Shown here: one piece after another, positions 1 to 64,000 of the stretch
Layout of the letters: every line of letters begins with the position of its first letter
Position numbering within the stretch: the first letter of the stretch is position 1
Source of the DNA: Nonomuraea soli
GTDB taxonomy: Bacteria; Actinomycetota; Actinomycetes; Streptosporangiales; Streptosporangiaceae
Assembly: GCF_013761175.1 (NCBI RefSeq)
Contig: NZ_JACDUR010000001.1
Location: 930,001-994,000, forward strand
DNA: 64,000 bases
Direction of reading: 5' to 3'
The notes under the pieces: model-generated
What the model was told of the DNA's origin: nothing
Seen by the model: the letters and a program-made list of their open reading frames with translations, nothing else
The model's database searches: none
Program-made: the position numbers and the translations under genes

Positions 1-896
1 GCCTGGGCGGCGACGGCGACGAAACCCTCGGCGCCGGCCAGCCCCGTGACCTCCAGCCTGGGCAGGATGTCGCTGGGCTTGCCGTCGGTCAGCACGAGCC
101 GCACCAGCTCCTGGGCGATGCGGCCCTCCGGGCTGAGCCGGTCGTCCTGCCGCACCCGCTCCAGCGCCGCCACGGCCGCCAGCTCGCCCGCCAGCGCCTG
201 CCGCTCCTCCGGCCAGTCGTCGTAGGAACCCTCGAAGGCGACGAACCAGTCGGCCACCCGCGAGGTGGTCTGCTCGTCGACCGGGAAGATCGAGTAGCCG
301 CCGCGCACGCACGGCATGCGCTTGGCGGTGAGGAAGACGCGGGCCAGCATGGCCGCGGCGTCCGCGGCCAGCTCGGCGTTGCCCGACACGACCCGGCCCG
401 ACGCCGTCAGCACGGCGCACCGCATGCCCAGGTCGCGGCCGATCATCTCCAGCACGGGATCAAGCCCGGCGCCCGAGACGAGCTGCCGGTGCCGGTCGAG
501 CACGGCCTTGACGTCGGAGGCCCGCTCGCCCGACAACCGCCGCACGATGTGCTCGGTGACCTCGGCGAACCCGAGCGCCTGGGGCACGTGGAAGAGCGGC
601 ACCCGATGGCGGGCGCACGCCTCGACCAGGTCGGCGGGCAGCTCGCCGCTGGAGGCCTCGCACGCGCCCAGCGCCGACACGCCGGCGCGGGCCAGGGCCG
701 CCACGAAGGTCTCGCTGTCGGCCGGGCGGGTGCGCCAGACGAGCCCGGTCAGCACCAGCTCTCCACCGGTCAGGTAGCGGCCGGGATCGAGCAGGTCGGT
801 CGTCACCACCCAGCGGATGGGGCGGGCCAGCTCGTCGTGCCCGCTGAGCGCGGACAGGCCGAGCTCGGGCATCTCGAGCAGGGCTTGCAGTCGCAT
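1..896 (-). CDS. PucR-family transcriptional regulator, 3' part missing
   Basis: The frame begins at ATG 894-896 (MRLQALLEMPELGLSALSG) and runs off the left edge, so about 298 N-terminal residues are visible and the C-terminal helix-turn-helix is outside the window. The N-terminal part has the arrangement of the PucR purine-catabolism regulator domain, with RWVVTTDLLDPGRYLTGGEL near residue 25. Members of this family control purine degradation genes. It is divergent from the uraD-uraH-uricase operon with a gap of about 130 bp, which supports local control of that operon. That gap contains an 11-bp palindrome, CCAAGCCTTGG at 959-969, which could be an operator but is unproven. The missing C-terminus prevents certain assignment. 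Confidence 0.82.
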   Translation of the reverse strand, partial: MRLQALLEMPELGLSALSGHDELARPIRWVVTTDLLDPGRYLTGGELVLTGLVWRTRPADSETFVAALARAGVSALGACEASSGELPADLVEACARHRVPLFHVPQALGFAEVTEHIVRRLSGERASDVKAVLDRHRQLVSGAGLDPVLEMIGRDLGMRCAVLTASGRVVSGNAELAADAAAMLARVFLTAKRMPCVRGGYSIFPVDEQTTSRVADWFVAFEGSYDDWPEERQALAGELAAVAALERVRQDDRLSPEGRIAQELVRLVLTDGKPSDILPRLEVTGLAGAEGFVAVAAQ

Positions 897-1027
897 GTCT
901 ATTAGTAACGCACAGGTGAACGTGCAAAGAACTTGGAGCATGACACGAAAGGGCCAGGCCAAGCCTTGGGCTGTTTCGGAGTTCTCGCCGCTGGACCGGG
1001 CATGCCGGGCATGTGTGTACTGCTGGC

Positions 1028-1486
1028 ATGCCGATCGCTCCAACCGAGCAGGACCTGCTGACCTGCTGCGCCTCCCGGGCCTTCGCCCGGCATGTGGCCG
1101 CCCTGCGCCCCTACCGGGACCTGGCCCAGCTGACGACCGTGGCCGACGCCGCCGTGCGCGGCCTGGAGTGGCCGGACGTGCTGGAGGCGCTGGCCGCCCA
1201 CCCGCGCATCGGGGAGCGCGCCGCAGGCGCCGACCGTGAGGCCGCCTGGTCGCGCCAGGAGCAGTCGGGCGTGACCGACGGCACGCGCGCCGAGCTGGCC
1301 GAGGGCAACAAGGCCTACGAGGAGCGGTTCGGCCACGTGTACCTGATCTGCGCGACCGGCCTGAGCGGTGAGGAGATGCTGGCGCGGCTGCGCGAGCGGC
1401 TGCTCAACGACGCCGAGGCCGAGCAGGCCGTGGTCCGCGAGGAACTGGCCAAGATCACCCGACTGCGATTGGCGAAGATGCTGTGA
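1028..1486 (+). CDS. uraD: 2-oxo-4-hydroxy-4-carboxy-5-ureidoimidazoline (OHCU) decarboxylase
   Basis: This is the third step of urate oxidation, turning OHCU into S-allantoin. The product is 152 residues, normal for bacterial UraD. The segment AAHPRIGER near residue 55 carries the family's conserved His-Pro and Gly, including the proposed catalytic histidine. I chose ATG 1028 because the protein then begins MPIAPTEQDLLTCCASRAF. An in-frame GTG at 1013 would add five residues, and neither start has a clear ribosome binding site. It is first in a tightly packed operon and its stop overlaps the uraH start by 4 bp, implying translational coupling. Confidence 0.92.
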   Translation: MPIAPTEQDLLTCCASRAFARHVAALRPYRDLAQLTTVADAAVRGLEWPDVLEALAAHPRIGERAAGADREAAWSRQEQSGVTDGTRAELAEGNKAYEERFGHVYLICATGLSGEEMLARLRERLLNDAEAEQAVVREELAKITRLRLAKML

Positions 1487-1776
1487 GTTTCTCCAGTCAT
1501 GTTCTGAACGCGGCTAGCGGCCGCCCGGCCCAGGGCGTGCACGTACGGCTGGAGCACGAGGGGCAGACCGTCGCCGAGGGCCGCACCGACGAGGACGGCC
1601 GCGTCAAGGGCTGGAATCCGGGCCCAGGAGTCCACCGGGTGATCTTCACCGACCTGCCCTACCAGGACTTCTACCCCGAGGTGATCATCACCTTCCGGAT
1701 CGACGACCCCGCCCAGCACTACCACGTCCCCCTGCTGCTGAGCCCCTTCGCCTACTCCACCTACCGCGGGAGCTGA
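1483..1776 (+). CDS. uraH: 5-hydroxyisourate hydrolase (transthyretin-like)
   Basis: UraH opens 5-hydroxyisourate, the immediate product of uricase, to OHCU. The 97-residue protein has the transthyretin-like fold signatures: SSHVLNAASGRPAQGV at the N-terminus with the active-site histidine, and the invariant C-terminal YRGS. The start is GTG 1483, inside the uraD stop. Only 3 bp separate it from the uricase gene. Length and both termini match the family, so nothing looks truncated. Confidence 0.96.
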   Translation: MSFSSHVLNAASGRPAQGVHVRLEHEGQTVAEGRTDEDGRVKGWNPGPGVHRVIFTDLPYQDFYPEVIITFRIDDPAQHYHVPLLLSPFAYSTYRGS

Positions 1777-1779
1777 ACC

Positions 1780-2646
1780 GTGACCCTCCTCCTAGGCCCC
1801 AACAGGTACGGCAAAGCCGAGACCCGCCTGGTGCGGGTCGTCCGCGACGGCGACGTCCACCACCTCAAGGACATCAACGTCTCCTCCTCGCTCTCCGGCG
1901 AGATGGAGTCGGTGCACCTGACCGGCGACAACGCCGCGGTGCTGCCCACCGACACGCAGAAGAACACCGTCTACGCCTTCGCCAGGCGGCACGGCGTCGA
2001 CCAGATCGAGGACTTCGCGCTGCTGCTGGCCCGCCACTACGTCGACAGCCAGCCCACCATCCACCACGCCAGGGTCGAGATCGAGGAGTACGCCTGGGAG
2101 CGCATCCCGGCGACCGGCCACTCCTTCGTCCGCACCGGCCAGGAGGTGCGCACCTGCGTCGTGCACTACGACCGCGACGGCTCGGTCAGCGTCGTGTCGG
2201 GGCTGAAGGACCTGGTGGTGCTCAACTCCACCGGCTCGGAGTTCCACGGCTACATCGTCGACGGCTACACGACACTGAAGCCGACCACCGACCGCATCCT
2301 CGCCACCGCGGTGACGGCGCGGTGGCGGCACTCCGTTACCGACGTGGATTTCGGGAAATCATACGCTGAAGTGCGGAAACTCCTGTTGGAGGCCTTCGCC
2401 GACACGCACAGCCTGTCCCTGCAGCAGACGTTGTACGCGATGGGGCGGCGGGCCCTGGAGGCCAGGCCCGAAGTGTGCGAGATCAGGTTCGCGATGCCGA
2501 ACAAGCACCACTTCCTGGTGGATCTGGAGCCCTTCGGACTCGACAACGACAACGAGGTGTTCTACGCGGCCGACCGGCCCTACGGGCTGATCGAGGGCAC
2601 GGTGCTGCGCGAGGACGCCCCTGACGCCGGACAGGCGTGGGAGTGA
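1780..2646 (+). CDS. pucL: Urate oxidase (uricase)
   Basis: Cofactor-independent uricase oxidises urate to 5-hydroxyisourate with O2. The protein is 288 residues from GTG 1780. It starts LLGPNRYGKAETRLVRV, which holds the catalytic lysine, and contains TDTQKNTVYAFARRHG with the active-site threonine. Later segments such as TGSEFHGYIVDGYTTL and EIRFAMPNKHHFLVDL fit the second half of the tandem T-fold. It lies between uraH and the xanthine dehydrogenase genes, so the operon order reflects the whole xanthine-to-allantoin route. Confidence 0.96.
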   Translation: MTLLLGPNRYGKAETRLVRVVRDGDVHHLKDINVSSSLSGEMESVHLTGDNAAVLPTDTQKNTVYAFARRHGVDQIEDFALLLARHYVDSQPTIHHARVEIEEYAWERIPATGHSFVRTGQEVRTCVVHYDRDGSVSVVSGLKDLVVLNSTGSEFHGYIVDGYTTLKPTTDRILATAVTARWRHSVTDVDFGKSYAEVRKLLLEAFADTHSLSLQQTLYAMGRRALEARPEVCEIRFAMPNKHHFLVDLEPFGLDNDNEVFYAADRPYGLIEGTVLREDAPDAGQAWE

Positions 2647-2651
2647 CGGGC

Positions 2652-3509
2652 ATGGACTTTCTGCGACCTTCGAGCTGGGACGAGGCACTGGCCATGAAGG
2701 CCGGGACGCCCGGCGCCGTACCCATCCAGGGTGGCACCGACGTCATGGTCGAGATCAACTTCGACGTGCACAGGCCCGCCGCGCTGCTCGACCTCAACCA
2801 GGTGCCCGAGCTGTTCACCTGGGAGCGGATCGACGGCTCCTACCGGGTCGGCGCCGGCGTGCCGTACGTGCAGATCATCGCCGAGCTCGGCCACGAGCTG
2901 CCCGGGCTGGCCCAGGCGGCGCGCACGGTCGGCTCGCCGCAGATCCGCAACCGCGGCACCGTCGGCGGCAACCTCGGCGCGGCCTCGCCCGCCGGCGACA
3001 GCCACCCGCCGCTGCTGGCCGGCGACGCGATCATCGAGGTGGCCTCGGCCGCCGGCACCCGCATGATCCCCGCCCACGAGTTCTACCTCGGGGTCAAGAA
3101 GTCGGCGCTGCGGCCGGACGAGCTGATCAGGGCGTTCTGGATGAAGCCCGCCGACGGGCCGCAGTACTTCTCCAAGGTCGGCACCCGCAACGCCATGGTC
3201 ATCGCGGTCTGCTCCTTCGCCGTCGCCCTGCACCCCTCGGAGCGGCGCGTCGGCACCGGCATCGGCTCGGCCGCGCCCACGCCGCGCAGGGCCCTCGAAG
3301 CGGAGGCGTTCCTCGCCGAGTCGCTCGACTGGGAGGCGCGCATGGATCCCGAGGTGCTGCGCCGCTTCGGTGAGCTCGTCGCGGCCGCCGCCTCGCCGAT
3401 CGACGACGTGCGCGGCACGGCCGACTACCGCAGGCACGCCCTGGCGGTCATGGCCCGCAGGACCCTGACCTGGGCCTGGAACGACTACCGGAAGGTTCGT
3501 GCGGCATGA
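2652..3509 (+). CDS. Xanthine dehydrogenase, FAD-binding subunit
   Basis: This is the medium (CoxM-type) flavoprotein subunit of a three-subunit molybdenum hydroxylase; it passes electrons from the iron-sulfur centres to the acceptor. The 285-residue protein starts at ATG 2652 (MDFLRPSSWDEALAMKAG). It shows the FAD-binding PIQGGTDVMVEIN near residue 30 and the second FAD motif RNRGTVGGNLGAASPAGD near residue 105. A C-terminal CO-dehydrogenase flavoprotein domain follows. It begins 5 bp after the uricase stop and overlaps the next gene by 4 bp, typical of an obligate complex. Confidence 0.94.
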   Translation: MDFLRPSSWDEALAMKAGTPGAVPIQGGTDVMVEINFDVHRPAALLDLNQVPELFTWERIDGSYRVGAGVPYVQIIAELGHELPGLAQAARTVGSPQIRNRGTVGGNLGAASPAGDSHPPLLAGDAIIEVASAAGTRMIPAHEFYLGVKKSALRPDELIRAFWMKPADGPQYFSKVGTRNAMVIAVCSFAVALHPSERRVGTGIGSAAPTPRRALEAEAFLAESLDWEARMDPEVLRRFGELVAAAASPIDDVRGTADYRRHALAVMARRTLTWAWNDYRKVRAA

Positions 3510-3979
3510 GAGTGAACTTCACCGTCAACGGCCGCGCCGAGGCCGTCGACGACGTCTGGGAAGGCGAGAGCCTGCTGTACGTGCTCAGGGAGCGCGTCGG
3601 GCTGCCCGGCTCGAAGAACGCCTGCGAGCAGGGCGAGTGCGGATCGTGCACGGTCTACCTGGACGGCACGCCGGTGTGCTCCTGCCTGGTCGCGGCCGGG
3701 CAGGTCGAGGGGCGCACGGTGCGGACCGTGGAGGGCCTGGCCACCGAGGACGGGCTCGACCCCGTGCAGGAGGCCTTCGTGGAGTGCGGGGCGGTGCAGT
3801 GCGGCTTCTGCACCCCGGGCCTGATCGTGCAGGCGCACGACCTCATCGACCGCGTGCCGGACCCGTCCGACGCCGAGATCCGCGAGGCCCTGGCGGGCAA
3901 CCTGTGCCGCTGCACGGGCTACGAGAAGATCCTCGACGCCGTACGGCTCGCCGCCTCGCGGAAGGCCGTCAGCTCGTGA
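3506..3979 (+). CDS. Xanthine dehydrogenase, 2Fe-2S subunit
   Basis: This small 157-residue subunit carries two 2Fe-2S clusters. The plant-type ferredoxin cluster ligands are in CEQGECGSCTVYLDG, with a further Cys in CSCLVAAG. The second, helical cluster uses CGFCTPGLIVQA and CRCTGYEKIL. All expected cysteines are visible. The start ATG overlaps the FAD gene stop (ATGA), and the stop overlaps the deaminase GTG by 4 bp. It relays electrons between the molybdenum subunit (5349-7646) and the FAD subunit. Confidence 0.96.
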   Translation: MRVNFTVNGRAEAVDDVWEGESLLYVLRERVGLPGSKNACEQGECGSCTVYLDGTPVCSCLVAAGQVEGRTVRTVEGLATEDGLDPVQEAFVECGAVQCGFCTPGLIVQAHDLIDRVPDPSDAEIREALAGNLCRCTGYEKILDAVRLAASRKAVSS

Positions 3980-5352
3980 TCATCGAAAACGTCTACATCG
4001 CCCCGGTCGCGGGCGCCGAGATCGAGTCCGGCTACATCCGCATCGAGGGCGACAGGATCGCCGACCTCGGCCCCATGACCCAGGCGCACGCCGTACCCGG
4101 TGAGCGCATCGACGGGCGCGGCATGCTGGCCACCCCCGGCCTGGTCAACACCCACCACCACCTCTACCAGTGGGCCTCGCAGGGCCTGGCGCAGGACGCC
4201 ACGCTCTTCGAATGGCTGGTGGCGCTCTACCAGGTGTGGGCGGCCATGGACGCCGAGGTCGTGCACGGCGCCGCCTCCGCCGGGCTCGGCTACCTGGCCC
4301 TGTCGGGCTGCACCCTGTCGAGCGACCACCACTACGTCTTCCCCAAGGGCCGGGGCGACCTGTTCGCCGCCGAGATCGAGGCCGCGCGGAGCATCGGGCT
4401 GCGCTTCCACCCGGCGCGCGGCTCCATGGACCGCGGCCAGTCGCAGGGCGGCCTGCCCCCGGACGTCGTCGTCGAGCGGCTCGACGAGATCCTGGCCGCC
4501 ACCGCCGAGGCCATCGACATCTACCACGACCCCTCCTTCTCCTCGAAGCTGCGGATCGCGGTCGCGCCCTGCTCGCCGTTCTCCGTCAGCCGCGACCTCA
4601 TGACCGAGGCCGCCTCGCTGGCCAGGGGCAAGGGCGTGCGGCTGCACACCCACCTGGCCGAGACGGTCGACGAGGAGGAGCACTGCCTGGAGCAGTTCGG
4701 GCTGCGGCCGGTCGACTACATGGAGAAGCTCGGCTGGCTCGGGCCCGACGTGTGGTTCGCCCACAGCGTGCACCTGTCCGACGCCGACATCGACAAGTTC
4801 GCCCGCACCGGCACCGGCTCGGCCCACTGCCCCTCCTCCAACGGGCGGCTGGGCGCGGGCATCGCGAGGGTCTCGGAGATGCTCAGGCGCGGCGCCAACG
4901 TCGGGCTCGGCGTCGACGGCAACGCCTCAAGCGAGCTGACCCCGATGGCGGGCGAGATGCGCCAGGCGATGCTCTTCCAGCGCGCCAGGTACGGCCCGAC
5001 CGCGCTGACCGCCCGGCAGGCGCTGGAGATGGCCACCCTCGGCGGCGCACGCAACCTGGGCCGCCAGGGCGAGCTCGGCACGCTGGAGGTGGGCAAGCTC
5101 GCCGACATCGCGCTGTGGCGCGTCGACGGCCCCTTCACCTCGGCCGTCGCCGACCCGGTCGCGGCCCTGGTCTTCGGGCCGCAGCCGCCGCTGGCCAGGC
5201 TGCTCGTCGGCGGCGAGACCGTCGTGCAAGACGACGAGCTGAAGACCGTCTCCCAGGACCACGTCGGCCGGCTGGGCGCCGAGGCCTCGCGCCGGCTGCT
5301 GGCGCTGGCCGAGAAGAAGGGCATCACCGCCCAGAAGGAGGTGCACCAGTGA
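3976..5352 (+). CDS. 8-oxoguanine / guanine deaminase (amidohydrolase)
   Basis: This 458-residue amidohydrolase belongs to the guanine/8-oxoguanine deaminase and chlorohydrolase group. The metal site is visible: VNTHHHLYQWASQGLAQD near residue 55, HTHLAET near 220, FAHSVHL near 260 and VDGNASSEL near 312. Deaminating guanine would give xanthine for the surrounding dehydrogenase; 8-oxoguanine would give urate. The GTG start at 3976 overlaps the previous stop, and the stop overlaps the next GTG by 4 bp. The gene is thus embedded between two XDH subunit genes. The substrate cannot be fixed from sequence. Confidence 0.88.
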   Translation: MIIENVYIAPVAGAEIESGYIRIEGDRIADLGPMTQAHAVPGERIDGRGMLATPGLVNTHHHLYQWASQGLAQDATLFEWLVALYQVWAAMDAEVVHGAASAGLGYLALSGCTLSSDHHYVFPKGRGDLFAAEIEAARSIGLRFHPARGSMDRGQSQGGLPPDVVVERLDEILAATAEAIDIYHDPSFSSKLRIAVAPCSPFSVSRDLMTEAASLARGKGVRLHTHLAETVDEEEHCLEQFGLRPVDYMEKLGWLGPDVWFAHSVHLSDADIDKFARTGTGSAHCPSSNGRLGAGIARVSEMLRRGANVGLGVDGNASSELTPMAGEMRQAMLFQRARYGPTALTARQALEMATLGGARNLGRQGELGTLEVGKLADIALWRVDGPFTSAVADPVAALVFGPQPPLARLLVGGETVVQDDELKTVSQDHVGRLGAEASRRLLALAEKKGITAQKEVHQ

Positions 5353-7646
5353 CCACGCCGCTTCGCGCGCCTCGCGAGATCGCCGCCCCCGGCAACGGGG
5401 GAGTGGGCGACAGCCCGCTGCGGCCCGACGGGACACTCAAGGTCCGCGGCGAGTTCGCCTACTCCAGCGACCTGTGGATCGAGGGCATGTTGTGGGGCGC
5501 GACGCTCCGCAGCCCGCACCCGCGCGCCCGCATCGTCTCCATGGACATCGGGCTCGCCCTGGCCATGAACGGCGTGCACGCCGTCCTGACCCACGACGAC
5601 GTGCCGGGACGCAAGCACTACGGCCTCGACCTCACCTGGGACCAGCCGGTCCTGGCCATCGGCGAGGTGCGCCACCAGGGCGAGCCGATCGCGCTCGTCG
5701 CCGCCGACCACCCGGAGATCGCCCGCCGCGCCCTGAAGGCGATCGCGATCGAGTGGGAGGTGCTCGAACCCCTCACCGACGCCCGCAGGGCCGCCTTCGA
5801 CCCCACCTACCCGCAGGTGCAGGAGCGCCCCAACCCCGCCCGCTACCAGCCGGTGCGCTTCGGCGACGTCGAGTCGGTGCGCGACCGGGCCGAGGTCGTC
5901 GTCACCGGCACCTACGAGGTCGGCATCCAGGACCAGGCCTTCCTCGGGCCCGAGTCCGGCCTGGCGGTGCCGCGCGAGGACGGCGGGCTCGACCTGTACG
6001 TCGCCACCCAGTGGATGCACAACGACCTCAAGCAGATCGGGCCGTGCCTGGGCCTGACCGACGAGCAGATCCACATGACGCTCTCGGGCGTCGGCGGAGC
6101 GTTCGGCGGGCGCGAGGACCTGTCGATGCAGATCCACGCCGGCATGCTCGCCCTGCGCACCGGGCGGCCCATCAAGATCGTGTACAACCGCGAGGAGTCG
6201 TTCTTCGGCCACGTGCACCGGCACCCGGCCGAGATGCGCTACGAGTACGGCGCCACGCGCGACGGCAGGATCCTCTACGCCGACGTGGAGATCCTCCTCG
6301 ACGGAGGCGCCTACACCAGCGCCACCCTCAACGTCGTGGGCAACGCCGCCTCCCTGGGCGTCGGGCCGTACGCCATCCCGAACGTCAAGATCGACACCTA
6401 CGGCGTCTACACCAACAACCCGCCCTGCGGCGCCATGCGCGGCTTCGGCGCGGTCCAAGCGTGCTTCGCCTACGAGTCGATGATGGACAAGCTCGGCGCC
6501 GCCTGCGGCATCGACCCCGTCACCATCCGCCAGATCAACGCCGCCTCCCAGGGCACGCCCCTGGCCACCGGCCAGATCATCTGGGCCCCGCTGCCCATGG
6601 CCGAGATGCTGGAGCAGGCCAGGCGGCTGCCCATGCCCGCACCGCTCGACGCCTCCGACATCCGCAACCTGCCGGGCGGCGCCTCCCAGACGACGCACGG
6701 CGAGGGCGTACGGCGGGGCGTCGGCTACGGGGTCGGGCTCAAGAACATCTGCTTCTCCGAAGGCTACGACGACTACTCCACCGCCCGCGTGCGGCTGGAG
6801 GTCATCGGCGGCGTCGCCACCGCCCTCGTGCACACCGCCGCCGCCGAGGTCGGCCAGGGACTGGTCACCGTCGAGGCCCAGATCGCTCGCACCGAGCTGG
6901 GAATCGAGCACGTGGTCATCCACCCGGCCGACAACGGCGTCGACAGCGCCGGGTCCAGCTCCGCCTCCCGCCAGACGTACATGACCGGAGGCGCGGTCAA
7001 GACCGCGTGCGAAGCCGTACGGCAGGAGCTGTTCGCGCGGGTGCCCGGCGGCCACACCGACCTGTCGCTCGTCGGCGGGAAGATCGTCTCGGAGAGCATG
7101 GGCGTGCTGGCGGCCATCGAGGACGTCCTCGGCGAGGACGCCATCGAGGAGACCAGGCGCTTCCACCACCACCCCACCACCGGCATGGACAAGCGGACCG
7201 GGCAGGGCGACACCCACGCCCAGCTCGGCCTGTGCGTGCACCGGGCCGTCGTCGACGTCGACGTCGAGCTCGGCCTGGTCAAGGTGGTCGAGCTGGCGGC
7301 CGTCCAGGACGTCGGCAAGATCATCAACCGCCTGTCGCTCGAAGGCCAGATCCACGGCGGCACCGCCCAGGGCCTGGGCCTGGCGGTGATGGAGGAGATC
7401 GTGGTGCGCGACGGCAAGGTCCGCAACCCCTCCTTCACCGACTACCTCATCCCGACGATCCTCGACATGCCGCCCATGCGGCTGGAGATCCTCGAGAACG
7501 CCGACCCGCGCGCCCCCTACGGCCTGCGCGGCGCCGGAGAGCCACCCACGCTCTCCTCCACGCCCGCCGTCGTCGCGGCCATCCGCGACGCCACCGGCCT
7601 GGACCTCACCCGGGTCCCCGTACGGCCGGAACACCTCACGGAGTGA
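5349..7646 (+). CDS. Xanthine dehydrogenase, molybdopterin-binding subunit
   Basis: This large catalytic subunit hydroxylates hypoxanthine and xanthine at the Mo centre. It has 765 residues from GTG 5349. Family landmarks are the a/b hammerhead domain at the N-terminus, GVGGAFGGREDLSMQIHAG near residue 248, GAMRGFGAVQACFAYES near 362, and the C-terminal LRGAGEPPTLSSTPAV near 727 with the catalytic glutamate. It is the last gene of the compact operon that begins at uraD. The gap to the permease gene holds a strong hairpin. Confidence 0.95.
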   Translation: MTTPLRAPREIAAPGNGGVGDSPLRPDGTLKVRGEFAYSSDLWIEGMLWGATLRSPHPRARIVSMDIGLALAMNGVHAVLTHDDVPGRKHYGLDLTWDQPVLAIGEVRHQGEPIALVAADHPEIARRALKAIAIEWEVLEPLTDARRAAFDPTYPQVQERPNPARYQPVRFGDVESVRDRAEVVVTGTYEVGIQDQAFLGPESGLAVPREDGGLDLYVATQWMHNDLKQIGPCLGLTDEQIHMTLSGVGGAFGGREDLSMQIHAGMLALRTGRPIKIVYNREESFFGHVHRHPAEMRYEYGATRDGRILYADVEILLDGGAYTSATLNVVGNAASLGVGPYAIPNVKIDTYGVYTNNPPCGAMRGFGAVQACFAYESMMDKLGAACGIDPVTIRQINAASQGTPLATGQIIWAPLPMAEMLEQARRLPMPAPLDASDIRNLPGGASQTTHGEGVRRGVGYGVGLKNICFSEGYDDYSTARVRLEVIGGVATALVHTAAAEVGQGLVTVEAQIARTELGIEHVVIHPADNGVDSAGSSSASRQTYMTGGAVKTACEAVRQELFARVPGGHTDLSLVGGKIVSESMGVLAAIEDVLGEDAIEETRRFHHHPTTGMDKRTGQGDTHAQLGLCVHRAVVDVDVELGLVKVVELAAVQDVGKIINRLSLEGQIHGGTAQGLGLAVMEEIVVRDGKVRNPSFTDYLIPTILDMPPMRLEILENADPRAPYGLRGAGEPPTLSSTPAVVAAIRDATGLDLTRVPVRPEHLTE

Positions 7647-7708
7647 TCCCTGCTCCGGGTTAGTTGATCAACAGGGGCAGTCCCCCAGCGGCTCCACAAC
7701 CAACCCGA

Positions 7709-7735
7709 GCGGCAGGACTCGACGAGTCCTGCCGC
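7709..7735 (+). terminator. Perfect hairpin after the XDH operon
   Basis: A 12-bp perfect stem (left arm GCGGCAGGACTC) with a 3-nt loop lies between the XDH molybdenum subunit gene and the permease. There is no T-run, which is common for actinomycete terminators. It sits only 33 bp before the permease start, so it could also act as an attenuator. A short palindrome, GTTGATCAAC, lies upstream near 7662. Confidence 0.6.
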
Positions 7736-7767
7736 CGGTCGACCACGCCCTTAGGAGGGCCCGACCG

Positions 7768-9162
7768 ATGACCCAGCTCCAATCCCCGCCCACCACCGGC
7801 CTCGACCGGTTCTTCCAGATCACCCCGCGCGGCAGCACCGTCGGCCGGGAGGTGCGCGGCGGCATCACGACCTTCGTGGCCGTCGCCTACGTCATCCTGC
7901 TCGTGCCGATCATCCTGTCCGGCGCGAAGGACGTCACCGGCGCCTCGCTGACCATCCCGCAGCTCACCACCGCCGTGGCGTTGTCGGCCGCCATCACCAC
8001 CATCCTCATGGGACTGGTCGGCAACGCGCCCTTCGCCCTGGCCTCCGGCCTCGGCATCGCCCCCGTCGTCGCCTTCCAGGCAGCGCCCCACATGACCTGG
8101 TCGCAGGCGATGGGCCTGGTCGTGCTCGAAGGCGTCGTCATCGTCATCCTCGCGCTGACCGGCGTCCGGCAGCTGATCATGGACGCGATCCCCACCCCGA
8201 TCAAACACGCCATCGGCGTCGGCATCGGCATGTTCATCGCCCTCATCGGCCTCGTCGACGCCGGCTTCGTCGGCAAGGGCGCGGGCACCCCCGTCACCCT
8301 CGGCGAAGGCGGCCACCTCGTCGGCTGGCCGATGGTCGTCTTCTGCGCCGGCCTGCTGCTCACCTTCGCGCTCTACGTGCGGCGGGTGCCCGGCGCGATC
8401 CTCATCGGCATCGTCGCCTCCACCACGCTGGCCATCGTCGTCAACGCCCTGGTCTCCGGCATCAAGTGGCCCGGCGTCGTGCAGCCCACCATGCCCTCCG
8501 ACATCGTCGCCCTGCCCGACTTCGGGCTCTTCCTCGACATCGACCTGTTCGGCGGATTCGCCCAGGCCGGCCCCCTGACCGCACTCGTGGTGCTCTTCAC
8601 CCTGGTGCTGTCGGGCTTCTTCGACGCCATGGGCACCATCCTCGGCGTCGGCGAAGCGGCCGACATGGCCGACTCCCAGGGCCGCATCCGCGGCATCGGC
8701 AAGATCCTCACCATCGACGGCTTCGGCGCCATCATCGGCGGCGCCACCGGCGGCTCGGCCAACACCATCGTCGTCGAGTCGGCGGCGGGAGTAGGGGAGG
8801 GCGCTCGCACCGGCCTCGCCAGCCTCGTCACCGGCACCCTCTTCGCCGGCGCCATGTTCCTCACCCCGCTGGCCGCCGTCGTCCCCGCCCAGGCAGCCGC
8901 GCCCGCCCTCGTCCTGGTCGGCGCGCTCATGATGACCGCCGTCCGCAAGATCGAATGGGACGACCTGGACCTGGCCATCCCCGCCTTCCTCACCATCTCG
9001 CTGATGCCGTTCACCTACTCCATCACCAACGGGGTCGGCGCCGGCGTCATCGCCTACACGGTGATCAAGGCCGCCCGCGGGCGGCTCGACCAGATCCACT
9101 GGCTGCTGTGGGTGATCAGCCTGATCTTCGTGGGCTACTTCGGGATCGGCATCCTCAGCTGA
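7768..9162 (+). CDS. NCS2 (AzgA-type) purine permease
   Basis: This membrane transporter of 464 residues probably imports hypoxanthine, guanine or adenine by proton symport. The N-terminus LDRFFQITPRGSTVGREVRG leads directly into the first membrane helix with TTFVAVAYVILLVP, as in the AzgA branch of NCS2. Further hallmarks are GLVGNAPFALASGLGIAPVV and GFFDAMGTILGVGEAADMAD, then GGATGGSANTIVVESAAGVG. Around 12 or more hydrophobic segments are evident. The start has a good ribosome binding site (AGGAGG at 7753-7758). It follows the XDH operon and supplies its substrate. Confidence 0.92.
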   Translation: MTQLQSPPTTGLDRFFQITPRGSTVGREVRGGITTFVAVAYVILLVPIILSGAKDVTGASLTIPQLTTAVALSAAITTILMGLVGNAPFALASGLGIAPVVAFQAAPHMTWSQAMGLVVLEGVVIVILALTGVRQLIMDAIPTPIKHAIGVGIGMFIALIGLVDAGFVGKGAGTPVTLGEGGHLVGWPMVVFCAGLLLTFALYVRRVPGAILIGIVASTTLAIVVNALVSGIKWPGVVQPTMPSDIVALPDFGLFLDIDLFGGFAQAGPLTALVVLFTLVLSGFFDAMGTILGVGEAADMADSQGRIRGIGKILTIDGFGAIIGGATGGSANTIVVESAAGVGEGARTGLASLVTGTLFAGAMFLTPLAAVVPAQAAAPALVLVGALMMTAVRKIEWDDLDLAIPAFLTISLMPFTYSITNGVGAGVIAYTVIKAARGRLDQIHWLLWVISLIFVGYFGIGILS

Positions 9163-9225
9163 TCCGGCGGTGCGGGCCGCGCCCGTCACCCCGGCGCGGC
9201 CCCCTCTTCTCGTAAGGAGCACGTC

Positions 9226-10410
9226 ATGCGGGAACTCGCCCCGGCCCTGCGCGCCTGGCTCGCCGAGGGACGCGCCTTCGCCGTCGCCTCGGTCGTCTCC
9301 ACCAGCGGCAGCGCCCCCCGCCAGCCCGGCGCCGCCCTCGCGGTCAGCATCGACGGCGAGGCGATCGGGAGCGTGTCGGGCGGGTGCGTGGAGGGGGCGG
9401 TGTACGAGCTGTGCCTGGAGGTGATCTCCACGGGGCAGGCCGTGCTGCGGCGCTTCGGGTACAGCGACGACGAGGCGTTCGCGGTGGGGCTGACGTGCGG
9501 GGGGATCATCGACGTGCTGGTGTGGCCGGGGGCGGACGGGCTGGCGGGGTACGTGGAGTCGCTGGCCGCGGACGAGCCGGTGGCCCTGGTGCGCACCCTG
9601 CCGGATTCGGAGGTCACACCGTATTCGCCGCCCGATCGGGGCCTCACGCCCGCCTCGCCGCCCGATCTGGGCTTCACGCCGCCCGCGTCCCCCGATCTGG
9701 GCCTCACGCCCGCTTCGTCGTCCGCTTCTCCCGGCGCGACGCGGCCCCGGCTCACCGTCGTCTGGCCCGCCCGTGACAGCGGCGGCGACCCCGAGCTGGT
9801 GGCCGAGGTTCGGGCCATGCTGGAGGCCGGCCAGACCGGCGTGCGCGACCTGTGCTCGCGCCGCGTCTTCGTCGAATCCCACACCCCGCCCCCACGCATG
9901 ATCGTCTTCGGCGCCATCGACTTCGCCGCCGCCCTGACGAAGGTCGGCCGCCTCCTCGGCTACCACGTCACCGTCTGCGACGCCCGCCCCGTCTTCGCGA
10001 CCCCTCGCCGGTTCCCCGACGCCCACGAGGTCGTCGTCGAATGGCCCCACCGCTACCTCGCCCGCACCCCCGTGGACACCCGCACCGTGATCGCCGTCCT
10101 CACCCACGACGCCAAGTTCGACGTCCCCCTCCTGGAGGTGGCGCTGCGCCTGGACGTGGCCTACGTGGGCGCCATGGGTTCGCGCCGCACCCACGACGAC
10201 CGTCTCGATCGCCTGCGCGCGGCCGGCCTCACCGATGGCGAGCTGGCCCAGCTGCACTCGCCGATCGGCCTCTACCTCGGCGCCCGCACGCCTGAGGAGA
10301 CCGCGCTGTCGATCGCCGCCGAGTTCGTCGCGCTGCGCCGCGGCGGCACGGGCCTGCCGCTGTCGGCGACCACCGGCCCGATCCACTCCCGCCTCCGCCC
10401 GGCCGTCTGA
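9226..10410 (+). CDS. XdhC/CoxI-family molybdenum hydroxylase maturation protein
   Basis: XdhC proteins bind and help sulfurate the molybdenum cofactor before insertion into XDH. The N-terminal XdhC/CoxI domain shows SVVSTSGSAPRQPGAALAVS and SVSGGCVEGAVYELCLEV in the first 70 residues. The C-terminal Rossmann-like domain, from about residue 220, includes RMIVFGAIDFAAALTKVG and YVGAMGSRRTHDDR. The two domains are joined by a low-complexity insert with four 10-residue repeats (residues 126-165). The start is ATG 9226 after AAGGAG. At 394 residues it is somewhat long because of the insert. Confidence 0.9.
   Translation: MRELAPALRAWLAEGRAFAVASVVSTSGSAPRQPGAALAVSIDGEAIGSVSGGCVEGAVYELCLEVISTGQAVLRRFGYSDDEAFAVGLTCGGIIDVLVWPGADGLAGYVESLAADEPVALVRTLPDSEVTPYSPPDRGLTPASPPDLGFTPPASPDLGLTPASSSASPGATRPRLTVVWPARDSGGDPELVAEVRAMLEAGQTGVRDLCSRRVFVESHTPPPRMIVFGAIDFAAALTKVGRLLGYHVTVCDARPVFATPRRFPDAHEVVVEWPHRYLARTPVDTRTVIAVLTHDAKFDVPLLEVALRLDVAYVGAMGSRRTHDDRLDRLRAAGLTDGELAQLHSPIGLYLGARTPEETALSIAAEFVALRRGGTGLPLSATTGPIHSRLRPAV
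9601..9720 (+). repeat. Four 30-bp tandem repeats inside xdhC
   Basis: Three clear 30-bp copies (9631-9660, 9661-9690, 9691-9720) follow one degenerate copy (9601-9630). They stay in frame and encode decapeptides of the form PDLGLTPASP. They lie in the linker between the two XdhC domains. Confidence 0.9.
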
Positions 10411-10422
10411 GCGCCTCCGGGC

Positions 10423-10950
10423 CTAAGGTGTGCTGTCCGGTGCCTGCCTGATCCGTTGCCGGTATGCGCGGACCTTGGCGATGCTCCCGCATCCGCGTGC
10501 CTCGCTGCCGCCCGGGTTCATCACGCACCAGCGCCTGCTCCCGTTGCGGCTGTGGTCGTAGAACACCCATCCGCAGTCCGGGCACGCCTTCAACCTCGCC
10601 CACCGCCCAGCCCCCACCGCGTCGGCCACTATCGCCAGGATCCGGCCGACCGCACCGTCACGCTCGGGCCTCAGCACCACCCCGCCCTCGGTGAACTCCA
10701 CACGAAGGGGGTGCCGCTCCGCCCACTCCTGAAGCGCCACCGGGTCACCCAGGGCCTCGCGCAGTGCCGTACGAAAGCCCTCCAGGCCGGCCTCGGCCGG
10801 GATCCCCGGCATCTCCCGCCGCCATGCCCCCGCGTCGGCGGCGAGTGCGGGGAGGCGGTCCTCCGGGACGCGGGTCTCGTTGGGCAACCACCACGTGTTG
10901 AGGAAGGTTCTGACCTGCTCCAGCTCGCCCGGTGCCTCGCTCTCCGACAT
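10423..10950 (-). CDS. CGNR zinc-finger (ABATE-type) protein, likely regulator
   Basis: The 175-residue protein has a helical N-terminal region and a C-terminal zinc finger: CPDCGWVFYDHSRNGSRRW, then CVMNPGGSEARGCGS and KVRAYRQR. This is the CGNR finger, with GCGS in place of CGNR itself. Family members are presumed DNA-binding regulators of stress or resistance genes. The start is ATG 10948-10950. A -10 box TAAAGT (complement of 10957-10962) lies 6 nt before the ATG, so the mRNA is probably leaderless. It is divergent from an MFS exporter gene, with a palindrome between them, suggesting it controls itself and the exporter. Confidence 0.82.
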   Translation of the reverse strand: MSESEAPGELEQVRTFLNTWWLPNETRVPEDRLPALAADAGAWRREMPGIPAEAGLEGFRTALREALGDPVALQEWAERHPLRVEFTEGGVVLRPERDGAVGRILAIVADAVGAGRWARLKACPDCGWVFYDHSRNGSRRWCVMNPGGSEARGCGSIAKVRAYRQRIRQAPDSTP

Positions 10951-10956
10951 GTAACC

Positions 10957-10986
10957 ACTTTACCACTTAGCCGGTAACAGTTACCG
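10957..10986. promoter_or_regulatory. Palindromic operator between CGNR gene and MFS gene
   Basis: A perfect 15-bp palindrome (CGGTAAC-A-GTTACCG, 10972-10986) sits in the 45-bp gap between the divergent genes. A third GGTAAC half-site lies inside the MFS gene start (about 11001), and a GTAACC lies at 10951. The palindrome covers the -35 region of the leaderless CGNR promoter and the upstream region of the MFS gene. It is the obvious candidate binding site for the CGNR protein. Confidence 0.6.
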
Positions 10987-10995
10987 TCTATAGAT

Positions 10996-12474
10996 ATGAC
11001 TGGTAACAGATACGCGCAAGTCCTTCGTGCTCCCGGGCTGCCCGTCTGGCTCGCGGTGCTGGTCGCCCAGCGGTTCCCGGTGGCGATGGCGCCGCTCGCC
11101 CTCGTCTACCTGGGCCACGCCGCGACCGGTTCGTACGCGATCGGAGCGTTGCTGGGCGGCGTGCACGCGCTCGCGGAGGCGGTGGCCGCCGCGCCGCTGG
11201 GACGTCGCTTCGACCGTCGCCCCGCCCGGCGGGAGGTGGCCGTGGTGCTGGCGGTGGAGGCCGTGGTGTTCGCCGTACTGGCCCGGTTCTCGGGGGAGTT
11301 GCCGCTGGCCGGGCTCCTGGTCCTGGCCGCGATAGGCGGGGCTGCTCCGGCGGGCGCGCACGGCGGGTTGCGGGCCTGGGTGGTCCGTACGGCGCCCGCG
11401 AGCGCGCGGGTGCCGGCGTTGAGCGTGGAGTCGGCACTGAGCACGTTGGTGTGGACGGCCGCGCCGGGGCTCGTCGCGCTGCTGGCCGTCGTGGCGCCGT
11501 CGGCGGCCGTGTACGGCATGAGCCTTCTGGCGGCGGTGGGGGCGCTGACCGGATTGTGGCTGCGCGACCCGGCGGCGCAGGGAACCGCCGGGCGGGGGAG
11601 GGACGGGACCGGCGACGAGACGCGGGGGAGCGAAGGGGCCGGGGACGGGAGGCCGGGCGTTGGCAGGCCAGGCGATGGCAGGACAGGCGATGGCAGGACA
11701 GGCGGTGGCGGGACGGGCGGCGAGGGGCCGAGCGGTGGAGAGGCCGGCGGCGTGACATCGGCCGGGCGGCGGGAGGCGGGGCTCTGGCGGGTGGCGTGGA
11801 CGGCGATGGCCTTCGACGCCGGGCTGATGTTCGCCTTCGCGGGCCTCAGCTTCTGCCTGCCCCTCCTGCTCACCGGCTTCGGCGCCGGCGCGGGCCTGGC
11901 CGGTCCGATCCTCACCGGCTTCTCGCTGGCCGGCATCGCGGGCGGCCTGCTGTACGGCGCGCGGACCTGGCGGGGTACGCCGTTGCGGCACGCGGTGGTG
12001 CTGTACGTGGCGATCACCGGGGCTCTGGTGATCGCCGTGTCCATGCCGTCGTTGCCCGCCGTGGCGGCGCTCGTGGTGGTGGCGGGGGCGTTCTCCACCC
12101 CGGCGCTGACCGCGCGGGCGGTGGCCCTGCAGGACAGGCTGCACGAGAGGCAGTGGGCCGCCGGATTCTCGGCCGCCTATGCCGCCGCGGGGGTGGGGTT
12201 CGGGGCGGCGGGGCTGGTGGTGGCGCGGATGGTGGAGTCGTGGGGCGCCCAGGCGGCGATCGGGCTGTGTGCGGTGGTGGGCGCCGTCGTGGCGCTCGCC
12301 TCGTCGGCGGCGGAGGCGCGTGCCCGGCGCACCACCGGGCAGGCCGCCATGCACCTCCAGAAAGCCCCGGAGCAGGCCGCCGAGCAGGCCACCGAGCAGG
12401 CCACCGAGCAGGCCACCGAGCACGCCGCCGAGCAGGCCGCCGAGCACGCCACCGAGGCGGCGCGGGGCCGGTGA
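10996..12474 (+). CDS. MFS transporter with low-complexity loop and tail
   Basis: This is a 492-residue major facilitator protein, probably a drug or metabolite exporter. About 12 hydrophobic segments are visible; the cytoplasmic loop after helix 2 contains GRRFDRRPARREVAV. The central loop (residues 195-255) is Gly/Arg/Asp-rich with GDGR-like repeats, and the C-terminus ends in seven EQAT-like repeats. A TATAGAT sequence directly precedes the ATG at 10996, too close to serve as a -10 box for this start. The substrate is unknown. Divergence from the CGNR gene across a palindrome suggests coupled control. Confidence 0.8.
   Translation: MTGNRYAQVLRAPGLPVWLAVLVAQRFPVAMAPLALVYLGHAATGSYAIGALLGGVHALAEAVAAAPLGRRFDRRPARREVAVVLAVEAVVFAVLARFSGELPLAGLLVLAAIGGAAPAGAHGGLRAWVVRTAPASARVPALSVESALSTLVWTAAPGLVALLAVVAPSAAVYGMSLLAAVGALTGLWLRDPAAQGTAGRGRDGTGDETRGSEGAGDGRPGVGRPGDGRTGDGRTGGGGTGGEGPSGGEAGGVTSAGRREAGLWRVAWTAMAFDAGLMFAFAGLSFCLPLLLTGFGAGAGLAGPILTGFSLAGIAGGLLYGARTWRGTPLRHAVVLYVAITGALVIAVSMPSLPAVAALVVVAGAFSTPALTARAVALQDRLHERQWAAGFSAAYAAAGVGFGAAGLVVARMVESWGAQAAIGLCAVVGAVVALASSAAEARARRTTGQAAMHLQKAPEQAAEQATEQATEQATEHAAEQAAEHATEAARGR
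12370..12453 (+). repeat. Seven 12-bp tandem repeats in the MFS gene tail
   Basis: The unit GAGCAGGCCACC, with C/G variants, is repeated seven times and encodes an acidic Glu-Gln/His-Ala-Thr/Ala tail. The unit is a multiple of three, so copy changes would alter tail length but not frame. Confidence 0.9.
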
Positions 12475-12478
12475 GCGC

Positions 12479-13156
12479 TCAGGCGTGGGCCAGCGCCGAC
12501 GGCGTGCGGCACCCGTTGATGGCCGGAGCCTCCTGGACGAGCGTGTCGTCGGTGAGCGCCGCCACCATGAACAACGCGAAGTCCACCCGCCGCGTCATGT
12601 TGCTGGCCAGGATCGGGTCCCCCACGTGCCTGCTCCAGACCGGCAGCCCCTGGCTCTCGCCCTCCTCCAGGTCGCTCCCGCGCACGACGGTCCACCGGGT
12701 GTCGCTGGCGAAGATGCGGCGGCAGGCCTCGATCTGGTCGTCGATCTCGGCGAAGCGTGCGAGCCGCATCAGCGGGGCGACGACCTTCAGCATCAGCCGG
12801 AAGGTCCACGGGTAGACGTCGCGCCCGTCGCGGGTGATGTGCCACCCGCACGAGAAGATCAGCCGCGCTCCGGGCTCGGCGTGGTCGAGCACCGCCTGGG
12901 CGGTGCCGCTGGAGTACTGCTGCACCCTCCACGGCACCAGGACCGACAGCACCCCGTCGCACCCGGCGACGGCCTTGCGGATGACCTCGCGGTCGTTGGT
13001 CTTGCCGGGCAGGATGGTGATGCGGTCGGCGTACGGCGCGAGCTTGCCGACGCTGCCGGGCCGGCAGACGCCGACGACCTCGTAGCCTCGCTCGAGGCAG
13101 TGCTGGACCATGTAGCGCCCGAGTTTCCCCGAAGCGCCGACGATGCAGACCTTCAT
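12479..13156 (-). CDS. NAD(P)H-binding (NmrA-like) protein
   Basis: The 225-residue protein begins MKVCIVGASGKLGRYMVQHC, a Rossmann GxxGxxG dinucleotide motif, and continues like atypical short-chain dehydrogenases of the NmrA/NAD(P)H-binding group. DDQIEACRRIFASDTRWTVVR near residue 150 fits that fold. The start overlaps the stop of the upstream alcohol dehydrogenase gene by 4 bp (ATGA), so the two are cotranscribed. The substrate is not known; with the neighbouring quinone-oxidoreductase-type enzyme it may act on a reactive carbonyl compound. Confidence 0.78.
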   Translation of the reverse strand: MKVCIVGASGKLGRYMVQHCLERGYEVVGVCRPGSVGKLAPYADRITILPGKTNDREVIRKAVAGCDGVLSVLVPWRVQQYSSGTAQAVLDHAEPGARLIFSCGWHITRDGRDVYPWTFRLMLKVVAPLMRLARFAEIDDQIEACRRIFASDTRWTVVRGSDLEEGESQGLPVWSRHVGDPILASNMTRRVDFALFMVAALTDDTLVQEAPAINGCRTPSALAHA

Positions 13157-14124
13157 GCGATCCCTCCGATGACGACCTTGCCACGGGCGTGGCGGCTCTC
13201 GACGTGGCGTACGGCCTCGGGCACTTCGGCGAACTGGAAGACCTGGTCGATGACGGGCCTGATGTCCCCCGCCTCGGCATGTGCGGCGAGGCGGCGCAGC
13301 GACTCGGCGCCCGGCTCCCAGGTGATGGGGGTGATGTTCTGGCGTACGAAGCGCGTCATGAGCGAGCCCGTGACGATCTGGATGAGCGGCCCGAACAGCC
13401 GTCCGCCGCCGGTCAGCCCGCCGACCAGGGCGAGCGTGCCGCGGGGGGCCAGGGCGCGGCGGAAGCGCCGCAGCGAGTGGTTGCCGACGAGGTCCACGAT
13501 GAGGTCGTAGCGCTCGCCCGAGCGGGTGAAGTCGGTGCGGGTGTAGTCGACGACGCGGTCGGCGCCGATGGAGCGCACGAGGTCGGCGTTGCGGGTGCCG
13601 CACACGCCGGTGACGACGGCTCCGGCGGCCTTGGCGAGCTGGACGGCGCAGGTGCCGATGCCTCCCGCTGCCCCGTTGACCAGGACGTGCTGGCCGGGCC
13701 GCAGCGTCTCCAGCGCCTTCATGGCGGTCTGGCCGGCCATCGGCAGGGCGGCGGCCTCCTCGAAGGTGAGGCCGTGGGGCTTGGCGGCGAGGCGGCCCTG
13801 CGGCGCGGAGACGAGTTCGGCGAAGGCGCCGAGCTGCACGTCGCCGAAGACCTCGTCGCCGGGGCGGAAGGCGGAGCCGGCGGGTGCGTCCTCGACGACT
13901 CCGGCGAGGTCGGCGCCGAGGATGGAGCCGGGCTTGGGGCGGCGCAGTCCGGCGTACAGCCGGATGAACTGCGGGTCGGCGCGCAGGTGGCGCCAGTCGT
14001 AGGGGTTGACGGAGGCGGCGCGCACCCGCACCAGGACCTCGCCCTCCTTGCGCAGGGGCGGGTCGATGTCACGCATCTCGAGCACGTCGGGAGAGCCGTA
14101 GCGCTCCCAGGTCCAGGCCTTCAT
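13153..14124 (-). CDS. Zinc-independent alcohol dehydrogenase / quinone oxidoreductase (MDR family)
   Basis: The 323-residue medium-chain dehydrogenase starts at ATG 14124 (MKAWTWERYGSPDVLEMRDI). SVNPYDWRHLRADPQF replaces the catalytic zinc ligands, as in quinone reductases. GPGSILGADLAG-type and VNGAAGGIGTCAVQLAKAAG segments (the latter the NADPH-binding site near residue 150) are clear. It probably reduces quinones or enones with NADPH. The gene is preceded by three 18-bp-spaced operator-like repeats and by a TetR gene in the same direction, so control by that TetR is likely. It is coupled to the NmrA-like gene downstream. Confidence 0.82.
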   Translation of the reverse strand: MKAWTWERYGSPDVLEMRDIDPPLRKEGEVLVRVRAASVNPYDWRHLRADPQFIRLYAGLRRPKPGSILGADLAGVVEDAPAGSAFRPGDEVFGDVQLGAFAELVSAPQGRLAAKPHGLTFEEAAALPMAGQTAMKALETLRPGQHVLVNGAAGGIGTCAVQLAKAAGAVVTGVCGTRNADLVRSIGADRVVDYTRTDFTRSGERYDLIVDLVGNHSLRRFRRALAPRGTLALVGGLTGGGRLFGPLIQIVTGSLMTRFVRQNITPITWEPGAESLRRLAAHAEAGDIRPVIDQVFQFAEVPEAVRHVESRHARGKVVIGGIA

Positions 14125-14131
14125 GATCGCT

Positions 14132-14181
14132 CCATACGCTGTAAGGTTGCCATACGCCATAAGGGTGCCATACGGCGTAAG
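14132..14181. promoter_or_regulatory. Three direct repeats before the dehydrogenase gene (TetR operator candidate)
   Basis: CCATACGCTGTAAGG (14132), CCATACGCCATAAGG (14150) and CCATACGGCGTAAG (14168) recur with an exact 18-bp period in the 86-bp gap between the TetR and dehydrogenase genes. A TTGACA -35 element for the minus strand lies just upstream (complement of 14184-14189). The -10 would fall inside the repeats, a layout expected for a repressor operator. Confidence 0.65.
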
Positions 14182-14210
14182 TCTGTCAAGGCCCAGAACT
14201 GAGAGGGTTC

Positions 14211-14900
14211 TCAGGAGGAGCGGCGGCGCTCCAGGCCCTCAAGGAGCAGATCGAGCCCGAACTCGAACTCGGACTGGTCGTCGCACCAGCTCAGCGTGGT
14301 GTCGGGATCGTCGTGCACGATCGCCGCCATCATCCCCGCGATGTTCGGGAACTGCTGGGCCATCATCGCCATCATCTCCGGGTCGTCGTCACCGGAGCCG
14401 GCGTCGTCGGGCTGGAAGAGCTCCATGGCGAAGCCGATCGCCCTGCTGCCCAGGGCGTGGATGGCGTGGTGCGCCAGGTCCCAGGAGAAACCGCCGGATC
14501 GCAGGATGGCCAGCACGCCGTCGTAGTAGGCGATCAGCGGCGCGGCGATCTCCTTGCGGGTCTGGAAGACCGCGGGCGCCCACCGGTGGCGCAGCAGCAC
14601 CTCGCGGGCGGCCAGGATGCGCCGCCGCAGCGCCGCCTGCCATCCGTCGTCGCCGGACAGGCCGCCCACCGCCTCCAGGATCTCCCCGACGATCACCTCG
14701 ATGAGGCCGTCGAGGATCGCCTCCTTGTTGGCGACGTGGTGGTAGAGCGACATGGGCTCGACGCCGAGCTCGGAGGCCAGCCGCCGCATGGTGAGCGCCT
14801 CGACGCCCGCCTCGTCGGCGATCGCGACGGCGGTGCGCAGGACACGGCGTCTGCTCAGCGGGACGCGCGGCTGCGCGTCGGTCTCCTCATCGATCCACAT
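14211..14900 (-). CDS. TetR-family transcriptional regulator
   Basis: This is a 229-residue repressor. The N-terminal helix-turn-helix is seen in SRRRVLRTAVAIADEAGVEA and TMRRLASELGVEPMSLYHHV (residues 16-55), followed by a helical ligand domain of the tetracycline-repressor C-terminal type. The stop of the upstream winged-helix gene lies 14 bp inside this gene, so the two are coupled. The downstream gap carries three operator-like repeats before the dehydrogenase gene. The ligand is unknown. Confidence 0.88.
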   Translation of the reverse strand: MWIDEETDAQPRVPLSRRRVLRTAVAIADEAGVEALTMRRLASELGVEPMSLYHHVANKEAILDGLIEVIVGEILEAVGGLSGDDGWQAALRRRILAAREVLLRHRWAPAVFQTRKEIAAPLIAYYDGVLAILRSGGFSWDLAHHAIHALGSRAIGFAMELFQPDDAGSGDDDPEMMAMMAQQFPNIAGMMAAIVHDDPDTTLSWCDDQSEFEFGLDLLLEGLERRRSS

Positions 14901-16038
14901 GGGACAGCTTACGCTCCAGGGGAGTACGGAATCTCGGAATCACCTTCGCACCACCGAGCCACTTCGACAGGCTCGCCGCCTCGGCCTCGATCAGCGCCCC
15001 GGCGTCGGACCCGACGTCGTCGAGCAGCTCCCAGACGATCTCGCCGTCGGCGCGGGTCGCCCAGCCGCCGACGATCCTGCCCTCCCACCATACGGTCGGC
15101 CCGATGTTGCCGCTCCGGTCGAACAACGCCGCCCGGTGCTCGGGCTCCAGGTAGAAGTCGCGCTGCTGCCAGCCCATCGGCGTCGGGTCGAGCGCGGGCA
15201 GGAACGCCGCCCAGGGGCCGGGCGCGGCGACGGGTTCGAGGTCGTCGGGCAGGACGAACCCGCAGTCGACCTCCACGGCCCCGACCGCCGCGAGCGCCCT
15301 GCGGGTGTCGCCCAGGTTCCAGCCGGTCCACCACTTGACGTCGGCCTCGGTGCCGGGGCCGAAGGCGGCCAGCCAGTGCCGTACGAGCCGCGCCTGCGCC
15401 TCGCGCACGTCGAGCTCCAGGAGCGGCGGCCCCGCCGACCAGTTGTGCTGCTGGCTGATCCAGGTGCCCGCGGTGCGGCCGCGCCGGACGATCCTGCCCT
15501 CCATGCCGAGCAGCGCGATCAGCCGCGAGCCGATCGCCTGGCTCGTTTCGTACGGCTTGCCGATCCCGAAGCGCATCTGCTCGCGCAGCCGCGGCTCGGC
15601 GGCGGTCAGCTCGTTCACGCTGATCTCGCCGTGCTCGGCCACCAGCCGCAGCACCGCCGCCTCGACGTCGGCCATGTCCTCGGGGCTCCATGCGAGCCCG
15701 CCCTCGGCCATGTGCTTGACCAGCTGCCTGCGCTCGCGCACCGCGATGGCGGCACTGGTGGAGAAGTGCACGACGGGCGCGAGCTCGGCGGGCACCACGA
15801 AGACGGTGCGGCGCATGCCGTGCAGGCGCACCAGCGAACCGTCGTACAGCTCCCGCTCGATGCGCTCCAGCCCGGGATCGGCGATGCGGGCCCCGGCCGA
15901 CAGGTAGACGGTGGCCGGGTCGGTGGCGTGCAGGGCCACGACCGCCGAGGCCGCGGCGGCCACGCCGGGAGCAGGAGCCGTCAGCGCGTGCCGCACACCC
16001 AGTCGGGCGCGGCGCTCGGCAGCCGTGATCGTACGCAC
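14887..16038 (-). CDS. Winged-helix DNA-binding domain protein (AlkZ/YcaQ-like)
   Basis: The 383-residue product resembles the HTH_42 superfamily that includes AlkZ/YcaQ DNA glycosylases. Supporting segments are VRHALTAPAPGVAAAASAVV, TDPATVYLSAGARI, then WQQRDFYLEPEHRAALFDRS and GPTVWWEGRIVGGWATR. The GTG start at 16038 (VRTITAAERRARLG) is preferred over an upstream in-frame GTG, because homologues begin at this sequence. Whether it excises alkylated or cross-linked bases, or is only a DNA-binding relative, cannot be told. It leads a co-directional set with TetR, dehydrogenase and NmrA-like genes. Confidence 0.75.
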   Translation of the reverse strand: MRTITAAERRARLGVRHALTAPAPGVAAAASAVVALHATDPATVYLSAGARIADPGLERIERELYDGSLVRLHGMRRTVFVVPAELAPVVHFSTSAAIAVRERRQLVKHMAEGGLAWSPEDMADVEAAVLRLVAEHGEISVNELTAAEPRLREQMRFGIGKPYETSQAIGSRLIALLGMEGRIVRRGRTAGTWISQQHNWSAGPPLLELDVREAQARLVRHWLAAFGPGTEADVKWWTGWNLGDTRRALAAVGAVEVDCGFVLPDDLEPVAAPGPWAAFLPALDPTPMGWQQRDFYLEPEHRAALFDRSGNIGPTVWWEGRIVGGWATRADGEIVWELLDDVGSDAGALIEAEAASLSKWLGGAKVIPRFRTPLERKLSHVDR

Positions 16039-16127
16039 AGCACCGATTGGACCATGGCACAACTCCGGCGCGCCAACCGGCACGGAGCTTCGGACGTCTT
16101 GCCGCTATCGCGAGCGCCGGAGCGGAT

Positions 16128-16143
16128 TGTGTACTGGGACACA
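16128..16143. promoter_or_regulatory. Inverted repeat upstream of the glyoxylate operon
   Basis: TGTGT-ACTGGG-ACACA lies about 77 bp before the allophanate-like gene, in the 181-bp divergent gap. It may be an operator of the glyoxylate/glycerate operon. The support is symmetry and position only. Confidence 0.35.
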
Positions 16144-16219
16144 CGAAGCCAGCAGGTACCGCGCCGCCCGGCTCGCACCCGGGCGGACCTACGGGCCTCA
16201 CCTTGCGAGAGGACCTGCG

Positions 16220-16582
16220 ATGGCCCTGATGTTCCTCAACGGCGGCGCCATGCGCGGCGGACCCCTCCACCACCTGCTGGACGGGTCGCCGCTCGTCGCC
16301 GAGACCGAGACCGCAGCCAAGTACCGCTTCTACTCCGTCGGCGGGCGCTGCCCCGCCCTGTCGCCCGTCTCCCACGGCGGCGCCGCGATCGCGGGCGAGC
16401 TGTACGACGTCGACCTGGACGTCCTGCGCGACAGGCTCCTGCCCGCCGAACCACCCGAACTCGAGCTGGGGGTGATCGAGCTGGCCGACGGCGGCTCGTC
16501 GCTGGCCATGCTGCTGCGCCGGCCGGTCGTCTCGCACGCCGAGCTGGTCGACATCACGACCCGGGGCAGGTGGGCCGGATGA
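16220..16582 (+). CDS. Allophanate hydrolase C-terminal-like protein
   Basis: The 120-residue protein corresponds to the C-terminal domain of allophanate hydrolase, without the amidase part. Signatures are GGPLHHLLDGSPLV, AAKYRFYSVGG, GGAAIAGELYDV and LELGVIELADGGS. In the full enzyme this domain decarboxylates N-carboxycarbamate. Here it is free-standing and overlaps the hydroxypyruvate isomerase gene by 4 bp. The ATG at 16220 follows AGAGGA. Its placement in an allantoin/glyoxylate cluster suggests action on a small urea- or carbamate-derived intermediate, which is inference only. Confidence 0.8.
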   Translation: MALMFLNGGAMRGGPLHHLLDGSPLVAETETAAKYRFYSVGGRCPALSPVSHGGAAIAGELYDVDLDVLRDRLLPAEPPELELGVIELADGGSSLAMLLRRPVVSHAELVDITTRGRWAG

Positions 16583-17340
16583 TCAGATTCGACGTGAACT
16601 GCTCCATCCTCTTCACGCACCTGCCGGTGACCGAGCGGCCCGCCGCCGCTCGCGCCGCCGGATTCGAGGGGGTGGAGTTCTGGTGGCCGTTCGCCGCCGA
16701 CGTGCCAGGGGAGCGCGAGGTCGACGCGTTCGTCCGCGCGGTGGAGGACGCGGGGGTGCGCCTGGTCGGGCTGAACTTCGCCGACGACATTCCCGAAGGC
16801 GGGCGCGGGCTGTTCTCCCGTCCCGCCGACGCCGTACGGCTGCGCGACAACCTCGACGTGGCGGTCGGCATCGCCGGGCGCCTGGGCTGCACCGCGCTCA
16901 ACGCCCTGTACGGCAACCGGGTCGGCGGCCTCGACGCCCAGCAGGACGAGCTGGCGCTGGAGAACCTGCGCCTGGCCGCCTCCAAGGCCGCGGGCATCGG
17001 CGCCGTGGTGCTGGTCGAGGCGCTCAACTCCTACGAGTCGCCCTCCTACCCGCTGGTGTCGGCCAGGGCCGCGCTCGACGTGATCGAGGCGGTCGGCGAG
17101 CCCAACGTGCGCTTCCTGTGCGACCTGTACCACCTGGCGCGCATGGGCGAGGACCTGCCCGCCGCGCTGGCGCACCCCCTGACGGGACACGTGCAGATCG
17201 CCGACAACCCCGGCCGCGGCCGCCCCGGCACGGGCGAACTGCCCCTGGCCGAACTGCTCGACGGCTACGACGGCTGGGTGGGTCTTGAGTACAAGGACCC
17301 GGATCTCGACTTCGAATGGATCAAGGAGTTCACGCAGTGA
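16579..17340 (+). CDS. hyi: Hydroxypyruvate isomerase
   Basis: Hyi interconverts hydroxypyruvate and tartronate semialdehyde in glyoxylate metabolism. The 253-residue protein has the xylose-isomerase-like TIM barrel, beginning FDVNCSILFTHLPVTERPAA. The metal site is suggested by VLVEALNSYESPSYPL (Glu), FLCDLYHLARMGEDL (Asp, His), GHVQIADNPGRG and GLEYKDPDLDFEWIKEF at the C-terminus. The start ATG 16579 overlaps the upstream stop, and the stop overlaps glxR by 4 bp. Confidence 0.93.
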   Translation: MIRFDVNCSILFTHLPVTERPAAARAAGFEGVEFWWPFAADVPGEREVDAFVRAVEDAGVRLVGLNFADDIPEGGRGLFSRPADAVRLRDNLDVAVGIAGRLGCTALNALYGNRVGGLDAQQDELALENLRLAASKAAGIGAVVLVEALNSYESPSYPLVSARAALDVIEAVGEPNVRFLCDLYHLARMGEDLPAALAHPLTGHVQIADNPGRGRPGTGELPLAELLDGYDGWVGLEYKDPDLDFEWIKEFTQ

Positions 17341-18170
17341 AGATCGCCTTCATCGGGCTGGGCATCATGGGCCGTCCCATGGCCGGGCACCTGGTCGCCG
17401 CCGGGCACGATGTCACCGGCCACGACCTGCAGCCGGTCGACTTCGGCGGGCGCTTCGCCGACAGCGTGGCGCAGGCCGTACGGGAGGCCGAGGTGGTCAT
17501 CACCATGCTCCCCGCCGACCCCCAGGTCCTGGCGGTCTTCCCCGAGATCGCCGAGCACGCCCCGGCCGGCGCGCTGTACATCGACTTCTCCACCATCACC
17601 CCGCAGACCTCCCGCACGCTCGCCTCCCAGTGGAAGCGCACCCTCGACGCCCCGGTCTCCGGCGGCGAGAAGGGCGCGGCCGACGCCGTCCTGTCGATCA
17701 TGGTCGGCGGATCCCAGGACGACTTCGAGGCGGCCCGCCCGATCTTCGAGGCGGTCGGCAAGACCTTCAAGCTCGTCGGCGGCCCGGGAGCGGGCCAGTT
17801 CGTCAAGGCGGCCAACCAGCTCGTCGTCGGCGGCACCTACGCCCTGGTCGCCGAGGCCATCGTGCTGATGGAGGCCGCGGGCGTCGACGCCGGGGCCGGG
17901 CTCGACGTGCTCGCCGGAGGGCTGGCGGGCTCGCGCATCCTGGAGCTCAAGCGCACCTCGATGCTCAACCGGGAGTTCGCCCCCGGCTTCCGCATCGACC
18001 TGCACCACAAGGACATGGGCATCATCCTCGACGCCGCTCGCACCGCCGAGGTCGCCCTGCCCATGGGCGCCCTGACCGCCCAGCTCATCGCGAGCGCCCG
18101 TGCCCAGGGGTACGGCTCGCTCGATCACTCCGCTCTGCTCAAGGTCGTCGAAGGGTTGTCGTCCCGATGA
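17337..18170 (+). CDS. glxR: Tartronate semialdehyde reductase (2-hydroxy-3-oxopropionate reductase)
   Basis: This NAD(P)H enzyme reduces tartronate semialdehyde, the product of glyoxylate carboligase, to glycerate. The 277-residue protein starts at GTG 17337 (KIAFIGLGIMGRPMAGHLVA), the family's dinucleotide motif. It contains DAPVSGGEKGAADAVLSIMV (substrate site) and GAGQFVKAANQLVVGG with the catalytic lysine. It overlaps both neighbours by 4 bp, so hyi, glxR and gcl form one translationally coupled unit. Confidence 0.93.
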   Translation: MKIAFIGLGIMGRPMAGHLVAAGHDVTGHDLQPVDFGGRFADSVAQAVREAEVVITMLPADPQVLAVFPEIAEHAPAGALYIDFSTITPQTSRTLASQWKRTLDAPVSGGEKGAADAVLSIMVGGSQDDFEAARPIFEAVGKTFKLVGGPGAGQFVKAANQLVVGGTYALVAEAIVLMEAAGVDAGAGLDVLAGGLAGSRILELKRTSMLNREFAPGFRIDLHHKDMGIILDAARTAEVALPMGALTAQLIASARAQGYGSLDHSALLKVVEGLSSR

Positions 18171-19870
18171 AGATGCCCGCAATGAACGCCGTCGTCCACG
18201 TCATGCGCGACGAGGGCGTGGACGTGGCCTTCGGCTGCCCAGGCGCGGCGATCCTGCCGCTGTACAAGGCGATGGAGGAGCTCGGCGGCATCGAGCACCT
18301 CATCGTCCGGCACGAGGAGGGCGCCACCCACATGGCCGACGGCTGGGCCCGCACCAACGGCAGGGTCGGCGTCGCCATCGGCACCAGCGGCCCGGCCGGC
18401 ACCAACATGATCACGGGCCTGTACACCGCCTTCGCCGACTCCATCCCGATGATCGTCATCACCGGCCAGGCGGCCTCCACGAAGCTGCACCAGGAGGCCT
18501 TCCAGGCGGTCGACATCGTCGAGATCGCCAAGCCCGTCACCAAGTGGGCGGTCCAGCTCAAGGAGGCCGGCCAGGCTCCGTGGATCTTCCGCGAGGCCTT
18601 CCGCGTCGCCCGCTCGGGACGGCCGGGCCCGGTGCTCATCGACATCCCGGTCGACGTCGCCAGGCAGATCATCGAGTACGACCCCGCGATCGACGCCCCG
18701 CTGCCCGTCACGAAGGTCGAGCCGCACGCCCCCCGCGTCGAGCGCGCGCTGGACATGCTGCTGGCCGCCGAGCGCCCGCTCATCCTCGCGGGCGGCGGTG
18801 TGATCCTCGGCGAGGCCTCGGCCGAACTGCGCGAACTGGCCGAGCTCCTGCAGATCCCCGTGCAGGCCACCCTCATGGGCAAGGGCTCCATCGACGAGGA
18901 CCACCCGCTGTACGCCGGCATGACCGGCATCCAGACCTCCCAGAGGTACGGCAACGCCTCGTTCCTGGAGTCTGACCTGGTCCTGGCCCTCGGCGCCCGG
19001 TTCGGAGACCGCCACACCGGCACCCTCGACGTCTACCGGGGCGAGCGGCAGTTCATCCACGTCGACATCGAGCCCACCCAGATCGGCAGGGTCTTCGAGC
19101 CCGACCTGGGGGTCGTCTCGGACACCCGGCTGTTCCTCCAGGCTCTCATCGCCTCGGCCACAAGCCGTGGCCTGAGCCGTACGCCCGGAGCGTGGACGGC
19201 CCGCGTCGGCGAGCTCAAGCGCACCCTGACCAGGCGCGAGGACTTCGACGACATCCCGGTCAAGGCGCCGCGCGTCTACAAGGAGATCAACGACTTCTTC
19301 GACGACGAGACGTACTTCGTCACCGCGATCGGCCTCTACCAGATCTGGGGCGGCCAGCACCAGAAGGCGGGCAAGCCCCGCCGCTACCAGGTCTGCGGCC
19401 AGGCGGGCCCGCTCGGCTGGGAGATCCCGGCCGCGATCGGCGTCAAGAAGGCCGCCCCCGAGGCGCAGGTCGTGGGCGTGGTCGGCGACTACGGCTTCCA
19501 GTTCCTCGTCGAGGAGCTGGCCGTGGCGGCGCAGTACGACGTGCCGTTCGTGCTGATCATGCTGAACAACGAGTATCTGGGCCTGATCCGCCAGGCGTCG
19601 ATCCCGTACTCCATGAACTACGAGGTGAACATCCACTTCGACGAGTACGGCACCGACAACGTCAAGATCATGGAGGCGTACGGCTGCGCGGGACGCCGGG
19701 TGTTCGACCCGGCCGACATCCGGCCCTCGCTGGAGTGGGCGGTCAAGGAGTCGCAGCGGCTCTCGCGGCCGGTGCTCGTCGAGATCATGATCGAGCGCGA
19801 GGCGAACACCCCGCACGGTCCGTCGATCGATGCGGTGGCCGAGTTCGAACCGCTCGCGGCCCAGGTGTGA
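18167..19870 (+). CDS. gcl: Glyoxylate carboligase (tartronate semialdehyde synthase)
   Basis: This thiamine-diphosphate enzyme condenses two glyoxylates to tartronate semialdehyde and CO2. The 567-residue protein has three ThDP-enzyme domains: the PYR domain with FGCPGAAILPLYKAMEEL, the central domain with TLMGKGSIDEDHPLYAGM, and the PP domain with VVGDYGFQFLVEELAVAAQ and NNEYLGLIRQ. It reads VRHEEGATHMADG where E. coli Gcl has RHVEGASHMAEG. The canonical ThDP-activating glutamate, replaced by Val51 in E. coli, is therefore present here. Gene context with hyi and glxR supports Gcl, but another ThDP activity is not excluded. Confidence 0.86.
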   Translation: MKMPAMNAVVHVMRDEGVDVAFGCPGAAILPLYKAMEELGGIEHLIVRHEEGATHMADGWARTNGRVGVAIGTSGPAGTNMITGLYTAFADSIPMIVITGQAASTKLHQEAFQAVDIVEIAKPVTKWAVQLKEAGQAPWIFREAFRVARSGRPGPVLIDIPVDVARQIIEYDPAIDAPLPVTKVEPHAPRVERALDMLLAAERPLILAGGGVILGEASAELRELAELLQIPVQATLMGKGSIDEDHPLYAGMTGIQTSQRYGNASFLESDLVLALGARFGDRHTGTLDVYRGERQFIHVDIEPTQIGRVFEPDLGVVSDTRLFLQALIASATSRGLSRTPGAWTARVGELKRTLTRREDFDDIPVKAPRVYKEINDFFDDETYFVTAIGLYQIWGGQHQKAGKPRRYQVCGQAGPLGWEIPAAIGVKKAAPEAQVVGVVGDYGFQFLVEELAVAAQYDVPFVLIMLNNEYLGLIRQASIPYSMNYEVNIHFDEYGTDNVKIMEAYGCAGRRVFDPADIRPSLEWAVKESQRLSRPVLVEIMIEREANTPHGPSIDAVAEFEPLAAQV

Positions 19871-19878
19871 TGATGGGG

Positions 19879-19917
19879 CACGCCTTCCTGCCCGCTCGCA
19901 CCGGGCAGGAAGGCGTG
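19879..19917 (+). terminator. Strong hairpin after gcl
   Basis: A perfect 16-bp stem (CACGCCTTCCTGCCCG with its complement) and a 7-nt loop follow 8 bp after the gcl stop. No T-run is present. It separates the gcl unit from the glycerate kinase unit, so the latter may have its own promoter or depend on read-through. Confidence 0.75.
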
Positions 19918-19954
19918 TTCCGCCTATTGTTCATCATCGCCGGAGGAGTTCGCA

Positions 19955-21127
19955 GTGGTTGACCCCGTCCAGAACCACGCCCGGAACCATGTGTTGATCG
20001 CACCCGACAAGTTCAAGGGCTCGCTGACGGCCGCCGAGGTCTGCGCCCACCTGGCGGCCGGGCTCGGCGTGCCCAGTGTCGCGCTGCCCGTCGCCGACGG
20101 GGGAGACGGGACTGTCGACGCGGTGGTGGCCTGCGGTTTCGCACGGGTCGAGGTGTCCGTCACGGGGCCGACGGGGGAGCCCGTGACCGCCTCCTACGCC
20201 TGGGACGACTCCGGCCGCACCGCCGTGATCGAGCTGGCGGAGGCCTCGGGGCTGCGGCGGCTGCCCGGTGAGCTGCAGCCGTTGACGGCCACCAGTTTCG
20301 GCACCGGCGAGCTGATCGCCCACGCCCTGGACGCCGGCGCCCGCCGCATCGTGCTCGGCCTCGGCGGCAGCGCCTGCACCGACGGAGGCGCGGGCCTGGT
20401 CCAGGCGCTCGGCGCCCGCCTGCTCGACTCCTCCGGCGCCGACCTGCCCAGGGGCGGCGCGGCGCTGCGTGAGCTCGACCGCGTCGACCTGTCGGGTTTC
20501 ACCGGCCTCGCGGGAGTCGAGGTCGTCGTGGCGAGCGACGTCGACAACCCGCTGCTCGGCCCGCACGGCGCGGCCGCCGTGTACGCCCCGCAGAAGGGCG
20601 CCACCCCCGACGACGTCGCCCTCCTGGAGTCGGCCCTGGCCCGCCTGGCCGCCGTCGCCACCCACACCCACGGTCTCGTGGGCGCCGTCGAGCACGACGG
20701 CACCCCACGCCCGATGGGCGTCGCCGGAGCTCCGGGCGCGGGCGCCGCGGGCGGCGTCGGCTTCGCCGCGCTCGCCTTCCTCGGCGCCGAGGTACGGCCC
20801 GGCATCGAGTACCTGCTCGACCTCCTCGGCTTCGGCGAGCACGTCACCGGCGCCCGCCTGGTCATCACCGGCGAGGGCTCGCTCGACGCGCAGTCGCTGC
20901 GCGGCAAGGCGCCCGTCGGCGTCGCCCAGGCGGCGGCCAAGGCGGGCGTGCCCGTGATCGCCGTGTGCGGCAGGCGCGACCTCGGCGACGAGGAGCTCCA
21001 GGCCGCCGGCATCGAGGCCGCCTACGCCCTCACCGACCTCGAACCCGACACCGGCCGCTGCATCGCCGAGGCCGGACCCCTGCTGGAGAAGCTGGGCGCG
21101 GTGGTGGCGCGGGAGCGGTTGTCATGA
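19955..21127 (+). CDS. Glycerate kinase (type I, GlxK/GarK family)
   Basis: This kinase phosphorylates glycerate from the GlxR reaction, feeding it into glycolysis as 2-phosphoglycerate. The 390-residue protein has HVLIAPDKFKGSLTAAEV near the start, PVADGGDGTVDAVVACG, and GLGGSACTDGGAGLVQALGA near residue 135, all typical of the family. GTG 19955 is preceded by GGAGGAG. The stop is followed closely by the allantoinase gene, whose likely start is 24 bp downstream. Confidence 0.93.
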   Translation: MVDPVQNHARNHVLIAPDKFKGSLTAAEVCAHLAAGLGVPSVALPVADGGDGTVDAVVACGFARVEVSVTGPTGEPVTASYAWDDSGRTAVIELAEASGLRRLPGELQPLTATSFGTGELIAHALDAGARRIVLGLGGSACTDGGAGLVQALGARLLDSSGADLPRGGAALRELDRVDLSGFTGLAGVEVVVASDVDNPLLGPHGAAAVYAPQKGATPDDVALLESALARLAAVATHTHGLVGAVEHDGTPRPMGVAGAPGAGAAGGVGFAALAFLGAEVRPGIEYLLDLLGFGEHVTGARLVITGEGSLDAQSLRGKAPVGVAQAAAKAGVPVIAVCGRRDLGDEELQAAGIEAAYALTDLEPDTGRCIAEAGPLLEKLGAVVARERLS

Positions 21128-21150
21128 GCCACGAAGGAGGACAGGCGAAC

Positions 21151-22464
21151 ATGAGCGAGCACGACCTGGTGATCCGCTCCACCAGGGTCGTCACGCCCGA
21201 CGGCGTGAGACCCGCGACGGTGGTGGTCGACCGGGGCAGGATCAGCGCCGTCGAGCCGCACGAGTCCGGCGTGCGCGGAGCGCGCGAGGTCGACCTCGGC
21301 ACCAAGGCGCTCCTGCCGGGCCTCGTCGACACGCACGTGCACGTGAACGAGCCGGGCAGGACCCACTGGGAGGGTTTCGCCTCCGCGACGCGCGCGGCGG
21401 CGGCCGGCGGCGTGACGACGATCGTCGACATGCCGCTGAACTCCCTGCCGCCGACGGTCGACGCCGACGCGCTGCGGACCAAGCAGAAGGCCGCGACCGG
21501 CCAGTGCTGGGTGGACGTGGGCTTCTGGGGCGGGGCGATCCCCGGCAACCTCGCCGACCTGGCCGCCCTGCACGTGCAGGGCGTGTACGGCTTCAAGTGT
21601 TTCCTGTCGCCGTCGGGCGTCGAGGAGTTCCCGCACCTGAGCCTCGACGAGGTGCGCCAGGTCATGACCCGCCTGGCCGGGCTCGACGCGCTGCTCGTGG
21701 TGCACGCCGAGGACCCCCAGCTGCTGACCGAGCCGGAAGGGCCCTCCTACGGCCAGTTCCTCGACAGCAGACCGGGCAGGTCGGAGCGGCGGGCCGTCGA
21801 GCAGGTGATCGAGCTCGCCCGGCAGACCGGGGCCAGGACCCACATCCTCCACGTGTCGAGCGCCGAGTGCCTGGAGCCCCTGGAGGCGGCCCAGCGGTCG
21901 GGCGTACGGATCACGGCGGAGACCTGCCCGCACTACCTGACCCTGGAGGCCGAGCTGGTGCCCGAGGGCCAGACGGCGTTCAAGTGCTGCCCGCCGATCC
22001 GCGACTCGGCCAACCGTGACCGGTTGTGGGAGGGGCTGGCGCGGGGGGTGCTGAGCTGCGTCGTCTCCGACCACTCGCCGTCGACCGCCGACCTGAAGGT
22101 GCCCGACTTCTCCAAGGCGTGGGGCGGGATCGCCTCGCTCCAGCTGGGGCTGACGGCCATCTGGACGGAGGCGTCGCGGCGGGGGCACACGCTGAGCGAT
22201 GTGGTGCGGTGGATGGCCGAGGCACCGGCCGCTCTGGGCGAAATTTCAGGAAAAGGTGCTATTAAGCCGGGTAACGATGCCGACCTCGTCGCCTTCGACC
22301 CGGAAGCCGATCACCTGGTCGACGCCGGAGCCCTGCACCACAAGAACCCGGTCACGCCTTACCACGGCCGGCGGCTCAGGGGAGTGGTGGAGACCACCTG
22401 GCTGCGCGGCGGCGAGATCGGCAGCGAGCCGTACGGAATGTTCCTGAAGAAAGTGAGCACGTGA
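21151..22464 (+). CDS. allB: Allantoinase
   Basis: Allantoinase opens allantoin to allantoate. The 437-residue protein is a cyclic amidohydrolase with DTHVHVNEPGRTHWEGFASA (metal-binding HxH), GVYGFKCFLSPSG with the carboxylated lysine, VVHAEDPQLL, THILHVSSAECLE, ETCPHYLTLE and VSDHSPSTADLK (catalytic Asp). ATG 21151 is chosen because AAGGAGG lies 10 nt before it; the ATG at 21124 lacks a ribosome binding site. It follows glycerate kinase and precedes allantoicase by 1 bp. Confidence 0.95.
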   Translation: MSEHDLVIRSTRVVTPDGVRPATVVVDRGRISAVEPHESGVRGAREVDLGTKALLPGLVDTHVHVNEPGRTHWEGFASATRAAAAGGVTTIVDMPLNSLPPTVDADALRTKQKAATGQCWVDVGFWGGAIPGNLADLAALHVQGVYGFKCFLSPSGVEEFPHLSLDEVRQVMTRLAGLDALLVVHAEDPQLLTEPEGPSYGQFLDSRPGRSERRAVEQVIELARQTGARTHILHVSSAECLEPLEAAQRSGVRITAETCPHYLTLEAELVPEGQTAFKCCPPIRDSANRDRLWEGLARGVLSCVVSDHSPSTADLKVPDFSKAWGGIASLQLGLTAIWTEASRRGHTLSDVVRWMAEAPAALGEISGKGAIKPGNDADLVAFDPEADHLVDAGALHHKNPVTPYHGRRLRGVVETTWLRGGEIGSEPYGMFLKKVST

Positions 22465-22465
22465 G

Positions 22466-23389
22466 ATGACCCGCTTCACCAGCCTGCCCGATCTGGCGCT
22501 GCGCGGCCACGGCGGGGCGGTGATCGCCGCCAACGACGAGTCGTTCGCCGAGAGGGAGAGCCTCATCCGCCCGGGACGTCCGGCCTTCCAGGCCGAGACA
22601 TTCGGCAACAAGGGTCAGGTCTACGACGGCTGGGAGACCCGCCGCCGCCGCGAGCCCGGCCACGACTGGGCGATCGTGCGCCTCGGCCTTCCCGGCGTGA
22701 TCCGCGGCATCGTGATCGACACCGCGTGGTTCAAGGGCAACTACCCGCCCCACGCCTCCGTGGAGGCCAGCGCCGACCTGGAGACCTGGGTCGAGATCGT
22801 GCCCAGGAGCGAGCTCAAGGGCGACGCCGAGCACCACTTCGAGGTCGACGACGACGCCACCTACACCCACGTGCGGCTCAACATCTTCCCCGACGGCGGC
22901 GTCGCGCGCCTGCGCGTGCACGGCGAGGTGCGCACCGACCTGTCGATCTACGACGGGCTCGGCCTCGACCTGGCCGCCCTGGCCAACGGCGCCCTGGTGA
23001 CCGAGTGCTCCAACGAGTACTACTCCGCGCCCAACAACGTCATCGCGCCGGGGCTCTCCCGCCACCAGGCCGAAGGCTGGGAGACCGCGCGCCGACGCGT
23101 CGAGGGCAACGAGTGGCTGGTCATCCGGCTGGCAGCGCGCGGCACGATCAAGCTGGTGGAGATCGACACCACCAACCTGATCTTCAACGCGCCCGGCTGG
23201 GTCTCCCTCACCGGCATCGACGGCGACACCGAGGTGGAGCTGCTGCCGAAGACCAGGCTCGACCCCGACGCGCCGCACCGCTTCCGGCTGGCCGACGCGC
23301 CACCGGTCACGCACGTGCGCGTCGACATCTACCCTGACGGGGGCCTGGCCAGGGTGCGCCTGCTGGGTCACATCACCGACACCGTGTGA
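22466..23389 (+). CDS. alc: Allantoicase
   Basis: Allantoicase cleaves allantoate to ureidoglycolate and urea. The 307-residue protein consists of two related jelly-roll repeats. The first has KGQVYDGWETRRRREPGHDW and VIDTAWFKGNYPPHASVEAS; the second has GWETARRRVEGNEWLVIRLA and DTTNLIFNAPGWVSL. Length and internal duplication fit the family. It is the last gene of the purine block. No ureidoglycolate lyase or amidohydrolase gene follows, so the last step must be encoded elsewhere or by an unrecognised protein. Confidence 0.95.
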   Translation: MTRFTSLPDLALRGHGGAVIAANDESFAERESLIRPGRPAFQAETFGNKGQVYDGWETRRRREPGHDWAIVRLGLPGVIRGIVIDTAWFKGNYPPHASVEASADLETWVEIVPRSELKGDAEHHFEVDDDATYTHVRLNIFPDGGVARLRVHGEVRTDLSIYDGLGLDLAALANGALVTECSNEYYSAPNNVIAPGLSRHQAEGWETARRRVEGNEWLVIRLAARGTIKLVEIDTTNLIFNAPGWVSLTGIDGDTEVELLPKTRLDPDAPHRFRLADAPPVTHVRVDIYPDGGLARVRLLGHITDTV

Positions 23390-23624
23390 TTCCCCGGCAG
23401 GCCGACCCGCTGCACCATCAGGTACGGCAGGCCGGGCCGTACCGTCACCACCGCCCCTGAGTAGCCGGCGGGACGCACCGCCCCACGGGCGTGCGCCCGC
23501 CGGAGCCGGTGTCCAGCACGAACACCTCGTCACCCGAGACCAGCAGCCGAGCCGCGGCCCGGTGGCCGGGCGGCCTGCCCGACAGGGGCGTCATCGGCGC
23601 GTGCATGCCCGCCCCGGGCTGGGA
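23390..23624. other. Gap with possible coding remnant
   Basis: No intact gene is seen. On the minus strand two partial frames look coding-like: one includes LLVSGDEVFVLDTGSGG, and a second frame downstream reads YSGAVVTVRPGLPYLMVQRV. They could be pieces of one frameshifted gene, but neither is recognised. Confidence 0.25.
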
Positions 23625-25541
23625 TCAGTGCCAGAGCGTGACGGTCGAGCCCGGGGGCACCTCCGCCAGCGGCGGACCGGGACGCTGGAAGCGCACCACA
23701 CCGGTGCCCAGCAGCCGCTTGACCTTCACCTTGAAGCCCAGCTGCTGCAGCTCCTGCTGGGCGTCCTTGAGGTTCTTGCCGACCACCGACGGGACCGTGG
23801 AGAAGCCGCTGTCGTCGCGCGCCTCGCCGTCGTTGCCGCGCATCCACCAGTCGGGCAGGCTGAAGCCGCAGTTGACGACGGTCAGCTGGGTCTGCTGGCC
23901 CTTGGTGACGGGCGACTTGGCCTTGGGCACCTGCGCGATGACCGTGCACGGCTCGGCGTCGTCGTCGACCTCCTGGACCTGCACACCCAGGCCGAGCCCC
24001 TGCAGGTGCGCCTCGGCCTCCTGGCGCGGCAGCCCGGCCATGTCGGGCATGAGCATGCCGTTGCTGATGCGCACCTCGACGGTGGTGCCCGCCTTGACCT
24101 GCTCGCCGGCCGCGGGACGGCTCTCCAGCACCTTGCCCCGCTCGACCTCCAGGTTCTCCATCTTGACGACCTTGGCCTTGAGCCCGGCGTCGGCGAGCTG
24201 GGTGCGGGCCTGCTCCTCTGTCAGGTCGCGCAGGCCGGGCACGGTGACCAGCTTCGGCCCGAGCGACGGCACGATCGAGAACGCCGAGGCCTCCTCGACC
24301 GAGGTGCCCGCGGGCGGGTCGGTCGACAACACCCTGCCCTTGGCCACCTTGTCGTCGTACTGGCCGTCGACGACGGTCACCTTGAAGCCCTTGGAGGCGG
24401 CCGCCTGTTTGGCCGTGGTGACGTTCTGGCCGACCAGGTCGGGGATCTGCACGTAGGTGGGCTGGGCGACGAAGTAGGCGGTCAGCCCGATCGCCGCCGC
24501 CATCATGATCGCCAGGCCGATGAGGAACCAGTTGGGCCGGAACCCGCGGCGCTCGGCCCGCACCTCGGCACGCGGCTGGATGAGGGTGTGCGAGGGCGCG
24601 GCCTGCGGCGCGCTCGGCATCGCGTGCACGCCCGTCACCGGCGGCGCGGGCATCGGCGACGCGGTCACCTGATGCGCCCCGCTCCCGCCGTGCCTGGGCA
24701 GCAGGCGGTGGGCGTCGACCGCGGCCACCAGCATCGCCGAGGCGTCCTGGTAGCGCCGCTCCGGCTCGTGCGCCGTGGCCTGGGCGATCAGCATGTCGAT
24801 CAGCTGGGGCGTGTCCGGGGCCAGCGAGGCGGCCGGGGGCACGGTCTCGTGCACGTGCTTGTAGGCCACCGCCATCGGGGTCTGGCCTTCGTACGGCTGC
24901 CGCCCGGTGATCAGCTCGAACAGCATGATGCCCGCGGAGTACACGTCGCTGCGCACGTCGGCGCCGCCCGTGGTCACCTGCTCGGGCGACATGTAGCCGA
25001 TCGTGCCGATCATCATGCCGGTGCGGGTCTGGTTGGTCGCCTCGATCGCGCGCGCCAGCCCGAAGTCGACGACCTTGACCCGGCCGTCGTCGGTCAGCAG
25101 GACGTTCTCCGGCTTGACGTCGCGGTGCACCATGCCCGCCTGGTGGGCCGCGCCGAGCGCCGCCAGCACCGGGATCATGATCTCGAGCGCCTCGCGCGCG
25201 GCCAGCCTGCCGCGCTCGCGCAGGATGTCGCGCAGGGTGCGACCCGGCACGTACTCCATCGACAGGTACACCACGTCGTTGTCGGTGCCCTGGTCGAAGA
25301 CGTGCACGACATTCGGGTGCGACAGGCTCGCCACCGACTTGGCCTCGCCGATGAACCGGCGCACGAAGGCGGGGTCCTCGGCCAGGGAGCGGTGCATCAC
25401 CTTCAGCGCGACCGTGCGGTCGAGCCGGACGTCCAGGGCAAGATAGACGGTCGCCATTCCGCCGCGGGCGATCCGGGACTCGACGCGGTATCGCCCGTCG
25501 AGTAGCCGCCCGACGAGGGGGTCCGCAGTCGTCGTGTCCAC
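23625..25541 (-). CDS. Serine/threonine protein kinase with four PASTA domains
   Basis: This PknB-type membrane receptor kinase has 638 residues. The kinase domain shows RGGMATVYLALD (Gly loop), VALKVM (Lys), HRDVKPENVLL (catalytic loop), DFGLARA and GTIGYMSPEQ. A Pro-rich juxtamembrane stretch and one membrane helix (FLIGLAIMMAAAIGLTAYFV, near residue 345) precede four extracellular PASTA repeats that bind peptidoglycan fragments. GTG 25541 gives the expected N-terminus; a longer frame adds 15 unlikely residues. Such kinases control cell wall growth. The nearby Rv2175c-like protein is a known kinase substrate type in mycobacteria. Confidence 0.93.
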   Translation of the reverse strand: MDTTTADPLVGRLLDGRYRVESRIARGGMATVYLALDVRLDRTVALKVMHRSLAEDPAFVRRFIGEAKSVASLSHPNVVHVFDQGTDNDVVYLSMEYVPGRTLRDILRERGRLAAREALEIMIPVLAALGAAHQAGMVHRDVKPENVLLTDDGRVKVVDFGLARAIEATNQTRTGMMIGTIGYMSPEQVTTGGADVRSDVYSAGIMLFELITGRQPYEGQTPMAVAYKHVHETVPPAASLAPDTPQLIDMLIAQATAHEPERRYQDASAMLVAAVDAHRLLPRHGGSGAHQVTASPMPAPPVTGVHAMPSAPQAAPSHTLIQPRAEVRAERRGFRPNWFLIGLAIMMAAAIGLTAYFVAQPTYVQIPDLVGQNVTTAKQAAASKGFKVTVVDGQYDDKVAKGRVLSTDPPAGTSVEEASAFSIVPSLGPKLVTVPGLRDLTEEQARTQLADAGLKAKVVKMENLEVERGKVLESRPAAGEQVKAGTTVEVRISNGMLMPDMAGLPRQEAEAHLQGLGLGVQVQEVDDDAEPCTVIAQVPKAKSPVTKGQQTQLTVVNCGFSLPDWWMRGNDGEARDDSGFSTVPSVVGKNLKDAQQELQQLGFKVKVKRLLGTGVVRFQRPGPPLAEVPPGSTVTLWH

Positions 25542-25676
25542 GGAGCCGAGTTTACGGGCGATTTGCCACCGGGAGGGCAGGAGCATCCGAAACCGATGCC
25601 GTTTCGATGGCCGGAGCGCCTTCCCGCAGGTCGTTTTGGGCCGATGTGAGTAGTGGGGGTGAAGGGACGGCCACGA

Positions 25677-25696
25677 CGGGGCCCGGCCGGGCCCCG
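25677..25696 (-). terminator. GC-rich hairpin after thiG
   Basis: CGGGGCCC and its complement flank a 4-nt GGCC loop, 11 bp beyond the thiG stop on the minus strand. There is no T-run. It is a plausible end of the thiO-thiS-thiG mRNA before the kinase gene. Confidence 0.45.
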
Positions 25697-25706
25697 CCGC
25701 CCCGCC

Positions 25707-26648
<942 letters not shown>

Positions 26649-26652
<4 letters not shown>

Positions 26653-27722
26653 AGGAACCTCTCCGGTGAGCACAGCGCCGCCGGCTCGCTCGCCTCGCCC
26701 AGGACGATCGCGGCGGTGAGCGGGGCGAGCAGCACCCCGCCGCGGTGATGGCCGGTCGCCAGGGTCAGGCCCCGGTGCGGTCCGATGAGGGGAAGGTTGT
26801 CGGGAGTGCCGGGACGCAGGCCCGCCACCGACTCGGCCAGCTCCAGCTCGGTGACCCCGGGAACCAGCTCGCGGGCGTCGCGCAGCAGCTCGTAGACGCC
26901 TCCGGCGGTCACCGTGGTGTCGAAGCCGAGCTCCTCCTGGGTCGCGCCCACGACCAGCTCGCCGTCGCCGCGCGGCACGAGGTAGACGGGGCGGCCGTGC
27001 ACCAGGCCGCGCACGCACCTGGACAGCAGCGGCCTGGGGGAGCGCAGGCGCAGGATCTGGCCCTTGACCGGGCGCACCGGCACGTCGGCCAGCCCGCCGC
27101 TCCAGGCCCCGGCCGCCAGCACCACCCGTTCGGCCTCGACGACCTCGCCGCCCTCCGTCAGGACCGCTCCGGGCCGCACCTGCTCCGCCCTGGCGCGCAC
27201 CAGCCGGCCGCCGCGGCGGCCGAGGGCCCTGAGCAGGGCCGCCGTGACCTTCCTGGGGTCGACCCAGGCGTCCTGGGGCGCGTGGATGCCGCCACGCACC
27301 GACGGCGCCAGCATCGGCTCCAGGCGGCGGCACTGGCGGCCGGTCAGGCGCTCGACGGGCAGGCCGAGCTTGTCCATGAAGGAGGCCAGCTCGTCGAGTG
27401 CCGCCAGGTCGTCGGCGTCGAAGCCCACGTCGAGCGTGCCCTCGGTCCGGTAGTCGAGCATCGCCGCCCAGTCACCGGCGGGTGCGGCGTCGGCGGCGAG
27501 TTCGGCCGCGAACGACGGCCACAGCCGCAGCGACTCCACCCCCAGCCGCAGCAGCGATTCCTCGGTGTAGTCGGTCTCGCTGGCCGGGGCGAGCATGCCC
27601 GCGGCCGCGTGGGAGGCGCCGGAGGCGGGCGCCGGATCGACGACCGTCACCGGTCGTCCCGAGCGGGCCAGCCTCCAGGCCACGGAGAGCCCGGCGACGC
27701 CGCCGCCCACGATCACATCCAT
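26649..27722 (-). CDS. thiO: Glycine oxidase ThiO
   Basis: ThiO oxidises glycine to dehydroglycine for thiazole formation. The 357-residue flavoenzyme starts MDVIVGGGVAGLSVAWRLAR, a clear FAD-binding motif, and continues with ASHAAAGMLAPASETDYTEE and a C-terminal SVAGLRPGTPDNLPLIGP and TGHHRGGVLLAP. I chose ATG 27722 because AAGGGAG, inside the riboswitch 3' end, lies just before it; the ATG 21 bp earlier lies within the aptamer itself. It heads the thiO-thiS-thiG operon. Confidence 0.95.
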
Positions 27723-27724
27723 GT

Positions 27725-27821
27725 CCGCTCCCTTCGCCGGCATGATCCGGATCAGGTGTCTGCGGTCGAAGGCCCGCGAAGCCTTCCTCTCAGCCCGGTT
27801 CGGCCGGACTCCCGCGCGTCT
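27725..27821 (-). ncRNA. TPP riboswitch
   Basis: The minus-strand leader has the thi-box hallmarks. CGGGAG starts the 5' side, GGGCTGAGAGGAAGGC holds the conserved CTGAGA, and CACCTGATCCGGATCATG then GGCGAAGGGAG form the 3' side. The AAGGGAG that ends the aptamer is also the ribosome binding site of thiO. TPP binding should therefore hide it, giving translational control. Confidence 0.95.
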
Positions 27822-27830
27822 TGCGGCTTC

Positions 27831-27858
27831 AGCCTACCGGTTAGGGTCTGAGTGTGAA
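27831..27858 (-). promoter_or_regulatory. Probable thi operon promoter
   Basis: A TTCACA -35 (complement of 27853-27858) and a TAGGCT -10 (complement of 27831-27836) are spaced 16 bp apart. They place the start a few bases before the aptamer. The -35 overlaps the first codons of the divergent oxidoreductase gene. Confidence 0.5.
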
Positions 27859-29014
27859 TCGAGTGGTGGTCGTCGGCGCCGGTCTGGCCGGAATACGCAG
27901 CGTTGAGGCCCTTCGCGGGCGCGGCTTCGAGGGACACATCACCCTGGTGGGGCAGGAGAGACACCGCCCCTACGATCGTCCACCGCTGTCGAAGGCGGTG
28001 CTCATGGGCCAGACCGACACCACCACGGTCGACTCCGACCTCGAGGCGCTGCGGGTCGACTTCCGGCCGGGCGTGGCCGCCAAGGGCCTGCGTGAGGGCG
28101 TCGTCGAGACCACCGAGGGGGAGCTGCCCTTCGACCGTCTCATCATCGCCACCGGCGCCGACCCGATCACGCTGCCCGGCGACGGGCCGCAGCAGACGTT
28201 GCGCACCATCGACGACGCCCACCTGCTGCGCGTGACGTTCGTGCCGGGCGCCCGCGTGGTGATCATCGGCGCCGGCTGGATCGGCGCCGAGGTCGCCACC
28301 GCCGCCCGCAAGGCCGGATGCGACGTGACGGTCGTCGAAGCGGGTCCCGCGCCGCTGAGCCACGTCCTCGGCTCCGAGATCGGCGCCCGCACCCTGCCCT
28401 GGTACGAGCACATCGACCTGCGCCTGCGGACCATGGTCAGGGAGGTCGACGAGGGCGGCGTCCTGCTGGCCGACGGCGAGTTCCTCGACGCCGACGTCGT
28501 GGTCACCGGCATCGGCGTGCGCCCGGCCGTCGAATGGCTGGCCGACGCCGACATCGACCTGCACAACGGCGTCGTCACCGACGAATACCTGCGCGCCTCC
28601 ATGCCGGGCGTCGTCGCCGTGGGCGACTGCGCCAGCTGGTGGTCGCGCCGCTACGGCCGCCACCTGCGGGTGGAGCACTGGGACACCGCGCTCAGCGCCC
28701 CCGAGGTCGCCGCCGCCACCGTCCTGGGCGAGGAGCAGGCCTACGACCCGGTGCCGTACTTCTGGTCGGAGCAGTTCGGCCACATGGTCCAGTTCGCCGG
28801 AGACCAGCAGGGAGCCAGGCTGGTCTATCGCGGCGAGCAGGAGCCGAAGTGGACCGCGTGCTGGCTCACCGACGACGACCGGCTCAGCGCCGTCCTGACC
28901 GTCGACCGCCCGCGAGACCTCGTCCAGGGCCGCCGTGTCATCGAATCAGGTCAGCATGTCGACGTGGCGTTGCTGGTGGATCCACAGGTATCTCTACGAG
29001 ACTGTGTAGTTTGA
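27854..29014 (+). CDS. FAD-dependent NAD(P)H oxidoreductase (ferredoxin reductase type)
   Basis: The 386-residue protein has the two Rossmann motifs of the pyridine nucleotide-disulfide/ferredoxin reductase family: VVVVGAGLAGIRSVEALRGR at the start (FAD) and RVVIIGAGWIGAEVATAARK near residue 140 (NAD(P)H). PPLSKAVLMG follows the FAD site, and PGVVAVGDCASWW is the late FAD-binding segment. It probably passes electrons to a ferredoxin or Rieske protein. A TAGGGT -10 at 27842-27847 ends 6 nt before GTG 27854, so the mRNA is probably leaderless. The partner protein is not in the window. Confidence 0.85.
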   Translation: MNRVVVVGAGLAGIRSVEALRGRGFEGHITLVGQERHRPYDRPPLSKAVLMGQTDTTTVDSDLEALRVDFRPGVAAKGLREGVVETTEGELPFDRLIIATGADPITLPGDGPQQTLRTIDDAHLLRVTFVPGARVVIIGAGWIGAEVATAARKAGCDVTVVEAGPAPLSHVLGSEIGARTLPWYEHIDLRLRTMVREVDEGGVLLADGEFLDADVVVTGIGVRPAVEWLADADIDLHNGVVTDEYLRASMPGVVAVGDCASWWSRRYGRHLRVEHWDTALSAPEVAAATVLGEEQAYDPVPYFWSEQFGHMVQFAGDQQGARLVYRGEQEPKWTACWLTDDDRLSAVLTVDRPRDLVQGRRVIESGQHVDVALLVDPQVSLRDCVV

Positions 29015-29044
29015 GCAAGGACGGCATGTGGTAGTTGTGGTGTC

Positions 29045-29419
29045 GTGACGCTCTCTGTTGCACAGATAGACCGGGAGACCGAGCAGCTCGTCGACGAGTG
29101 GCTGACTCTCCCCGAAGTGGCCAAGCGCCTCGACCTGACGATCGGCCGGGCCAAGCAGCTCCTGAAGGACCACAAGCTCCTCGGCGTACGACGGGGCCCG
29201 GGCGGGCCGCAGGTGCCCGCCGCCTTCCTCGACGGCAAGGACGTGTGGAAGGGCTTGCCCGGCACCCTGACCGTGCTCTTCGACGCCGGCTACGACGACG
29301 TCGAGGCGCTGCGCTGGTTGTTCACGCCCGACGAGTCGCTGCCGGGCGCGCCCATCGACGCGATCAAGGCCGGTCGGCACACCGAGGTCAAGCGGCGGGC
29401 ACAGGCCCTTGCTTTCTGA
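29045..29419 (+). CDS. Rv2175c-family DNA-binding protein
   Basis: The 124-residue protein has a winged-helix-like N-terminal half ([19 protein letters not shown], then [18 protein letters not shown]) and the family's C-terminal helical part ([20 protein letters not shown], ending KRRAQALAF). In Mycobacterium tuberculosis the homologue is phosphorylated by PknL and binds DNA; the visible N-terminal Thr/Ser residues could serve the same role here. The start is GTG 29045 without a Shine-Dalgarno sequence. The stop overlaps the TTG start of thiE by 11 bp. Confidence 0.85.
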
Positions 29420-30038
29420 CGCCAGGCTCTACCTCTGCACCGACGGACGACGGGAGCGCGGCGACCTGGCCGACTTCCTCGACGCGGTGCTGGCAGGCGG
29501 CGTCGACATCGTCCAGCTCCGCGAGAAGGGGCTGGAGGCGCGAGAGGAACTCGCGCTGCTCGAGGTCTTCCGCGACGCCTGCGACCGCCACGGCAAGCTG
29601 CTGGCGGTCAACGACCGCGCCGACATCGCCTACGCCGCCAAGCCCGACGTGCTGCACCTCGGGCAGGACGACCTGCCGGTGGCGGTGGCACGCGACCTGC
29701 TCGGGCCCGACATCCTGATCGGCCGCTCCACGCACTCCGTCGAGGAGGCGTCGGCGGCGGCCGTGGAGGAGGGGGTCGACTACTTCTGCTGCGGGCCGAT
29801 CTGGCCGACGCCGACCAAGCCGGGGCGCCACGCCCCTGGCCCGGCGTTGCTCAGGCACGCGGCCGGGCTGGGCACCGGGCGGCCGTGGTTCGGCATCGGC
29901 GGCATCGACCTGGACAATCTCGACGAGGTCATGGCGTACGGCGTGCGCCGCGTCGTGGTGGTCAGGGCGATCACCGAGGCCGGCGACCCGGGCGCCGCGG
30001 CGTCGGAGTTCGCCAAACGCCTGAGCCAAGCCGCCTGA
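29409..30038 (+). CDS. thiE: Thiamine phosphate synthase
   Basis: ThiE joins the thiazole and pyrimidine phosphates into thiamine phosphate. The 209-residue TIM barrel has [78 protein letters not shown] and [16 protein letters not shown]. The best start is TTG 29409, inside the preceding gene. It is on the opposite strand from thiO-thiS-thiG, 1.7 kb away, and has no riboswitch of its own, so its control must differ. Confidence 0.94.
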
Positions 30039-30137
30039 CCCCGAGCCGCCTGACCCGAGCCGCCTGAGCCCGAGCCGGCAAACCCGTCCGAGCCAACCCG
30101 CCCGAGCCAACCCGCCCGACCAGGGCGGTCCTTCTTC

Positions 30138-30167
30138 GAGCCGCGCAGCCCCATGGTTGCGCGGCTC
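30138..30167. terminator. Hairpin between convergent thiE and polyprenyl synthase genes
   Basis: GAGCCGCGCA pairs perfectly with TGCGCGGCTC across a 10-nt loop. The 3' side continues CTGACTTTTCAG, giving a short T-run on the plus strand. It probably serves thiE and, from the other side, the converging gene. The stretch just before it (30039-30120) is made of short GAGCC-type repeats. Confidence 0.7.
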
Positions 30168-30175
30168 CTGACTTT

Positions 30176-31243
30176 TCAGGTCTTGCGCGCCGTGGCGGCG
30201 ATGGCCAGCTCGATGAGCGCCCGCCGCGAGTCGTCGGTGATCGGCGCGCCGTCCAGCGCGGTCAGCGCCTGCTCCAGGTAGTCGGCGATCAGGTCCTCGC
30301 ACTCCTGAAGAGCCCCCGTGTCCTCGAAGATCGCGCGCAGCGTGGCCACCCCCGCCGCGTCGAGCCCCGGGTCGCCCAGCAGCTCGCGTACGGTGGCCGC
30401 CTCGGAGGGGGAGGCGGCGGCCAGGGTGCGCGCCACGAGCATGGTGCGCTTGCCCTCGCGAAGGTCGTCACCGGCGGGCTTGCCGGTCTCCACGGGGTCG
30501 CCGAACACACCGAGGATGTCGTCGCGCAGCTGGAAGGCGATGCCCACGCGCGTGCCGTACCCGACGCACAGGTCGTCGATCCAGGGCGCGGGCGCGCCGT
30601 TGCCGAGGGTGAGGCCGAGCCGCAGCGGCTGCTCGACGGAGTACTTGCCGCTCTTGTACAGGGCCACGCGCAGCGCCGAGTCGAAGGTGTTCTCGCCGTG
30701 CGCCTGCTCCAGCAGGTCGAGGTACTGCCCGCACATGAGCTCGGTGCGCATGTGGTCGTGCACCGGCTGCGCGGCGGCCAGGGCCTCGGGCGGCAGGCCG
30801 CTGGTGCGCCACATCTCACCCGACCAGATGAGCAGCAGGTTGCCCAGCAGGATGGCGGAGCCGACGCCGAACTGCTCGGCCGAGCCGTACCAGCCGGACT
30901 CGGCGTGCAGCGCCTCGAAGCGGCGGTGGGCCGAGGGCTTGCCGCGGCGCAGGTCGCTGGAGTCCATCACGTCGTCGTGGACCAGGGCGCTGGCCTGCAG
31001 GAGTTCGAGTGAGGCGGCGGCGGTGAAGATCTCGGGGGTCTGCTCGCGGCCGGCGGCGCGCCAGCCCCAGAAGCAGAAGGCGGGACGCAGTCTCTTGCCG
31101 CCGGACAGCAGCTCGCCGGCCGCCTGGAGGAGCGGGGCGAGCTCGGGTCCGCTGACGATGGCCGTCTGCCGGTCGACGAACTCGCGCAGGGCGTGCTCGA
31201 CCGAGGTGCGCAGGCCGTCCATGCTCGCGGCTTCGATGGTCAT
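30176..31243 (-). CDS. Polyprenyl (geranylgeranyl) diphosphate synthase
   Basis: This trans-prenyltransferase makes a C15-C20 or longer isoprenoid diphosphate from IPP and allylic primers. The 355-residue protein has GGKRLRPAFCFWGW, the first Asp-rich motif in ALVHDDVMDSSDLRRGKPS, and the second in FQLRDDILGVFGDP. Its overall length matches actinobacterial IdsA-type synthases. Product length cannot be settled by eye. The minus-strand -10 TAGTCT (complement of 31250-31255) ends 6 nt before ATG, indicating a leaderless message. It is divergent from metF. Confidence 0.9.
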   Translation of the reverse strand: MTIEAASMDGLRTSVEHALREFVDRQTAIVSGPELAPLLQAAGELLSGGKRLRPAFCFWGWRAAGREQTPEIFTAAASLELLQASALVHDDVMDSSDLRRGKPSAHRRFEALHAESGWYGSAEQFGVGSAILLGNLLLIWSGEMWRTSGLPPEALAAAQPVHDHMRTELMCGQYLDLLEQAHGENTFDSALRVALYKSGKYSVEQPLRLGLTLGNGAPAPWIDDLCVGYGTRVGIAFQLRDDILGVFGDPVETGKPAGDDLREGKRTMLVARTLAAASPSEAATVRELLGDPGLDAAGVATLRAIFEDTGALQECEDLIADYLEQALTALDGAPITDDSRRALIELAIAATARKT

Positions 31244-31249
31244 GCTTTG

Positions 31250-31289
31250 AGACTAGTGGCTGGGTCGTAGCTCCCAGTGTCGGTACCCT
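31250..31289. promoter_or_regulatory. Back-to-back leaderless promoters
   Basis: The 52-bp divergent gap has a -10 box for each gene: TAGTCT for the prenyl synthase (complement of 31250-31255) and TACCCT for metF (31284-31289). Each ends 6 nt from its ATG. Neither gene has a Shine-Dalgarno sequence. Confidence 0.6.
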
Positions 31290-31295
31290 TGGTGC

Positions 31296-32219
31296 ATGGC
31301 TTTGGGTCGCCCCTCCGTTCTGCCCGACCGTGTTCCGACCGTCCGCGAGCTCCTCGCGACGGGGCGCCGCACGTTCTCCTTCGAGTTCTTCCCGCCGAAG
31401 GACGACGCGGGCGAACGGCAGTTGTGGCGGGCGATCCGGCAGCTTGAGGCGTTGCGGCCGACGTTCGTCTCGGTGACGTACGGCGCGGGCGGCTCGACGC
31501 GCGACCGCACGGTCGACGTGGTGGAGCGCATCGCCCACGAGACCACGCTGACCCCTGTGGCGCATTTCACGGCCGTCAACCACTCGATCCGCGAGCTGCG
31601 CCACCTGGTGGGGCGCTTCGCCGACGCCGGGGTGCGCAACATCCTGGCCGTGCGCGGCGACCCTCCCGGCGACCCGATGGGCGAGTGGGTCCAGCACCCC
31701 GAGGGCGTGCTGTACGCCGAGGAGCTGGTCCGGCTGATCAGGCAGTCGGGCGACTTCTGCGTGGGCGTGGCGGCCTTCCCGTACAAGCATCCGCGCTCGC
31801 CGTCCATCGAGTCCGACGTGTCCTACTTCGTCAAGAAGTGCGAGGCGGGCGCCGACTACGCGATCACGCAGATGTTCTTCGACGCCGACGACTACCTGCG
31901 GCTGCGCGACCGGGTCGCCGCCGCCGGATGCGACACCCCGATCATCCCGTGCGTCATGCCGGTGACCGCGATGGGCACCATCGCCCGCTCCGAGCAGCTC
32001 ACCGGCGCGCCCTTCCCGGCCGCGCTGGCCGCGAGGTTCGAGGCGATCGCCGACGACAAGGCGGCCGTGCGCAGCCTGGGCATCGACCACTGCGCCGAGA
32101 TGAGCCAGAGGCTGCTCGACGAGGGCGTCCCGGGCCTTCACTTCATCACCTTCAACCGCTCCAGCGCCACGGCCGAGGTCTTCCAGCGCATCCAGACCGC
32201 GCAGGCACTTTCCGCCTGA
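31296..32219 (+). CDS. metF: 5,10-methylenetetrahydrofolate reductase
   Basis: MetF makes 5-methyltetrahydrofolate for methionine synthesis. The 307-residue TIM-barrel flavoprotein has [20 protein letters not shown] with the catalytic glutamate, [29 protein letters not shown] (FAD-binding) and [18 protein letters not shown] leaderless start at ATG 31296 is supported by TACCCT 6 nt before it. It is followed 24 bp later by a small membrane-protein gene. Confidence 0.95.
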
Positions 32220-32243
32220 CGGAGCCGATGTCATAGTCGAGGT

Positions 32244-32894
32244 ATGCGAGCGGACCTCGCCGCCGGGGCGCGGGCAGGTCTGGTCATGGGAGCCGTGTTC
32301 GGCGCGCCGCTGGCGCTCGCCGCACCCGGTTCCCGGATCCTCCTGCTCGTCTGGCTGCTGATCTTTCCCGCGGGCTGGGTGGTCGCCCGATGGTGCAAGG
32401 TGCGCGATCCGGCCATGACCGCGATCTGCGCGCCCGTCGGGGCGCTGGCCGCCCTCCAGCTGGCCGAGGTGCCGGTGGCCCTGAGGTACGGCGGGGCGAT
32501 CCTGCTGGCCGTGGCGAGCTACGCGGTGGCGGCCTACGTGACCGGGGCGCCACTCTGGCAACGGATCACCGCCGCGCTGCTGCTCGTCGTGGTCGCGGTG
32601 GTGCCGGTGGTCACCGACAGGGCCGCGGAGGCGGTCCCGGCACCGATGCCCCTGCAGGTGGAGTTCCCGCCCGAGCTCCTGGAACCTGCCGGTCCCGTCC
32701 GCCTCGACGACCCGCACAGGTCGTACGTCGAGACCTACCTGCGCGACTGCCTGATGCTCGACGACGAGGCCACGGAGCGGCTGATCGAGGACATGCGAGC
32801 GGTGCGGATCGTCCCGCTGACGAAGGAGGAGCAGGAGAGCGTCCGCGACTCGATGCAGGCGACCCTGGAGCTGCTGGAGAAGGACTCACCGTAG
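32244..32894 (+). CDS. Membrane protein of unknown function
   Basis: The 216-residue product is not recognised. It has about four hydrophobic segments: GLVMGAVFGAPLALA, ILLLVWLLIFPAGWVVA, ALRYGGAILLAVASYAVAAY and ITAALLLVVVAVVPVV. A soluble, acidic C-terminal tail of about 85 residues follows, with PVRLDDPHRSYVETYLRDCL. It follows metF co-directionally. Its last 9 bp overlap the converging GNAT gene. Confidence 0.6.
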   Translation: MRADLAAGARAGLVMGAVFGAPLALAAPGSRILLLVWLLIFPAGWVVARWCKVRDPAMTAICAPVGALAALQLAEVPVALRYGGAILLAVASYAVAAYVTGAPLWQRITAALLLVVVAVVPVVTDRAAEAVPAPMPLQVEFPPELLEPAGPVRLDDPHRSYVETYLRDCLMLDDEATERLIEDMRAVRIVPLTKEEQESVRDSMQATLELLEKDSP

Positions 32895-33428
32895 CGGCAG
32901 CGTCGTCCCCGCGATCGCGTACAGCTCGTGCCCGCCGGGGAACACGAACGGGCTGAGCAGGTCGACGAACCCCAGCTTGCGATACAGGTGCCGCGCGATC
33001 GTGGGCTGGTCGTGCGTCGACAGCACGACGGAGCGCTCCTGCCGCCCCGCGCACAGGGCCTTGATGAGCGCCCGCCCGACCCCTTTGCCCTGGTAGTCGG
33101 GGTGCACGTGGATCTCCGCCAGCTCGAAGGCGTTGCCCAGCCAGGCGTCGGCCGCCTCCCTGCCCTGCTGCTCGGCCAGGGCGCGGTGCACGACGTCGTG
33201 CCACCACTGGCCGTGCGCCCCGTGGAAGCCGTAGGCGAAGCCCACCGTCCGGCCGTACAGCTCGGCGAACAGGCACTGGAACGCCGGGTAGGAGCCGTGG
33301 CTGCGCATGATCGACTTGCGGCCCGGCAGCTGTTCCACCGGCGCGCGCATGGCCTGGGCGTAGACGTCGATCACCTCGTCGAGGCGGGTGTCGAACTCCG
33401 CCGCTTCGGCACCGCGCAACTCGATCAT
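32886..33428 (-). CDS. GNAT-family N-acetyltransferase
   Basis: The 180-residue protein has the acetyl-CoA-binding motif A: FELAEIHVHPDYQGKGVG then RALIKALCAGR, followed by motif B with ARHLYRKLGFVDL. The target is unknown. ATG 33428 is used because the stop of the upstream YbaK gene overlaps it by 4 bp. A longer frame reads further upstream through that gene and is unlikely. Confidence 0.82.
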   Translation of the reverse strand: MIELRGAEAAEFDTRLDEVIDVYAQAMRAPVEQLPGRKSIMRSHGSYPAFQCLFAELYGRTVGFAYGFHGAHGQWWHDVVHRALAEQQGREAADAWLGNAFELAEIHVHPDYQGKGVGRALIKALCAGRQERSVVLSTHDQPTIARHLYRKLGFVDLLSPFVFPGGHELYAIAGTTLPLR

Positions 33429-33901
33429 TCGACGTCCACCGGGGTCCCATCCGTGATCCGCAGCAATTCCTCGAAACCGGTGGGGAAGACGGTGTGCGGA
33501 TGTCCGCCCGCCGCCCACACCACCTCGTGCTTGGCCAGCCAGGTGTCGACCAGGGTGCGCACCCTGGCCGGGTGGCCCACGGGCGCGACGCCTCCGATCG
33601 GCTGCCCCGTGGCCGCCCGCACGAACTCCGGCGTGGCCCGGCGTACCTTGCTCACCCCGGCGGTCCTGGCCAGCAGCTCCACGTCGACCCGGTGCGCGCC
33701 GCTGGTCAGCACCAGCAACGGCTCGCCGTCCGCGTCGAAGATCAGGCTGTTGGCGATCGCCCCGACCTCGCAGCCCAGCTGGGCCGCGGCGGTCGCCGCG
33801 GTGGGCGCGGACTCGGGCAGGACCACGATCTCGCCGGTCGCGCCGAGCTCACGCAGAGCGGACGCTACCCGTACGGCGTTGGGGTGCAACTTTTCCGACA
33901 T
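33425..33901 (-). CDS. YbaK/EbsC-family aminoacyl-tRNA deacylase
   Basis: The 158-residue single-domain protein of the ProX/YbaK group probably hydrolyses mischarged aminoacyl-tRNA in trans. Segments ANSLIFDADGEPLLVLTSGA, VRRATPEFVRAATGQPIGGV and LAKHEVVWAAGGHPHTVFPT match the family fold, including the substrate-binding GGV. The lysine usually seen in the KSLVF-type motif is replaced here by NSLIF. The gene is coupled by a 4-bp overlap to the GNAT gene. Confidence 0.85.
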   Translation of the reverse strand: MSEKLHPNAVRVASALRELGATGEIVVLPESAPTAATAAAQLGCEVGAIANSLIFDADGEPLLVLTSGAHRVDVELLARTAGVSKVRRATPEFVRAATGQPIGGVAPVGHPARVRTLVDTWLAKHEVVWAAGGHPHTVFPTGFEELLRITDGTPVDVE

Positions 33902-33999
33902 GCGGACACTCTAAACAGCTTGACCGGCGAAATACCCTTTCATGGTGGTGCGCTAGGGTCGCTTGATTCGATTGTTAACGCTATGTGGGGGTGATAATT

Positions 34000-34827
34000 G
34001 TGAGCCTTCGGCAACGGGGATTGGCCGTGGCGCTCCTGACAGCGGGTGCCGTCCTTGTCGCGGGATGCGGTTCCGCATCCGTGCCGGACAGGATCGCCGC
34101 TTCGACGATCCTGTCCACTCCGGTTTCCTCGGTCTCCACGCTCGTGCCCACGGCCGCCGCGGGGGCGGCGGTCGATCCTGTGGTGGCACCGGGCAAGACT
34201 CTCAAGCTGGGAGCCAAGGGCAAGGCCGTCAAGTGGCTGCAGCAGCGGCTGAGCTCGCTGGGCTACCGTCCTGGCAAGGCTGACGGGAAGTACGGCGGCA
34301 GCACGCTGACAGCGGTGTGGGCCTTCCAGAAGGTCAACGGCATCAAGCCGACGAGCACGATCGGCAAGAAGACCTGGGTGGCGCTGGAGAACCCGGCCAC
34401 GCCCAGGGTCCTGGTGCCCAAGGGCAAGCCGACCAGGGCCGAGGTCGACCTGACCAAGCAGATCATGGTCTTGTACGTCGACGGTGAGCAGAAGCTCATC
34501 ACGCACATCTCCTCCGGCAGCGGCGTGCCGTACTGCGAGACGGCGGTCTGGCAGGGCAAGAGCCAGCGCTTCTGCGGGTCGGCCACCACGCCGACGGGGA
34601 ACTACAAGACCACCTGGCGGCGCGACGGCTGGCACAAGTCCTACCTGGGCCAGCTGTACAACCCGATCTTCTTCAACGGGGGCATCGCCTTCCACGGCGC
34701 GCTCTCGGTGCCGCTCTATCCCGCCTCCCACGGGTGCGTGCGGTTGCCGATGAACGTGGCCGAGGCGCTGCCCGCGATGCTCGGGAAGGGCGTGCCGGTG
34801 CACGTCCGGGGCAAGTTCAAGCGCTGA
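34000..34827 (+). CDS. L,D-transpeptidase lipoprotein with peptidoglycan-binding domain
   Basis: This exported enzyme makes 3-3 cross-links in peptidoglycan. The N-terminus is a lipoprotein signal (LAVALLTAGAVLVAGCGS). A peptidoglycan-binding domain follows (LGAKGKAVKWLQQRLSSLGY, then PGKADGKYGGSTLTAVWAFQ), and then a YkuD domain ending HGALSVPLYPASHGCVRL, with the catalytic His and Cys. GTG 34000 is preferred because GGGGGTG precedes it; GTG 33985 is an alternative adding five residues. It converges with the reductase gene (11-bp overlap of 3' ends). Confidence 0.9.
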   Translation: MSLRQRGLAVALLTAGAVLVAGCGSASVPDRIAASTILSTPVSSVSTLVPTAAAGAAVDPVVAPGKTLKLGAKGKAVKWLQQRLSSLGYRPGKADGKYGGSTLTAVWAFQKVNGIKPTSTIGKKTWVALENPATPRVLVPKGKPTRAEVDLTKQIMVLYVDGEQKLITHISSGSGVPYCETAVWQGKSQRFCGSATTPTGNYKTTWRRDGWHKSYLGQLYNPIFFNGGIAFHGALSVPLYPASHGCVRLPMNVAEALPAMLGKGVPVHVRGKFKR

Positions 34828-35695
34828 CACCCGGGCAGAGCTCTTCCCAGAGCGCTTCGGGCACCCGGCGGCCGAAGGCGGCGACGTTGGCCAGGACCTG
34901 TTCCGGCTCGTGTGCGCCGAGCAGGACCGAACCGACCGCCGGGTGACGCAGCGGAAACTGCATCGCGGCGGCGGCCAGCGGCACACCGTGCCGGTCGCAG
35001 GCCGCCGCGATGGGCTCGACCTCGCGCGGCACGGGCTCGGCGCCGGTGAGCACACCCCGGTGGAACACTCCGGCCGCCACGACCGTGATGCCCCGCTCAT
35101 GACACAGCGGGAGCAGTTCCTCGAAGGCCGAGCGGCGCAGCAGTGTGGCCTGGTTGGCGGCCAGGATCACGTCGGGGTCGGCGTGCCTGACGAAGTCGAC
35201 AAGCATGCGCGACTGGTTCATGCCCACGCCGATCGCCCGCACGACGCCCTGCGAGCGCAGATCGGCCAGGGCGGGGAAGGCCTCGTCGAGCGCCTGCGGC
35301 CAGTGGTGGTCGGGATCGTGCAACAGCAGCAGGTCGATCCGGCTCACGCCGAGCCTGCCCAGAGACTGCTCCAGGCTGCGCAGCACCCCGTCGCGCGAGA
35401 AGTCCCACTCGGCGTGCCGGGTGTCGGAGATGGCGAAGATTCCGGGAGCGCCCGGACCGGGCTTGACCAGGCGCCCTACCTTGGTGGACAGGATGTACTC
35501 CGAGCGCGGCCGGTGCCGCAGCGCGCGCCCCATGCGGATCTCCGACAGGCCCAGGCCGTAGAAGGGGGCCGTGTCGTAGTAGCGGATGCCCGCCTCCCAG
35601 GCCGTGTGCATGACGGCCTGGGCCTGGGCGTCGGAGATGGGTCGAAGGTAGTTGCCGAGCGGTCCGCCGCCCAGGCCCAGAGCGGGCACTCTCAC
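34817..35695 (-). CDS. Aldo/keto reductase, L-fucose (D-threo-aldose) dehydrogenase-like
   Basis: The 292-residue TIM-barrel oxidoreductase has the AKR tetrad: Asp and Tyr in GIRYYDTAPFYGLGLSE, Lys in YILSTKVGRL, and His in DLLLLHDPDHHW. The N-terminus VPALGLGGGPLGNYLRPIS fits the pyridoxal/L-fucose dehydrogenase branch. With a fucosidase in the same operon, oxidation of released L-fucose to its lactone is the favoured role. It is the last gene of the minus-strand sugar operon. The GTG start overlaps the cupin stop by 4 bp. Confidence 0.82.
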   Translation of the reverse strand: MRVPALGLGGGPLGNYLRPISDAQAQAVMHTAWEAGIRYYDTAPFYGLGLSEIRMGRALRHRPRSEYILSTKVGRLVKPGPGAPGIFAISDTRHAEWDFSRDGVLRSLEQSLGRLGVSRIDLLLLHDPDHHWPQALDEAFPALADLRSQGVVRAIGVGMNQSRMLVDFVRHADPDVILAANQATLLRRSAFEELLPLCHERGITVVAAGVFHRGVLTGAEPVPREVEPIAAACDRHGVPLAAAAMQFPLRHPAVGSVLLGAHEPEQVLANVAAFGRRVPEALWEELCPGVSA

Positions 35696-35973
35696 GCGGG
35701 CTCCAGGTGCATCCAGGCCGTGACCACCTCGGTGACCGCCTCCAGATGGTGCTCCTCGCCCGCTTCGACGATCAGCACGTCACCGGCGGCGAAGCCGGAG
35801 GCCGTCCCGTCGATGTGGGCCACCCCTGCGCCCGAGACGATGACGAAGATCTCGGGCCCCTCGTGCACGTGCGTCCTTCCCGCGTGGCTCACCGCGCCGG
35901 GAGGCAGGGTGGACACGCCCTGAGTGCCGATCCGGTAGCCCGGCGGGCACAGGCTGCTCCTACGCAAGGACAC
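35692..35973 (-). CDS. Small cupin-domain protein
   Basis: This is a 93-residue single cupin barrel. RTHVHEGPEIFVIVSGAG gives the metal-ligand pattern HxH followed by Glu, and GDVLIVEAGEEHHLEAV supplies the last histidine. Its role could be sugar binding, mutarotation-like chemistry or lactone handling, but nothing in the sequence decides. The GTG start lies within the end of the upstream reductase gene (14-bp overlap). Confidence 0.8.
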   Translation of the reverse strand: MSLRRSSLCPPGYRIGTQGVSTLPPGAVSHAGRTHVHEGPEIFVIVSGAGVAHIDGTASGFAAGDVLIVEAGEEHHLEAVTEVVTAWMHLEPA

Positions 35974-36943
35974 CAGCCTCCTTGGCGGTCCTGTCGATGA
36001 AGGCGAGCTCGTCGTCGGTGAAGCCGAGCCGGTCCACCGCCGCCACGTTGCCCTCCAGCTGCTCGGGACTGGAGGCTCCGACCAGCAGGGAGGTGACGCG
36101 CGGGTCGCGCAGCGCCCAGGCCAGGGCCAGCTGGGCCACGCTCTGGCCGCGCTCGGCGGCCAGGTCGTGAAGGGTCCGGACGAAGGCGACGACCTCCGGC
36201 TTCACGTCGGAGGCGGTCAGGAACCGGCCGCCCGCGGCCCGGCTGCCGGCCGGGATGCCGTCCAGGTAGCGGTCGGTCAGCAGGCCCTGAGCGAGCGGAG
36301 AGTAGACCACGCAGCCCACCCCGTGCTCCTCCAGGACGGCGAGCAGGCCGTCCTCGATGCGGCGGCGCAGCAGGGAGTACTGCGGCTGGTGGACCGTCAG
36401 GGGGGTGCCCAGCTCGCGCAGCAGGGACGCGGCCTCGGCCGTGCGCTCCGGCGTGAAGTTGGAGACGCCCACGTACAGCGCCTTGCCCTGGCGCACGATG
36501 TGGTCGAGCGTGGCGACCTGCTCCTCCAGCGGCGTTTCCTGGTCGTCGCGGTGCAGGTAGTAGATGTCGACGTGGTCGAGGCCGAGGCGCTTCAGCGACC
36601 GGTCGAGCGTGGCCAGCAGGTGCTTGCGCGAGTTGCCCGCGCCGTACGGTCCGTCCCACATCGGGTTGCCGCCCTTGGTGGAGACGACGATCTCGTCGCG
36701 CAGGCCCCGCAGGTCCTTGCGGTAGATCGTGCCGAAGGCCTCCTCGGCGGCCCCCAGCGGCGGGCCGTACCTGTCGGCCAGGTCGAGATGGGTGATGCCG
36801 AGCTCCAGGGCCTTGGCGATGATCGCGCGCTGGTCGTGCAGCGTGCGTTCCTGGCCGAAGTGGAACCAGAGGCCGAGGGAGATCGCGGGCAGCTTCAGGC
36901 CGCTGCGGCCGCAACGGCGGTACGGCTGGCGTTCGTAATTCAA
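35960..36943 (-). CDS. Aldo/keto reductase, YghZ-like
   Basis: The 327-residue NADPH-dependent reductase resembles the YghZ/L-glyceraldehyde-3-phosphate reductase branch (YRRCGRSGLKLPAISLGLWF). The tetrad is present as Asp/Tyr in THLDLADRYGPPLGAAEE, Lys in EIVVSTKGGN and His in VDIYYLHRDDQE. NPMWDGPYGAGNSRKHLLAT is a family segment. The start appears to be TTG 36943 after AGGAAGGTG. It sits between the ABC permease and cupin genes in the sugar operon. Confidence 0.85.
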   Translation of the reverse strand: MNYERQPYRRCGRSGLKLPAISLGLWFHFGQERTLHDQRAIIAKALELGITHLDLADRYGPPLGAAEEAFGTIYRKDLRGLRDEIVVSTKGGNPMWDGPYGAGNSRKHLLATLDRSLKRLGLDHVDIYYLHRDDQETPLEEQVATLDHIVRQGKALYVGVSNFTPERTAEAASLLRELGTPLTVHQPQYSLLRRRIEDGLLAVLEEHGVGCVVYSPLAQGLLTDRYLDGIPAGSRAAGGRFLTASDVKPEVVAFVRTLHDLAAERGQSVAQLALAWALRDPRVTSLLVGASSPEQLEGNVAAVDRLGFTDDELAFIDRTAKEAGVLA

Positions 36944-36946
36944 GGA

Positions 36947-37801
36947 TCACCTTCCTGAGATGCCGGTCATGGTGATGCCGCGGATGAAGTGTTTCTGCGC
37001 GGCCAGGAACACCACGACGACGGGGACGAGGGCCATCAGCGAGACGGCCATCATGAGCTGGTACTGCTGCTCGAACTGCCCGCGGAACAACGCGATGCCC
37101 AGCGGGACGGTGTAGAGCTCGGTGGTGCGCAGGTAGATGAGCGGGTCGAGGTACTCACTCCAGTTGCCGATGAACGCCATCAGCGTGACGGTGGCGATGG
37201 CGGGCTTCGACAGCGGGATCATGATCCGCCACAGGATCCGCAGCTCGCCCGCTCCGTCGATGCGAGCGGAGTCGACGAGCTCCTGCGGGATGGTGGTGAA
37301 GAACTGCCGCAGCAGGAAGATGTAGAGGGCGGTGCCGAAGAAGCTGGGCAGCACGATCGGCCAGTACGTGTCGACCATGTCGAGCTTGGAGAACATGATG
37401 AACTTCGGCACCAGCGTGACCTGGCCCGGGATCATCATCGTGGCCAGCATCGCCGCGAACATCGGTCCGCGCAGGCGCGAGCGCAGCCGGGCGAAGGCGT
37501 AGGCGGGCAGGACGCACGAGATCAGGCTGCCGATCACCTGCAGGCCGGTGAGCAGCACGCTGTTGGCCAGGAAACGATTGAACGAGGTGGAGTTCCACGC
37601 GTTCCAGTAGTTCTCCCAGTGGAACTCCTCCGGGAGGAAACGCGGCGGGAACTCCAGCACGCTGCGGGCGTCCTTGAGGGAGGTGGTGATCATCCACAGC
37701 AGCGGCAGCAGGAACGCCGCCGTGCAGACGATCAGCAGCAGGTAGGCGCCGGTGCGCTGGACCTTCCTGATCCGCTCGGCCTGTTCCGGGGAGTGGGTCA
37801 T
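36947..37801 (-). CDS. Carbohydrate ABC transporter permease (MalG type)
   Basis: The 284-residue inner-membrane subunit has six hydrophobic helices and the EAA-loop motif LVDSARIDGAGELRILWRIM followed by IPLSKP near residue 180, which docks with the ATPase. The N-terminus after the first helix has the LWMITTSLKD segment typical of MalG relatives. It pairs with the permease at 37806-38693 and the binding protein at 38693-40186. No ATPase is encoded nearby, so a shared MsiK-type ATPase is inferred. Confidence 0.93.
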   Translation of the reverse strand: MTHSPEQAERIRKVQRTGAYLLLIVCTAAFLLPLLWMITTSLKDARSVLEFPPRFLPEEFHWENYWNAWNSTSFNRFLANSVLLTGLQVIGSLISCVLPAYAFARLRSRLRGPMFAAMLATMMIPGQVTLVPKFIMFSKLDMVDTYWPIVLPSFFGTALYIFLLRQFFTTIPQELVDSARIDGAGELRILWRIMIPLSKPAIATVTLMAFIGNWSEYLDPLIYLRTTELYTVPLGIALFRGQFEQQYQLMMAVSLMALVPVVVVFLAAQKHFIRGITMTGISGR

Positions 37802-37805
37802 GGCC

Positions 37806-38693
37806 TCACCTGTGCTCGTAGTGGACCCATCGCCTGGCCAGCAGGAACTGCAGGGCCGTGAAGACGATGACGACGAAGAACAGCGCCCAGGCGATCGTGG
37901 AGGCGTAGCCCATGTCGAAGAACTTGAACGCGTAGCGGTAGACGTACAGCCCCAGCACCAGCGAGGCGTTGCCGGGAGCGCCGTCGGTCATGAAGAGGAT
38001 CAGCTGGAACGCCTGGAGGCTGCCGATGAAGCCGACGACCAGGTTGAAGAAGATGACCGGCGACATCATCGGCACGGTGACGTGGCGGAAGCGGCTCCAC
38101 CAGCCCGCGCCGTCGAGCTGCGCGGCCTCGTAGAGGGAGACGGGCACGCCCTGCAGCCCCGCCAGGAAGATGATCATCGCGTTGCCGGTCGTCCAGACCG
38201 ACATCAGGATCAGGCCGGGAACGGCCCAGTCCTGGTCGATGAGCCAGCCGGGCCCCTGGATGCCGACGCTGCCGAGCAGGTGGTTGATCAGGCCGTAGTC
38301 GGGGTGCAGGACGTGGATCCACAGCAGGGCCGTGGCGATGCCCGACAGCACCGAGGGCATGTAGATGATCGTGCGGAAGATCGCCTGGCCCCGCAGTCGC
38401 ATGTTGAGCAGCAGCGCCATCGCCAGGTTGACGATCACGCTCAGGACGGCGGAGCCCGCGCCGAAGTACAGCGTGTTGTCGAGCGCGGTCCAGAAGACGT
38501 CGTCGCCGAGCAGCTTGTCGTAGTTGTCCAGTCCGATCCACCGGGGTGTGCCCAGCAGGTCCCACTGCGTGAAGCTGATGGCGATCGAGGCGATGATGGG
38601 CCCGCCGCTGAAGAAGACGAAGCCGATCACCCAGGGGAGGGCGAAGAGCAGGAACCTGCGTGACTCGCGCCGGGCCAGCGGACCGGCCGCCAT
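37806..38693 (-). CDS. Carbohydrate ABC transporter permease (MalF/UgpA type)
   Basis: The 295-residue permease has six membrane segments and the EAA loop (LYEAAQLDGAGWWSRFRHVT followed by VPMMSP). The N-terminus FALPWVIGFVFFSGGPIIAS and DNYDKLLGDDVFW fit the first permease of sugar importers. The start ATG overlaps the binding-protein stop by 1 bp (TGATG). A frame reaching upstream to 39155 reads through the binding-protein gene and is not real. Confidence 0.93.
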   Translation of the reverse strand: MAAGPLARRESRRFLLFALPWVIGFVFFSGGPIIASIAISFTQWDLLGTPRWIGLDNYDKLLGDDVFWTALDNTLYFGAGSAVLSVIVNLAMALLLNMRLRGQAIFRTIIYMPSVLSGIATALLWIHVLHPDYGLINHLLGSVGIQGPGWLIDQDWAVPGLILMSVWTTGNAMIIFLAGLQGVPVSLYEAAQLDGAGWWSRFRHVTVPMMSPVIFFNLVVGFIGSLQAFQLILFMTDGAPGNASLVLGLYVYRYAFKFFDMGYASTIAWALFFVVIVFTALQFLLARRWVHYEHR

Positions 38694-40186
38694 CAGGCGT
38701 TCTCCGACAGGATCGGGGTGACGTCTTCCTTGATCTTCTTGAGTCCCTCGGCCAGCGGGATCGTGCCGATGCGCACCAGGTCCCAGGTGGCCAGCGTCGT
38801 GGTGAGCACCTTCGGGGTGGCGGGGCCCTTCAGCACGCCGTCGGCCGTGCCGTACGTCTCGACGGCCTTCTTGGCGACCTCGGTGGCGGCGGCGGGAGCC
38901 TTGATCGCCGCCAGGTTCTCCTCGAAGGCCGACAGGCGGGCGGGCGGCATGTTCATGAAGAAGCGGGTGCCCGCGGCCGACAGGAACGCGTTGAGCACGA
39001 TCCAGGCGGCGTCGGGATGGGCGGACTTGCCGGTGATGCCGAAGGAACTGCCCACGACCGGCGCGAAGCGGCCCTCCGGGCCCTCGGGCAGGTCGGTGAG
39101 CCCCCATTCGTACGGCGTGGCGTTCTTCTGGGCGATGACCGCCTGCAGGATCCACAGGCCGTTGACCGACAGCGCCGCCTTGCCGGAGCGGAACGGGTCG
39201 ACGTTCTGCAGCGCCTGCTTGTCGGCGATGGTCAGCACGGCGTTGTGCTTGAGCTGCAGGTCGATCCAGGGCTGCAGCACGTCGACGGCCTGGTCGATCA
39301 TGACCGTGCGCTCGTCCTCCGACAGGAAGCGGGCACCGAAGGGCCGCAGGTAGATCGGGGTGATGTCGGTGAACGGGTCTCCGGGGAACTGGGCGAAGCC
39401 GAAGGTCCTGGTCGCGCCCTTGCCCTGGGTGAGCTCCTTGGCGGAGGTCTGCAGCCGCTCCCAGGTCCAGGAGGAGTCGGGCACCTTCGCGCCCGCCTTG
39501 TCGAAGATCGTCTTATTGTACCAGAGCAGCTTGGGCGCCGAGTCGGTCGGCACCGCGTAGAGCTTGCCGTCCTTGGTGAAGTAGCTGAGCGCGGCCTGGG
39601 TGAAGTCGTTGTCGCGGCCGAAGCCCGCGCTGGCGGCGATGCGGTCGTCGAGCGGGATCAGGATGCCGTGCTTGATGAAGTTCTGGGCCCAGCTGTAGTG
39701 GCAGTACATCAGGTCGGGCAGCGAGCCGCCGGCGGCCTGGGTCATGTACTTGGTCAGGTAGTCGGCGAACGGGGTGATCTCCCGTTTGATCTCGATGTTC
39801 GGGTGCAGCTCGGTGAAGAACTTGGCGAACTGCGCGTGCCGTACCTCCGAGTCCTCGCCCGCGGTGATCGCCATCGTGACCGTCACCTTGGAGGTGGGTT
39901 CCGGCACCTGGGTGGCGGGCCACTCCAGCGACTTGAACAGCTTCTCGGCCTCGTCGAAGGGGTAGACGGCATTCTCGGGACGGTCGGCGTCGATAGGCGC
40001 GGTCCTGGCGCCCTGCGGGGTGGCCGAGGGTCCGGCCTGGCGGGTGCGCTGGTCGCCGCCGCAGGCCGCGGTGATCGGTACGGCCATGGCCGCCATCGCC
40101 GCCAGCCTCAGGGCCTGGCGCCGGTTCATGCGGGAGGAGTCGAGCCTGGCCAGGTTCTCCAGGAGCAGGCGCTGGTCGTCATTCAT
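38693..40186 (-). CDS. Sugar ABC transporter substrate-binding lipoprotein
   Basis: This 497-residue extracellular binding protein belongs to the family-1 type. The N-terminus MNRRQALRLAAMAAMAVPIT leads to a lipobox at ACGG, with a twin-arginine-like pair, so export may be by Tat. The mature part contains WAQNFIKHGILIPLDDRIAA, GKLYAVPTDSAPKLLWYNKT (the typical small-molecule-binding segment) and SAHPDAAWIVLNAFLSAAG. It follows the fucosidase gene with an 8-bp overlap and probably binds fucosylated oligosaccharides. Confidence 0.92.
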   Translation of the reverse strand: MNDDQRLLLENLARLDSSRMNRRQALRLAAMAAMAVPITAACGGDQRTRQAGPSATPQGARTAPIDADRPENAVYPFDEAEKLFKSLEWPATQVPEPTSKVTVTMAITAGEDSEVRHAQFAKFFTELHPNIEIKREITPFADYLTKYMTQAAGGSLPDLMYCHYSWAQNFIKHGILIPLDDRIAASAGFGRDNDFTQAALSYFTKDGKLYAVPTDSAPKLLWYNKTIFDKAGAKVPDSSWTWERLQTSAKELTQGKGATRTFGFAQFPGDPFTDITPIYLRPFGARFLSEDERTVMIDQAVDVLQPWIDLQLKHNAVLTIADKQALQNVDPFRSGKAALSVNGLWILQAVIAQKNATPYEWGLTDLPEGPEGRFAPVVGSSFGITGKSAHPDAAWIVLNAFLSAAGTRFFMNMPPARLSAFEENLAAIKAPAAATEVAKKAVETYGTADGVLKGPATPKVLTTTLATWDLVRIGTIPLAEGLKKIKEDVTPILSENA

Positions 40187-41474
40187 GGAGGGCTCCGTTT
40201 TCCAGGAAGAGCTCGATCACGGGCACCGCGACGTCGGGGCGTTGCACCGGGAGCTGGAGGGTGAGGGTGCCGTCGGGCAGCGAGCCCAGCTTCGTGTGGC
40301 CGCTGTCGAGGGCGGGATCCGGATCGAGGATGCCGATCTCGGACGCGTCGTTCAGCAGCTGCGCGTAACGGACCAGGCCCTTCAGCCCGGGCAGGTGCAG
40401 GTGCCGGTACGGCCAGGCGAACAGGTGCACGTACAGCCGGTCGCCGCGCCGGGTGTAGCGGCAGTCGGGCGGCGGCGTGAACGGGGCGGCGTCCGCGCCG
40501 TGGATGGAGCGGCCGTGCAGGCGCATCCACTCGCCGATGCCCCGCAGGCTCGCCAGCGCGCGGGGGCCGAGCTGGCCGCGCCCGTCGGGCCCGACGTTCA
40601 GGAGCAGGTTGCCGCCCTTGGAGACGGTGTCGATCAGCATGCGGACCAGCAGGTCCACCGGCTTGTCGTCGAGGTTGTCGCGGTCGTAGCCCCAGCTGCC
40701 GTTGAGCGTCTGGCAGGCCTCCCACACCTGTCCGGGCGCCGCCGGGGGCTGGAACTGCTCGGGGGTGACGAAGTCGCCGGGGATCTCCAGCCGGTTGTTG
40801 ATCAGGATGCCGGGCTGGAGCCTGCGGCACAGGTCCATCAGCTCCTGCGAGCCCCAGTCCTCGGCGCCCTTGCCGCCGGGGGTCAGCAGGCCGTTCCTTC
40901 TGCGCTGGGAGTAGGAGAAGTCAAACCACATCGTGTCGATGCGGCCGTAGCGGGTGAGCAGCTCCTCGACCTGGCCGTGCAGGTAGGCGCGGTATTTCGC
41001 GATGTCCCCGGGCCTGTCCTCGGGGTAGCGGGGGTGCAGGCCGTCGATCGGGAAGTCGGGGTGGTGCCAGTCGATCAGGGAGTGGTAGAAGCCGACGCCC
41101 AGCCCGCGCTCGCGGAAGGCCTCGACGATCGGGCCGACCAGGTCCCTGCCGTAGGGCGTGGCGCTCACGTCGTAGTCGGTCAGCGCGGAGTCCCACAGGC
41201 AGAAGCCGTCGTGGTGCTTGGTGGTGAGCACGACGTAGCGCATCCCGGCGCCGGCCGCCGCCTCCGCCCAGGCCGCCGGGTCGAAGAGGTCGGGGTCGAA
41301 GACGTCGAGGTAGCGGTCGTACTGCTGGTCGGTGAGGTGCTCGCGCTGCTTGACCCATTCGTGCCGGGCGGCGAGCGCGTACAGGCCCCAGTGGATGAAG
41401 AGTCCGAACCGCTGGTGACGAAATTCGGCCAGGCGGGCCTCAGAGGTCCGATGAATGCCTGTCTGATGCGGCAT
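40179..41474 (-). CDS. Alpha-L-fucosidase (GH29)
   Basis: This 431-residue retaining fucosidase removes terminal alpha-L-fucose. Family segments are RFGLFIHWGLYALAARHEWV near the start, AGMRYVVLTTKHHDGFCLWD and DTMWFDFSYSQ, whose Asp in WFD is the expected nucleophile. GPDGRGQLGPRALASLRGIG then EWMRLHGRSIHG closes the catalytic domain. No signal peptide is seen, so it acts in the cytoplasm on imported oligosaccharides. It heads the minus-strand operon and is probably translated from a leaderless mRNA. Confidence 0.93.
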   Translation of the reverse strand: MPHQTGIHRTSEARLAEFRHQRFGLFIHWGLYALAARHEWVKQREHLTDQQYDRYLDVFDPDLFDPAAWAEAAAGAGMRYVVLTTKHHDGFCLWDSALTDYDVSATPYGRDLVGPIVEAFRERGLGVGFYHSLIDWHHPDFPIDGLHPRYPEDRPGDIAKYRAYLHGQVEELLTRYGRIDTMWFDFSYSQRRRNGLLTPGGKGAEDWGSQELMDLCRRLQPGILINNRLEIPGDFVTPEQFQPPAAPGQVWEACQTLNGSWGYDRDNLDDKPVDLLVRMLIDTVSKGGNLLLNVGPDGRGQLGPRALASLRGIGEWMRLHGRSIHGADAAPFTPPPDCRYTRRGDRLYVHLFAWPYRHLHLPGLKGLVRYAQLLNDASEIGILDPDPALDSGHTKLGSLPDGTLTLQLPVQRPDVAVPVIELFLENGALHE

Positions 41475-41480
41475 GGCCGT

Positions 41481-41541
41481 ACCGTAAGGGCTCTAATTAA
41501 CTTCGTCAAGAATTGAATCGGAACGTGTTGCACTCTACGCT
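41481..41541. promoter_or_regulatory. Divergent promoters sharing one 26-bp operator
   Basis: The element at 41493-41518 starts CTAATTAACTTC and ends AAGAATTGAAT. The fucosidase promoter (TTGACG, complement of 41504-41509; 17 bp; TACGGT, complement of 41481-41486) is leaderless and overlaps the element at its -35. The GH97 promoter (TTGAAT 41513-41518; 17 bp; TACGCT 41536-41541) overlaps it at its own -35. One bound repressor could block both. Confidence 0.75.
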
Positions 41542-41584
41542 TTTGCGCACCGTGAAAGCCCTTTCCTGACAGAAGGCAGTAGCC

Positions 41585-43318
41585 ATGACCGAGTGGACGA
41601 TGCGGGAGGACGACCTGGAGGCGGTGGTGCGTCTCGACGCCGCCAGCCGTCCGATGATTGAGGTGCGGCACGCAGGGGTGACCGTCATCCGGCCGTCACG
41701 GCTGGGCCTGCGGACCGCGCACGCCGACCTGACCCGTGACCTGCACGCCAGCGGCCTGTCGGTGCGCCGGGTCGAGGAGGACTACACCACGCTGACCGGC
41801 AAACGACGTGAGCACTCCTACCGGGCGACCGAGTGGACGCTGGCCTTCTCCGAGGGACTCGAGCTCCAGGTGCGGATCGGTGGCGGGGGAGTGGCCTACC
41901 GCTACCGGGTGACCTGGAGCGGCCCGGTGACGGTCTGCGAGGAGGTGTCGGAGTACGTGCTCGACCCCGGCGCCCGCGCGGTGCTCCTGCCGTACGAGAA
42001 CGGGCGGTGCGACTACGAGGAGATCCACCACCACACCACCGCCGGCCTGGCCGAGCCGATCCTCTACGGCTACCCCTCGCTCTTCCAGGTGGGCGAGAGC
42101 TGGGTGCTGCTGACCGAGTCGGGGCTCGACAGCGGGTACGCCGGGTCCCGGCTGGCCTTCAACGGCCGCGAGTTCCAGCTCGACCTGCCCGACCCGTACG
42201 TCGTCGCGGCCAGCCCGCTCGTCACCCCGTGGCGCACGATGGTCATCGGATCTCTGGCCGACGTCGTCGAGAGCGACCTGGTGACCTCGCTGGCCCCGCC
42301 CAGCCGCGTCGCCGACACCTCCTGGATCAGGCCGGGCGCCGCCGCCTGGTCGTGGTGGTCGGACGGGCCCTCCTGCCGGGACCTGGAGGCCCAGCGGGGC
42401 TGGGTGGACTTCGCCGCCGAGATGGGCTGGCCGTACCTGCTGGTCGACGCCGGCTGGAACAAGGAGTGGATGCCCGAGCTGATCGCCTACGCGGCGTCGA
42501 GGAACGTCGGGATCTGGTTGTGGTCGCACTGGCAGCACGTCGACACCGAGCTCGAGCACCGCGAGAAGCTGGCGCTCTGGAAGAGCTGGGGCGCGGCCGG
42601 CGTGAAGATCGACTTCACCGAGTCCGACGGCCAGGACCGCATGCGCTGGTTCGACTCCATCCTGGCCGCCACCGCCCGCCTGGAACTCATGGTGGTCTTC
42701 CACGGCGGCACCATCCCGCGCGGCACCGAACGCACCTGGCCGCACTTCATGACCGCCGAGGCGGTCAAGGGCGCCGAGTGGATCAAACCCAAGCCCGGAA
42801 AGGAGCCGCTCTACCAGCCCTCCCACTACCTGTCGCTGGCCTTCACCCGCAACGTGCAGGGGCCGATGGACTTCACCCCCTGCACCTTCACCGCGGTCCG
42901 CAGCATCTCGGCCGCCTTCGAGCTGGCCCTGTCGGTCATCTTCGAGTCCGGCGTCCAGCACTTCGCCGACGGCATGGACGCCTACCGCTCACGCCCCGAG
43001 GCCCGGCGCCTGCTCGCCGAGGTGCCGGTGGCCTGGGACGAGACCCTGATGCTGTCCGGCGACCCGGCCGACCACATCGTGCTCGCCCGGCGCGACGGCT
43101 CCGACTGGTACGTCGGGGCTGGCTTCTCGGGCGAGCCCCGCACGTTCACCCTGTCCTTCGACTTCCTGCGCGAGGGGGAGTGGCGGGCCGAGCTGTACCG
43201 CGACGCTCCCGGCGACCGGATCGTCCACGAGGTCGTCACCGTGGGGCCGGCGGGCAAGCTCGCCGTCCCCGTCGGCCACAACGGCGGCTTCACCCTGCAC
43301 CTGAGGAGAACTTCATGA
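41585..43318 (+). CDS. Glycoside hydrolase family 97
   Basis: The 577-residue enzyme has the GH97 layout: an N-terminal beta-sandwich, a catalytic barrel and a C-terminal beta-domain. Landmarks are RPGAAAWSWWSDGPSCRDLE, WPYLLVDAGWNKEWM, AAGVKIDFTESDGQDRMRWF and HFMTAEAVKGAEWIKPKPGK. In retaining GH97 alpha-galactosidases an Asp after the fifth strand is the nucleophile, and the Asp in VKIDF fits that place, so alpha-galactosidase is favoured over alpha-glucosidase. No signal peptide is seen. The stop overlaps the lyase start by 4 bp. Confidence 0.85.
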   Translation: MTEWTMREDDLEAVVRLDAASRPMIEVRHAGVTVIRPSRLGLRTAHADLTRDLHASGLSVRRVEEDYTTLTGKRREHSYRATEWTLAFSEGLELQVRIGGGGVAYRYRVTWSGPVTVCEEVSEYVLDPGARAVLLPYENGRCDYEEIHHHTTAGLAEPILYGYPSLFQVGESWVLLTESGLDSGYAGSRLAFNGREFQLDLPDPYVVAASPLVTPWRTMVIGSLADVVESDLVTSLAPPSRVADTSWIRPGAAAWSWWSDGPSCRDLEAQRGWVDFAAEMGWPYLLVDAGWNKEWMPELIAYAASRNVGIWLWSHWQHVDTELEHREKLALWKSWGAAGVKIDFTESDGQDRMRWFDSILAATARLELMVVFHGGTIPRGTERTWPHFMTAEAVKGAEWIKPKPGKEPLYQPSHYLSLAFTRNVQGPMDFTPCTFTAVRSISAAFELALSVIFESGVQHFADGMDAYRSRPEARRLLAEVPVAWDETLMLSGDPADHIVLARRDGSDWYVGAGFSGEPRTFTLSFDFLREGEWRAELYRDAPGDRIVHEVVTVGPAGKLAVPVGHNGGFTLHLRRTS

Positions 43319-44577
43319 AGTACGGCTTACGCCTGGCCGCCGTGCTGGCGGCGCTCGCGCTGTCCGGCCCGCTCACCCCCGCTCTCGCCGCGGCGGACCC
43401 GCTCACCCCGGCCGCAGACCCGGGCTCGTCCGGCTCGTCGGGTTCGTCGGGCTCGTCCGGCTCGTCCGGCGACTGGCGGTTGCGCTGGCATCCCAGCCCC
43501 TCCCGTGACGGGCTCAAGGCCTTCGAGGCCATGGAGGACGACCGCCGCGGCTCCCACCCCGAAGGCTTCCCGCACGTGTATCCCGAAGGCCACGCCTACA
43601 GGTTCACCATGCACCTGGAGGATCGCGACGGCTCCGACCGCCAGCGCAACGAGGTGCGGGGCATGCGCGACCGCGAGGGCCGCGCACTGGAGATCCGCAA
43701 GGACGAGGTCTGGCGCCTGACCTGGGACATGTACCTGCCCGACACCCTCGACGCCACCTCGAACTTCACCCACATCTGGCAGGTCAAGACCTCCGACACC
43801 AGTACGCCGGTGATGCAGCTGAGCCTGCCGGTCAAGAGCGGGGTGCCGTCGATCGAGGCACGCTACTGGACGCTCGCCGACAACCAGGTGCACCCCTTCG
43901 CCGCAACGCCCCTGGAGCCGCTGCAGAACCGGTGGATCACCACCACCGTGGAGTGGAAGTCCTCCGACGCCGGGTACATGCGGTGGATCCTCTCCGAGGG
44001 CCGCAGGACCCTGGTCGACCAGCGCGTGGACGGCATCGACCTGCACTGGAGCGAGGAGCAGTACAACCGGCCCAAGTGGGGCCTGTATCGCAGCATCCGC
44101 AGCGCCGGGCTGCAGGACACCTTCATGCTGATCAGGAACTTCAAGGCCTGGCAGCTCGGCCCGGCCACCCCGCCCGTCCAGCTGCCGCCCCCGGACCGTT
44201 CGCCAGGCGCCTACGAGGCCGAGCGGACCGGCAACATCATGGAGGGTGCCGCGGAGCCGGTGTACTGCCGCATCTGCTCGGGCGGGCTGAAGACCATCCT
44301 GATCGGCGGCAACCACTACGACTACACGGTGGTCAAGGGCATCTGGTCCGACACGACGGCGACCAGGGAGATGACCGTGCACGCGATCGTCAACGGCACC
44401 CAGTCCTTCCGGATCAGTGTCAACGGCGCGGACTCCGTCGAGGTGCCCATGACGGGCACCCCTGACAAGATCACCACGGCCACCGTTCAGGTGCCTCTGA
44501 TCAACGGCGTCAACCAGATCAGGTTCTTCAACCTGACGGCCCGCACTCCCGAGCTCGACAAGATCGTCATCAGGTAG
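43315..44577 (+). CDS. Secreted polysaccharide lyase with carbohydrate-binding tail
   Basis: The 420-residue exported protein begins with a signal peptide (YGLRLAAVLAALALSGPLTP, ending ALAAADP) and a Gly-Ser linker. A heparin-lyase-I/polysaccharide-lyase-like jelly roll follows, with QRNEVRGMRDREGRALEIRK, NFTHIWQVKTSDTSTPVMQL and RYWTLADNQVHPF. The C-terminal 120 residues, from AYEAERTGNIMEGAAEPVYC, resemble a CBM35/CBM6-type module. It would cut uronic-acid polysaccharide outside the cell. The exact lyase family and substrate are not certain. Confidence 0.78.
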   Translation: MKYGLRLAAVLAALALSGPLTPALAAADPLTPAADPGSSGSSGSSGSSGSSGDWRLRWHPSPSRDGLKAFEAMEDDRRGSHPEGFPHVYPEGHAYRFTMHLEDRDGSDRQRNEVRGMRDREGRALEIRKDEVWRLTWDMYLPDTLDATSNFTHIWQVKTSDTSTPVMQLSLPVKSGVPSIEARYWTLADNQVHPFAATPLEPLQNRWITTTVEWKSSDAGYMRWILSEGRRTLVDQRVDGIDLHWSEEQYNRPKWGLYRSIRSAGLQDTFMLIRNFKAWQLGPATPPVQLPPPDRSPGAYEAERTGNIMEGAAEPVYCRICSGGLKTILIGGNHYDYTVVKGIWSDTTATREMTVHAIVNGTQSFRISVNGADSVEVPMTGTPDKITTATVQVPLINGVNQIRFFNLTARTPELDKIVIR

Positions 44578-44818
44578 GGAATCCTGCAGTCAGCCGGATG
44601 ACCTCACTCGCCGCCGGGGGCGCGCCGGCGCTCCCGGCGGCCCCGGCCACGCCCGCCGGGGCCACCACGGAAGATTCACCGAACTCCAGCGAGGGCCACC
44701 GCCGCCGGTCGCAGGCGCTGCTGTTCGACGGGCACCAGGAGATCGACCCGCACCACGTGGCGGCCAGTACCAGGCCCAGTTCCTCGACCGGCTGCGCGAT
44801 GGGCCCAGGTGAGCGGGC
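44578..44818. other. Gap between convergent lyase and GH36 genes
   Basis: No gene is recognised in these 241 bases. Short open frames exist on both strands (for example 44598-44864) but show no known motif and no ribosome binding site. Confidence 0.4.
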
Positions 44819-46645
44819 TCAGGTGAGCTCCAGCAGTCCTCCGACCGGGACCTCGAGGACGTGAACACCGGGGCGCAGGCGCAGAGCCCGCGCCCCGGTC
44901 CGTTCGCCCCGGCAGTCCACGACGGTGGCCGTGGCCGTACGGGGAGCCGGGACGGTCAGGACGACGGCGGTCGAGGCGTCGGCGTTGGCCAGCAGCAGGC
45001 GGCCGGTGGCCGGAACGGGCACCGGCAGCGGGCCGTAGCGCGCCGTCACGGTCGTGCCGTCGCCCTCCGCGCTCACCAGGGGATAGCCCAGATCGGGCCG
45101 GAAGGGACGCAGGCGCCCGTGCTGGAGCACATCGACGTGGCGGCGGCAGAAGTCCAGCCAGAAGCGCAGCACGGCCAGCCGGTCCTGGTCCAGAGCGGTC
45201 AGGTCGACGGAGATCTGCGGGACCGAGAAGAGCGTGTTGATCAGCTGGACGGCGATCCGCTCGGGGCTCTCGTCCCGGTGCCACATCATCATGTCGGCGT
45301 GTACGGCCAGCGGCCCGGCGACCAGCCGCAGGTCGATCGTGCGCTGGCGGTTGTGGGCCAGGCCGAGCGGACAGTCGGAGGCGCGGATCATCGTGGCGTA
45401 CGGCCACAGGGCGGGGCTGACGTACGGCTGGCGCAGCTCGACGAGCGCGCCCTCGGGCAGGCGGGCGCCCAGCTCGGCCAGCAGGCGGCGGACGCCCTCC
45501 GTGACGCTCTCGCAGTCGGCGCCCGCGGCAGGGGCGGGCGCGTCGGGGACGTGGAACTGGTCGATGAAGTCGATCTTCAGGCCGTCGGCGCCCCACTGGG
45601 TCACCGCCTTGGCCAGGCTGCCGGCCAGCAGGTCGCGGATGTGCGGGTGGCGCGGGTCGACGATCGCCGCGTCCATGTGCTCCTTGAAGGCCAGCGTGTA
45701 CGGCTGCACGCGCTCCCACAGGGTGGTGCGGCGGCCGACGAAGGGCAGGGCGTACCACAGCAGGTAGGCGAGTCCTAGGGCGCGGACCTTGGCGACATGG
45801 GTAGCCATGTCCGGAAATGTCGTGCGTGACGGTTCCCATTCGCCGACGAACGCGTACCCGCGGCCCCGGTCGTCGCTGTGCCACCCGTCGTCCACGATGA
45901 CCGCCTCGCAGCCCAGCTCCGCCGCCGCGGCCGCCTGCCGTTCGACCCCCTCCGCGTCGACGTGCTGCTGCATCGCGTACCAGGTGGAGTAGGCGGGCAG
46001 ACGCGCCGGGCGCGGAACCTCGCGCGTGCCGTACTCCCGCCCCCACCAGCGAGCGACGCCGGCGAGGGTGTCGGCGAAGTGCCGCCCGCTCAGGTCCAGC
46101 CGCAGGCGCAAGGGGCGGTCGGGCCCGGCCTCGTGCTCGGCCCAGAAGCCGAAGTCGCCGGTCTCCTCGACCACGCCGGTGCGGATGCGCACCTCCCGCA
46201 CCACCTCCGCGACCGCGTAGGTGACCAGCGACCTGTCGTCCGCTCCCACCAGGGCGCCGACCGGGGCGCCCTTCTCCAGGGAACTGGTGCGGGGACGGCG
46301 CCAGAAGGGCGGCAGGCTGCGGTGCTCGCCGCTGTCGGGCACCCAGAAGGCCGTCACGCCGACGCAGGGCACCTGCCAGGCGACCCTCACCACCTGGGGC
46401 CGCGCCGGGACGATCTCGACCTCCCAGACCCCGGCGGGCGCCGCCCGGTCCGCCTCGCGGCCGTCCGCCCGGTCCGCCTCGCATTCGTCCGCCCGGTCCA
46501 CCGCCAGCGCCCGGACCGCCGCCGTGTGCTCACCCGCCGAGACCGTGACGTCCAGTCCACCCACCCGTAACCGCGTGATCGCCACCGGCCCGGACGCGGC
46601 GTCGTGCGGCTGCCAGATCCCCGTCGCCGTCATCCCCGTCGTCAC
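44819..46645 (-). CDS. GH36-type alpha-galactosidase
   Basis: The 608-residue enzyme has an N-terminal beta-domain and a catalytic barrel of clan GH-D. LPAYSTWYAMQQHVDAEGVE, CEAVIVDDGWHSDDRGRGYA, WGADGLKIDFIDQF (Asp nucleophile) and ATMIRASDCPLGLAHN (Asp acid/base) are clear. No signal peptide is present, so the substrate is an imported galactoside or a related sugar. The GTG start at 46645 directly abuts the ROK stop; ATG 46633 is an alternative. The N-terminal region holds an odd acidic repeat (ADRADECEADRADGREADR). Confidence 0.86.
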   Translation of the reverse strand: MTTGMTATGIWQPHDAASGPVAITRLRVGGLDVTVSAGEHTAAVRALAVDRADECEADRADGREADRAAPAGVWEVEIVPARPQVVRVAWQVPCVGVTAFWVPDSGEHRSLPPFWRRPRTSSLEKGAPVGALVGADDRSLVTYAVAEVVREVRIRTGVVEETGDFGFWAEHEAGPDRPLRLRLDLSGRHFADTLAGVARWWGREYGTREVPRPARLPAYSTWYAMQQHVDAEGVERQAAAAAELGCEAVIVDDGWHSDDRGRGYAFVGEWEPSRTTFPDMATHVAKVRALGLAYLLWYALPFVGRRTTLWERVQPYTLAFKEHMDAAIVDPRHPHIRDLLAGSLAKAVTQWGADGLKIDFIDQFHVPDAPAPAAGADCESVTEGVRRLLAELGARLPEGALVELRQPYVSPALWPYATMIRASDCPLGLAHNRQRTIDLRLVAGPLAVHADMMMWHRDESPERIAVQLINTLFSVPQISVDLTALDQDRLAVLRFWLDFCRRHVDVLQHGRLRPFRPDLGYPLVSAEGDGTTVTARYGPLPVPVPATGRLLLANADASTAVVLTVPAPRTATATVVDCRGERTGARALRLRPGVHVLEVPVGGLLELT

Positions 46646-47827
46646 CTATCTCTCCCTGAGGGTGAAGAGCGTCTTGATGGCGATGGCCGCCGCGCCACGC
46701 GCCCAGTGCTCGAACGTCCGCGGACGCAGCACCACCTCGCAGCCGGCCGCCGCCCCGAACGCCTGCCCGGCGAAGGTCTGCCTGAGCTGCCCCTCCAGCA
46801 GGCCGTACGAGGCGAGCCCGGCCACGTCGCCGGTGACGACGATCCGGGCGGGACCGAAGAGGTTGGCCATCGCCGCCATGGCCAGCCCGATGGCGTGCCC
46901 CGCTCGCGCGAAGACCTCGCGCGCCCGCTCGTCGCCGTCGTGCGCGGCCTGAATGGCCTCGTCGATCGTCATGCCGGGCCGGTTCGTCGCGGCCCTGACG
47001 GCCGCCAGAAGCGGCCCGGTGCCGGCGATGGCCTCGACGCAGCCGTGGCCGCCACAGTGGCAGGGCGGAGCCTCCCCGCCGACCGGGATGTGGCCGATCT
47101 CTCCGGCCACGCCGTGCGCGCCCACCACCACCCGGCCGTCGATGACCAGCCCGCAGCCGATGCCGATGCCGATGGTGACCAGGGCGAAGTGCGACAGCCC
47201 GATGCCCTCGCCGAACCACTGCTCGGCGGCGGTCAGCGCCTTGACGTCGTTCTCGATGGTGACGACCAGGCCCGTGGCCTGGGCCGCGTACGTCGCCAGG
47301 GGCACCTGGCGCCAGCCCAGGAAGGGCGAGTAGCGCACCATCCCCGTGTCGTGGTCGACGTCGCCCGAGATCGACAGCCCGAGATGATGGCAGCGCTCGC
47401 CGTACTCCGGCCGTCGCGCGCGCAGCCCGGCCACCAGCGCGGCCAGGTCGGCCAGCACCGACTCCACGCGGGCGTCGGCCAGGGGACGGTGGTCGGTCTC
47501 CAGCACCTGCGCGCGCAGGTCGGTGAGCACGCCGATCAGGCCGTCGTCGGTGATCTTGACGCCGATGAAGTACTCACGCTCGGGCCGGATCGCCAGCGGG
47601 CTGGCCGGACGCCCGGCGCCGGGGCCCGTGTGCTCGGTGGCCTCCATCTCCTCCAGATAGCCCGCCTCGATGAAGGGCCGGGCGGCCTTGGTGACCGCGG
47701 CGGACGACAGGCCCGTCCGCTTGGCTATCTCGACGCGCGAGACCGGGCCCTGGGTGAGGACCATGGTGAAGACCGTGGCCGCCGCCGGGCTGGTCAGGGG
47801 CTCGGGGCGGCGCGTCAGAGCTGGCAT
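46646..47827 (-). CDS. ROK-family transcriptional repressor
   Basis: The 393-residue protein has an N-terminal winged helix (VSRVEIAKRTGLSSAAVTKA near residue 30) and a ROK sugar-kinase-like domain. The latter has GLVVTIENDVKALTAAEQWF, VTIGIGIGCGLVIDGRVVVG and the zinc-binding PCHCGGHGCVEA. GEIGHIPVGG is also typical. It probably senses a sugar from this locus and represses it. Its promoter (TACCAT, 6 nt before ATG) is leaderless and carries the same 26-bp element found between the fucosidase and GH97 genes, so it is likely autoregulated. Confidence 0.92.
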   Translation of the reverse strand: MPALTRRPEPLTSPAAATVFTMVLTQGPVSRVEIAKRTGLSSAAVTKAARPFIEAGYLEEMEATEHTGPGAGRPASPLAIRPEREYFIGVKITDDGLIGVLTDLRAQVLETDHRPLADARVESVLADLAALVAGLRARRPEYGERCHHLGLSISGDVDHDTGMVRYSPFLGWRQVPLATYAAQATGLVVTIENDVKALTAAEQWFGEGIGLSHFALVTIGIGIGCGLVIDGRVVVGAHGVAGEIGHIPVGGEAPPCHCGGHGCVEAIAGTGPLLAAVRAATNRPGMTIDEAIQAAHDGDERAREVFARAGHAIGLAMAAMANLFGPARIVVTGDVAGLASYGLLEGQLRQTFAGQAFGAAAGCEVVLRPRTFEHWARGAAAIAIKTLFTLRER

Positions 47828-47833
47828 GCGCGC

Positions 47834-47868
47834 ATGGTAGCACTAATTAACTTCCTGAAGAATTGAAT
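47834..47868 (-). promoter_or_regulatory. ROK promoter with second copy of the 26-bp operator
   Basis: The element at 47843-47868 matches the one at 41493-41518 in 24 of 26 positions, with the same CTAATTAACTTC start and AAGAATTGAAT end. Its core is CTTC-CT-GAAG. The -10 TACCAT (complement of 47834-47839) ends 6 nt from the ROK ATG. Confidence 0.75.
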
Positions 47869-48051
47869 TCTTTCACTCTCTGCCTATTTGCATGCGACAT
47901 CGGGCAGGCGGCTACCTGCGCGCCCTCGACGGCGAAGGGGCCGACGCGAGGATCCCGGTGGCCTTCCGTGACCCCAGCCCGGCGCGACCGCCACGCGCCC
48001 CTTCATAAGGCCATGGTCAACGACTGATCACCGCCGTCACCACATCGTTGA
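47869..48051. other. Non-coding stretch before the SOS promoter
   Basis: Only a 38-codon open frame from ATG 47892 is seen (ending RPPRAPS). It has no ribosome binding site or known motif. I see no convincing gene here. Confidence 0.4.
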
Positions 48052-48107
48052 TCGAACCCATGTTCGGCGTTTCAGTTGACACTGGCGGTGATCGAAATTA
48101 TGTTCGA
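48052..48107 (+). promoter_or_regulatory. SOS-type promoter with two LexA boxes
   Basis: TCGAACCCATGTTCGG (48052-48067) and TCGAAATTATGTTCGA (48092-48107) each match the actinobacterial LexA consensus TCGAAC-N4-GTTCGA in 11 of 12 positions. A consensus-like promoter, TTGACA (48076-48081), 17 bp, TATGTT (48099-48104), lies between and over them, with its -10 inside the second box. It points towards the HEPN gene; the predicted leader is about 260 nt. Confidence 0.8.
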
Positions 48108-48369
48108 TGTAGCGATGTGAGGCTCGCGGCTCACGTCGAGAGCCTGGTCGGGGGTGTCACTTTCCCCAAGTGGCGCCCCGGGCCGGGCTCGCTCGGGCGA
48201 AGGGCGCGTCCTCGTCGTCGGCGGAGACGAGTGGGCGTGTCCCGGCCGGACGGGGAGAGGGGAAGCTCCTCGTCCGGCCGCCCGGCGGAAATGTCGGTGG
48301 GGTCTGCAATCGTTGGCTTCACCGGTGGAAACGCTGGGAACGGCCATGACCCCAAGGAGGCTGGCAGAG

Positions 48370-48816
48370 ATGACCCCGCGGCGAGACGACGCGCACGGGC
48401 CCCGGCTGTCGACCGCGGTCCGGGCACACCTCAACGACTCACGTTCCTGCCTGGCGGAAGCGGCCACGGCCCGCACTCCGGCGACCCGATACCAGTCGGC
48501 GCACATGGCGGCCCTGCGTGCGGCCGCGGCCATCCTGGCCGCCCGTCCCCTGCCCACCCAGGGCCGGCGCCGGCGCCTGCGCAGCGCCTGGGACCAACTG
48601 CCCGAGGCCGAGCCCCAGCTGGCCGAGTGGGCGGCGCTGTTCAGGGCCAGCGCCACCAAGCGCGCCGAGGTCGAGGCGGGCATCGTCCGCAACGTCTCGG
48701 CGTCCGACGCCGACGAGCTCCTGGCCGAGGCCGAGACCTTCGTGACCCGAGTGGAGGAGCTTCTGGGCGTCCCCGCCCAGCCCCTTCTACCCCTCGAGGT
48801 GCCCTTGGCCGGTTGA
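48370..48816 (+). CDS. SAV_6107-family HEPN-domain protein
   Basis: The 148-residue all-helical protein matches the SAV_6107 HEPN family: SRSCLAEAATARTPATRYQS, then AHMAALRAAAAILAARPLP, WDQLPEAEPQLAEWAALFRA, and ADELLAEAETFVTRVEELLG at the end. An R-x4-H pattern (Arg40 to His45) resembles the HEPN ribonuclease motif. ATG 48370 has AAGGAGG 9 nt before it; longer frames begin within the leader. It lies downstream of a promoter with two LexA boxes, which suggests induction by DNA damage. The function is unknown. Confidence 0.83.
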   Translation: MTPRRDDAHGPRLSTAVRAHLNDSRSCLAEAATARTPATRYQSAHMAALRAAAAILAARPLPTQGRRRRLRSAWDQLPEAEPQLAEWAALFRASATKRAEVEAGIVRNVSASDADELLAEAETFVTRVEELLGVPAQPLLPLEVPLAG

Positions 48817-48832
48817 AGAGTGAAGCCCGAGA

Positions 48833-48913
48833 TCAACCGCCCAGCATGACCGAGAGGATCAGCGCGGCGGTGACGGCGAGGATGACCATGGTCCAGTGTG
48901 CAATCTTGCGCAT
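48833..48913 (-). CDS. Possible 26-residue membrane peptide
   Basis: A short minus-strand frame encodes MRKIAHWTMVILAVTAALIL followed by SVMLGG: a charged start and one hydrophobic helix. GAGGAG directly abuts the ATG, too close for a normal ribosome binding site, so expression is uncertain. It ends 17 bp from the convergent HEPN gene. No homologue is known to me. Confidence 0.4.
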   Translation of the reverse strand: MRKIAHWTMVILAVTAALILSVMLGG

Positions 48914-49588
48914 CTCCTCAGCGTGAGAGCGCCCTCTTGTGACCGGGTTGGAGCTCGCAGGTAGCGACCAACCGACTGTCCGGGGCGTCGTGGAAAACCG
49001 GGGAAGTTTTCCTCACGCGTGAGGGACCCGGGCGTCGCCCTCCCTCTGACCACGTCGTCGCCGAAGCGGCTCACCATGGCCAGGGTGATGTCCGCGCAGG
49101 ACACCCGACGAGGTGATGCTCAGGTCGCGTTCCGTGAGCGGGCCCATCAGCAGTCGGCCGTTCAGGAACTGCGACGACCTTCCTCGGCCTCGTGGCGGAG
49201 CCGTACCCCTCAGGCCCTTGAGCGCCGTGGTCAGCAGGGCCACCAGGCGATGACGCAGCCGGGCCGTCGAAGCGGAAGCGACGTCGTCCCGTGACGGCTG
49301 TCCCGGCATCCCTGGTGTAGAGCTCCATGCATGGGCCTGTCCGCTGCCGTGGATCGTCCAGGCCTGCTCGATCTACAACCCATCGCCATCAGCGTGTCGA
49401 CAAAGCCCTCGGTGCCATCCGCCCACAGGGGCGGTGGACGGTCGTCGTGCGTTCGGCCGCAGCGGTGAGAAAGCAGGACGCGGCCAGGATCGACTTGGAG
49501 CCCGGGATGGGGGATGAGAGGCACGATTGACCCCACGAAGGGCGATCTTTCTCGCTTTGCCGGGGATGTCTTTGCAGGTAGAGCGATA
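48914..49588. other. Gene-poor, probably degraded stretch
   Basis: No intact gene is recognised. On the minus strand, frames with coding-like pieces (VASASTARLRHRLVALLTTA; LNGRLLMGPLTERDLSITSS; DITLAMVSRFGDDVVRG) lie in different phases, as in a decayed gene. A 12-bp palindrome, CTCACGCGTGAG, is at 49012-49023. Confidence 0.35.
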
Positions 49589-49614
49589 TTTCCTGACAGC
49601 CAGGAAAATACGCT
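49589..49614 (+). promoter_or_regulatory. Inverted repeat and -10 box before the Pro/Gly-rich gene
   Basis: TTTCCTG-ACAGC-CAGGAAA (49589-49607) is a perfect 7-bp inverted repeat. It is followed at once by TACGCT (49609-49614), a -10 box 7 nt before ATG 49622. The layout suggests a leaderless, repressible promoter. Confidence 0.5.
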
Positions 49615-49621
49615 CATCTCT

Positions 49622-50929
49622 ATGAGCAGCGATCCGCGCCCTGCGTCCCGCCCTTCTCAGCCCGGCTCGCCCTACGGCGGCGTCGCCTCCACCGGCAGCC
49701 CACCTGAACTGGGTGCAGCCCCTTACGGGGGTGTCGGGGCGGGTGAGCGCCCTTCGCGGGCTTCTGAGCGGCCTTCAGGGGGCTTGGGGCAGGACGGCGC
49801 TCTCAGATCCGGGGGTCCAGCCGGGAACCCCGTAGCGGGGGCTCCAGGGCCAGAGACGGGCGGTGAGAGCGTGACAGGCGCGGGGCCCGGCGCCCAGGCA
49901 TCCGGCGGTCCGGCATCCGGCGCCCAGGCATCCGGCGCCCAGGCATCCGGCGGTCCGGCATCCGGCGGTCCGCCATCCGGCCCCCCGGCGTCCGGGGGTC
50001 CCGCTTCCGGCGCCCAGGCACCCGGCGCTCTGGCGTCCGGTGATCCCGCGTCCGGCGGTTCGGCGCTGGGCGGTCCGTCGCCCGGTGATTCGACGCTCAG
50101 TCGTCCCGCTGCTCCGGACCCGGCGACGCGGCCCACCTTCCAACCGCCACCACCTGCCGGTGCCATGCCTTCGGTCGCTCCCGGAGCTGCCGGGGGCGGT
50201 CACGCGGGTGCCCCACCGCCGCCCACCTCGGGTGCAGGGGCTCCAGCCCCCGCCCCAGCGTCTGGCATGGCACCCGGCCCCGCGTCCGATCCGCCGCCCG
50301 GTCCGCCGCCCGGTCCGCCGCTCAGTCCGCCACCCGGCCGAGCGCCTGGCATGGCGTCCGGCTCAGTGCCCGGCTCAGTGCCCGGCCCGCCGCCCGGCCC
50401 GCCTCCTGGTGTGGCGTCGAGTTCAGCGCCTGGCATGGCACCTGGCCCAGTGTCCGGTCCGCCGCCCGGTATGGCGTCCGGGGCGGCGACCGGGCAGGTG
50501 GCCAAGGTGGGCATCGTGGCCGCGGTGGCGTTGGCGATCACGGCGCTGCTGCCGTGGGTCTCGATCGACTTCCTGGTCTCGACGTCGATCGCCGGGGTGA
50601 GGTCACCGGAAGGCAAGTTCGTCCTGCTGTTCGGCGTGGCGGCCGTGGTGCTGGCGGCGTTGTGGCTGACCAGGCGGCAGGTGGCCTTCCTGTACGGCAC
50701 GGCGGCGGCGGGAGTGCTTGCCGTACTGACACTGGTCATCTTCGCGGCCCGCATCGGGTCGTCCGTCGAGGACGCGCTTCCACCGGGCGGGGTCGGCGAC
50801 GAGCTGGGCCGGTTGGCCAGGGAGGCGGTGGGCCTTGACTTCGGGTGGTACCTGGCCATGCTCGCCGCCTTGGCGCTGGTCGGCGTCGCCGCCTACGGCT
50901 GGTGGTCGAGCCGCAAGGAACGCAGCTGA
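49622..50929 (+). CDS. Pro/Gly/Ala/Ser-rich membrane protein
   Basis: The 435-residue product has about 290 residues of low-complexity sequence (SGGPAS, PPPGPPPG and GMAPGP-like repeats) followed by a conserved-looking C-terminal membrane part with four helices: VGIVAAVALAITALLPWVSI, FVLLFGVAAVVLAALWLT, FLYGTAAAGVLAVLTLVIFA and WYLAMLAALALVGVAAYGWW. The cytoplasmic or wall-facing tail may be a spacer or interaction surface. ATG 49622 is chosen for its -10 box at 49609; an open frame continues upstream to 49514. No family is recognised. Confidence 0.65.
   Translation: MSSDPRPASRPSQPGSPYGGVASTGSPPELGAAPYGGVGAGERPSRASERPSGGLGQDGALRSGGPAGNPVAGAPGPETGGESVTGAGPGAQASGGPASGAQASGAQASGGPASGGPPSGPPASGGPASGAQAPGALASGDPASGGSALGGPSPGDSTLSRPAAPDPATRPTFQPPPPAGAMPSVAPGAAGGGHAGAPPPPTSGAGAPAPAPASGMAPGPASDPPPGPPPGPPLSPPPGRAPGMASGSVPGSVPGPPPGPPPGVASSSAPGMAPGPVSGPPPGMASGAATGQVAKVGIVAAVALAITALLPWVSIDFLVSTSIAGVRSPEGKFVLLFGVAAVVLAALWLTRRQVAFLYGTAAAGVLAVLTLVIFAARIGSSVEDALPPGGVGDELGRLAREAVGLDFGWYLAMLAALALVGVAAYGWWSSRKERS
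49891..50065 (+). repeat. Degenerate minisatellite in the Pro/Gly-rich gene
   Basis: GCATCCGGCG-type units of 12 to 15 bp (GCATCCGGCGGTCC, GCATCCGGCGCCCAG) recur many times. All keep the frame and encode ASGGP and ASGAQ. Copy number may vary between strains. Confidence 0.8.
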
Positions 50930-51321
50930 CGCGCCGCGTGAAGAGCTGAAGAACCGCTGAACGCCGCGTCTGCGGCCTTCAGGGCACCTTCACGAGTGCT
51001 GAAGGGGCCGCTGTCACCGTCACCGCAAGGTCAGACGTGGCAGGAGACGCGCCATATGACAGGTCGGGGACAGCCGCCTTATCGGTGGTTCTGGCCGGGT
51101 CCGGGGAGGTGACGAGCCTTGCCTGAACGAGCAGGACGGCCCCGAGGCCGCCGCCCAGCCGGCGTGAGACGGCGTGTCGATGGCGTTCACCGTCAGTGGC
51201 TGGTTCCTGCGGCGACGTGGACACCTGTGCGGCGAGCAGCATGGGCGTGACGGGCTCCTAGTACGCCTTGCTCGGGTCGAGGAGCTGCACGTGTTCCTAT
51301 TTGATCGAGTGATCCGCGCGG
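50930..51321. other. Intergenic stretch without recognised gene
   Basis: No intact frame with known motifs is seen. The part nearest 51321 may belong to the decayed gene that follows. Confidence 0.4.
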
Positions 51322-51720
51322 GGGTCCGGCATTACTTTCGGCGAGGCGATCGAGCTGCACGGCTGGCGGCTCCGCTACAAGCGGGCGGGCGGATAGACGG
51401 ATGCACCTTGGGGCGCGGCGGAAACCAGGGCGACATCGGCTACTACAGCACAGGTTCGTTGGCCCCGGCCCGCACCTTCTACTACGACTCGCTACGTCGA
51501 TGCGCAGGATCCGTACCCCTCTTAGGGTGACGCCCTCTGCAAGTTCGGCCGCAGCTGCACGACCATCCACGGCACCAACCACCTCACCGTTTTCAGCATC
51601 CTGGCGAAGGACGGCAAGTGCGCCGACCGTGACGGTGGCGGTCCGTGGTACGTCTACGGCAGGGAAGCCCATGGCGTGCGCTTCGGCGGAACTCACTTCC
51701 GCTGCGCCACCACCCGCGAC
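51322..51720 (+). pseudogene. Decayed gene of unknown family
   Basis: Coding-like pieces line up in order but in two phases with internal stops. GSGITFGEAIELHGWRLRYK is in one frame and stops at about 51396. GDIGYYSTGSLAPARTFYYD is in a second frame. The first frame then resumes with YVDAQDPYPS, a TAG at 51523, GDALCKFGRSCTTIHGTN, GPWYVYGREAHGVRFGGTHF and RCATTRD. The Cys and aromatic content suggests a former secreted protein. At least two frameshifts and two stops are needed to read through. No parent family is recognised. Confidence 0.55.
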
Positions 51721-51721
51721 A

Positions 51722-51762
51722 AAAACGCCCTTAACCCGAAAAATCGGGTCAAGGGCGTTTCC
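51722..51762 (-). terminator. Rho-independent terminator of bldD
   Basis: AAACGCCCTT and AACCCGA pair with their complements around an A/T loop. On the minus strand the stem runs into TTTTTG, a proper T-run. It starts about 10 bp past the bldD stop. Confidence 0.88.
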
Positions 51763-51771
51763 TTGAGAACG

Positions 51772-52266
51772 TCAGAACGACTCGACCGCGCGGCGGGCCT
51801 CGGCGTCGAGTACGCCCCAGCTGATGAGCTCCTCGGTCAGCTCGCTGGGCGACTTGTCGTAAATGACGGCCAGGGAGCGAAGGTCCTCCTGCCGGATCGA
51901 CAGGACCTTCCCGTTGTAGTCACCGCGCTGCGACTGGATCGTGGCCGCGTACCGGGCCAGGGCCCCGGCCTTCTCCTTCGGCAGCTGAGCAAGGCGCTCA
52001 AGGTCGATCACAAGCTTGGGCGTCGGCCCGAGCGGCGACGGCGCGGCACCGCCGGGCAGCAGCTCGGAAACAGGAACCCCGTAGAAGTCGGCAAGCTCGG
52101 CCAGCTTCTGCACGGTGACCGCACGGTCGCCGCGCTCGTAGGAACCCACGACCACGGCCTTCCATCGGCCACGCGACTTCTCTTCGACTCCGTGCAGGGA
52201 CAGGCCCTGCTGGGTGCGGATGGCGCGGAGTCGAGCACCCAGCGACTTTGCGTACTCAGACGGCAT
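51772..52266 (-). CDS. bldD: Developmental regulator BldD
   Basis: BldD represses sporulation genes during vegetative growth when dimerised by cyclic-di-GMP. The 164-residue protein starts SEYAKSLGARLRAIRTQQGL and has the XRE helix-turn-helix with SLHGVEEKSRGRWKAVVVGS and YERGDRAVTVQKLAELADFY, nearly as in Streptomyces. The C-terminal c-di-GMP motif RGD-x8-RQED is intact (RGDYNGKVLSIRQED). A strong terminator follows. Upstream, a BldD-like box overlaps a good promoter, indicating autoregulation. Confidence 0.97.
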   Translation of the reverse strand: MPSEYAKSLGARLRAIRTQQGLSLHGVEEKSRGRWKAVVVGSYERGDRAVTVQKLAELADFYGVPVSELLPGGAAPSPLGPTPKLVIDLERLAQLPKEKAGALARYAATIQSQRGDYNGKVLSIRQEDLRSLAVIYDKSPSELTEELISWGVLDAEARRAVESF

Positions 52267-52413
52267 CGTGTGGCCCCCCGGCTTCTCTATGTAGTGCTCT
52301 CAGTAGATTGTGCTACCTCGCGGCTTATGCCCGAGCCACCGGGGGGTCTGGTGCCACGAGAGCGCCATCGGTAGCCATGGGTCTGGTTCACCCAGAATCG
52401 CCACGAGGTGTGG

Positions 52414-52454
52414 TTACGCACAGTGACGGTAAAGGTGTGGGAGCCTAAGGTCAA
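52414..52454 (-). promoter_or_regulatory. bldD promoter with BldD-like box
   Basis: TTGACC (complement of 52449-52454), a 17-bp spacer and TACCGT (complement of 52426-52431) form a good promoter with a start near 52419 and a leader of about 150 nt. TTACGCACAGTGA (52414-52426) agrees with the published BldD consensus TnACnCwGnGTnA at all but one fixed position, and covers the start site. Confidence 0.6.
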
Positions 52455-52537
52455 GCTGATTGGAAAAAAGATGCCGAATCCGGTCCGGCGGGATGTGCCT
52501 CATATGTCCCAACGACACCACCTGCACCACTACGTCG

Positions 52538-53413
52538 TCATTGTTTGCCAGGCTGTCTAGTGAGGATCATCACAGGACGCTGAGCGGCCTTGATGATTTT
52601 CAGCGAGGTGTCCCCGAGGAAGACGCGGCGCAGGGGACCGGTGTTACTGGACGCGCAGATGATCAGCTCGCCCGGCAGCCACTCACACGAGTCGAGCCCC
52701 TGCTTGACCGAGCCGCCCTCCAGCATCTCCACCTCGACCTGGATACGCCGCCGCTGGCCGCGCGCGGCCGCCTTCAGGTCGGCGATCGCCTGTTCGCGCA
52801 GGCTCTCCAGCATCTCCCGCTCGATCTTGGCCGTCCGGCCGGAGGAGACGACGAGAGTGACCAGCCGGAGCGGTACGTCGAGCAGGACGGCGGCCCGCGC
52901 GGCTGCCTTGACCGCCCCGTCCGCGCTCGGCCCGCGCCGGTAGGCCAGGGTCAGCCGCTCGAACTCCGGCGGCGGCGCGTCGCCGTACCCTCGCGGCGCC
53001 AGCAGGACCGGCACCGAGGAGGAGTGCAGCAGCTGGTCGGCGGTGCTGCCCAGGCCGATGCGCCCCCTGGCGCCGCCGGGGGCCGATCCGATGACCACCA
53101 CGTCGGCGTCCTGCTTGCGCGCGAGCTCGACGAGCCCGCGCCCGCTGCCCTTGTGGGAGCCGACGATGTACTCGGCCTCGGGCCCGGCCAGCTCGCGCGC
53201 CTGCTCCAGCGTGGCCTCGGCCTGCTCGCGCAGGTAGCCGAGCCACGCGCCCTCGTCGGCCCGGGCGGGGCCGGGAGGCTGCCACCGCGGCGGCTGCACG
53301 ACGGCGACGCTGAGCGCCGCCCGCGCCTGCCTGGCCAGGAGTACGGCCAGCGCCAGCCCGTCCCTGCCGCGCGACTCCGGGATGAACCCGTTCAGCACTT
53401 TGTCGATCTTCAT
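52538..53413 (-). CDS. Universal stress protein with two UspA domains
   Basis: The 291-residue protein is a tandem UspA protein. The first domain ends in the ATP-binding pattern VVIGSAPGGARGRIGLGSTA, followed by DQLLHSSSVPVLLAPRGYG. The second ends LIICASSNTGPLRRVFLGDT and SLKIIKAAQRPVMILTRQ. ATG 53413 overlaps the permease stop by 4 bp, making it the last gene of the arginine deiminase operon. Two-domain Usp proteins are often induced by oxygen limitation in actinobacteria, which suits this setting. Confidence 0.9.
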   Translation of the reverse strand: MKIDKVLNGFIPESRGRDGLALAVLLARQARAALSVAVVQPPRWQPPGPARADEGAWLGYLREQAEATLEQARELAGPEAEYIVGSHKGSGRGLVELARKQDADVVVIGSAPGGARGRIGLGSTADQLLHSSSVPVLLAPRGYGDAPPPEFERLTLAYRRGPSADGAVKAAARAAVLLDVPLRLVTLVVSSGRTAKIEREMLESLREQAIADLKAAARGQRRRIQVEVEMLEGGSVKQGLDSCEWLPGELIICASSNTGPLRRVFLGDTSLKIIKAAQRPVMILTRQPGKQ

Positions 53414-54822
53414 GCCAGCCTCGAATGGCGGTAGCCGTACAGGAAGTAGGCCAGCAGCCCGATCGCCATCCAGATCAGGAACGCCAGCCAGGTGACGCCC
53501 GCCAGGCCCGCCATCACCAGCACGCAGAAGATCACGCCGAGGATCGGCGTGATCGGGAACAGCGGGGTGCGGAAGGAGCGCGGCAGGTCGGGACGGCTGT
53601 AGCGGAGCACCAGCACGCCGACGTTGACGATCGCGAAGGCGAACAGGGTGCCGATGCTGGTGGCCTCGGCGAGCTGCCCGAGCGGGATGAGGCCGGCCAG
53701 GATCGCCACGAACACGCACACGATGATGGTGTTGGCCACCGGTACCTGGCGGCGCGGGTTGACCTTCTGGAACACCTTGGGCAGCAGCCCGTCGCGCGAC
53801 ATCGCGAACAGGATGCGGGTCTGGCCGTACAGCACGGTCAGCACGACGCTGGCGATGGCGATGACCGCCCCGAAGGAGACGACCAGGCCGGGCCAGGTCT
53901 GCCCGGTGGCCTGGTTGACGATCAGGGCGAGGCTGGCCTCGGTGCTGTCGGGGTCGAACTCGGTCCACGGCATGGCGCCGATCGCGGCGATCGCGACCAG
54001 CACGTAGATCGCGGTCACGATGACGAGGGAGAAGATGATGGCCAGCGGCAGGTCGCGCCTGGGGTTCTTGGCCTCTTCACCCGCCGTGGACGCGGCGTCG
54101 AAGCCGATGTAGGAGAAGAACACCTGCGAGGCCGCGGCGGTCACGCCCGCGATGCCCATCGGGGCGAAGGGCGTGAAGTTGCCCGACTGGAAGGCGGTGA
54201 AGGCGACGATGCAGAAGAACGCCAGCACCGCGATCTTGACGAGAACGAAGATCGCGTTGGCCGTGGCCGACTCCGACGAGCCGCGCAGCAGCAGCCAGGT
54301 CGCCAGCACCACGATGAGGATGGCGGTCAGGTTGACGACGCCGCCCTGGTCGCCGGGGGAGTGGGTGATGGAGGCCGGCAGGCTCCAGCCGAACATGCCC
54401 TCCAGGAACGTGTTGAGGTACTCGCCCCAGCCGACCGCCACCGCGGCCACCGACACGGCGTACTCCAGCATCAGGCACCAGCCGCAGATCCAGGCGACGA
54501 TCTCGCCCATGGTCGCGTAGGCGTAGGAGTAGGACGAGCCGGAGACCGGGATGGTGCCGGCCAGTTCGGCGTAGGACAGGGCCGAGAAGAGGGCGGTGAC
54601 GGCCGCCAGCACGAACGCCAGCACCACCGCCGGTCCGGCCTTCGGCACCGCCTGGCCGAGGATGACGAAGATGCCGGTGCCGAGGGTGGCGCCCACGCTG
54701 AAGAGCGTGAGCGACCACAGCGACATGGTGCGGCGCAGCTCGCCGCCCTCGCCCTGGCCTCCCTCGGCCACGATCTGGTCGGTCGGTTTGATGCGGAACA
54801 GCCGCTGCGCCAAGGTCGACAT
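53410..54822 (-). CDS. APC-family amino acid permease
   Basis: The 470-residue transporter has about 12 membrane helices. TLFSVGATLGTGIFVILGQA is the typical first-helix GTGIF signature, and FSYIGFDAASTAGEEAKNPR is the sixth-helix/loop motif of cationic amino acid transporters. It ends WMAIGLLAYFLYGYRHSRLA. The ATG overlaps the arcC stop by 1 bp. Being in the arc operon but distinct from arcD, it may import arginine or another amino acid, or export a product such as ornithine. Confidence 0.88.
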   Translation of the reverse strand: MSTLAQRLFRIKPTDQIVAEGGQGEGGELRRTMSLWSLTLFSVGATLGTGIFVILGQAVPKAGPAVVLAFVLAAVTALFSALSYAELAGTIPVSGSSYSYAYATMGEIVAWICGWCLMLEYAVSVAAVAVGWGEYLNTFLEGMFGWSLPASITHSPGDQGGVVNLTAILIVVLATWLLLRGSSESATANAIFVLVKIAVLAFFCIVAFTAFQSGNFTPFAPMGIAGVTAAASQVFFSYIGFDAASTAGEEAKNPRRDLPLAIIFSLVIVTAIYVLVAIAAIGAMPWTEFDPDSTEASLALIVNQATGQTWPGLVVSFGAVIAIASVVLTVLYGQTRILFAMSRDGLLPKVFQKVNPRRQVPVANTIIVCVFVAILAGLIPLGQLAEATSIGTLFAFAIVNVGVLVLRYSRPDLPRSFRTPLFPITPILGVIFCVLVMAGLAGVTWLAFLIWMAIGLLAYFLYGYRHSRLA

Positions 54823-55757
54823 CAGAGCGTGCTCTCCAGGGGCCAGGTGGCATTCGGTGTGACGATGGTTCCCGCCGTGCCGTCGAGAATGTCCATGGCC
54901 TCGTCGAGCTTGCCGACGGCGGCCATGTCGCCGGTCGTCTCCACGAAACGGCAGATCGCCTCGACCTTCGGGCCCATGGAGCCGGCCGGGAAGTCGATGG
55001 AGCGCAGTTCGTGGGGCGTGGTGTGGCTGATCTCGCTCTGCTGCGCCGTCCCGAAGTCGCGCATGATGCGCGGCACGTCGGTCAGGATCAGGAAGGCGTC
55101 GCACTCCAGCGCCTCGGCCAGCATCGAACCGGTCAGGTCCTTGTCGATGACCGCCTCGACGCCCGACAGGCGGCCGTTCTCGTCGCGGATGACCGGCACG
55201 CCGCCGCCTCCCGCGCAGACCACGGTCACGCCGTCGCGCACCAGCTTGCGGATCAGCCGGGTCTCGACGACCCGCTGCGGCTTGGGCGAGGGCACGACGC
55301 GCCGCCAGTACTGGCCGTCGGGCTTGACGGTCCAGCCGTTCTCCTTGGCCAGCTTCTGGGCCTCGGCCTGGTCGTAGACCTGCCCGACGAACTTGGTCGG
55401 GTTCTCGAAGGCCGGGTCGACCGCCGAGACCAGGGTCTGCGTGATGATCGACAGCACCTGGCGGCCGGGCAGGGCGTTCTGCAGGGCCTGGAGCATCCAG
55501 TACCCGATCATGCCCTGCGTCTCGGCGCCGAGCGTGTCGAACGGGTAGGGCCTGGTCAGGTTGGGGTCGCCGGCGCTCTCCAGCGCCAGGACCCCCACCT
55601 GGGGGCCGTTGCCGTGCGTGATGATCAGCTCGTGCTTCTCGGCGACCTGGGCCAGCGTCTTGACCGCCGTCTGCACGTTGGCGATCTGGATGTCGGCGTC
55701 GGGGGTGTCGCCGCGTTGCAGCAGCGCGTTGCCCCCGAGCGCGACCAGGACTCTCAT
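54822..55757 (-). CDS. arcC: Carbamate kinase
   Basis: ArcC converts carbamoyl phosphate and ADP to ATP, the energy-yielding last step of the arginine deiminase route. The 311-residue protein has [17 protein letters not shown] at the start, ELIITHGNGPQVGVLALESA, VTVVCAGGGGVPVIRDENGR, DKDLTGSMLAEALECDAFLI and a C-terminal GSMGPKVEAICRFVE. It overlaps the neighbouring genes on both sides by 1 bp. Confidence 0.95.
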   Translation of the reverse strand: MRVLVALGGNALLQRGDTPDADIQIANVQTAVKTLAQVAEKHELIITHGNGPQVGVLALESAGDPNLTRPYPFDTLGAETQGMIGYWMLQALQNALPGRQVLSIITQTLVSAVDPAFENPTKFVGQVYDQAEAQKLAKENGWTVKPDGQYWRRVVPSPKPQRVVETRLIRKLVRDGVTVVCAGGGGVPVIRDENGRLSGVEAVIDKDLTGSMLAEALECDAFLILTDVPRIMRDFGTAQQSEISHTTPHELRSIDFPAGSMGPKVEAICRFVETTGDMAAVGKLDEAMDILDGTAGTIVTPNATWPLESTL

Positions 55758-56764
55758 CACTGGTCCCCGAGGGTGGCGACCATGATGGCCTTGATGGTGT
55801 GCATGCGGTTCTCGGCCTCGTCGAAGACGATCGAGCGCGGCGACTCGAAGACGCTCTCGGTGACCTCGAGCGCGTCGAGCCCGGTCTTCTCGTAGATGTC
55901 CTCGCCGACCTTGGTGCCGCGGTTGTGGAAGGCCGGCAGGCAGTGCATGAACTTCACGTTCTGGTTGCCGGTGGCCTTCACCACCTTGTCGTTGATCTGG
56001 TACGGCTTGAGCAGCTTGATTCGTTCGTCCCACACCTCCTTGGGCTCTCCCATGGAGACCCACACGTCGGTGTAGAGAAAGTCGACGCCCTTGACGCCCT
56101 TGGCGACGTCGTCGGTGATCGTGACGGTCGCGCCGGTCTGCTTGGCCAGGTCCTTGGCGGGCTTGACCACCATCTTGGAGTCGGGCCACAGCGACTTGGG
56201 AGCGACGAGCCGCACGTCCATGCCGAACATCGCGCCGGTGACCAGCAGCGAGTTGCCCATGTTGTTGCGGGCGTCGCCGAGGTAGGCGAAGGAGATCTCC
56301 GACAGCGGCTTGTCGCTGTGCTCCTGCATGGTGAGCATGTCGGCGAGCATCTGCGTCGGGTGCCACTCGTCGGTCAGGCCGTTCCACACCGGGACTCCGG
56401 AGTAGGCGGCCAGCTCCTCGACGTTGGCCTGGGCGCTGCCGCGGTACTCGATGCCGTCGAACATGCGGCCCAGTACGCGGGCTGTGTCCCTGACGGACTC
56501 CTTGTGGCCCATCTGCGAGCCCGAGGGGTCCAGGTAGGTGACGTGCGCGCCCTGGTCGTGCGCGGCGACCTCGAACGCGCAGCGGGTGCGCGTGGAGCTC
56601 TTCTCGAAGATGAGCGCGACGTTCTTGCCCTTGAGGCGCTGGCGCTCGACCCCCGCGTACTTGGCCGCCTTCAGGTCGGCCGAGAGCTTCAGCAGGAAGC
56701 CGAACTCCTGGGGCGTGAAGTCCAGCTCCTTGAGGAAGCTGCGCCCCTTGAGGTTGAAAGCCAT
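55757..56764 (-). CDS. arcB: Ornithine carbamoyltransferase (catabolic)
   Basis: In this operon the enzyme phosphorolyses citrulline to ornithine and carbamoyl phosphate. The 335-residue protein has the carbamoyl-phosphate motif [43 protein letters not shown] and the ornithine-side [12 protein letters not shown]. Its length fits catabolic ArcB rather than the usually shorter anabolic ArgF. GGGGGAAA precedes the ATG at 56764, and 23 bp separate it from arcA. Confidence 0.93.
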
Positions 56765-56787
56765 GACGTTTCCCCCGAAAGTCGTGT

Positions 56788-58032
56788 CTAGATGCCGTCG
56801 CGCTCGAGCGGGCAGCTCATGCAGCGGGGTCCGCCCCGGCCGCGTCCCAGCTCGCTGCCCCGGATGGTGATGACCTCGATGCCCTCGGAGCGCAGGAAGT
56901 TGTTGGTCGTGGTGTTGCGCTCGTAGGCGACCACCACGCCGGGCTCGATGGCCAGGACGTTGCAGCCGTCGTCCCACTGCTCGCGTTCGGCGGCGTAGAC
57001 GTCCTGGGTCGCGGTGAGGACCTTGATGTCGTCGAGGTCGAGCGCCCTGGCGATGGCCTTGTGCATGTCTTCCGGAGCGTGGTCGGTGACCTTCAGCTCC
57101 TTGTCGTTGTCGCCCGGCTCGATCGTGTAGGACGGCAGCATGCCCAGACCGGCGTACTTGGTGAAGACGCCCACGTCCACGTTGGTCATGACCGTGTCGA
57201 GGTGCATGAACGCCCGCGCCTTCGGCATGTTCAGCGCCACGATCTTCTTGGCGGCCCCGTTCGAGAACAGGTTGTGTGCGAGCATCTCCACGGCCTGCGG
57301 CTGGGTGCGCTCGCTCATGCCGATCAGGACGGCGCCGCGGCCGATGACCAGGACGTCGCCGCCCTCGATCGTGGCGGGCGCGGCGGCCTGGCCGGGCATC
57401 CACACGTGGAAGCCGCCCGACTGCGGCCGGCCGTAGCCGTCGGCGAACAGCGGGTGGTAGCGGTAGATCGCCTCCATGTTGACGGTCTCCCGCATCCGCG
57501 CCTTCTTCTTCATGGCGTTGATGGAGACCCCGTTGTACACCCAGCACGAGGTGTCGCGGGTGAACAGGTGGTTGGGCAGCGGCGGCAGGATGAAGTCGTC
57601 CATCTCCAGCACGCGGAAGGCGACGGACTTGGGGTTGCACCCCATCTCCATGAGCTCGCGCTTGGTGATGCCGCCGGTCAGGTACGGCTGGAGCGTGGCC
57701 GAGTCCATCGAGTCGAGCGTGTTGCGGATGGCGTCGGTGGCCATCGGCCCGAACCAGCGGTCGTCGATGATCCCGTCGAGGATGTGCTTGCGCGCCTCGG
57801 GGATGTCGGTCGACTGCTGGAGCAGCTCGGCCAGCATGTAGACGGTGATGCCGCGGTCGCGCAGCACCTGCTGCCACTCCTCGTGCTCCTCCAGGGCGCG
57901 CTGAACCCACAGCACGTCGTCGAAGAGGAACTCGTCCTTGTTGGTCGGGGTGAGGCGCTTCAGGGCCAGCTCAGGCTTGTGCAGCATGACCTGGTAGAGC
58001 TTGCCTACCTCGGAATCCACGTGAAATGTCAT
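56788..58032 (-). CDS. arcA: Arginine deiminase
   Basis: ArcA hydrolyses arginine to citrulline and ammonia. The 414-residue protein starts [20 protein letters not shown] and has the guanidino-hydrolase active site: [57 protein letters not shown], and the catalytic cysteine in [18 protein letters not shown] at the end. Its start overlaps the arcD stop by 4 bp. Confidence 0.97.
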
Positions 58033-59411
58033 GACTTGGCCACTCCATATTCGCCACGCCTGGCCTTCTGCCAGATGTAGACAGGTACCCCGATGAGCAT
58101 GATGAGCATCGCCAGCAGCACCGCGTCGGCGCCGGAGCCGTAAACGATCCAGAACGAGAAGAAGATCGCGATGATGGCGATGGTGATGTCCTTGGTGAGA
58201 CTGCCCTTGTGGACCTGGCGTTCACCGGTGTAGAGCCACCACAGCTGCGCGCAGGCCGAGAAGAAGTAGGGAATCGCCGTGGTGAAGCTGGCCAGCAGGA
58301 CGACCGAGTTGAAGGCGTTCTCCTGGAAGTAGGCGAACACCGCCATCAGCGAGGTCAGGATGGTGCCGATGAGGATGCCGTTGATCGGCGCCCCGCGCCG
58401 CGACTCCTTGGCGAACAGGGTGGGGAACATCCCGTCCTTGGCCGCCGCCAGCGGCATCTCGGCGACCAGCATGGTCCAGCCGTTCAGCGCGCCGATGCCG
58501 GAGATGATGGCGCAGGCGGCCATGATGCCGCCGCCCCAGGTGCCGCCGAACATCGTGTTGATGGCGTCGGCGAAGGGCGCCGCGGAGTTGACGAGCTGGC
58601 CGTGCGGGACGATGCCCATCACGGCGACGGTGCTGAGCAGGTAGAGCACCGCGCAGGCCAGGACTCCCAGCAGGCTGGCGCGGCCGATGTTGCGGGCCGG
58701 GTCCTTGATCTTCTCCGCCGCGATCGTGACGCTCTCGACGCCGGAGTAGATGAACAGGGTGATCGCGCCGGCCGCGCTGATGGCCACCAGCGTGGCGGCC
58801 AGGCCGGAGCCCTCGGCCAGGAACGGGCCGAAGTTGCCGCCCTGGATGAAGAAGATGCCGACCAGGCCGACGAAGAGCAGCGGAACGAACTTCAGGACCG
58901 TGGTGACCATCTGGAAGAGCGCCATGTTCTTGGCGCCCGCCATGTTGATCAGAGCGGGGATCCACAGGCCGATCAGCGCGATCACGATCTTGCCCGGCCT
59001 GCTGTCCCACGGGACGAAGTAGTTGACGTAGGCCACCCAGCCGACGGCGATGGCGGCGTTGCCGATCCAGGCGGTCAGCCAGAACGACCAGGCCGTCCAG
59101 AAGCCGATGAACTCGCCGAACGCCTCGCGCGCGTAGGCGTACGGCCCGCCGCCCGCGGGCACGCGTGCTCCGAGCTTGCCGAAGACCAGGGCCAGCGCGA
59201 CGGCGCCGATCGTGCACAGCACCATCGCGATGAGGCTGACGGTGCCGAACGCGGCCAGCGAGGTGGGGAGCACGAAGATGCCGGTGCCCACCACGTTGCC
59301 GACGAGCAGGGCGATCGCGGCGCCCAGCCCGAGCGTGCGCTTGCCGTCACCGGCGGCGACCGCCTGCTCGGGCGTCGTTGTCAGGCCGCCAGGCGGCCTC
59401 GGTTCCCCCAT
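58029..59411 (-). CDS. arcD: Arginine/ornithine antiporter-like APC permease
   Basis: The 460-residue APC transporter has about 12 helices, with [20 protein letters not shown] and [10 protein letters not shown] at the start, [20 protein letters not shown], and [20 protein letters not shown]. It is the first gene of the arc operon, coupled to arcA, so exchange of arginine for ornithine is the likely role. Sequence resemblance is to the APC group rather than to the unrelated Pseudomonas-type ArcD, so the symbol is by context. Confidence 0.85.
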
Positions 59412-59472
59412 GAGTGCCCCCGCACATTACCCCCCGATATTACGAAGAGTGACGTGCCCGGCACTAAAAGTG

Positions 59473-59688
59473 TCAAAACGTAGTGGTCAGGGTGAGTGTG
59501 ACGGCGAACACGGCCAGGCAGACGGCCAGGAGCGCGATCGGCCAGGCGTCCCAGCGGCCAGGGATGCGCTCGGCGGTCACCGAGCCCCGGCCGTGATCGG
59601 CGAGGTCACGGCTGAGAATCGGGTCTTCGGCGATGAGCTGCGCGGCGATCTTGCGGAGCTTGCGCTCTTCCCGAGACGTCAAGGCCAT
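59473..59688 (-). CDS. DUF3040-type small membrane protein
   Basis: The 71-residue protein begins MALTSREERKLRKIAAQLIA followed by EDPILSRDL, the DUF3040 pattern, and has one C-terminal helix (WPIALLAVCLAVFAVTLTLT). GGGAGG just before ATG 59688 supports this start over one 15 bp upstream. The function is unknown. It lies alone between arcD and the atpG-like gene. Confidence 0.75.
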   Translation of the reverse strand: MALTSREERKLRKIAAQLIAEDPILSRDLADHGRGSVTAERIPGRWDAWPIALLAVCLAVFAVTLTLTTTF

Positions 59689-59748
59689 GGAAACCTCCCC
59701 CAATGAGACTTGAGGGATGTTTTATCCGTTTTTACCGTTTTGTGCCAA

Positions 59749-60642
59749 CTACTGCTTCAGTGCCTCGACGCCGCCCACGATCTCCGTGAGCTCGGTGGTG
59801 ATCTCCGCCTGCCTGGCCTCGTTGGCCTGCCTGGTGAGGGCCGAGATGAGGTCGTGGGCGTTCTCCGTGGCCGACATCATCGCCGTGCGCCGCGCCGCCC
59901 ACTCCGCGGCGGCCGAGGTGAGCATCATGAACCAGATCCGCGAACGCACGTACTTGCGCAGCATCTCGTCCAGCACCTCCCTGGCCGAGGGCTCGAACTC
60001 GTAGGGCGGCAGCGCCGTCCCCTCGCCGCCCTCCGGTGCCTCCTCGATCTCCATCGGCAGGATCCGGTGCACGGTCGTGCGCTGGTTGAGCATCGAGACG
60101 AACTCGGTGTAGATGACGTGCACCTCGCCCACGCCGCCGTCGCGCGTGGGCATGTCGAAGGCGTCGATCAGGCGCTGTCCCACCTCGGCCGCCGTGGCGT
60201 AGTCGGGCTGGCCCGTCATGCCCGCCCACTGCCCGGCCATCTCGCGGTCGCGGAAGCGGAACCAGTCGACGCCCTTGGAGCCGATCACGTAGTACTCCGG
60301 CTGCTTGCCCTCCCCGCGCAGGAGCTCGGTGAGGGCCTGGGCCTGGCGGATGACGTTGTTGTTGTATCCGCCGCAGAACCCGCGGTCGCTGGTCATGAGC
60401 ACCACGGCCACCCGCGAGGTGTCCGGCCGCCGGTTCAGCAGCGCGTGGTTGACCGCCAGATTGTGGCTGACCAGGATCGAGGCCGCCTTGGCGATCTCGC
60501 GCGCGTACGGCCCGGCGGCGAAGGCGCGGTCGCGGGCCTTGCCCACACGCGACGAGGCGATGAGCTCCTGGGCGCGGGTGATCTTCGCGGTCGACTTGAT
60601 GGACTTGATCCGCTGGCGGATCTGGCGCAGCTGCGCACCCAC
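59749..60642 (-). CDS. atpG: ATP synthase gamma subunit, isolated gene
   Basis: The 297-residue protein has both ends of the F1 gamma coiled coil: GAQLRQIRQRIKSIKSTAKI with TRAQELIASSRVGKARDR at the N-terminus, and SATENAHDLISALTRQANEA with RQAEITTELTEIVGGVEAL at the C-terminus. The central Rossmann-like part has VVLMTSDRGFCGGYNNNVIR. It looks intact. GTG 60642 follows GGGGGG. None of the usual ATP synthase neighbours is present: the DUF3040 gene lies downstream and pyrR is divergent. It may be a second copy or a relocated gene. Confidence 0.9.
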   Translation of the reverse strand: MGAQLRQIRQRIKSIKSTAKITRAQELIASSRVGKARDRAFAAGPYAREIAKAASILVSHNLAVNHALLNRRPDTSRVAVVLMTSDRGFCGGYNNNVIRQAQALTELLRGEGKQPEYYVIGSKGVDWFRFRDREMAGQWAGMTGQPDYATAAEVGQRLIDAFDMPTRDGGVGEVHVIYTEFVSMLNQRTTVHRILPMEIEEAPEGGEGTALPPYEFEPSAREVLDEMLRKYVRSRIWFMMLTSAAAEWAARRTAMMSATENAHDLISALTRQANEARQAEITTELTEIVGGVEALKQ

Positions 60643-60711
60643 TGCATCCCCCCGATGGCAGAGTGTGATCACCCACGGTACCCCCCACCTGTCGCAGCAG
60701 GTGGCGCCTGG

Positions 60712-60761
60712 TACTGTGTGTCTCGACCGACACCCTTTTAAGACCCGTCCCGTGAGGCGGG
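60712..60761 (+). promoter_or_regulatory. pyr promoter and PyrR-binding leader hairpin
   Basis: TACTGT at 60712-60717 is a likely -10 box. In the roughly 58-nt leader, CCCG (60744-60747) and CGGG (60758-60761) flank TCCCGTGAGG. This matches the TCCnGnGAGG core of PyrR-binding loops. It ends 20 nt before the pyrR ATG, next to the GGCGGTGAG ribosome-binding region, so PyrR could block translation. Confidence 0.65.
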
Positions 60762-60781
60762 AAAGGCGGTGAGCTTTTCGC

Positions 60782-61324
60782 ATGTCCGAAAACTCCTCAT
60801 CCAGGGCCGTGCTTGAAGGCCCTGACATCCACCGGGCTCTGACCCGCATCGCCCACGAGATCCTCGAGCGCACCAAGGGCGCCTCCGACGTGATCCTCCT
60901 GGGCATCCCCACCCGCGGCGCCACCCTCGCCCATCGCATCGGCGAGCGGCTGGAGCAGGTCGAGGACGTCAAGGTGCCGGTCGGCTCGCTCGACATCACG
61001 ATGTACCGCGACGACCTGCGCACCAAGCCCGCCCGCGCGCTGGGCCACACCGAGCTCCCCGCCGACGGCATCGACGACAAACTGATCGTCCTGGTCGACG
61101 ACGTTCTCTTCTCCGGTCGCACCATCCGCGCCGCTCTCGACGCGCTCAACGACCTGGGCCGGCCGCGTGCCGTACAGCTGGCCGTCCTGGTCGACCGAGG
61201 GCACAGAGAGCTGCCCATCCGAGCCGACTACGTCGGCAAGAACCTGCCGACCGCCAAGAGCGAGAAGGTCAAGGTCTTCCTCGCGGAGACCGACGGACGC
61301 GACGCCGTGGAGCTGATTAAGTGA
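60782..61324 (+). CDS. pyrR: Pyrimidine regulatory protein PyrR / uracil phosphoribosyltransferase
   Basis: PyrR senses UMP and binds pyr mRNA; it also has weak uracil phosphoribosyltransferase activity. The 180-residue protein has [33 protein letters not shown] and the PRPP loop [20 protein letters not shown], with [20 protein letters not shown] at the end. It is first in the pyr operon. The leader hairpin before it is a good candidate for PyrR binding. The stop overlaps pyrB by 4 bp. Confidence 0.95.
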
Positions 61325-62235
61325 ACAAGCACCTCATTTCCGCAGCCGACCTGTCCAAGGACGACGCGCTGCTCATCCTCGACACCGCCGAGGAGCTGGC
61401 GAGGGTCTCGGAACGTTCCATCAAGAAGCTGCCGACCCTGCGCGGCCGCACGGTGGTCAACCTGTTCTTCGAGGACTCCACCCGCACCCGCATCTCCTTC
61501 GAGGCCGCCGCCAAGCGCCTGTCGGCCGACGTCATCAACTTCTCGGCCAAGGGCTCGTCGGTCTCCAAGGGCGAGTCGCTGAAGGACACCGCGCTGACCC
61601 TGGAGGCCATGGGCGCCGACGCGGTCGTCATGCGCCACGGCGCCTCCGGCGCGCCGTACCGCCTGGCCAACTGGATCCGCGGCAGCGTCGTCAACGCGGG
61701 CGACGGCACCCACGAGCACCCCACGCAGGCCCTGCTCGACGCCTTCACGATGCGGCGTCACCTGAAGAACCTCGAAGGCCGCAAGATCACGATCGTCGGC
61801 GACGTGCTGCACAGCCGCGTGGCCCGCTCGAACGTGCTGCTGCTCAGCACCCTGGGCGCCGACGTGACCCTGGTCGCGCCGCCCACCCTGCTGCCGGTCT
61901 CGGTCGGCACCTGGCCGTGCGACGTGTCCTACGACCTCGACGCGGTGCTGCCCAAGTCCGACGTGATCATGATGCTCCGGGTGCAGAAGGAGCGCATGAA
62001 CGCCGCCTACTTCCCCAGCGAGCGCGAATACTCCCGCCGCTACGGTCTCGACCGCGACCGGTTCGCCAAGCTGCCCGACGACGCGATCGTCATGCACCCA
62101 GGGCCGATGAACCGGGGCATGGAGATCGCCGCCGAGGTGGCCGACTCGGCGCGCTCCACCATCGTCGAGCAGGTCGCCAACGGCGTCACCACTCGCATGG
62201 CCGTCCTGTACCTGCTGCTCGGGGGAGAGATCTGA
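61321..62235 (+). CDS. pyrB: Aspartate carbamoyltransferase catalytic chain
   Basis: PyrB makes carbamoyl aspartate. The 304-residue protein has the carbamoyl-phosphate motif [56 protein letters not shown], and [23 protein letters not shown] 61321 overlaps the pyrR stop; its own stop overlaps pyrC by 1 bp. No regulatory chain (pyrI) is present, as expected in actinobacteria. Confidence 0.96.
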
Positions 62236-63521
62236 TGATTATCAAGAACGTTCGCATCCTGGGCGGCGAGGCCGCCGACATCCGGATCGAAGACGGCGTC
62301 ATCGCCGAGATCGGCCAGGACCTGACCGGCCCTCAGGAGATCGACGGCCGCGGCGCCATCGCGCTGCCCGGCCTGGTCGACCTGCACACCCACCTGCGCG
62401 AGCCCGGCCGCGAAGACGCCGAGACGGTGCTCACCGGCACCCAGTCGGCCGCCAAGGGCGGCTACACCGCCGTGCACGCCATGGCCAACACCATGCCCGT
62501 CGCCGACACCGCGGGCGTCGTCGAGCAGATCTGGCGGCTGGGCCAGGAGCACGGCTACTGCGACGTGCAGCCGGTCGGCGCGGTCACCGTCGGCCTGGAG
62601 GGCAGGCAGCTGGCCGAGCTGGGCGCGATGGCCGACTCGGCCGCCCGCGTCCGGGTCTTCTCCGACGACGGCAAGTGCGTCGACGACGCGGTGCTGATGC
62701 GCCGCGCCCTGGAGTACGTCAAGGCCTTCGACGGCGTCGTGGCCCAGCACGCCCAGGAGCCCAAGCTCACCAAGGACGCCCAGATGAACGAGGGCGTCGT
62801 CTCCGGGCGCCTGGGCCTGGCCGGCTGGCCGGCGGTCGCCGAGGAGGCGATCATCGCCCGCGACTGCCTGCTGGCCGCGCACGTCGGCTCGCGCCTGCAC
62901 GTCTGCCACGTCTCCACCGCCGGCTCCGTCGAGATCATCCGCTGGGCCAAGGGCAAGGGCTGGAACGTCACCGCCGAGGTCACCCCGCACCACCTGCTGC
63001 TCACCGACGAGCTGGTGGAGGAGTCGCCGGTCGGCTCCTACAACCCGATCTACAAGGTCAACCCGCCGCTGCGCACCTCGGCCGACGTGGAGGCGCTGCG
63101 CGCCGCGCTGGCCGACGGCACGATCGACATCGTCGCCACCGACCACGCCCCGCACCCGGTCGAGGACAAGGAGACCGAGTGGGCCGCGGCGGCCATGGGC
63201 ATGATCGGCCTGGAGACCGCGCTGAGCGTGGTCCAGGAGGCGATGGTCGACACCGGCCTGCTCGACTGGGCGGGCGTCGCCGAGCGCATGTCGGCCGCCC
63301 CGGCCCGCATCGGCCGCCTGTCCGGCCACGGCCGTCCGCTGGAGGTGGGCGCTCCGGCGAACATCGTGCTCTACGACCCCACCGCGCGGACCGAGATCAA
63401 GCCCGACATGTTCGCCTCCAAGAGCCGTAACACCCCTTATGAAGGCATCTCGCTGCCCGGCAAGGTCGTCGCGACCTTCCTGCGCGGGAAGGCCACCGTC
63501 CTCGAAGGGAAACTCGCTTGA
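62235..63521 (+). CDS. pyrC: Dihydroorotase
   Basis: PyrC closes carbamoyl aspartate to dihydroorotate. The 428-residue class I enzyme has [20 protein letters not shown] (metal-binding HxH), [52 protein letters not shown] and [19 protein letters not shown] (catalytic Asp). It overlaps pyrB by 1 bp and carA by 4 bp. Confidence 0.96.
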
Positions 63522-64000
63522 GTAACGCCGTCCTGGTCCTGGAAGACGGACGCGTCTTTCGGGGCACCCCCTACGGCGCCGAGGGTGAGACCTTCGGCGA
63601 GATGGTCTTCAACACCGGCATGACCGGCTACCAGGAGACCCTCACCGACCCCTCCTACCACCGCCAGATCGTCGCGATGACCGCGCCCCACATCGGCAAC
63701 ACCGGCGTCAACGACGAGGACCCCGAGTCGTCGAAGGTCTGGGTCGCCGGATACGTCGTGCGCGAGCCCTCCCGCGTCGTCTCCAACTGGCGGGCCAACC
63801 GCTCGCTCGACACCTACCTCAAGGAGCAGGGTGTCGTCGGCATCGCCATCCAGGGCACCCGCGCCCTGACCCGCCATCTGCGCGAGCGCGGCGCGATGCG
63901 GGCCGGGATCTTCTCCGACCCGTCCGAGTCCGTCGAGGCCCTGGTCGAGAAGGTGCGTCAGGCGCCCCAGATGACCGGCGCCGAGCTGGCCACCGAGGTC
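63518..64000 (+). CDS. carA: Carbamoyl-phosphate synthase small subunit, 3' end outside window
   Basis: CarA releases ammonia from glutamine for carbamoyl phosphate synthesis. About 161 residues are visible from TTG 63518 ([15 protein letters not shown]). [40 protein letters not shown] and [20 protein letters not shown] are characteristic of the N-terminal CPSase domain. The glutaminase domain lies beyond the right edge. The TTG start overlaps the pyrC stop by 4 bp, and carB is expected next. Confidence 0.95.

Follow-up and report, generated by a model that had tools for sequence, protein, structure and literature searches.

A SAV_6107-family HEPN gene with predicted LexA- and PafBC-type promoters and a conserved structured RNA in Streptosporangiales

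The SAV_6107 family of HEPN domains (HEPN-M, PF18726) has been tabulated as a family without the Rx4-6H motif (Anantharaman et al. 2013, PMC3710099), in a table that gives no architecture or operon for it; the same work leaves room for active sites built from other residues where a family lacks the canonical motif, and proposes HEPN domains without conserved charged residues as nucleic-acid binders. The protein described here resembles HEPN-M across the full domain (112.5 bits), in its HEPN fold and in having no canonical Rx4-6H, and to the tabulated family our loci add LexA/PafBC-type promoters and operons with DnaE2 or DinB. A probable relative is cg2381 of Corynebacterium glutamicum, which the available part of a study of that species (PMC5055667) places in the LexA regulon as a "conserved hypothetical protein" and reports as upregulated with ciprofloxacin (M 3.86). 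By the numbering in that part, cg2381 lies three gene numbers from mraZ (cg2378), which fits the HEPN-DUF3040-MraZ order of two of our loci (L152 and L153), and the C. glutamicum genome that we used as a control matched PF18726; from this gene order and the control match we infer that cg2381 is the SAV_6107 HEPN gene. The main text of a Streptomyces venezuelae LexA study (PMC9380542), as far as it was available, makes no mention of HEPN. What is already known or implied is the family itself and, for one species, its connection to LexA; our searches of open-licence PMC papers turned up neither the RNA described below nor a connection of the family, across the class, with LexA/PafBC promoters and polymerase operons.

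Three other described systems are close to this locus. Actinobacterial recA, in the available sections of a report on its control by LexA and PafBC (PMC8223512), has a LexA box followed by a RecA-NDp motif, as does recA in the genome studied here, whereas the HEPN locus has two LexA boxes and a conserved structured RNA before its RecA-NDp motif. The ImuA-ImuB-DnaE2 mutasome operons share with our loci a LexA box at their head, and at three loci (L124, L125 and L147) the HEPN gene comes before an ImuB-like gene and DnaE2; unlike in these operons, the HEPN gene studied here stands alone, and the tie of the family to the mutasome is one of gene order only (24 of 40 loci). No description of HEPN as a mutasome component was found in open-licence PMC papers. 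The Scr3202 small RNA (RF02833) gave a weak full-length match starting at 48105, and we rejected membership in that family because the match reaches 26.6 bits against a gathering threshold of 52.

The locus lies within a 64,000-nucleotide stretch of the Nonomuraea soli genome (hereafter the window), and its features are collected in Table 1.

Table 1. Features of the HEPN locus, in coordinates of the window.
Feature	Position	Strand	Remarks
LexA box 1, TCGAACCCATGTTCGG	48052..48067	+	5' of the P1 -35; one mismatch to consensus
P1 -35 element, TTGACA	48076..48081	+	
LexA box 2, TCGAAATTATGTTCGA	48092..48107	+	overlaps the P1 -10; one mismatch to consensus
P1 -10 element, TATGTT	48099..48104	+	17 bp spacer from the -35; inside box 2
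Structured RNA of the P1 transcript (candidate SOS leader or sRNA)	48108..48279	+	predicted start ~48110
Hairpin A, GTGAGGCTCGCGGCTCAC	48117..48134	+	loop GCTCGCGG; ACTCGCGG in most family rows
Hairpin B	48140..48190	+	present in genus leaders; missing from aligned leaders of the rest of the family
Hairpin C core, CCTCGTCGTCGGCGGAGACGAG	48210..48231	+	
Hairpin D	48244..48279	+	14-bp stem, near-invariant loop AGGGGAAG; signature of the RNA
P2 motif, ATGTCGGTG-N8-AATCGT	48291..48313	+	RecA-NDp/PafBC type; 57-79 bp before the start codon
Ribosome binding site, AAGGAGG	48354..48360	+	
SAV_6107-family HEPN gene	48370..48816	+	148 aa; ATG at 48370, stop included
R40 to H45 codons	48487..48504	+	helix 2; motif named in the initial annotation
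R98 to E102 codons	48661..48675	+	aligned with the HEPN Rx4-6H motif; last part of helix 82-102
bldD homologue	51772..52266	-	convergent neighbour of the RNA/HEPN locus

The initial annotation had described two LexA boxes flanking a TTGACA-17-TATGTT promoter (P1 here) whose -10 lies in the second box, and both the arrangement and its coordinates were confirmed. Scored against the consensus TCGAACN4GTTCGA, box counts alone were not significant: the window holds four sites with two mismatches or fewer where 2.0 are expected, a total of four being attained by 17 of 100 shuffles, and the whole genome holds 46 sites of up to one mismatch against 39 in a backward control, so we used conservation as the test. 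Loci with a PF18726 match were gathered by searching 54 genomes of the genus, 120 of the family, 393 of the class and 396 of the phylum; each search contributed its best-scoring 30 loci, overlapping between searches, to which we added 40 stretches chosen for diversity. Removal of second copies per genome left 128 loci (31 from the genus, 30 from the family, 25 from a family designated f3, probably Streptomyces, and 42 from other families), and 600-bp segments from the same loci served as controls. A LexA box with at most one mismatch stands 5' of the HEPN domain in all 31 genus loci (controls 0/58), in 24 of the 30 family loci (0/60), in none of the 25 f3 loci (0/57) and in 28 of the 42 loci from other families, 24 of these boxes being perfect (1/345). 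The paired arrangement is conserved as well: boxes of up to two mismatches, 39-40 bp apart and enclosing TTGAC, a 17- or 18-bp spacer and TAYGTT, occur in 31/31 genus loci, and a pair 39-41 bp apart with TTGAC and TAYGTT is kept in 22/30 family loci. Among 14 other box loci fetched from the window genome, three precede the classical SOS genes lexA, recA and dnaE2, and the proteins scanned at five more were not SOS genes or had no family, the remaining six lying outside the scan. The gene therefore has the marks of a LexA (SOS) regulon member, a box that overlaps the promoter and is conserved in orthologues. SOS control, as the initial annotation proposed, is strongly supported by this conservation, and the probable relative cg2381 belongs to a LexA regulon.

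A second candidate damage promoter, P2, follows hairpin D. The RecA-NDp consensus is TTGTCRGTG-N8-TANNNT, and P2 matches it but for a single position in the 9-mer and another in the -10. The available parts of published work link this motif to PafBC, report it at Streptomyces recA and indicate that recA, uvrA and uvrC can be under both the LexA and PafBC systems. The motif occurs 52 times across the window genome against five in a backward control, and at recA of the same genome a LexA box is followed by a RecA-NDp motif 66 bp after the box start, which is the same pair of elements. With at most one mismatch, the 9-mer was present in 31/31 genus loci (control segments 1/59), 22/30 family loci (4/60) and 25/25 f3 loci (1/60), and in only 9/42 loci from other families (38/456). 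In f3, where the LexA box is weak, control seems to rest with the PafBC-type element. The HEPN gene thus has the mark of a PafBC regulon member, a RecA-NDp motif in front of it, with the mismatches given above. On this evidence two damage regulators probably act on the HEPN gene, and on comparative grounds we regard predicted regulation of the LexA/PafBC type as close to certain. The second damage promoter, like the structured leader RNA, goes beyond what the initial annotation saw.

The sequence from box 2 to the start codon (48104-48372, 269 nt) folds at -164 kcal/mol, with a z-score of -7.3, and the leader is conserved across genus and family alignments. Single-base insertions and deletions in the genus alignment argue against a conserved leader peptide. 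We counted covariation on family rows alone (alignment A6, 22 rows), because an alignment of genus and family together (A4) misplaced hairpin A between the two; six family loci in which no box comes within one mismatch of the consensus did not enter A6, and we also dropped L094 as short and L079 as close to L071. Across these 22 family leaders, hairpins A and D retain pairing in 94.3% of cells and their loops barely change, with 11 pairs changed on both sides, against 5.1 in shuffles (none of 500 reaching 11) and 2-6 in slid versions of the structure. Double changes affect eight of the ten pairs of hairpin A; the genus alignment alone holds just four pairs with double changes. Judged from these alignments, the RNA is real as a conserved structure. 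One genus member (L022:956-1251) carries hairpin D as an imperfect tandem duplicate.

A covariance model of the RNA (R1) matched 79 of 120 family genomes, once in each, and aligned to 48208-48279 in the window genome with model positions 47-122 only; of the 93 HEPN-bearing family genomes searched, 20 were without an RNA match. Outside the family, the exact loop and stem were found in 0/29 and 0/57 loci (overlapping sets), and R1 gave weak matches (best 28.9 bits, at L147), with weak matches also on the opposite strand of the same stretches. Rfam yielded sub-threshold matches only: besides that to Scr3202, there were matches to mir-3156, mir-3132 and gabT, which we took as chance.

We also scanned 84,980 species genomes with a hairpin D pattern that contains no letters of the box. 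A LexA box of at most one mismatch, perfect in 10 cases, lies no more than 350 bp upstream at all 107 loci found; the scan widens the set and is not fully independent, because the pattern was written from box-linked hairpins and many of the genomes had already been sampled. The pattern did not constrain pair 13-24 of the hairpin, which is AU in 79 loci, GC in 14, CG in four and UU in 10. A convergent bldD accompanies 78 of the 107 loci, is otherwise placed in two and falls outside the stretch examined in 27. Two genera among these loci were looked up and belong to Streptosporangiales; the remaining loci we take to be from Streptosporangiales genera or metagenome-assembled genomes (MAGs), two MAG titles naming only a class or phylum. 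The pattern had no matches in viral contigs.

Such an RNA could be a mere cis-acting 5' leader of the HEPN gene, an attenuator or a translation control with no role of its own, which we consider quite possible, though short of probable. Of the 79 R1 matches, 73 lie 124-461 bp 5' of HEPN on the same strand, and HEPN follows within 900 bp at 92 of the 102 hairpin D loci with enough sequence; the other 10, however, keep the LexA box and hairpin D without HEPN, all with a convergent bldD downstream (five Nocardiopsis, two Streptomonospora, Thermobifida fusca, one Nocardiopsaceae isolate and one MAG). Box and hairpin likewise persist in six family genomes that have an R1 match and no HEPN match, the box before the hairpin being perfect in three and one mismatch away in three. 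In these six the RNA is followed by a terminator-like repeat (by eye, in five) and a convergent bldD (by eye); the two HEPN-less sets share at least five members. At L206-L208 the HEPN start comes 33-38 nt after hairpin D, and HEPN there must be read from P1 because no RecA-NDp motif follows the hairpin, as a leader would have it. The persistence of box and hairpin where HEPN is missing suggests that the RNA may act in trans.

The gene neighbourhood points to what the HEPN protein itself may do. Among the 40 stretches chosen for diversity, DnaE2 occurs with HEPN in 24 and DinB follows in four, so that 28 have a polymerase, and none was seen in 12. DnaE2 lies 3' of HEPN on the same strand, no more than 1 kb away, in 21 stretches, all of which have a DUF6504-like match upstream, some of these matches being weak. 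The order HEPN, ImuB-like IMS gene, DnaE2 accounts for three of the 40. In all 25 f3 loci a methyltransferase gene lies 3' of HEPN. Two genomes of another family (f94; L126 and L127) have a PAC2-family gene after HEPN, about 500 bp from the HEPN domain, and no polymerase was seen there.

The window has a solitary HEPN gene, flanked by a ROK/melibiase/GH97 group and by bldD, with no polymerase beside it. The dnaE2 gene of this genome is on another contig (C5), where a box of its own and a small ORF that by eye is DUF6504-like come before it, HEPN being absent from that interval. Since HEPN is not beside dnaE2, a polymerase partnership in this genome must be in trans; the separated HEPN keeps its own damage promoters, which suggests that induction serves HEPN itself. 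As to its surroundings, GH97, melibiase-like and ROK genes at 41585-47827 form a sugar-utilisation group to the left of the locus; between HEPN and bldD, 49514-50926 (+) is a long low-complexity ORF rich in Pro, Gly, Ala and Ser with no Pfam family; and beyond bldD, ~52500-57900 (-) holds a Usp-domain protein (family scan) and APC-type permease, carbamate kinase-like and ornithine carbamoyltransferase-like ORFs (by eye), which looks like an arginine deiminase cluster.

Instead of partnering a polymerase, HEPN might act in a damage checkpoint on cell division or be a regulator that binds RNA. Four loci (L148, L150, L152 and L153) have the order HEPN-DUF3040-MraZ-MraW, and ciprofloxacin lowers mraZ mRNA and raises cg2381 in the available part of the C. 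glutamicum data, but the mraZ link may stem from a DinB-DUF3040 block. The nucleic-acid binding proposed for HEPN domains without conserved charged residues would suit a regulator, though the SAV_6107 family keeps charged residues. Against the presence of DnaE2 or DinB in 28 of the 40 loci, we hold this reading to be unlikely.

The initial annotation also stated that a HEPN protein is encoded downstream of P1, and this is borne out: the product matches HEPN_SAV_6107 (PF18726) at 112.5 bits against a cut-off of 27.2, over profile positions 1-98 of 98, and it has the helical-bundle fold of the HEPN superfamily (a weak or missing fold match was never counted as evidence). Its closest named relatives are from Nonomuraea, and several relatives carry the public name "chromosome segregation protein SMC", apparently a mis-annotation for a protein of 148 aa. 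The gene is core in the genus, found in 53 of 54 genomes, the one miss being a 63%-complete genome, and one genome has two copies. PF18726 matched 238 of 393 sampled class genomes, and 27 of the 120 family genomes searched had no match; among the genomes listed, matches were absent from those of f4 g4 and f1 g291.

Still less likely, in our view, is the role that the initial annotation suggested together with one in defence: a HEPN ribonuclease, induced by the SOS response, that would arrest growth and cleave RNA with R40 and H45. The R40-x4-H45 string itself is present and conserved (R40 in 127/128 sequences, H45 in 120/128, 61 of the 128 being from the genus and family of the window), yet it sits on helix 2 and is not the HEPN ribonuclease motif, and H45 is replaced by Y in seven sequences and Q in one, all eight among the 42 from other families. 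In the profile alignment to 2hsb (KRAAAEAG opposite LREESDYG), the canonical column holds R98-AEV-E102, an R-x3-E without His, in agreement with the published table. R40, H45, R98 and E102 are all strongly conserved in the 128 sequences; the commonest string at the canonical column is RAAAEAG (77/128), and an Rx4-6H string occurs anywhere after residue 90 in only 7/128. No MNT nucleotidyltransferase, as in HEPN-MNT toxin-antitoxin pairs, was seen among six scanned window neighbours (ROK, melibiase-like, GH97, BldD, Usp and one without family), and a PADLOC defence search returned weak matches alone (best E 0.0023). With the His missing from the motif column, a core gene, polymerase partners, no MNT seen and only weak PADLOC matches, most of the support for a toxin or defence role falls away. 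The protein is probably non-catalytic; the strong conservation of R40, H45, R98 and E102, and the room that the published work leaves for other active-site residues, speak against this, and RNA cleavage may still occur through other residues. The R-x4-H string shows how a motif can mislead when its position in the fold goes unchecked.

Least probable of all is that a protein binds the conserved inverted repeats as DNA and that they do not form RNA structure: hairpin D abuts the P2 -35 region and the transcript is so far predicted, but the loops are conserved while the stems covary (eight of ten pairs in hairpin A; pair 13-24 in D), and hairpin D persists in loci without P2.

We therefore favour, as the probable reading, a damage-induced locus with two outputs, an SOS-controlled RNA and a non-nuclease HEPN accessory of translesion synthesis, under P1/LexA and P2/PafBC. 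LexA at the two boxes would shut P1, and its removal would let P1 transcribe the folded RNA ending in hairpin D; P1 transcripts that read on past hairpin D would also carry the HEPN gene. P2, just after the hairpin, would respond to damage independently of LexA and yield a HEPN mRNA with a short leader, an arrangement that recA of the same genome seems to share. The HEPN protein, most likely no nuclease, would assist translesion synthesis as a helical accessory working together with DnaE2/ImuB or DinB or close to them. Counting against this reading are the 12 loci where no polymerase was seen, the weak LexA boxes of f3, the rarity of the RecA-NDp 9-mer in other families, and the family genomes that lack a HEPN match or, having HEPN, an RNA match. 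A stronger version, which may well not hold in full, we put forward tentatively: that Streptosporangiales have in this RNA a new SOS-induced sRNA, which would use its conserved purine loop AGGGGAAG to act in trans and is retained in the absence of HEPN, and that SAV_6107 HEPN proteins belong to the error-prone (DnaE2/DinB) repair machinery of actinobacteria as a new subunit without catalytic activity, under joint LexA/PafBC control.

The analysis connects a functionally uncharacterised family with the DNA damage response and with error-prone polymerases, which makes a role in damage-induced mutagenesis testable. The damage-controlled structured RNA has a simple signature, a LexA box with the hairpin loop AGGGGAAG. 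Loci with and without the HEPN gene exist in nature, Thermobifida fusca being one without, so the roles of the RNA and the protein should be separable.
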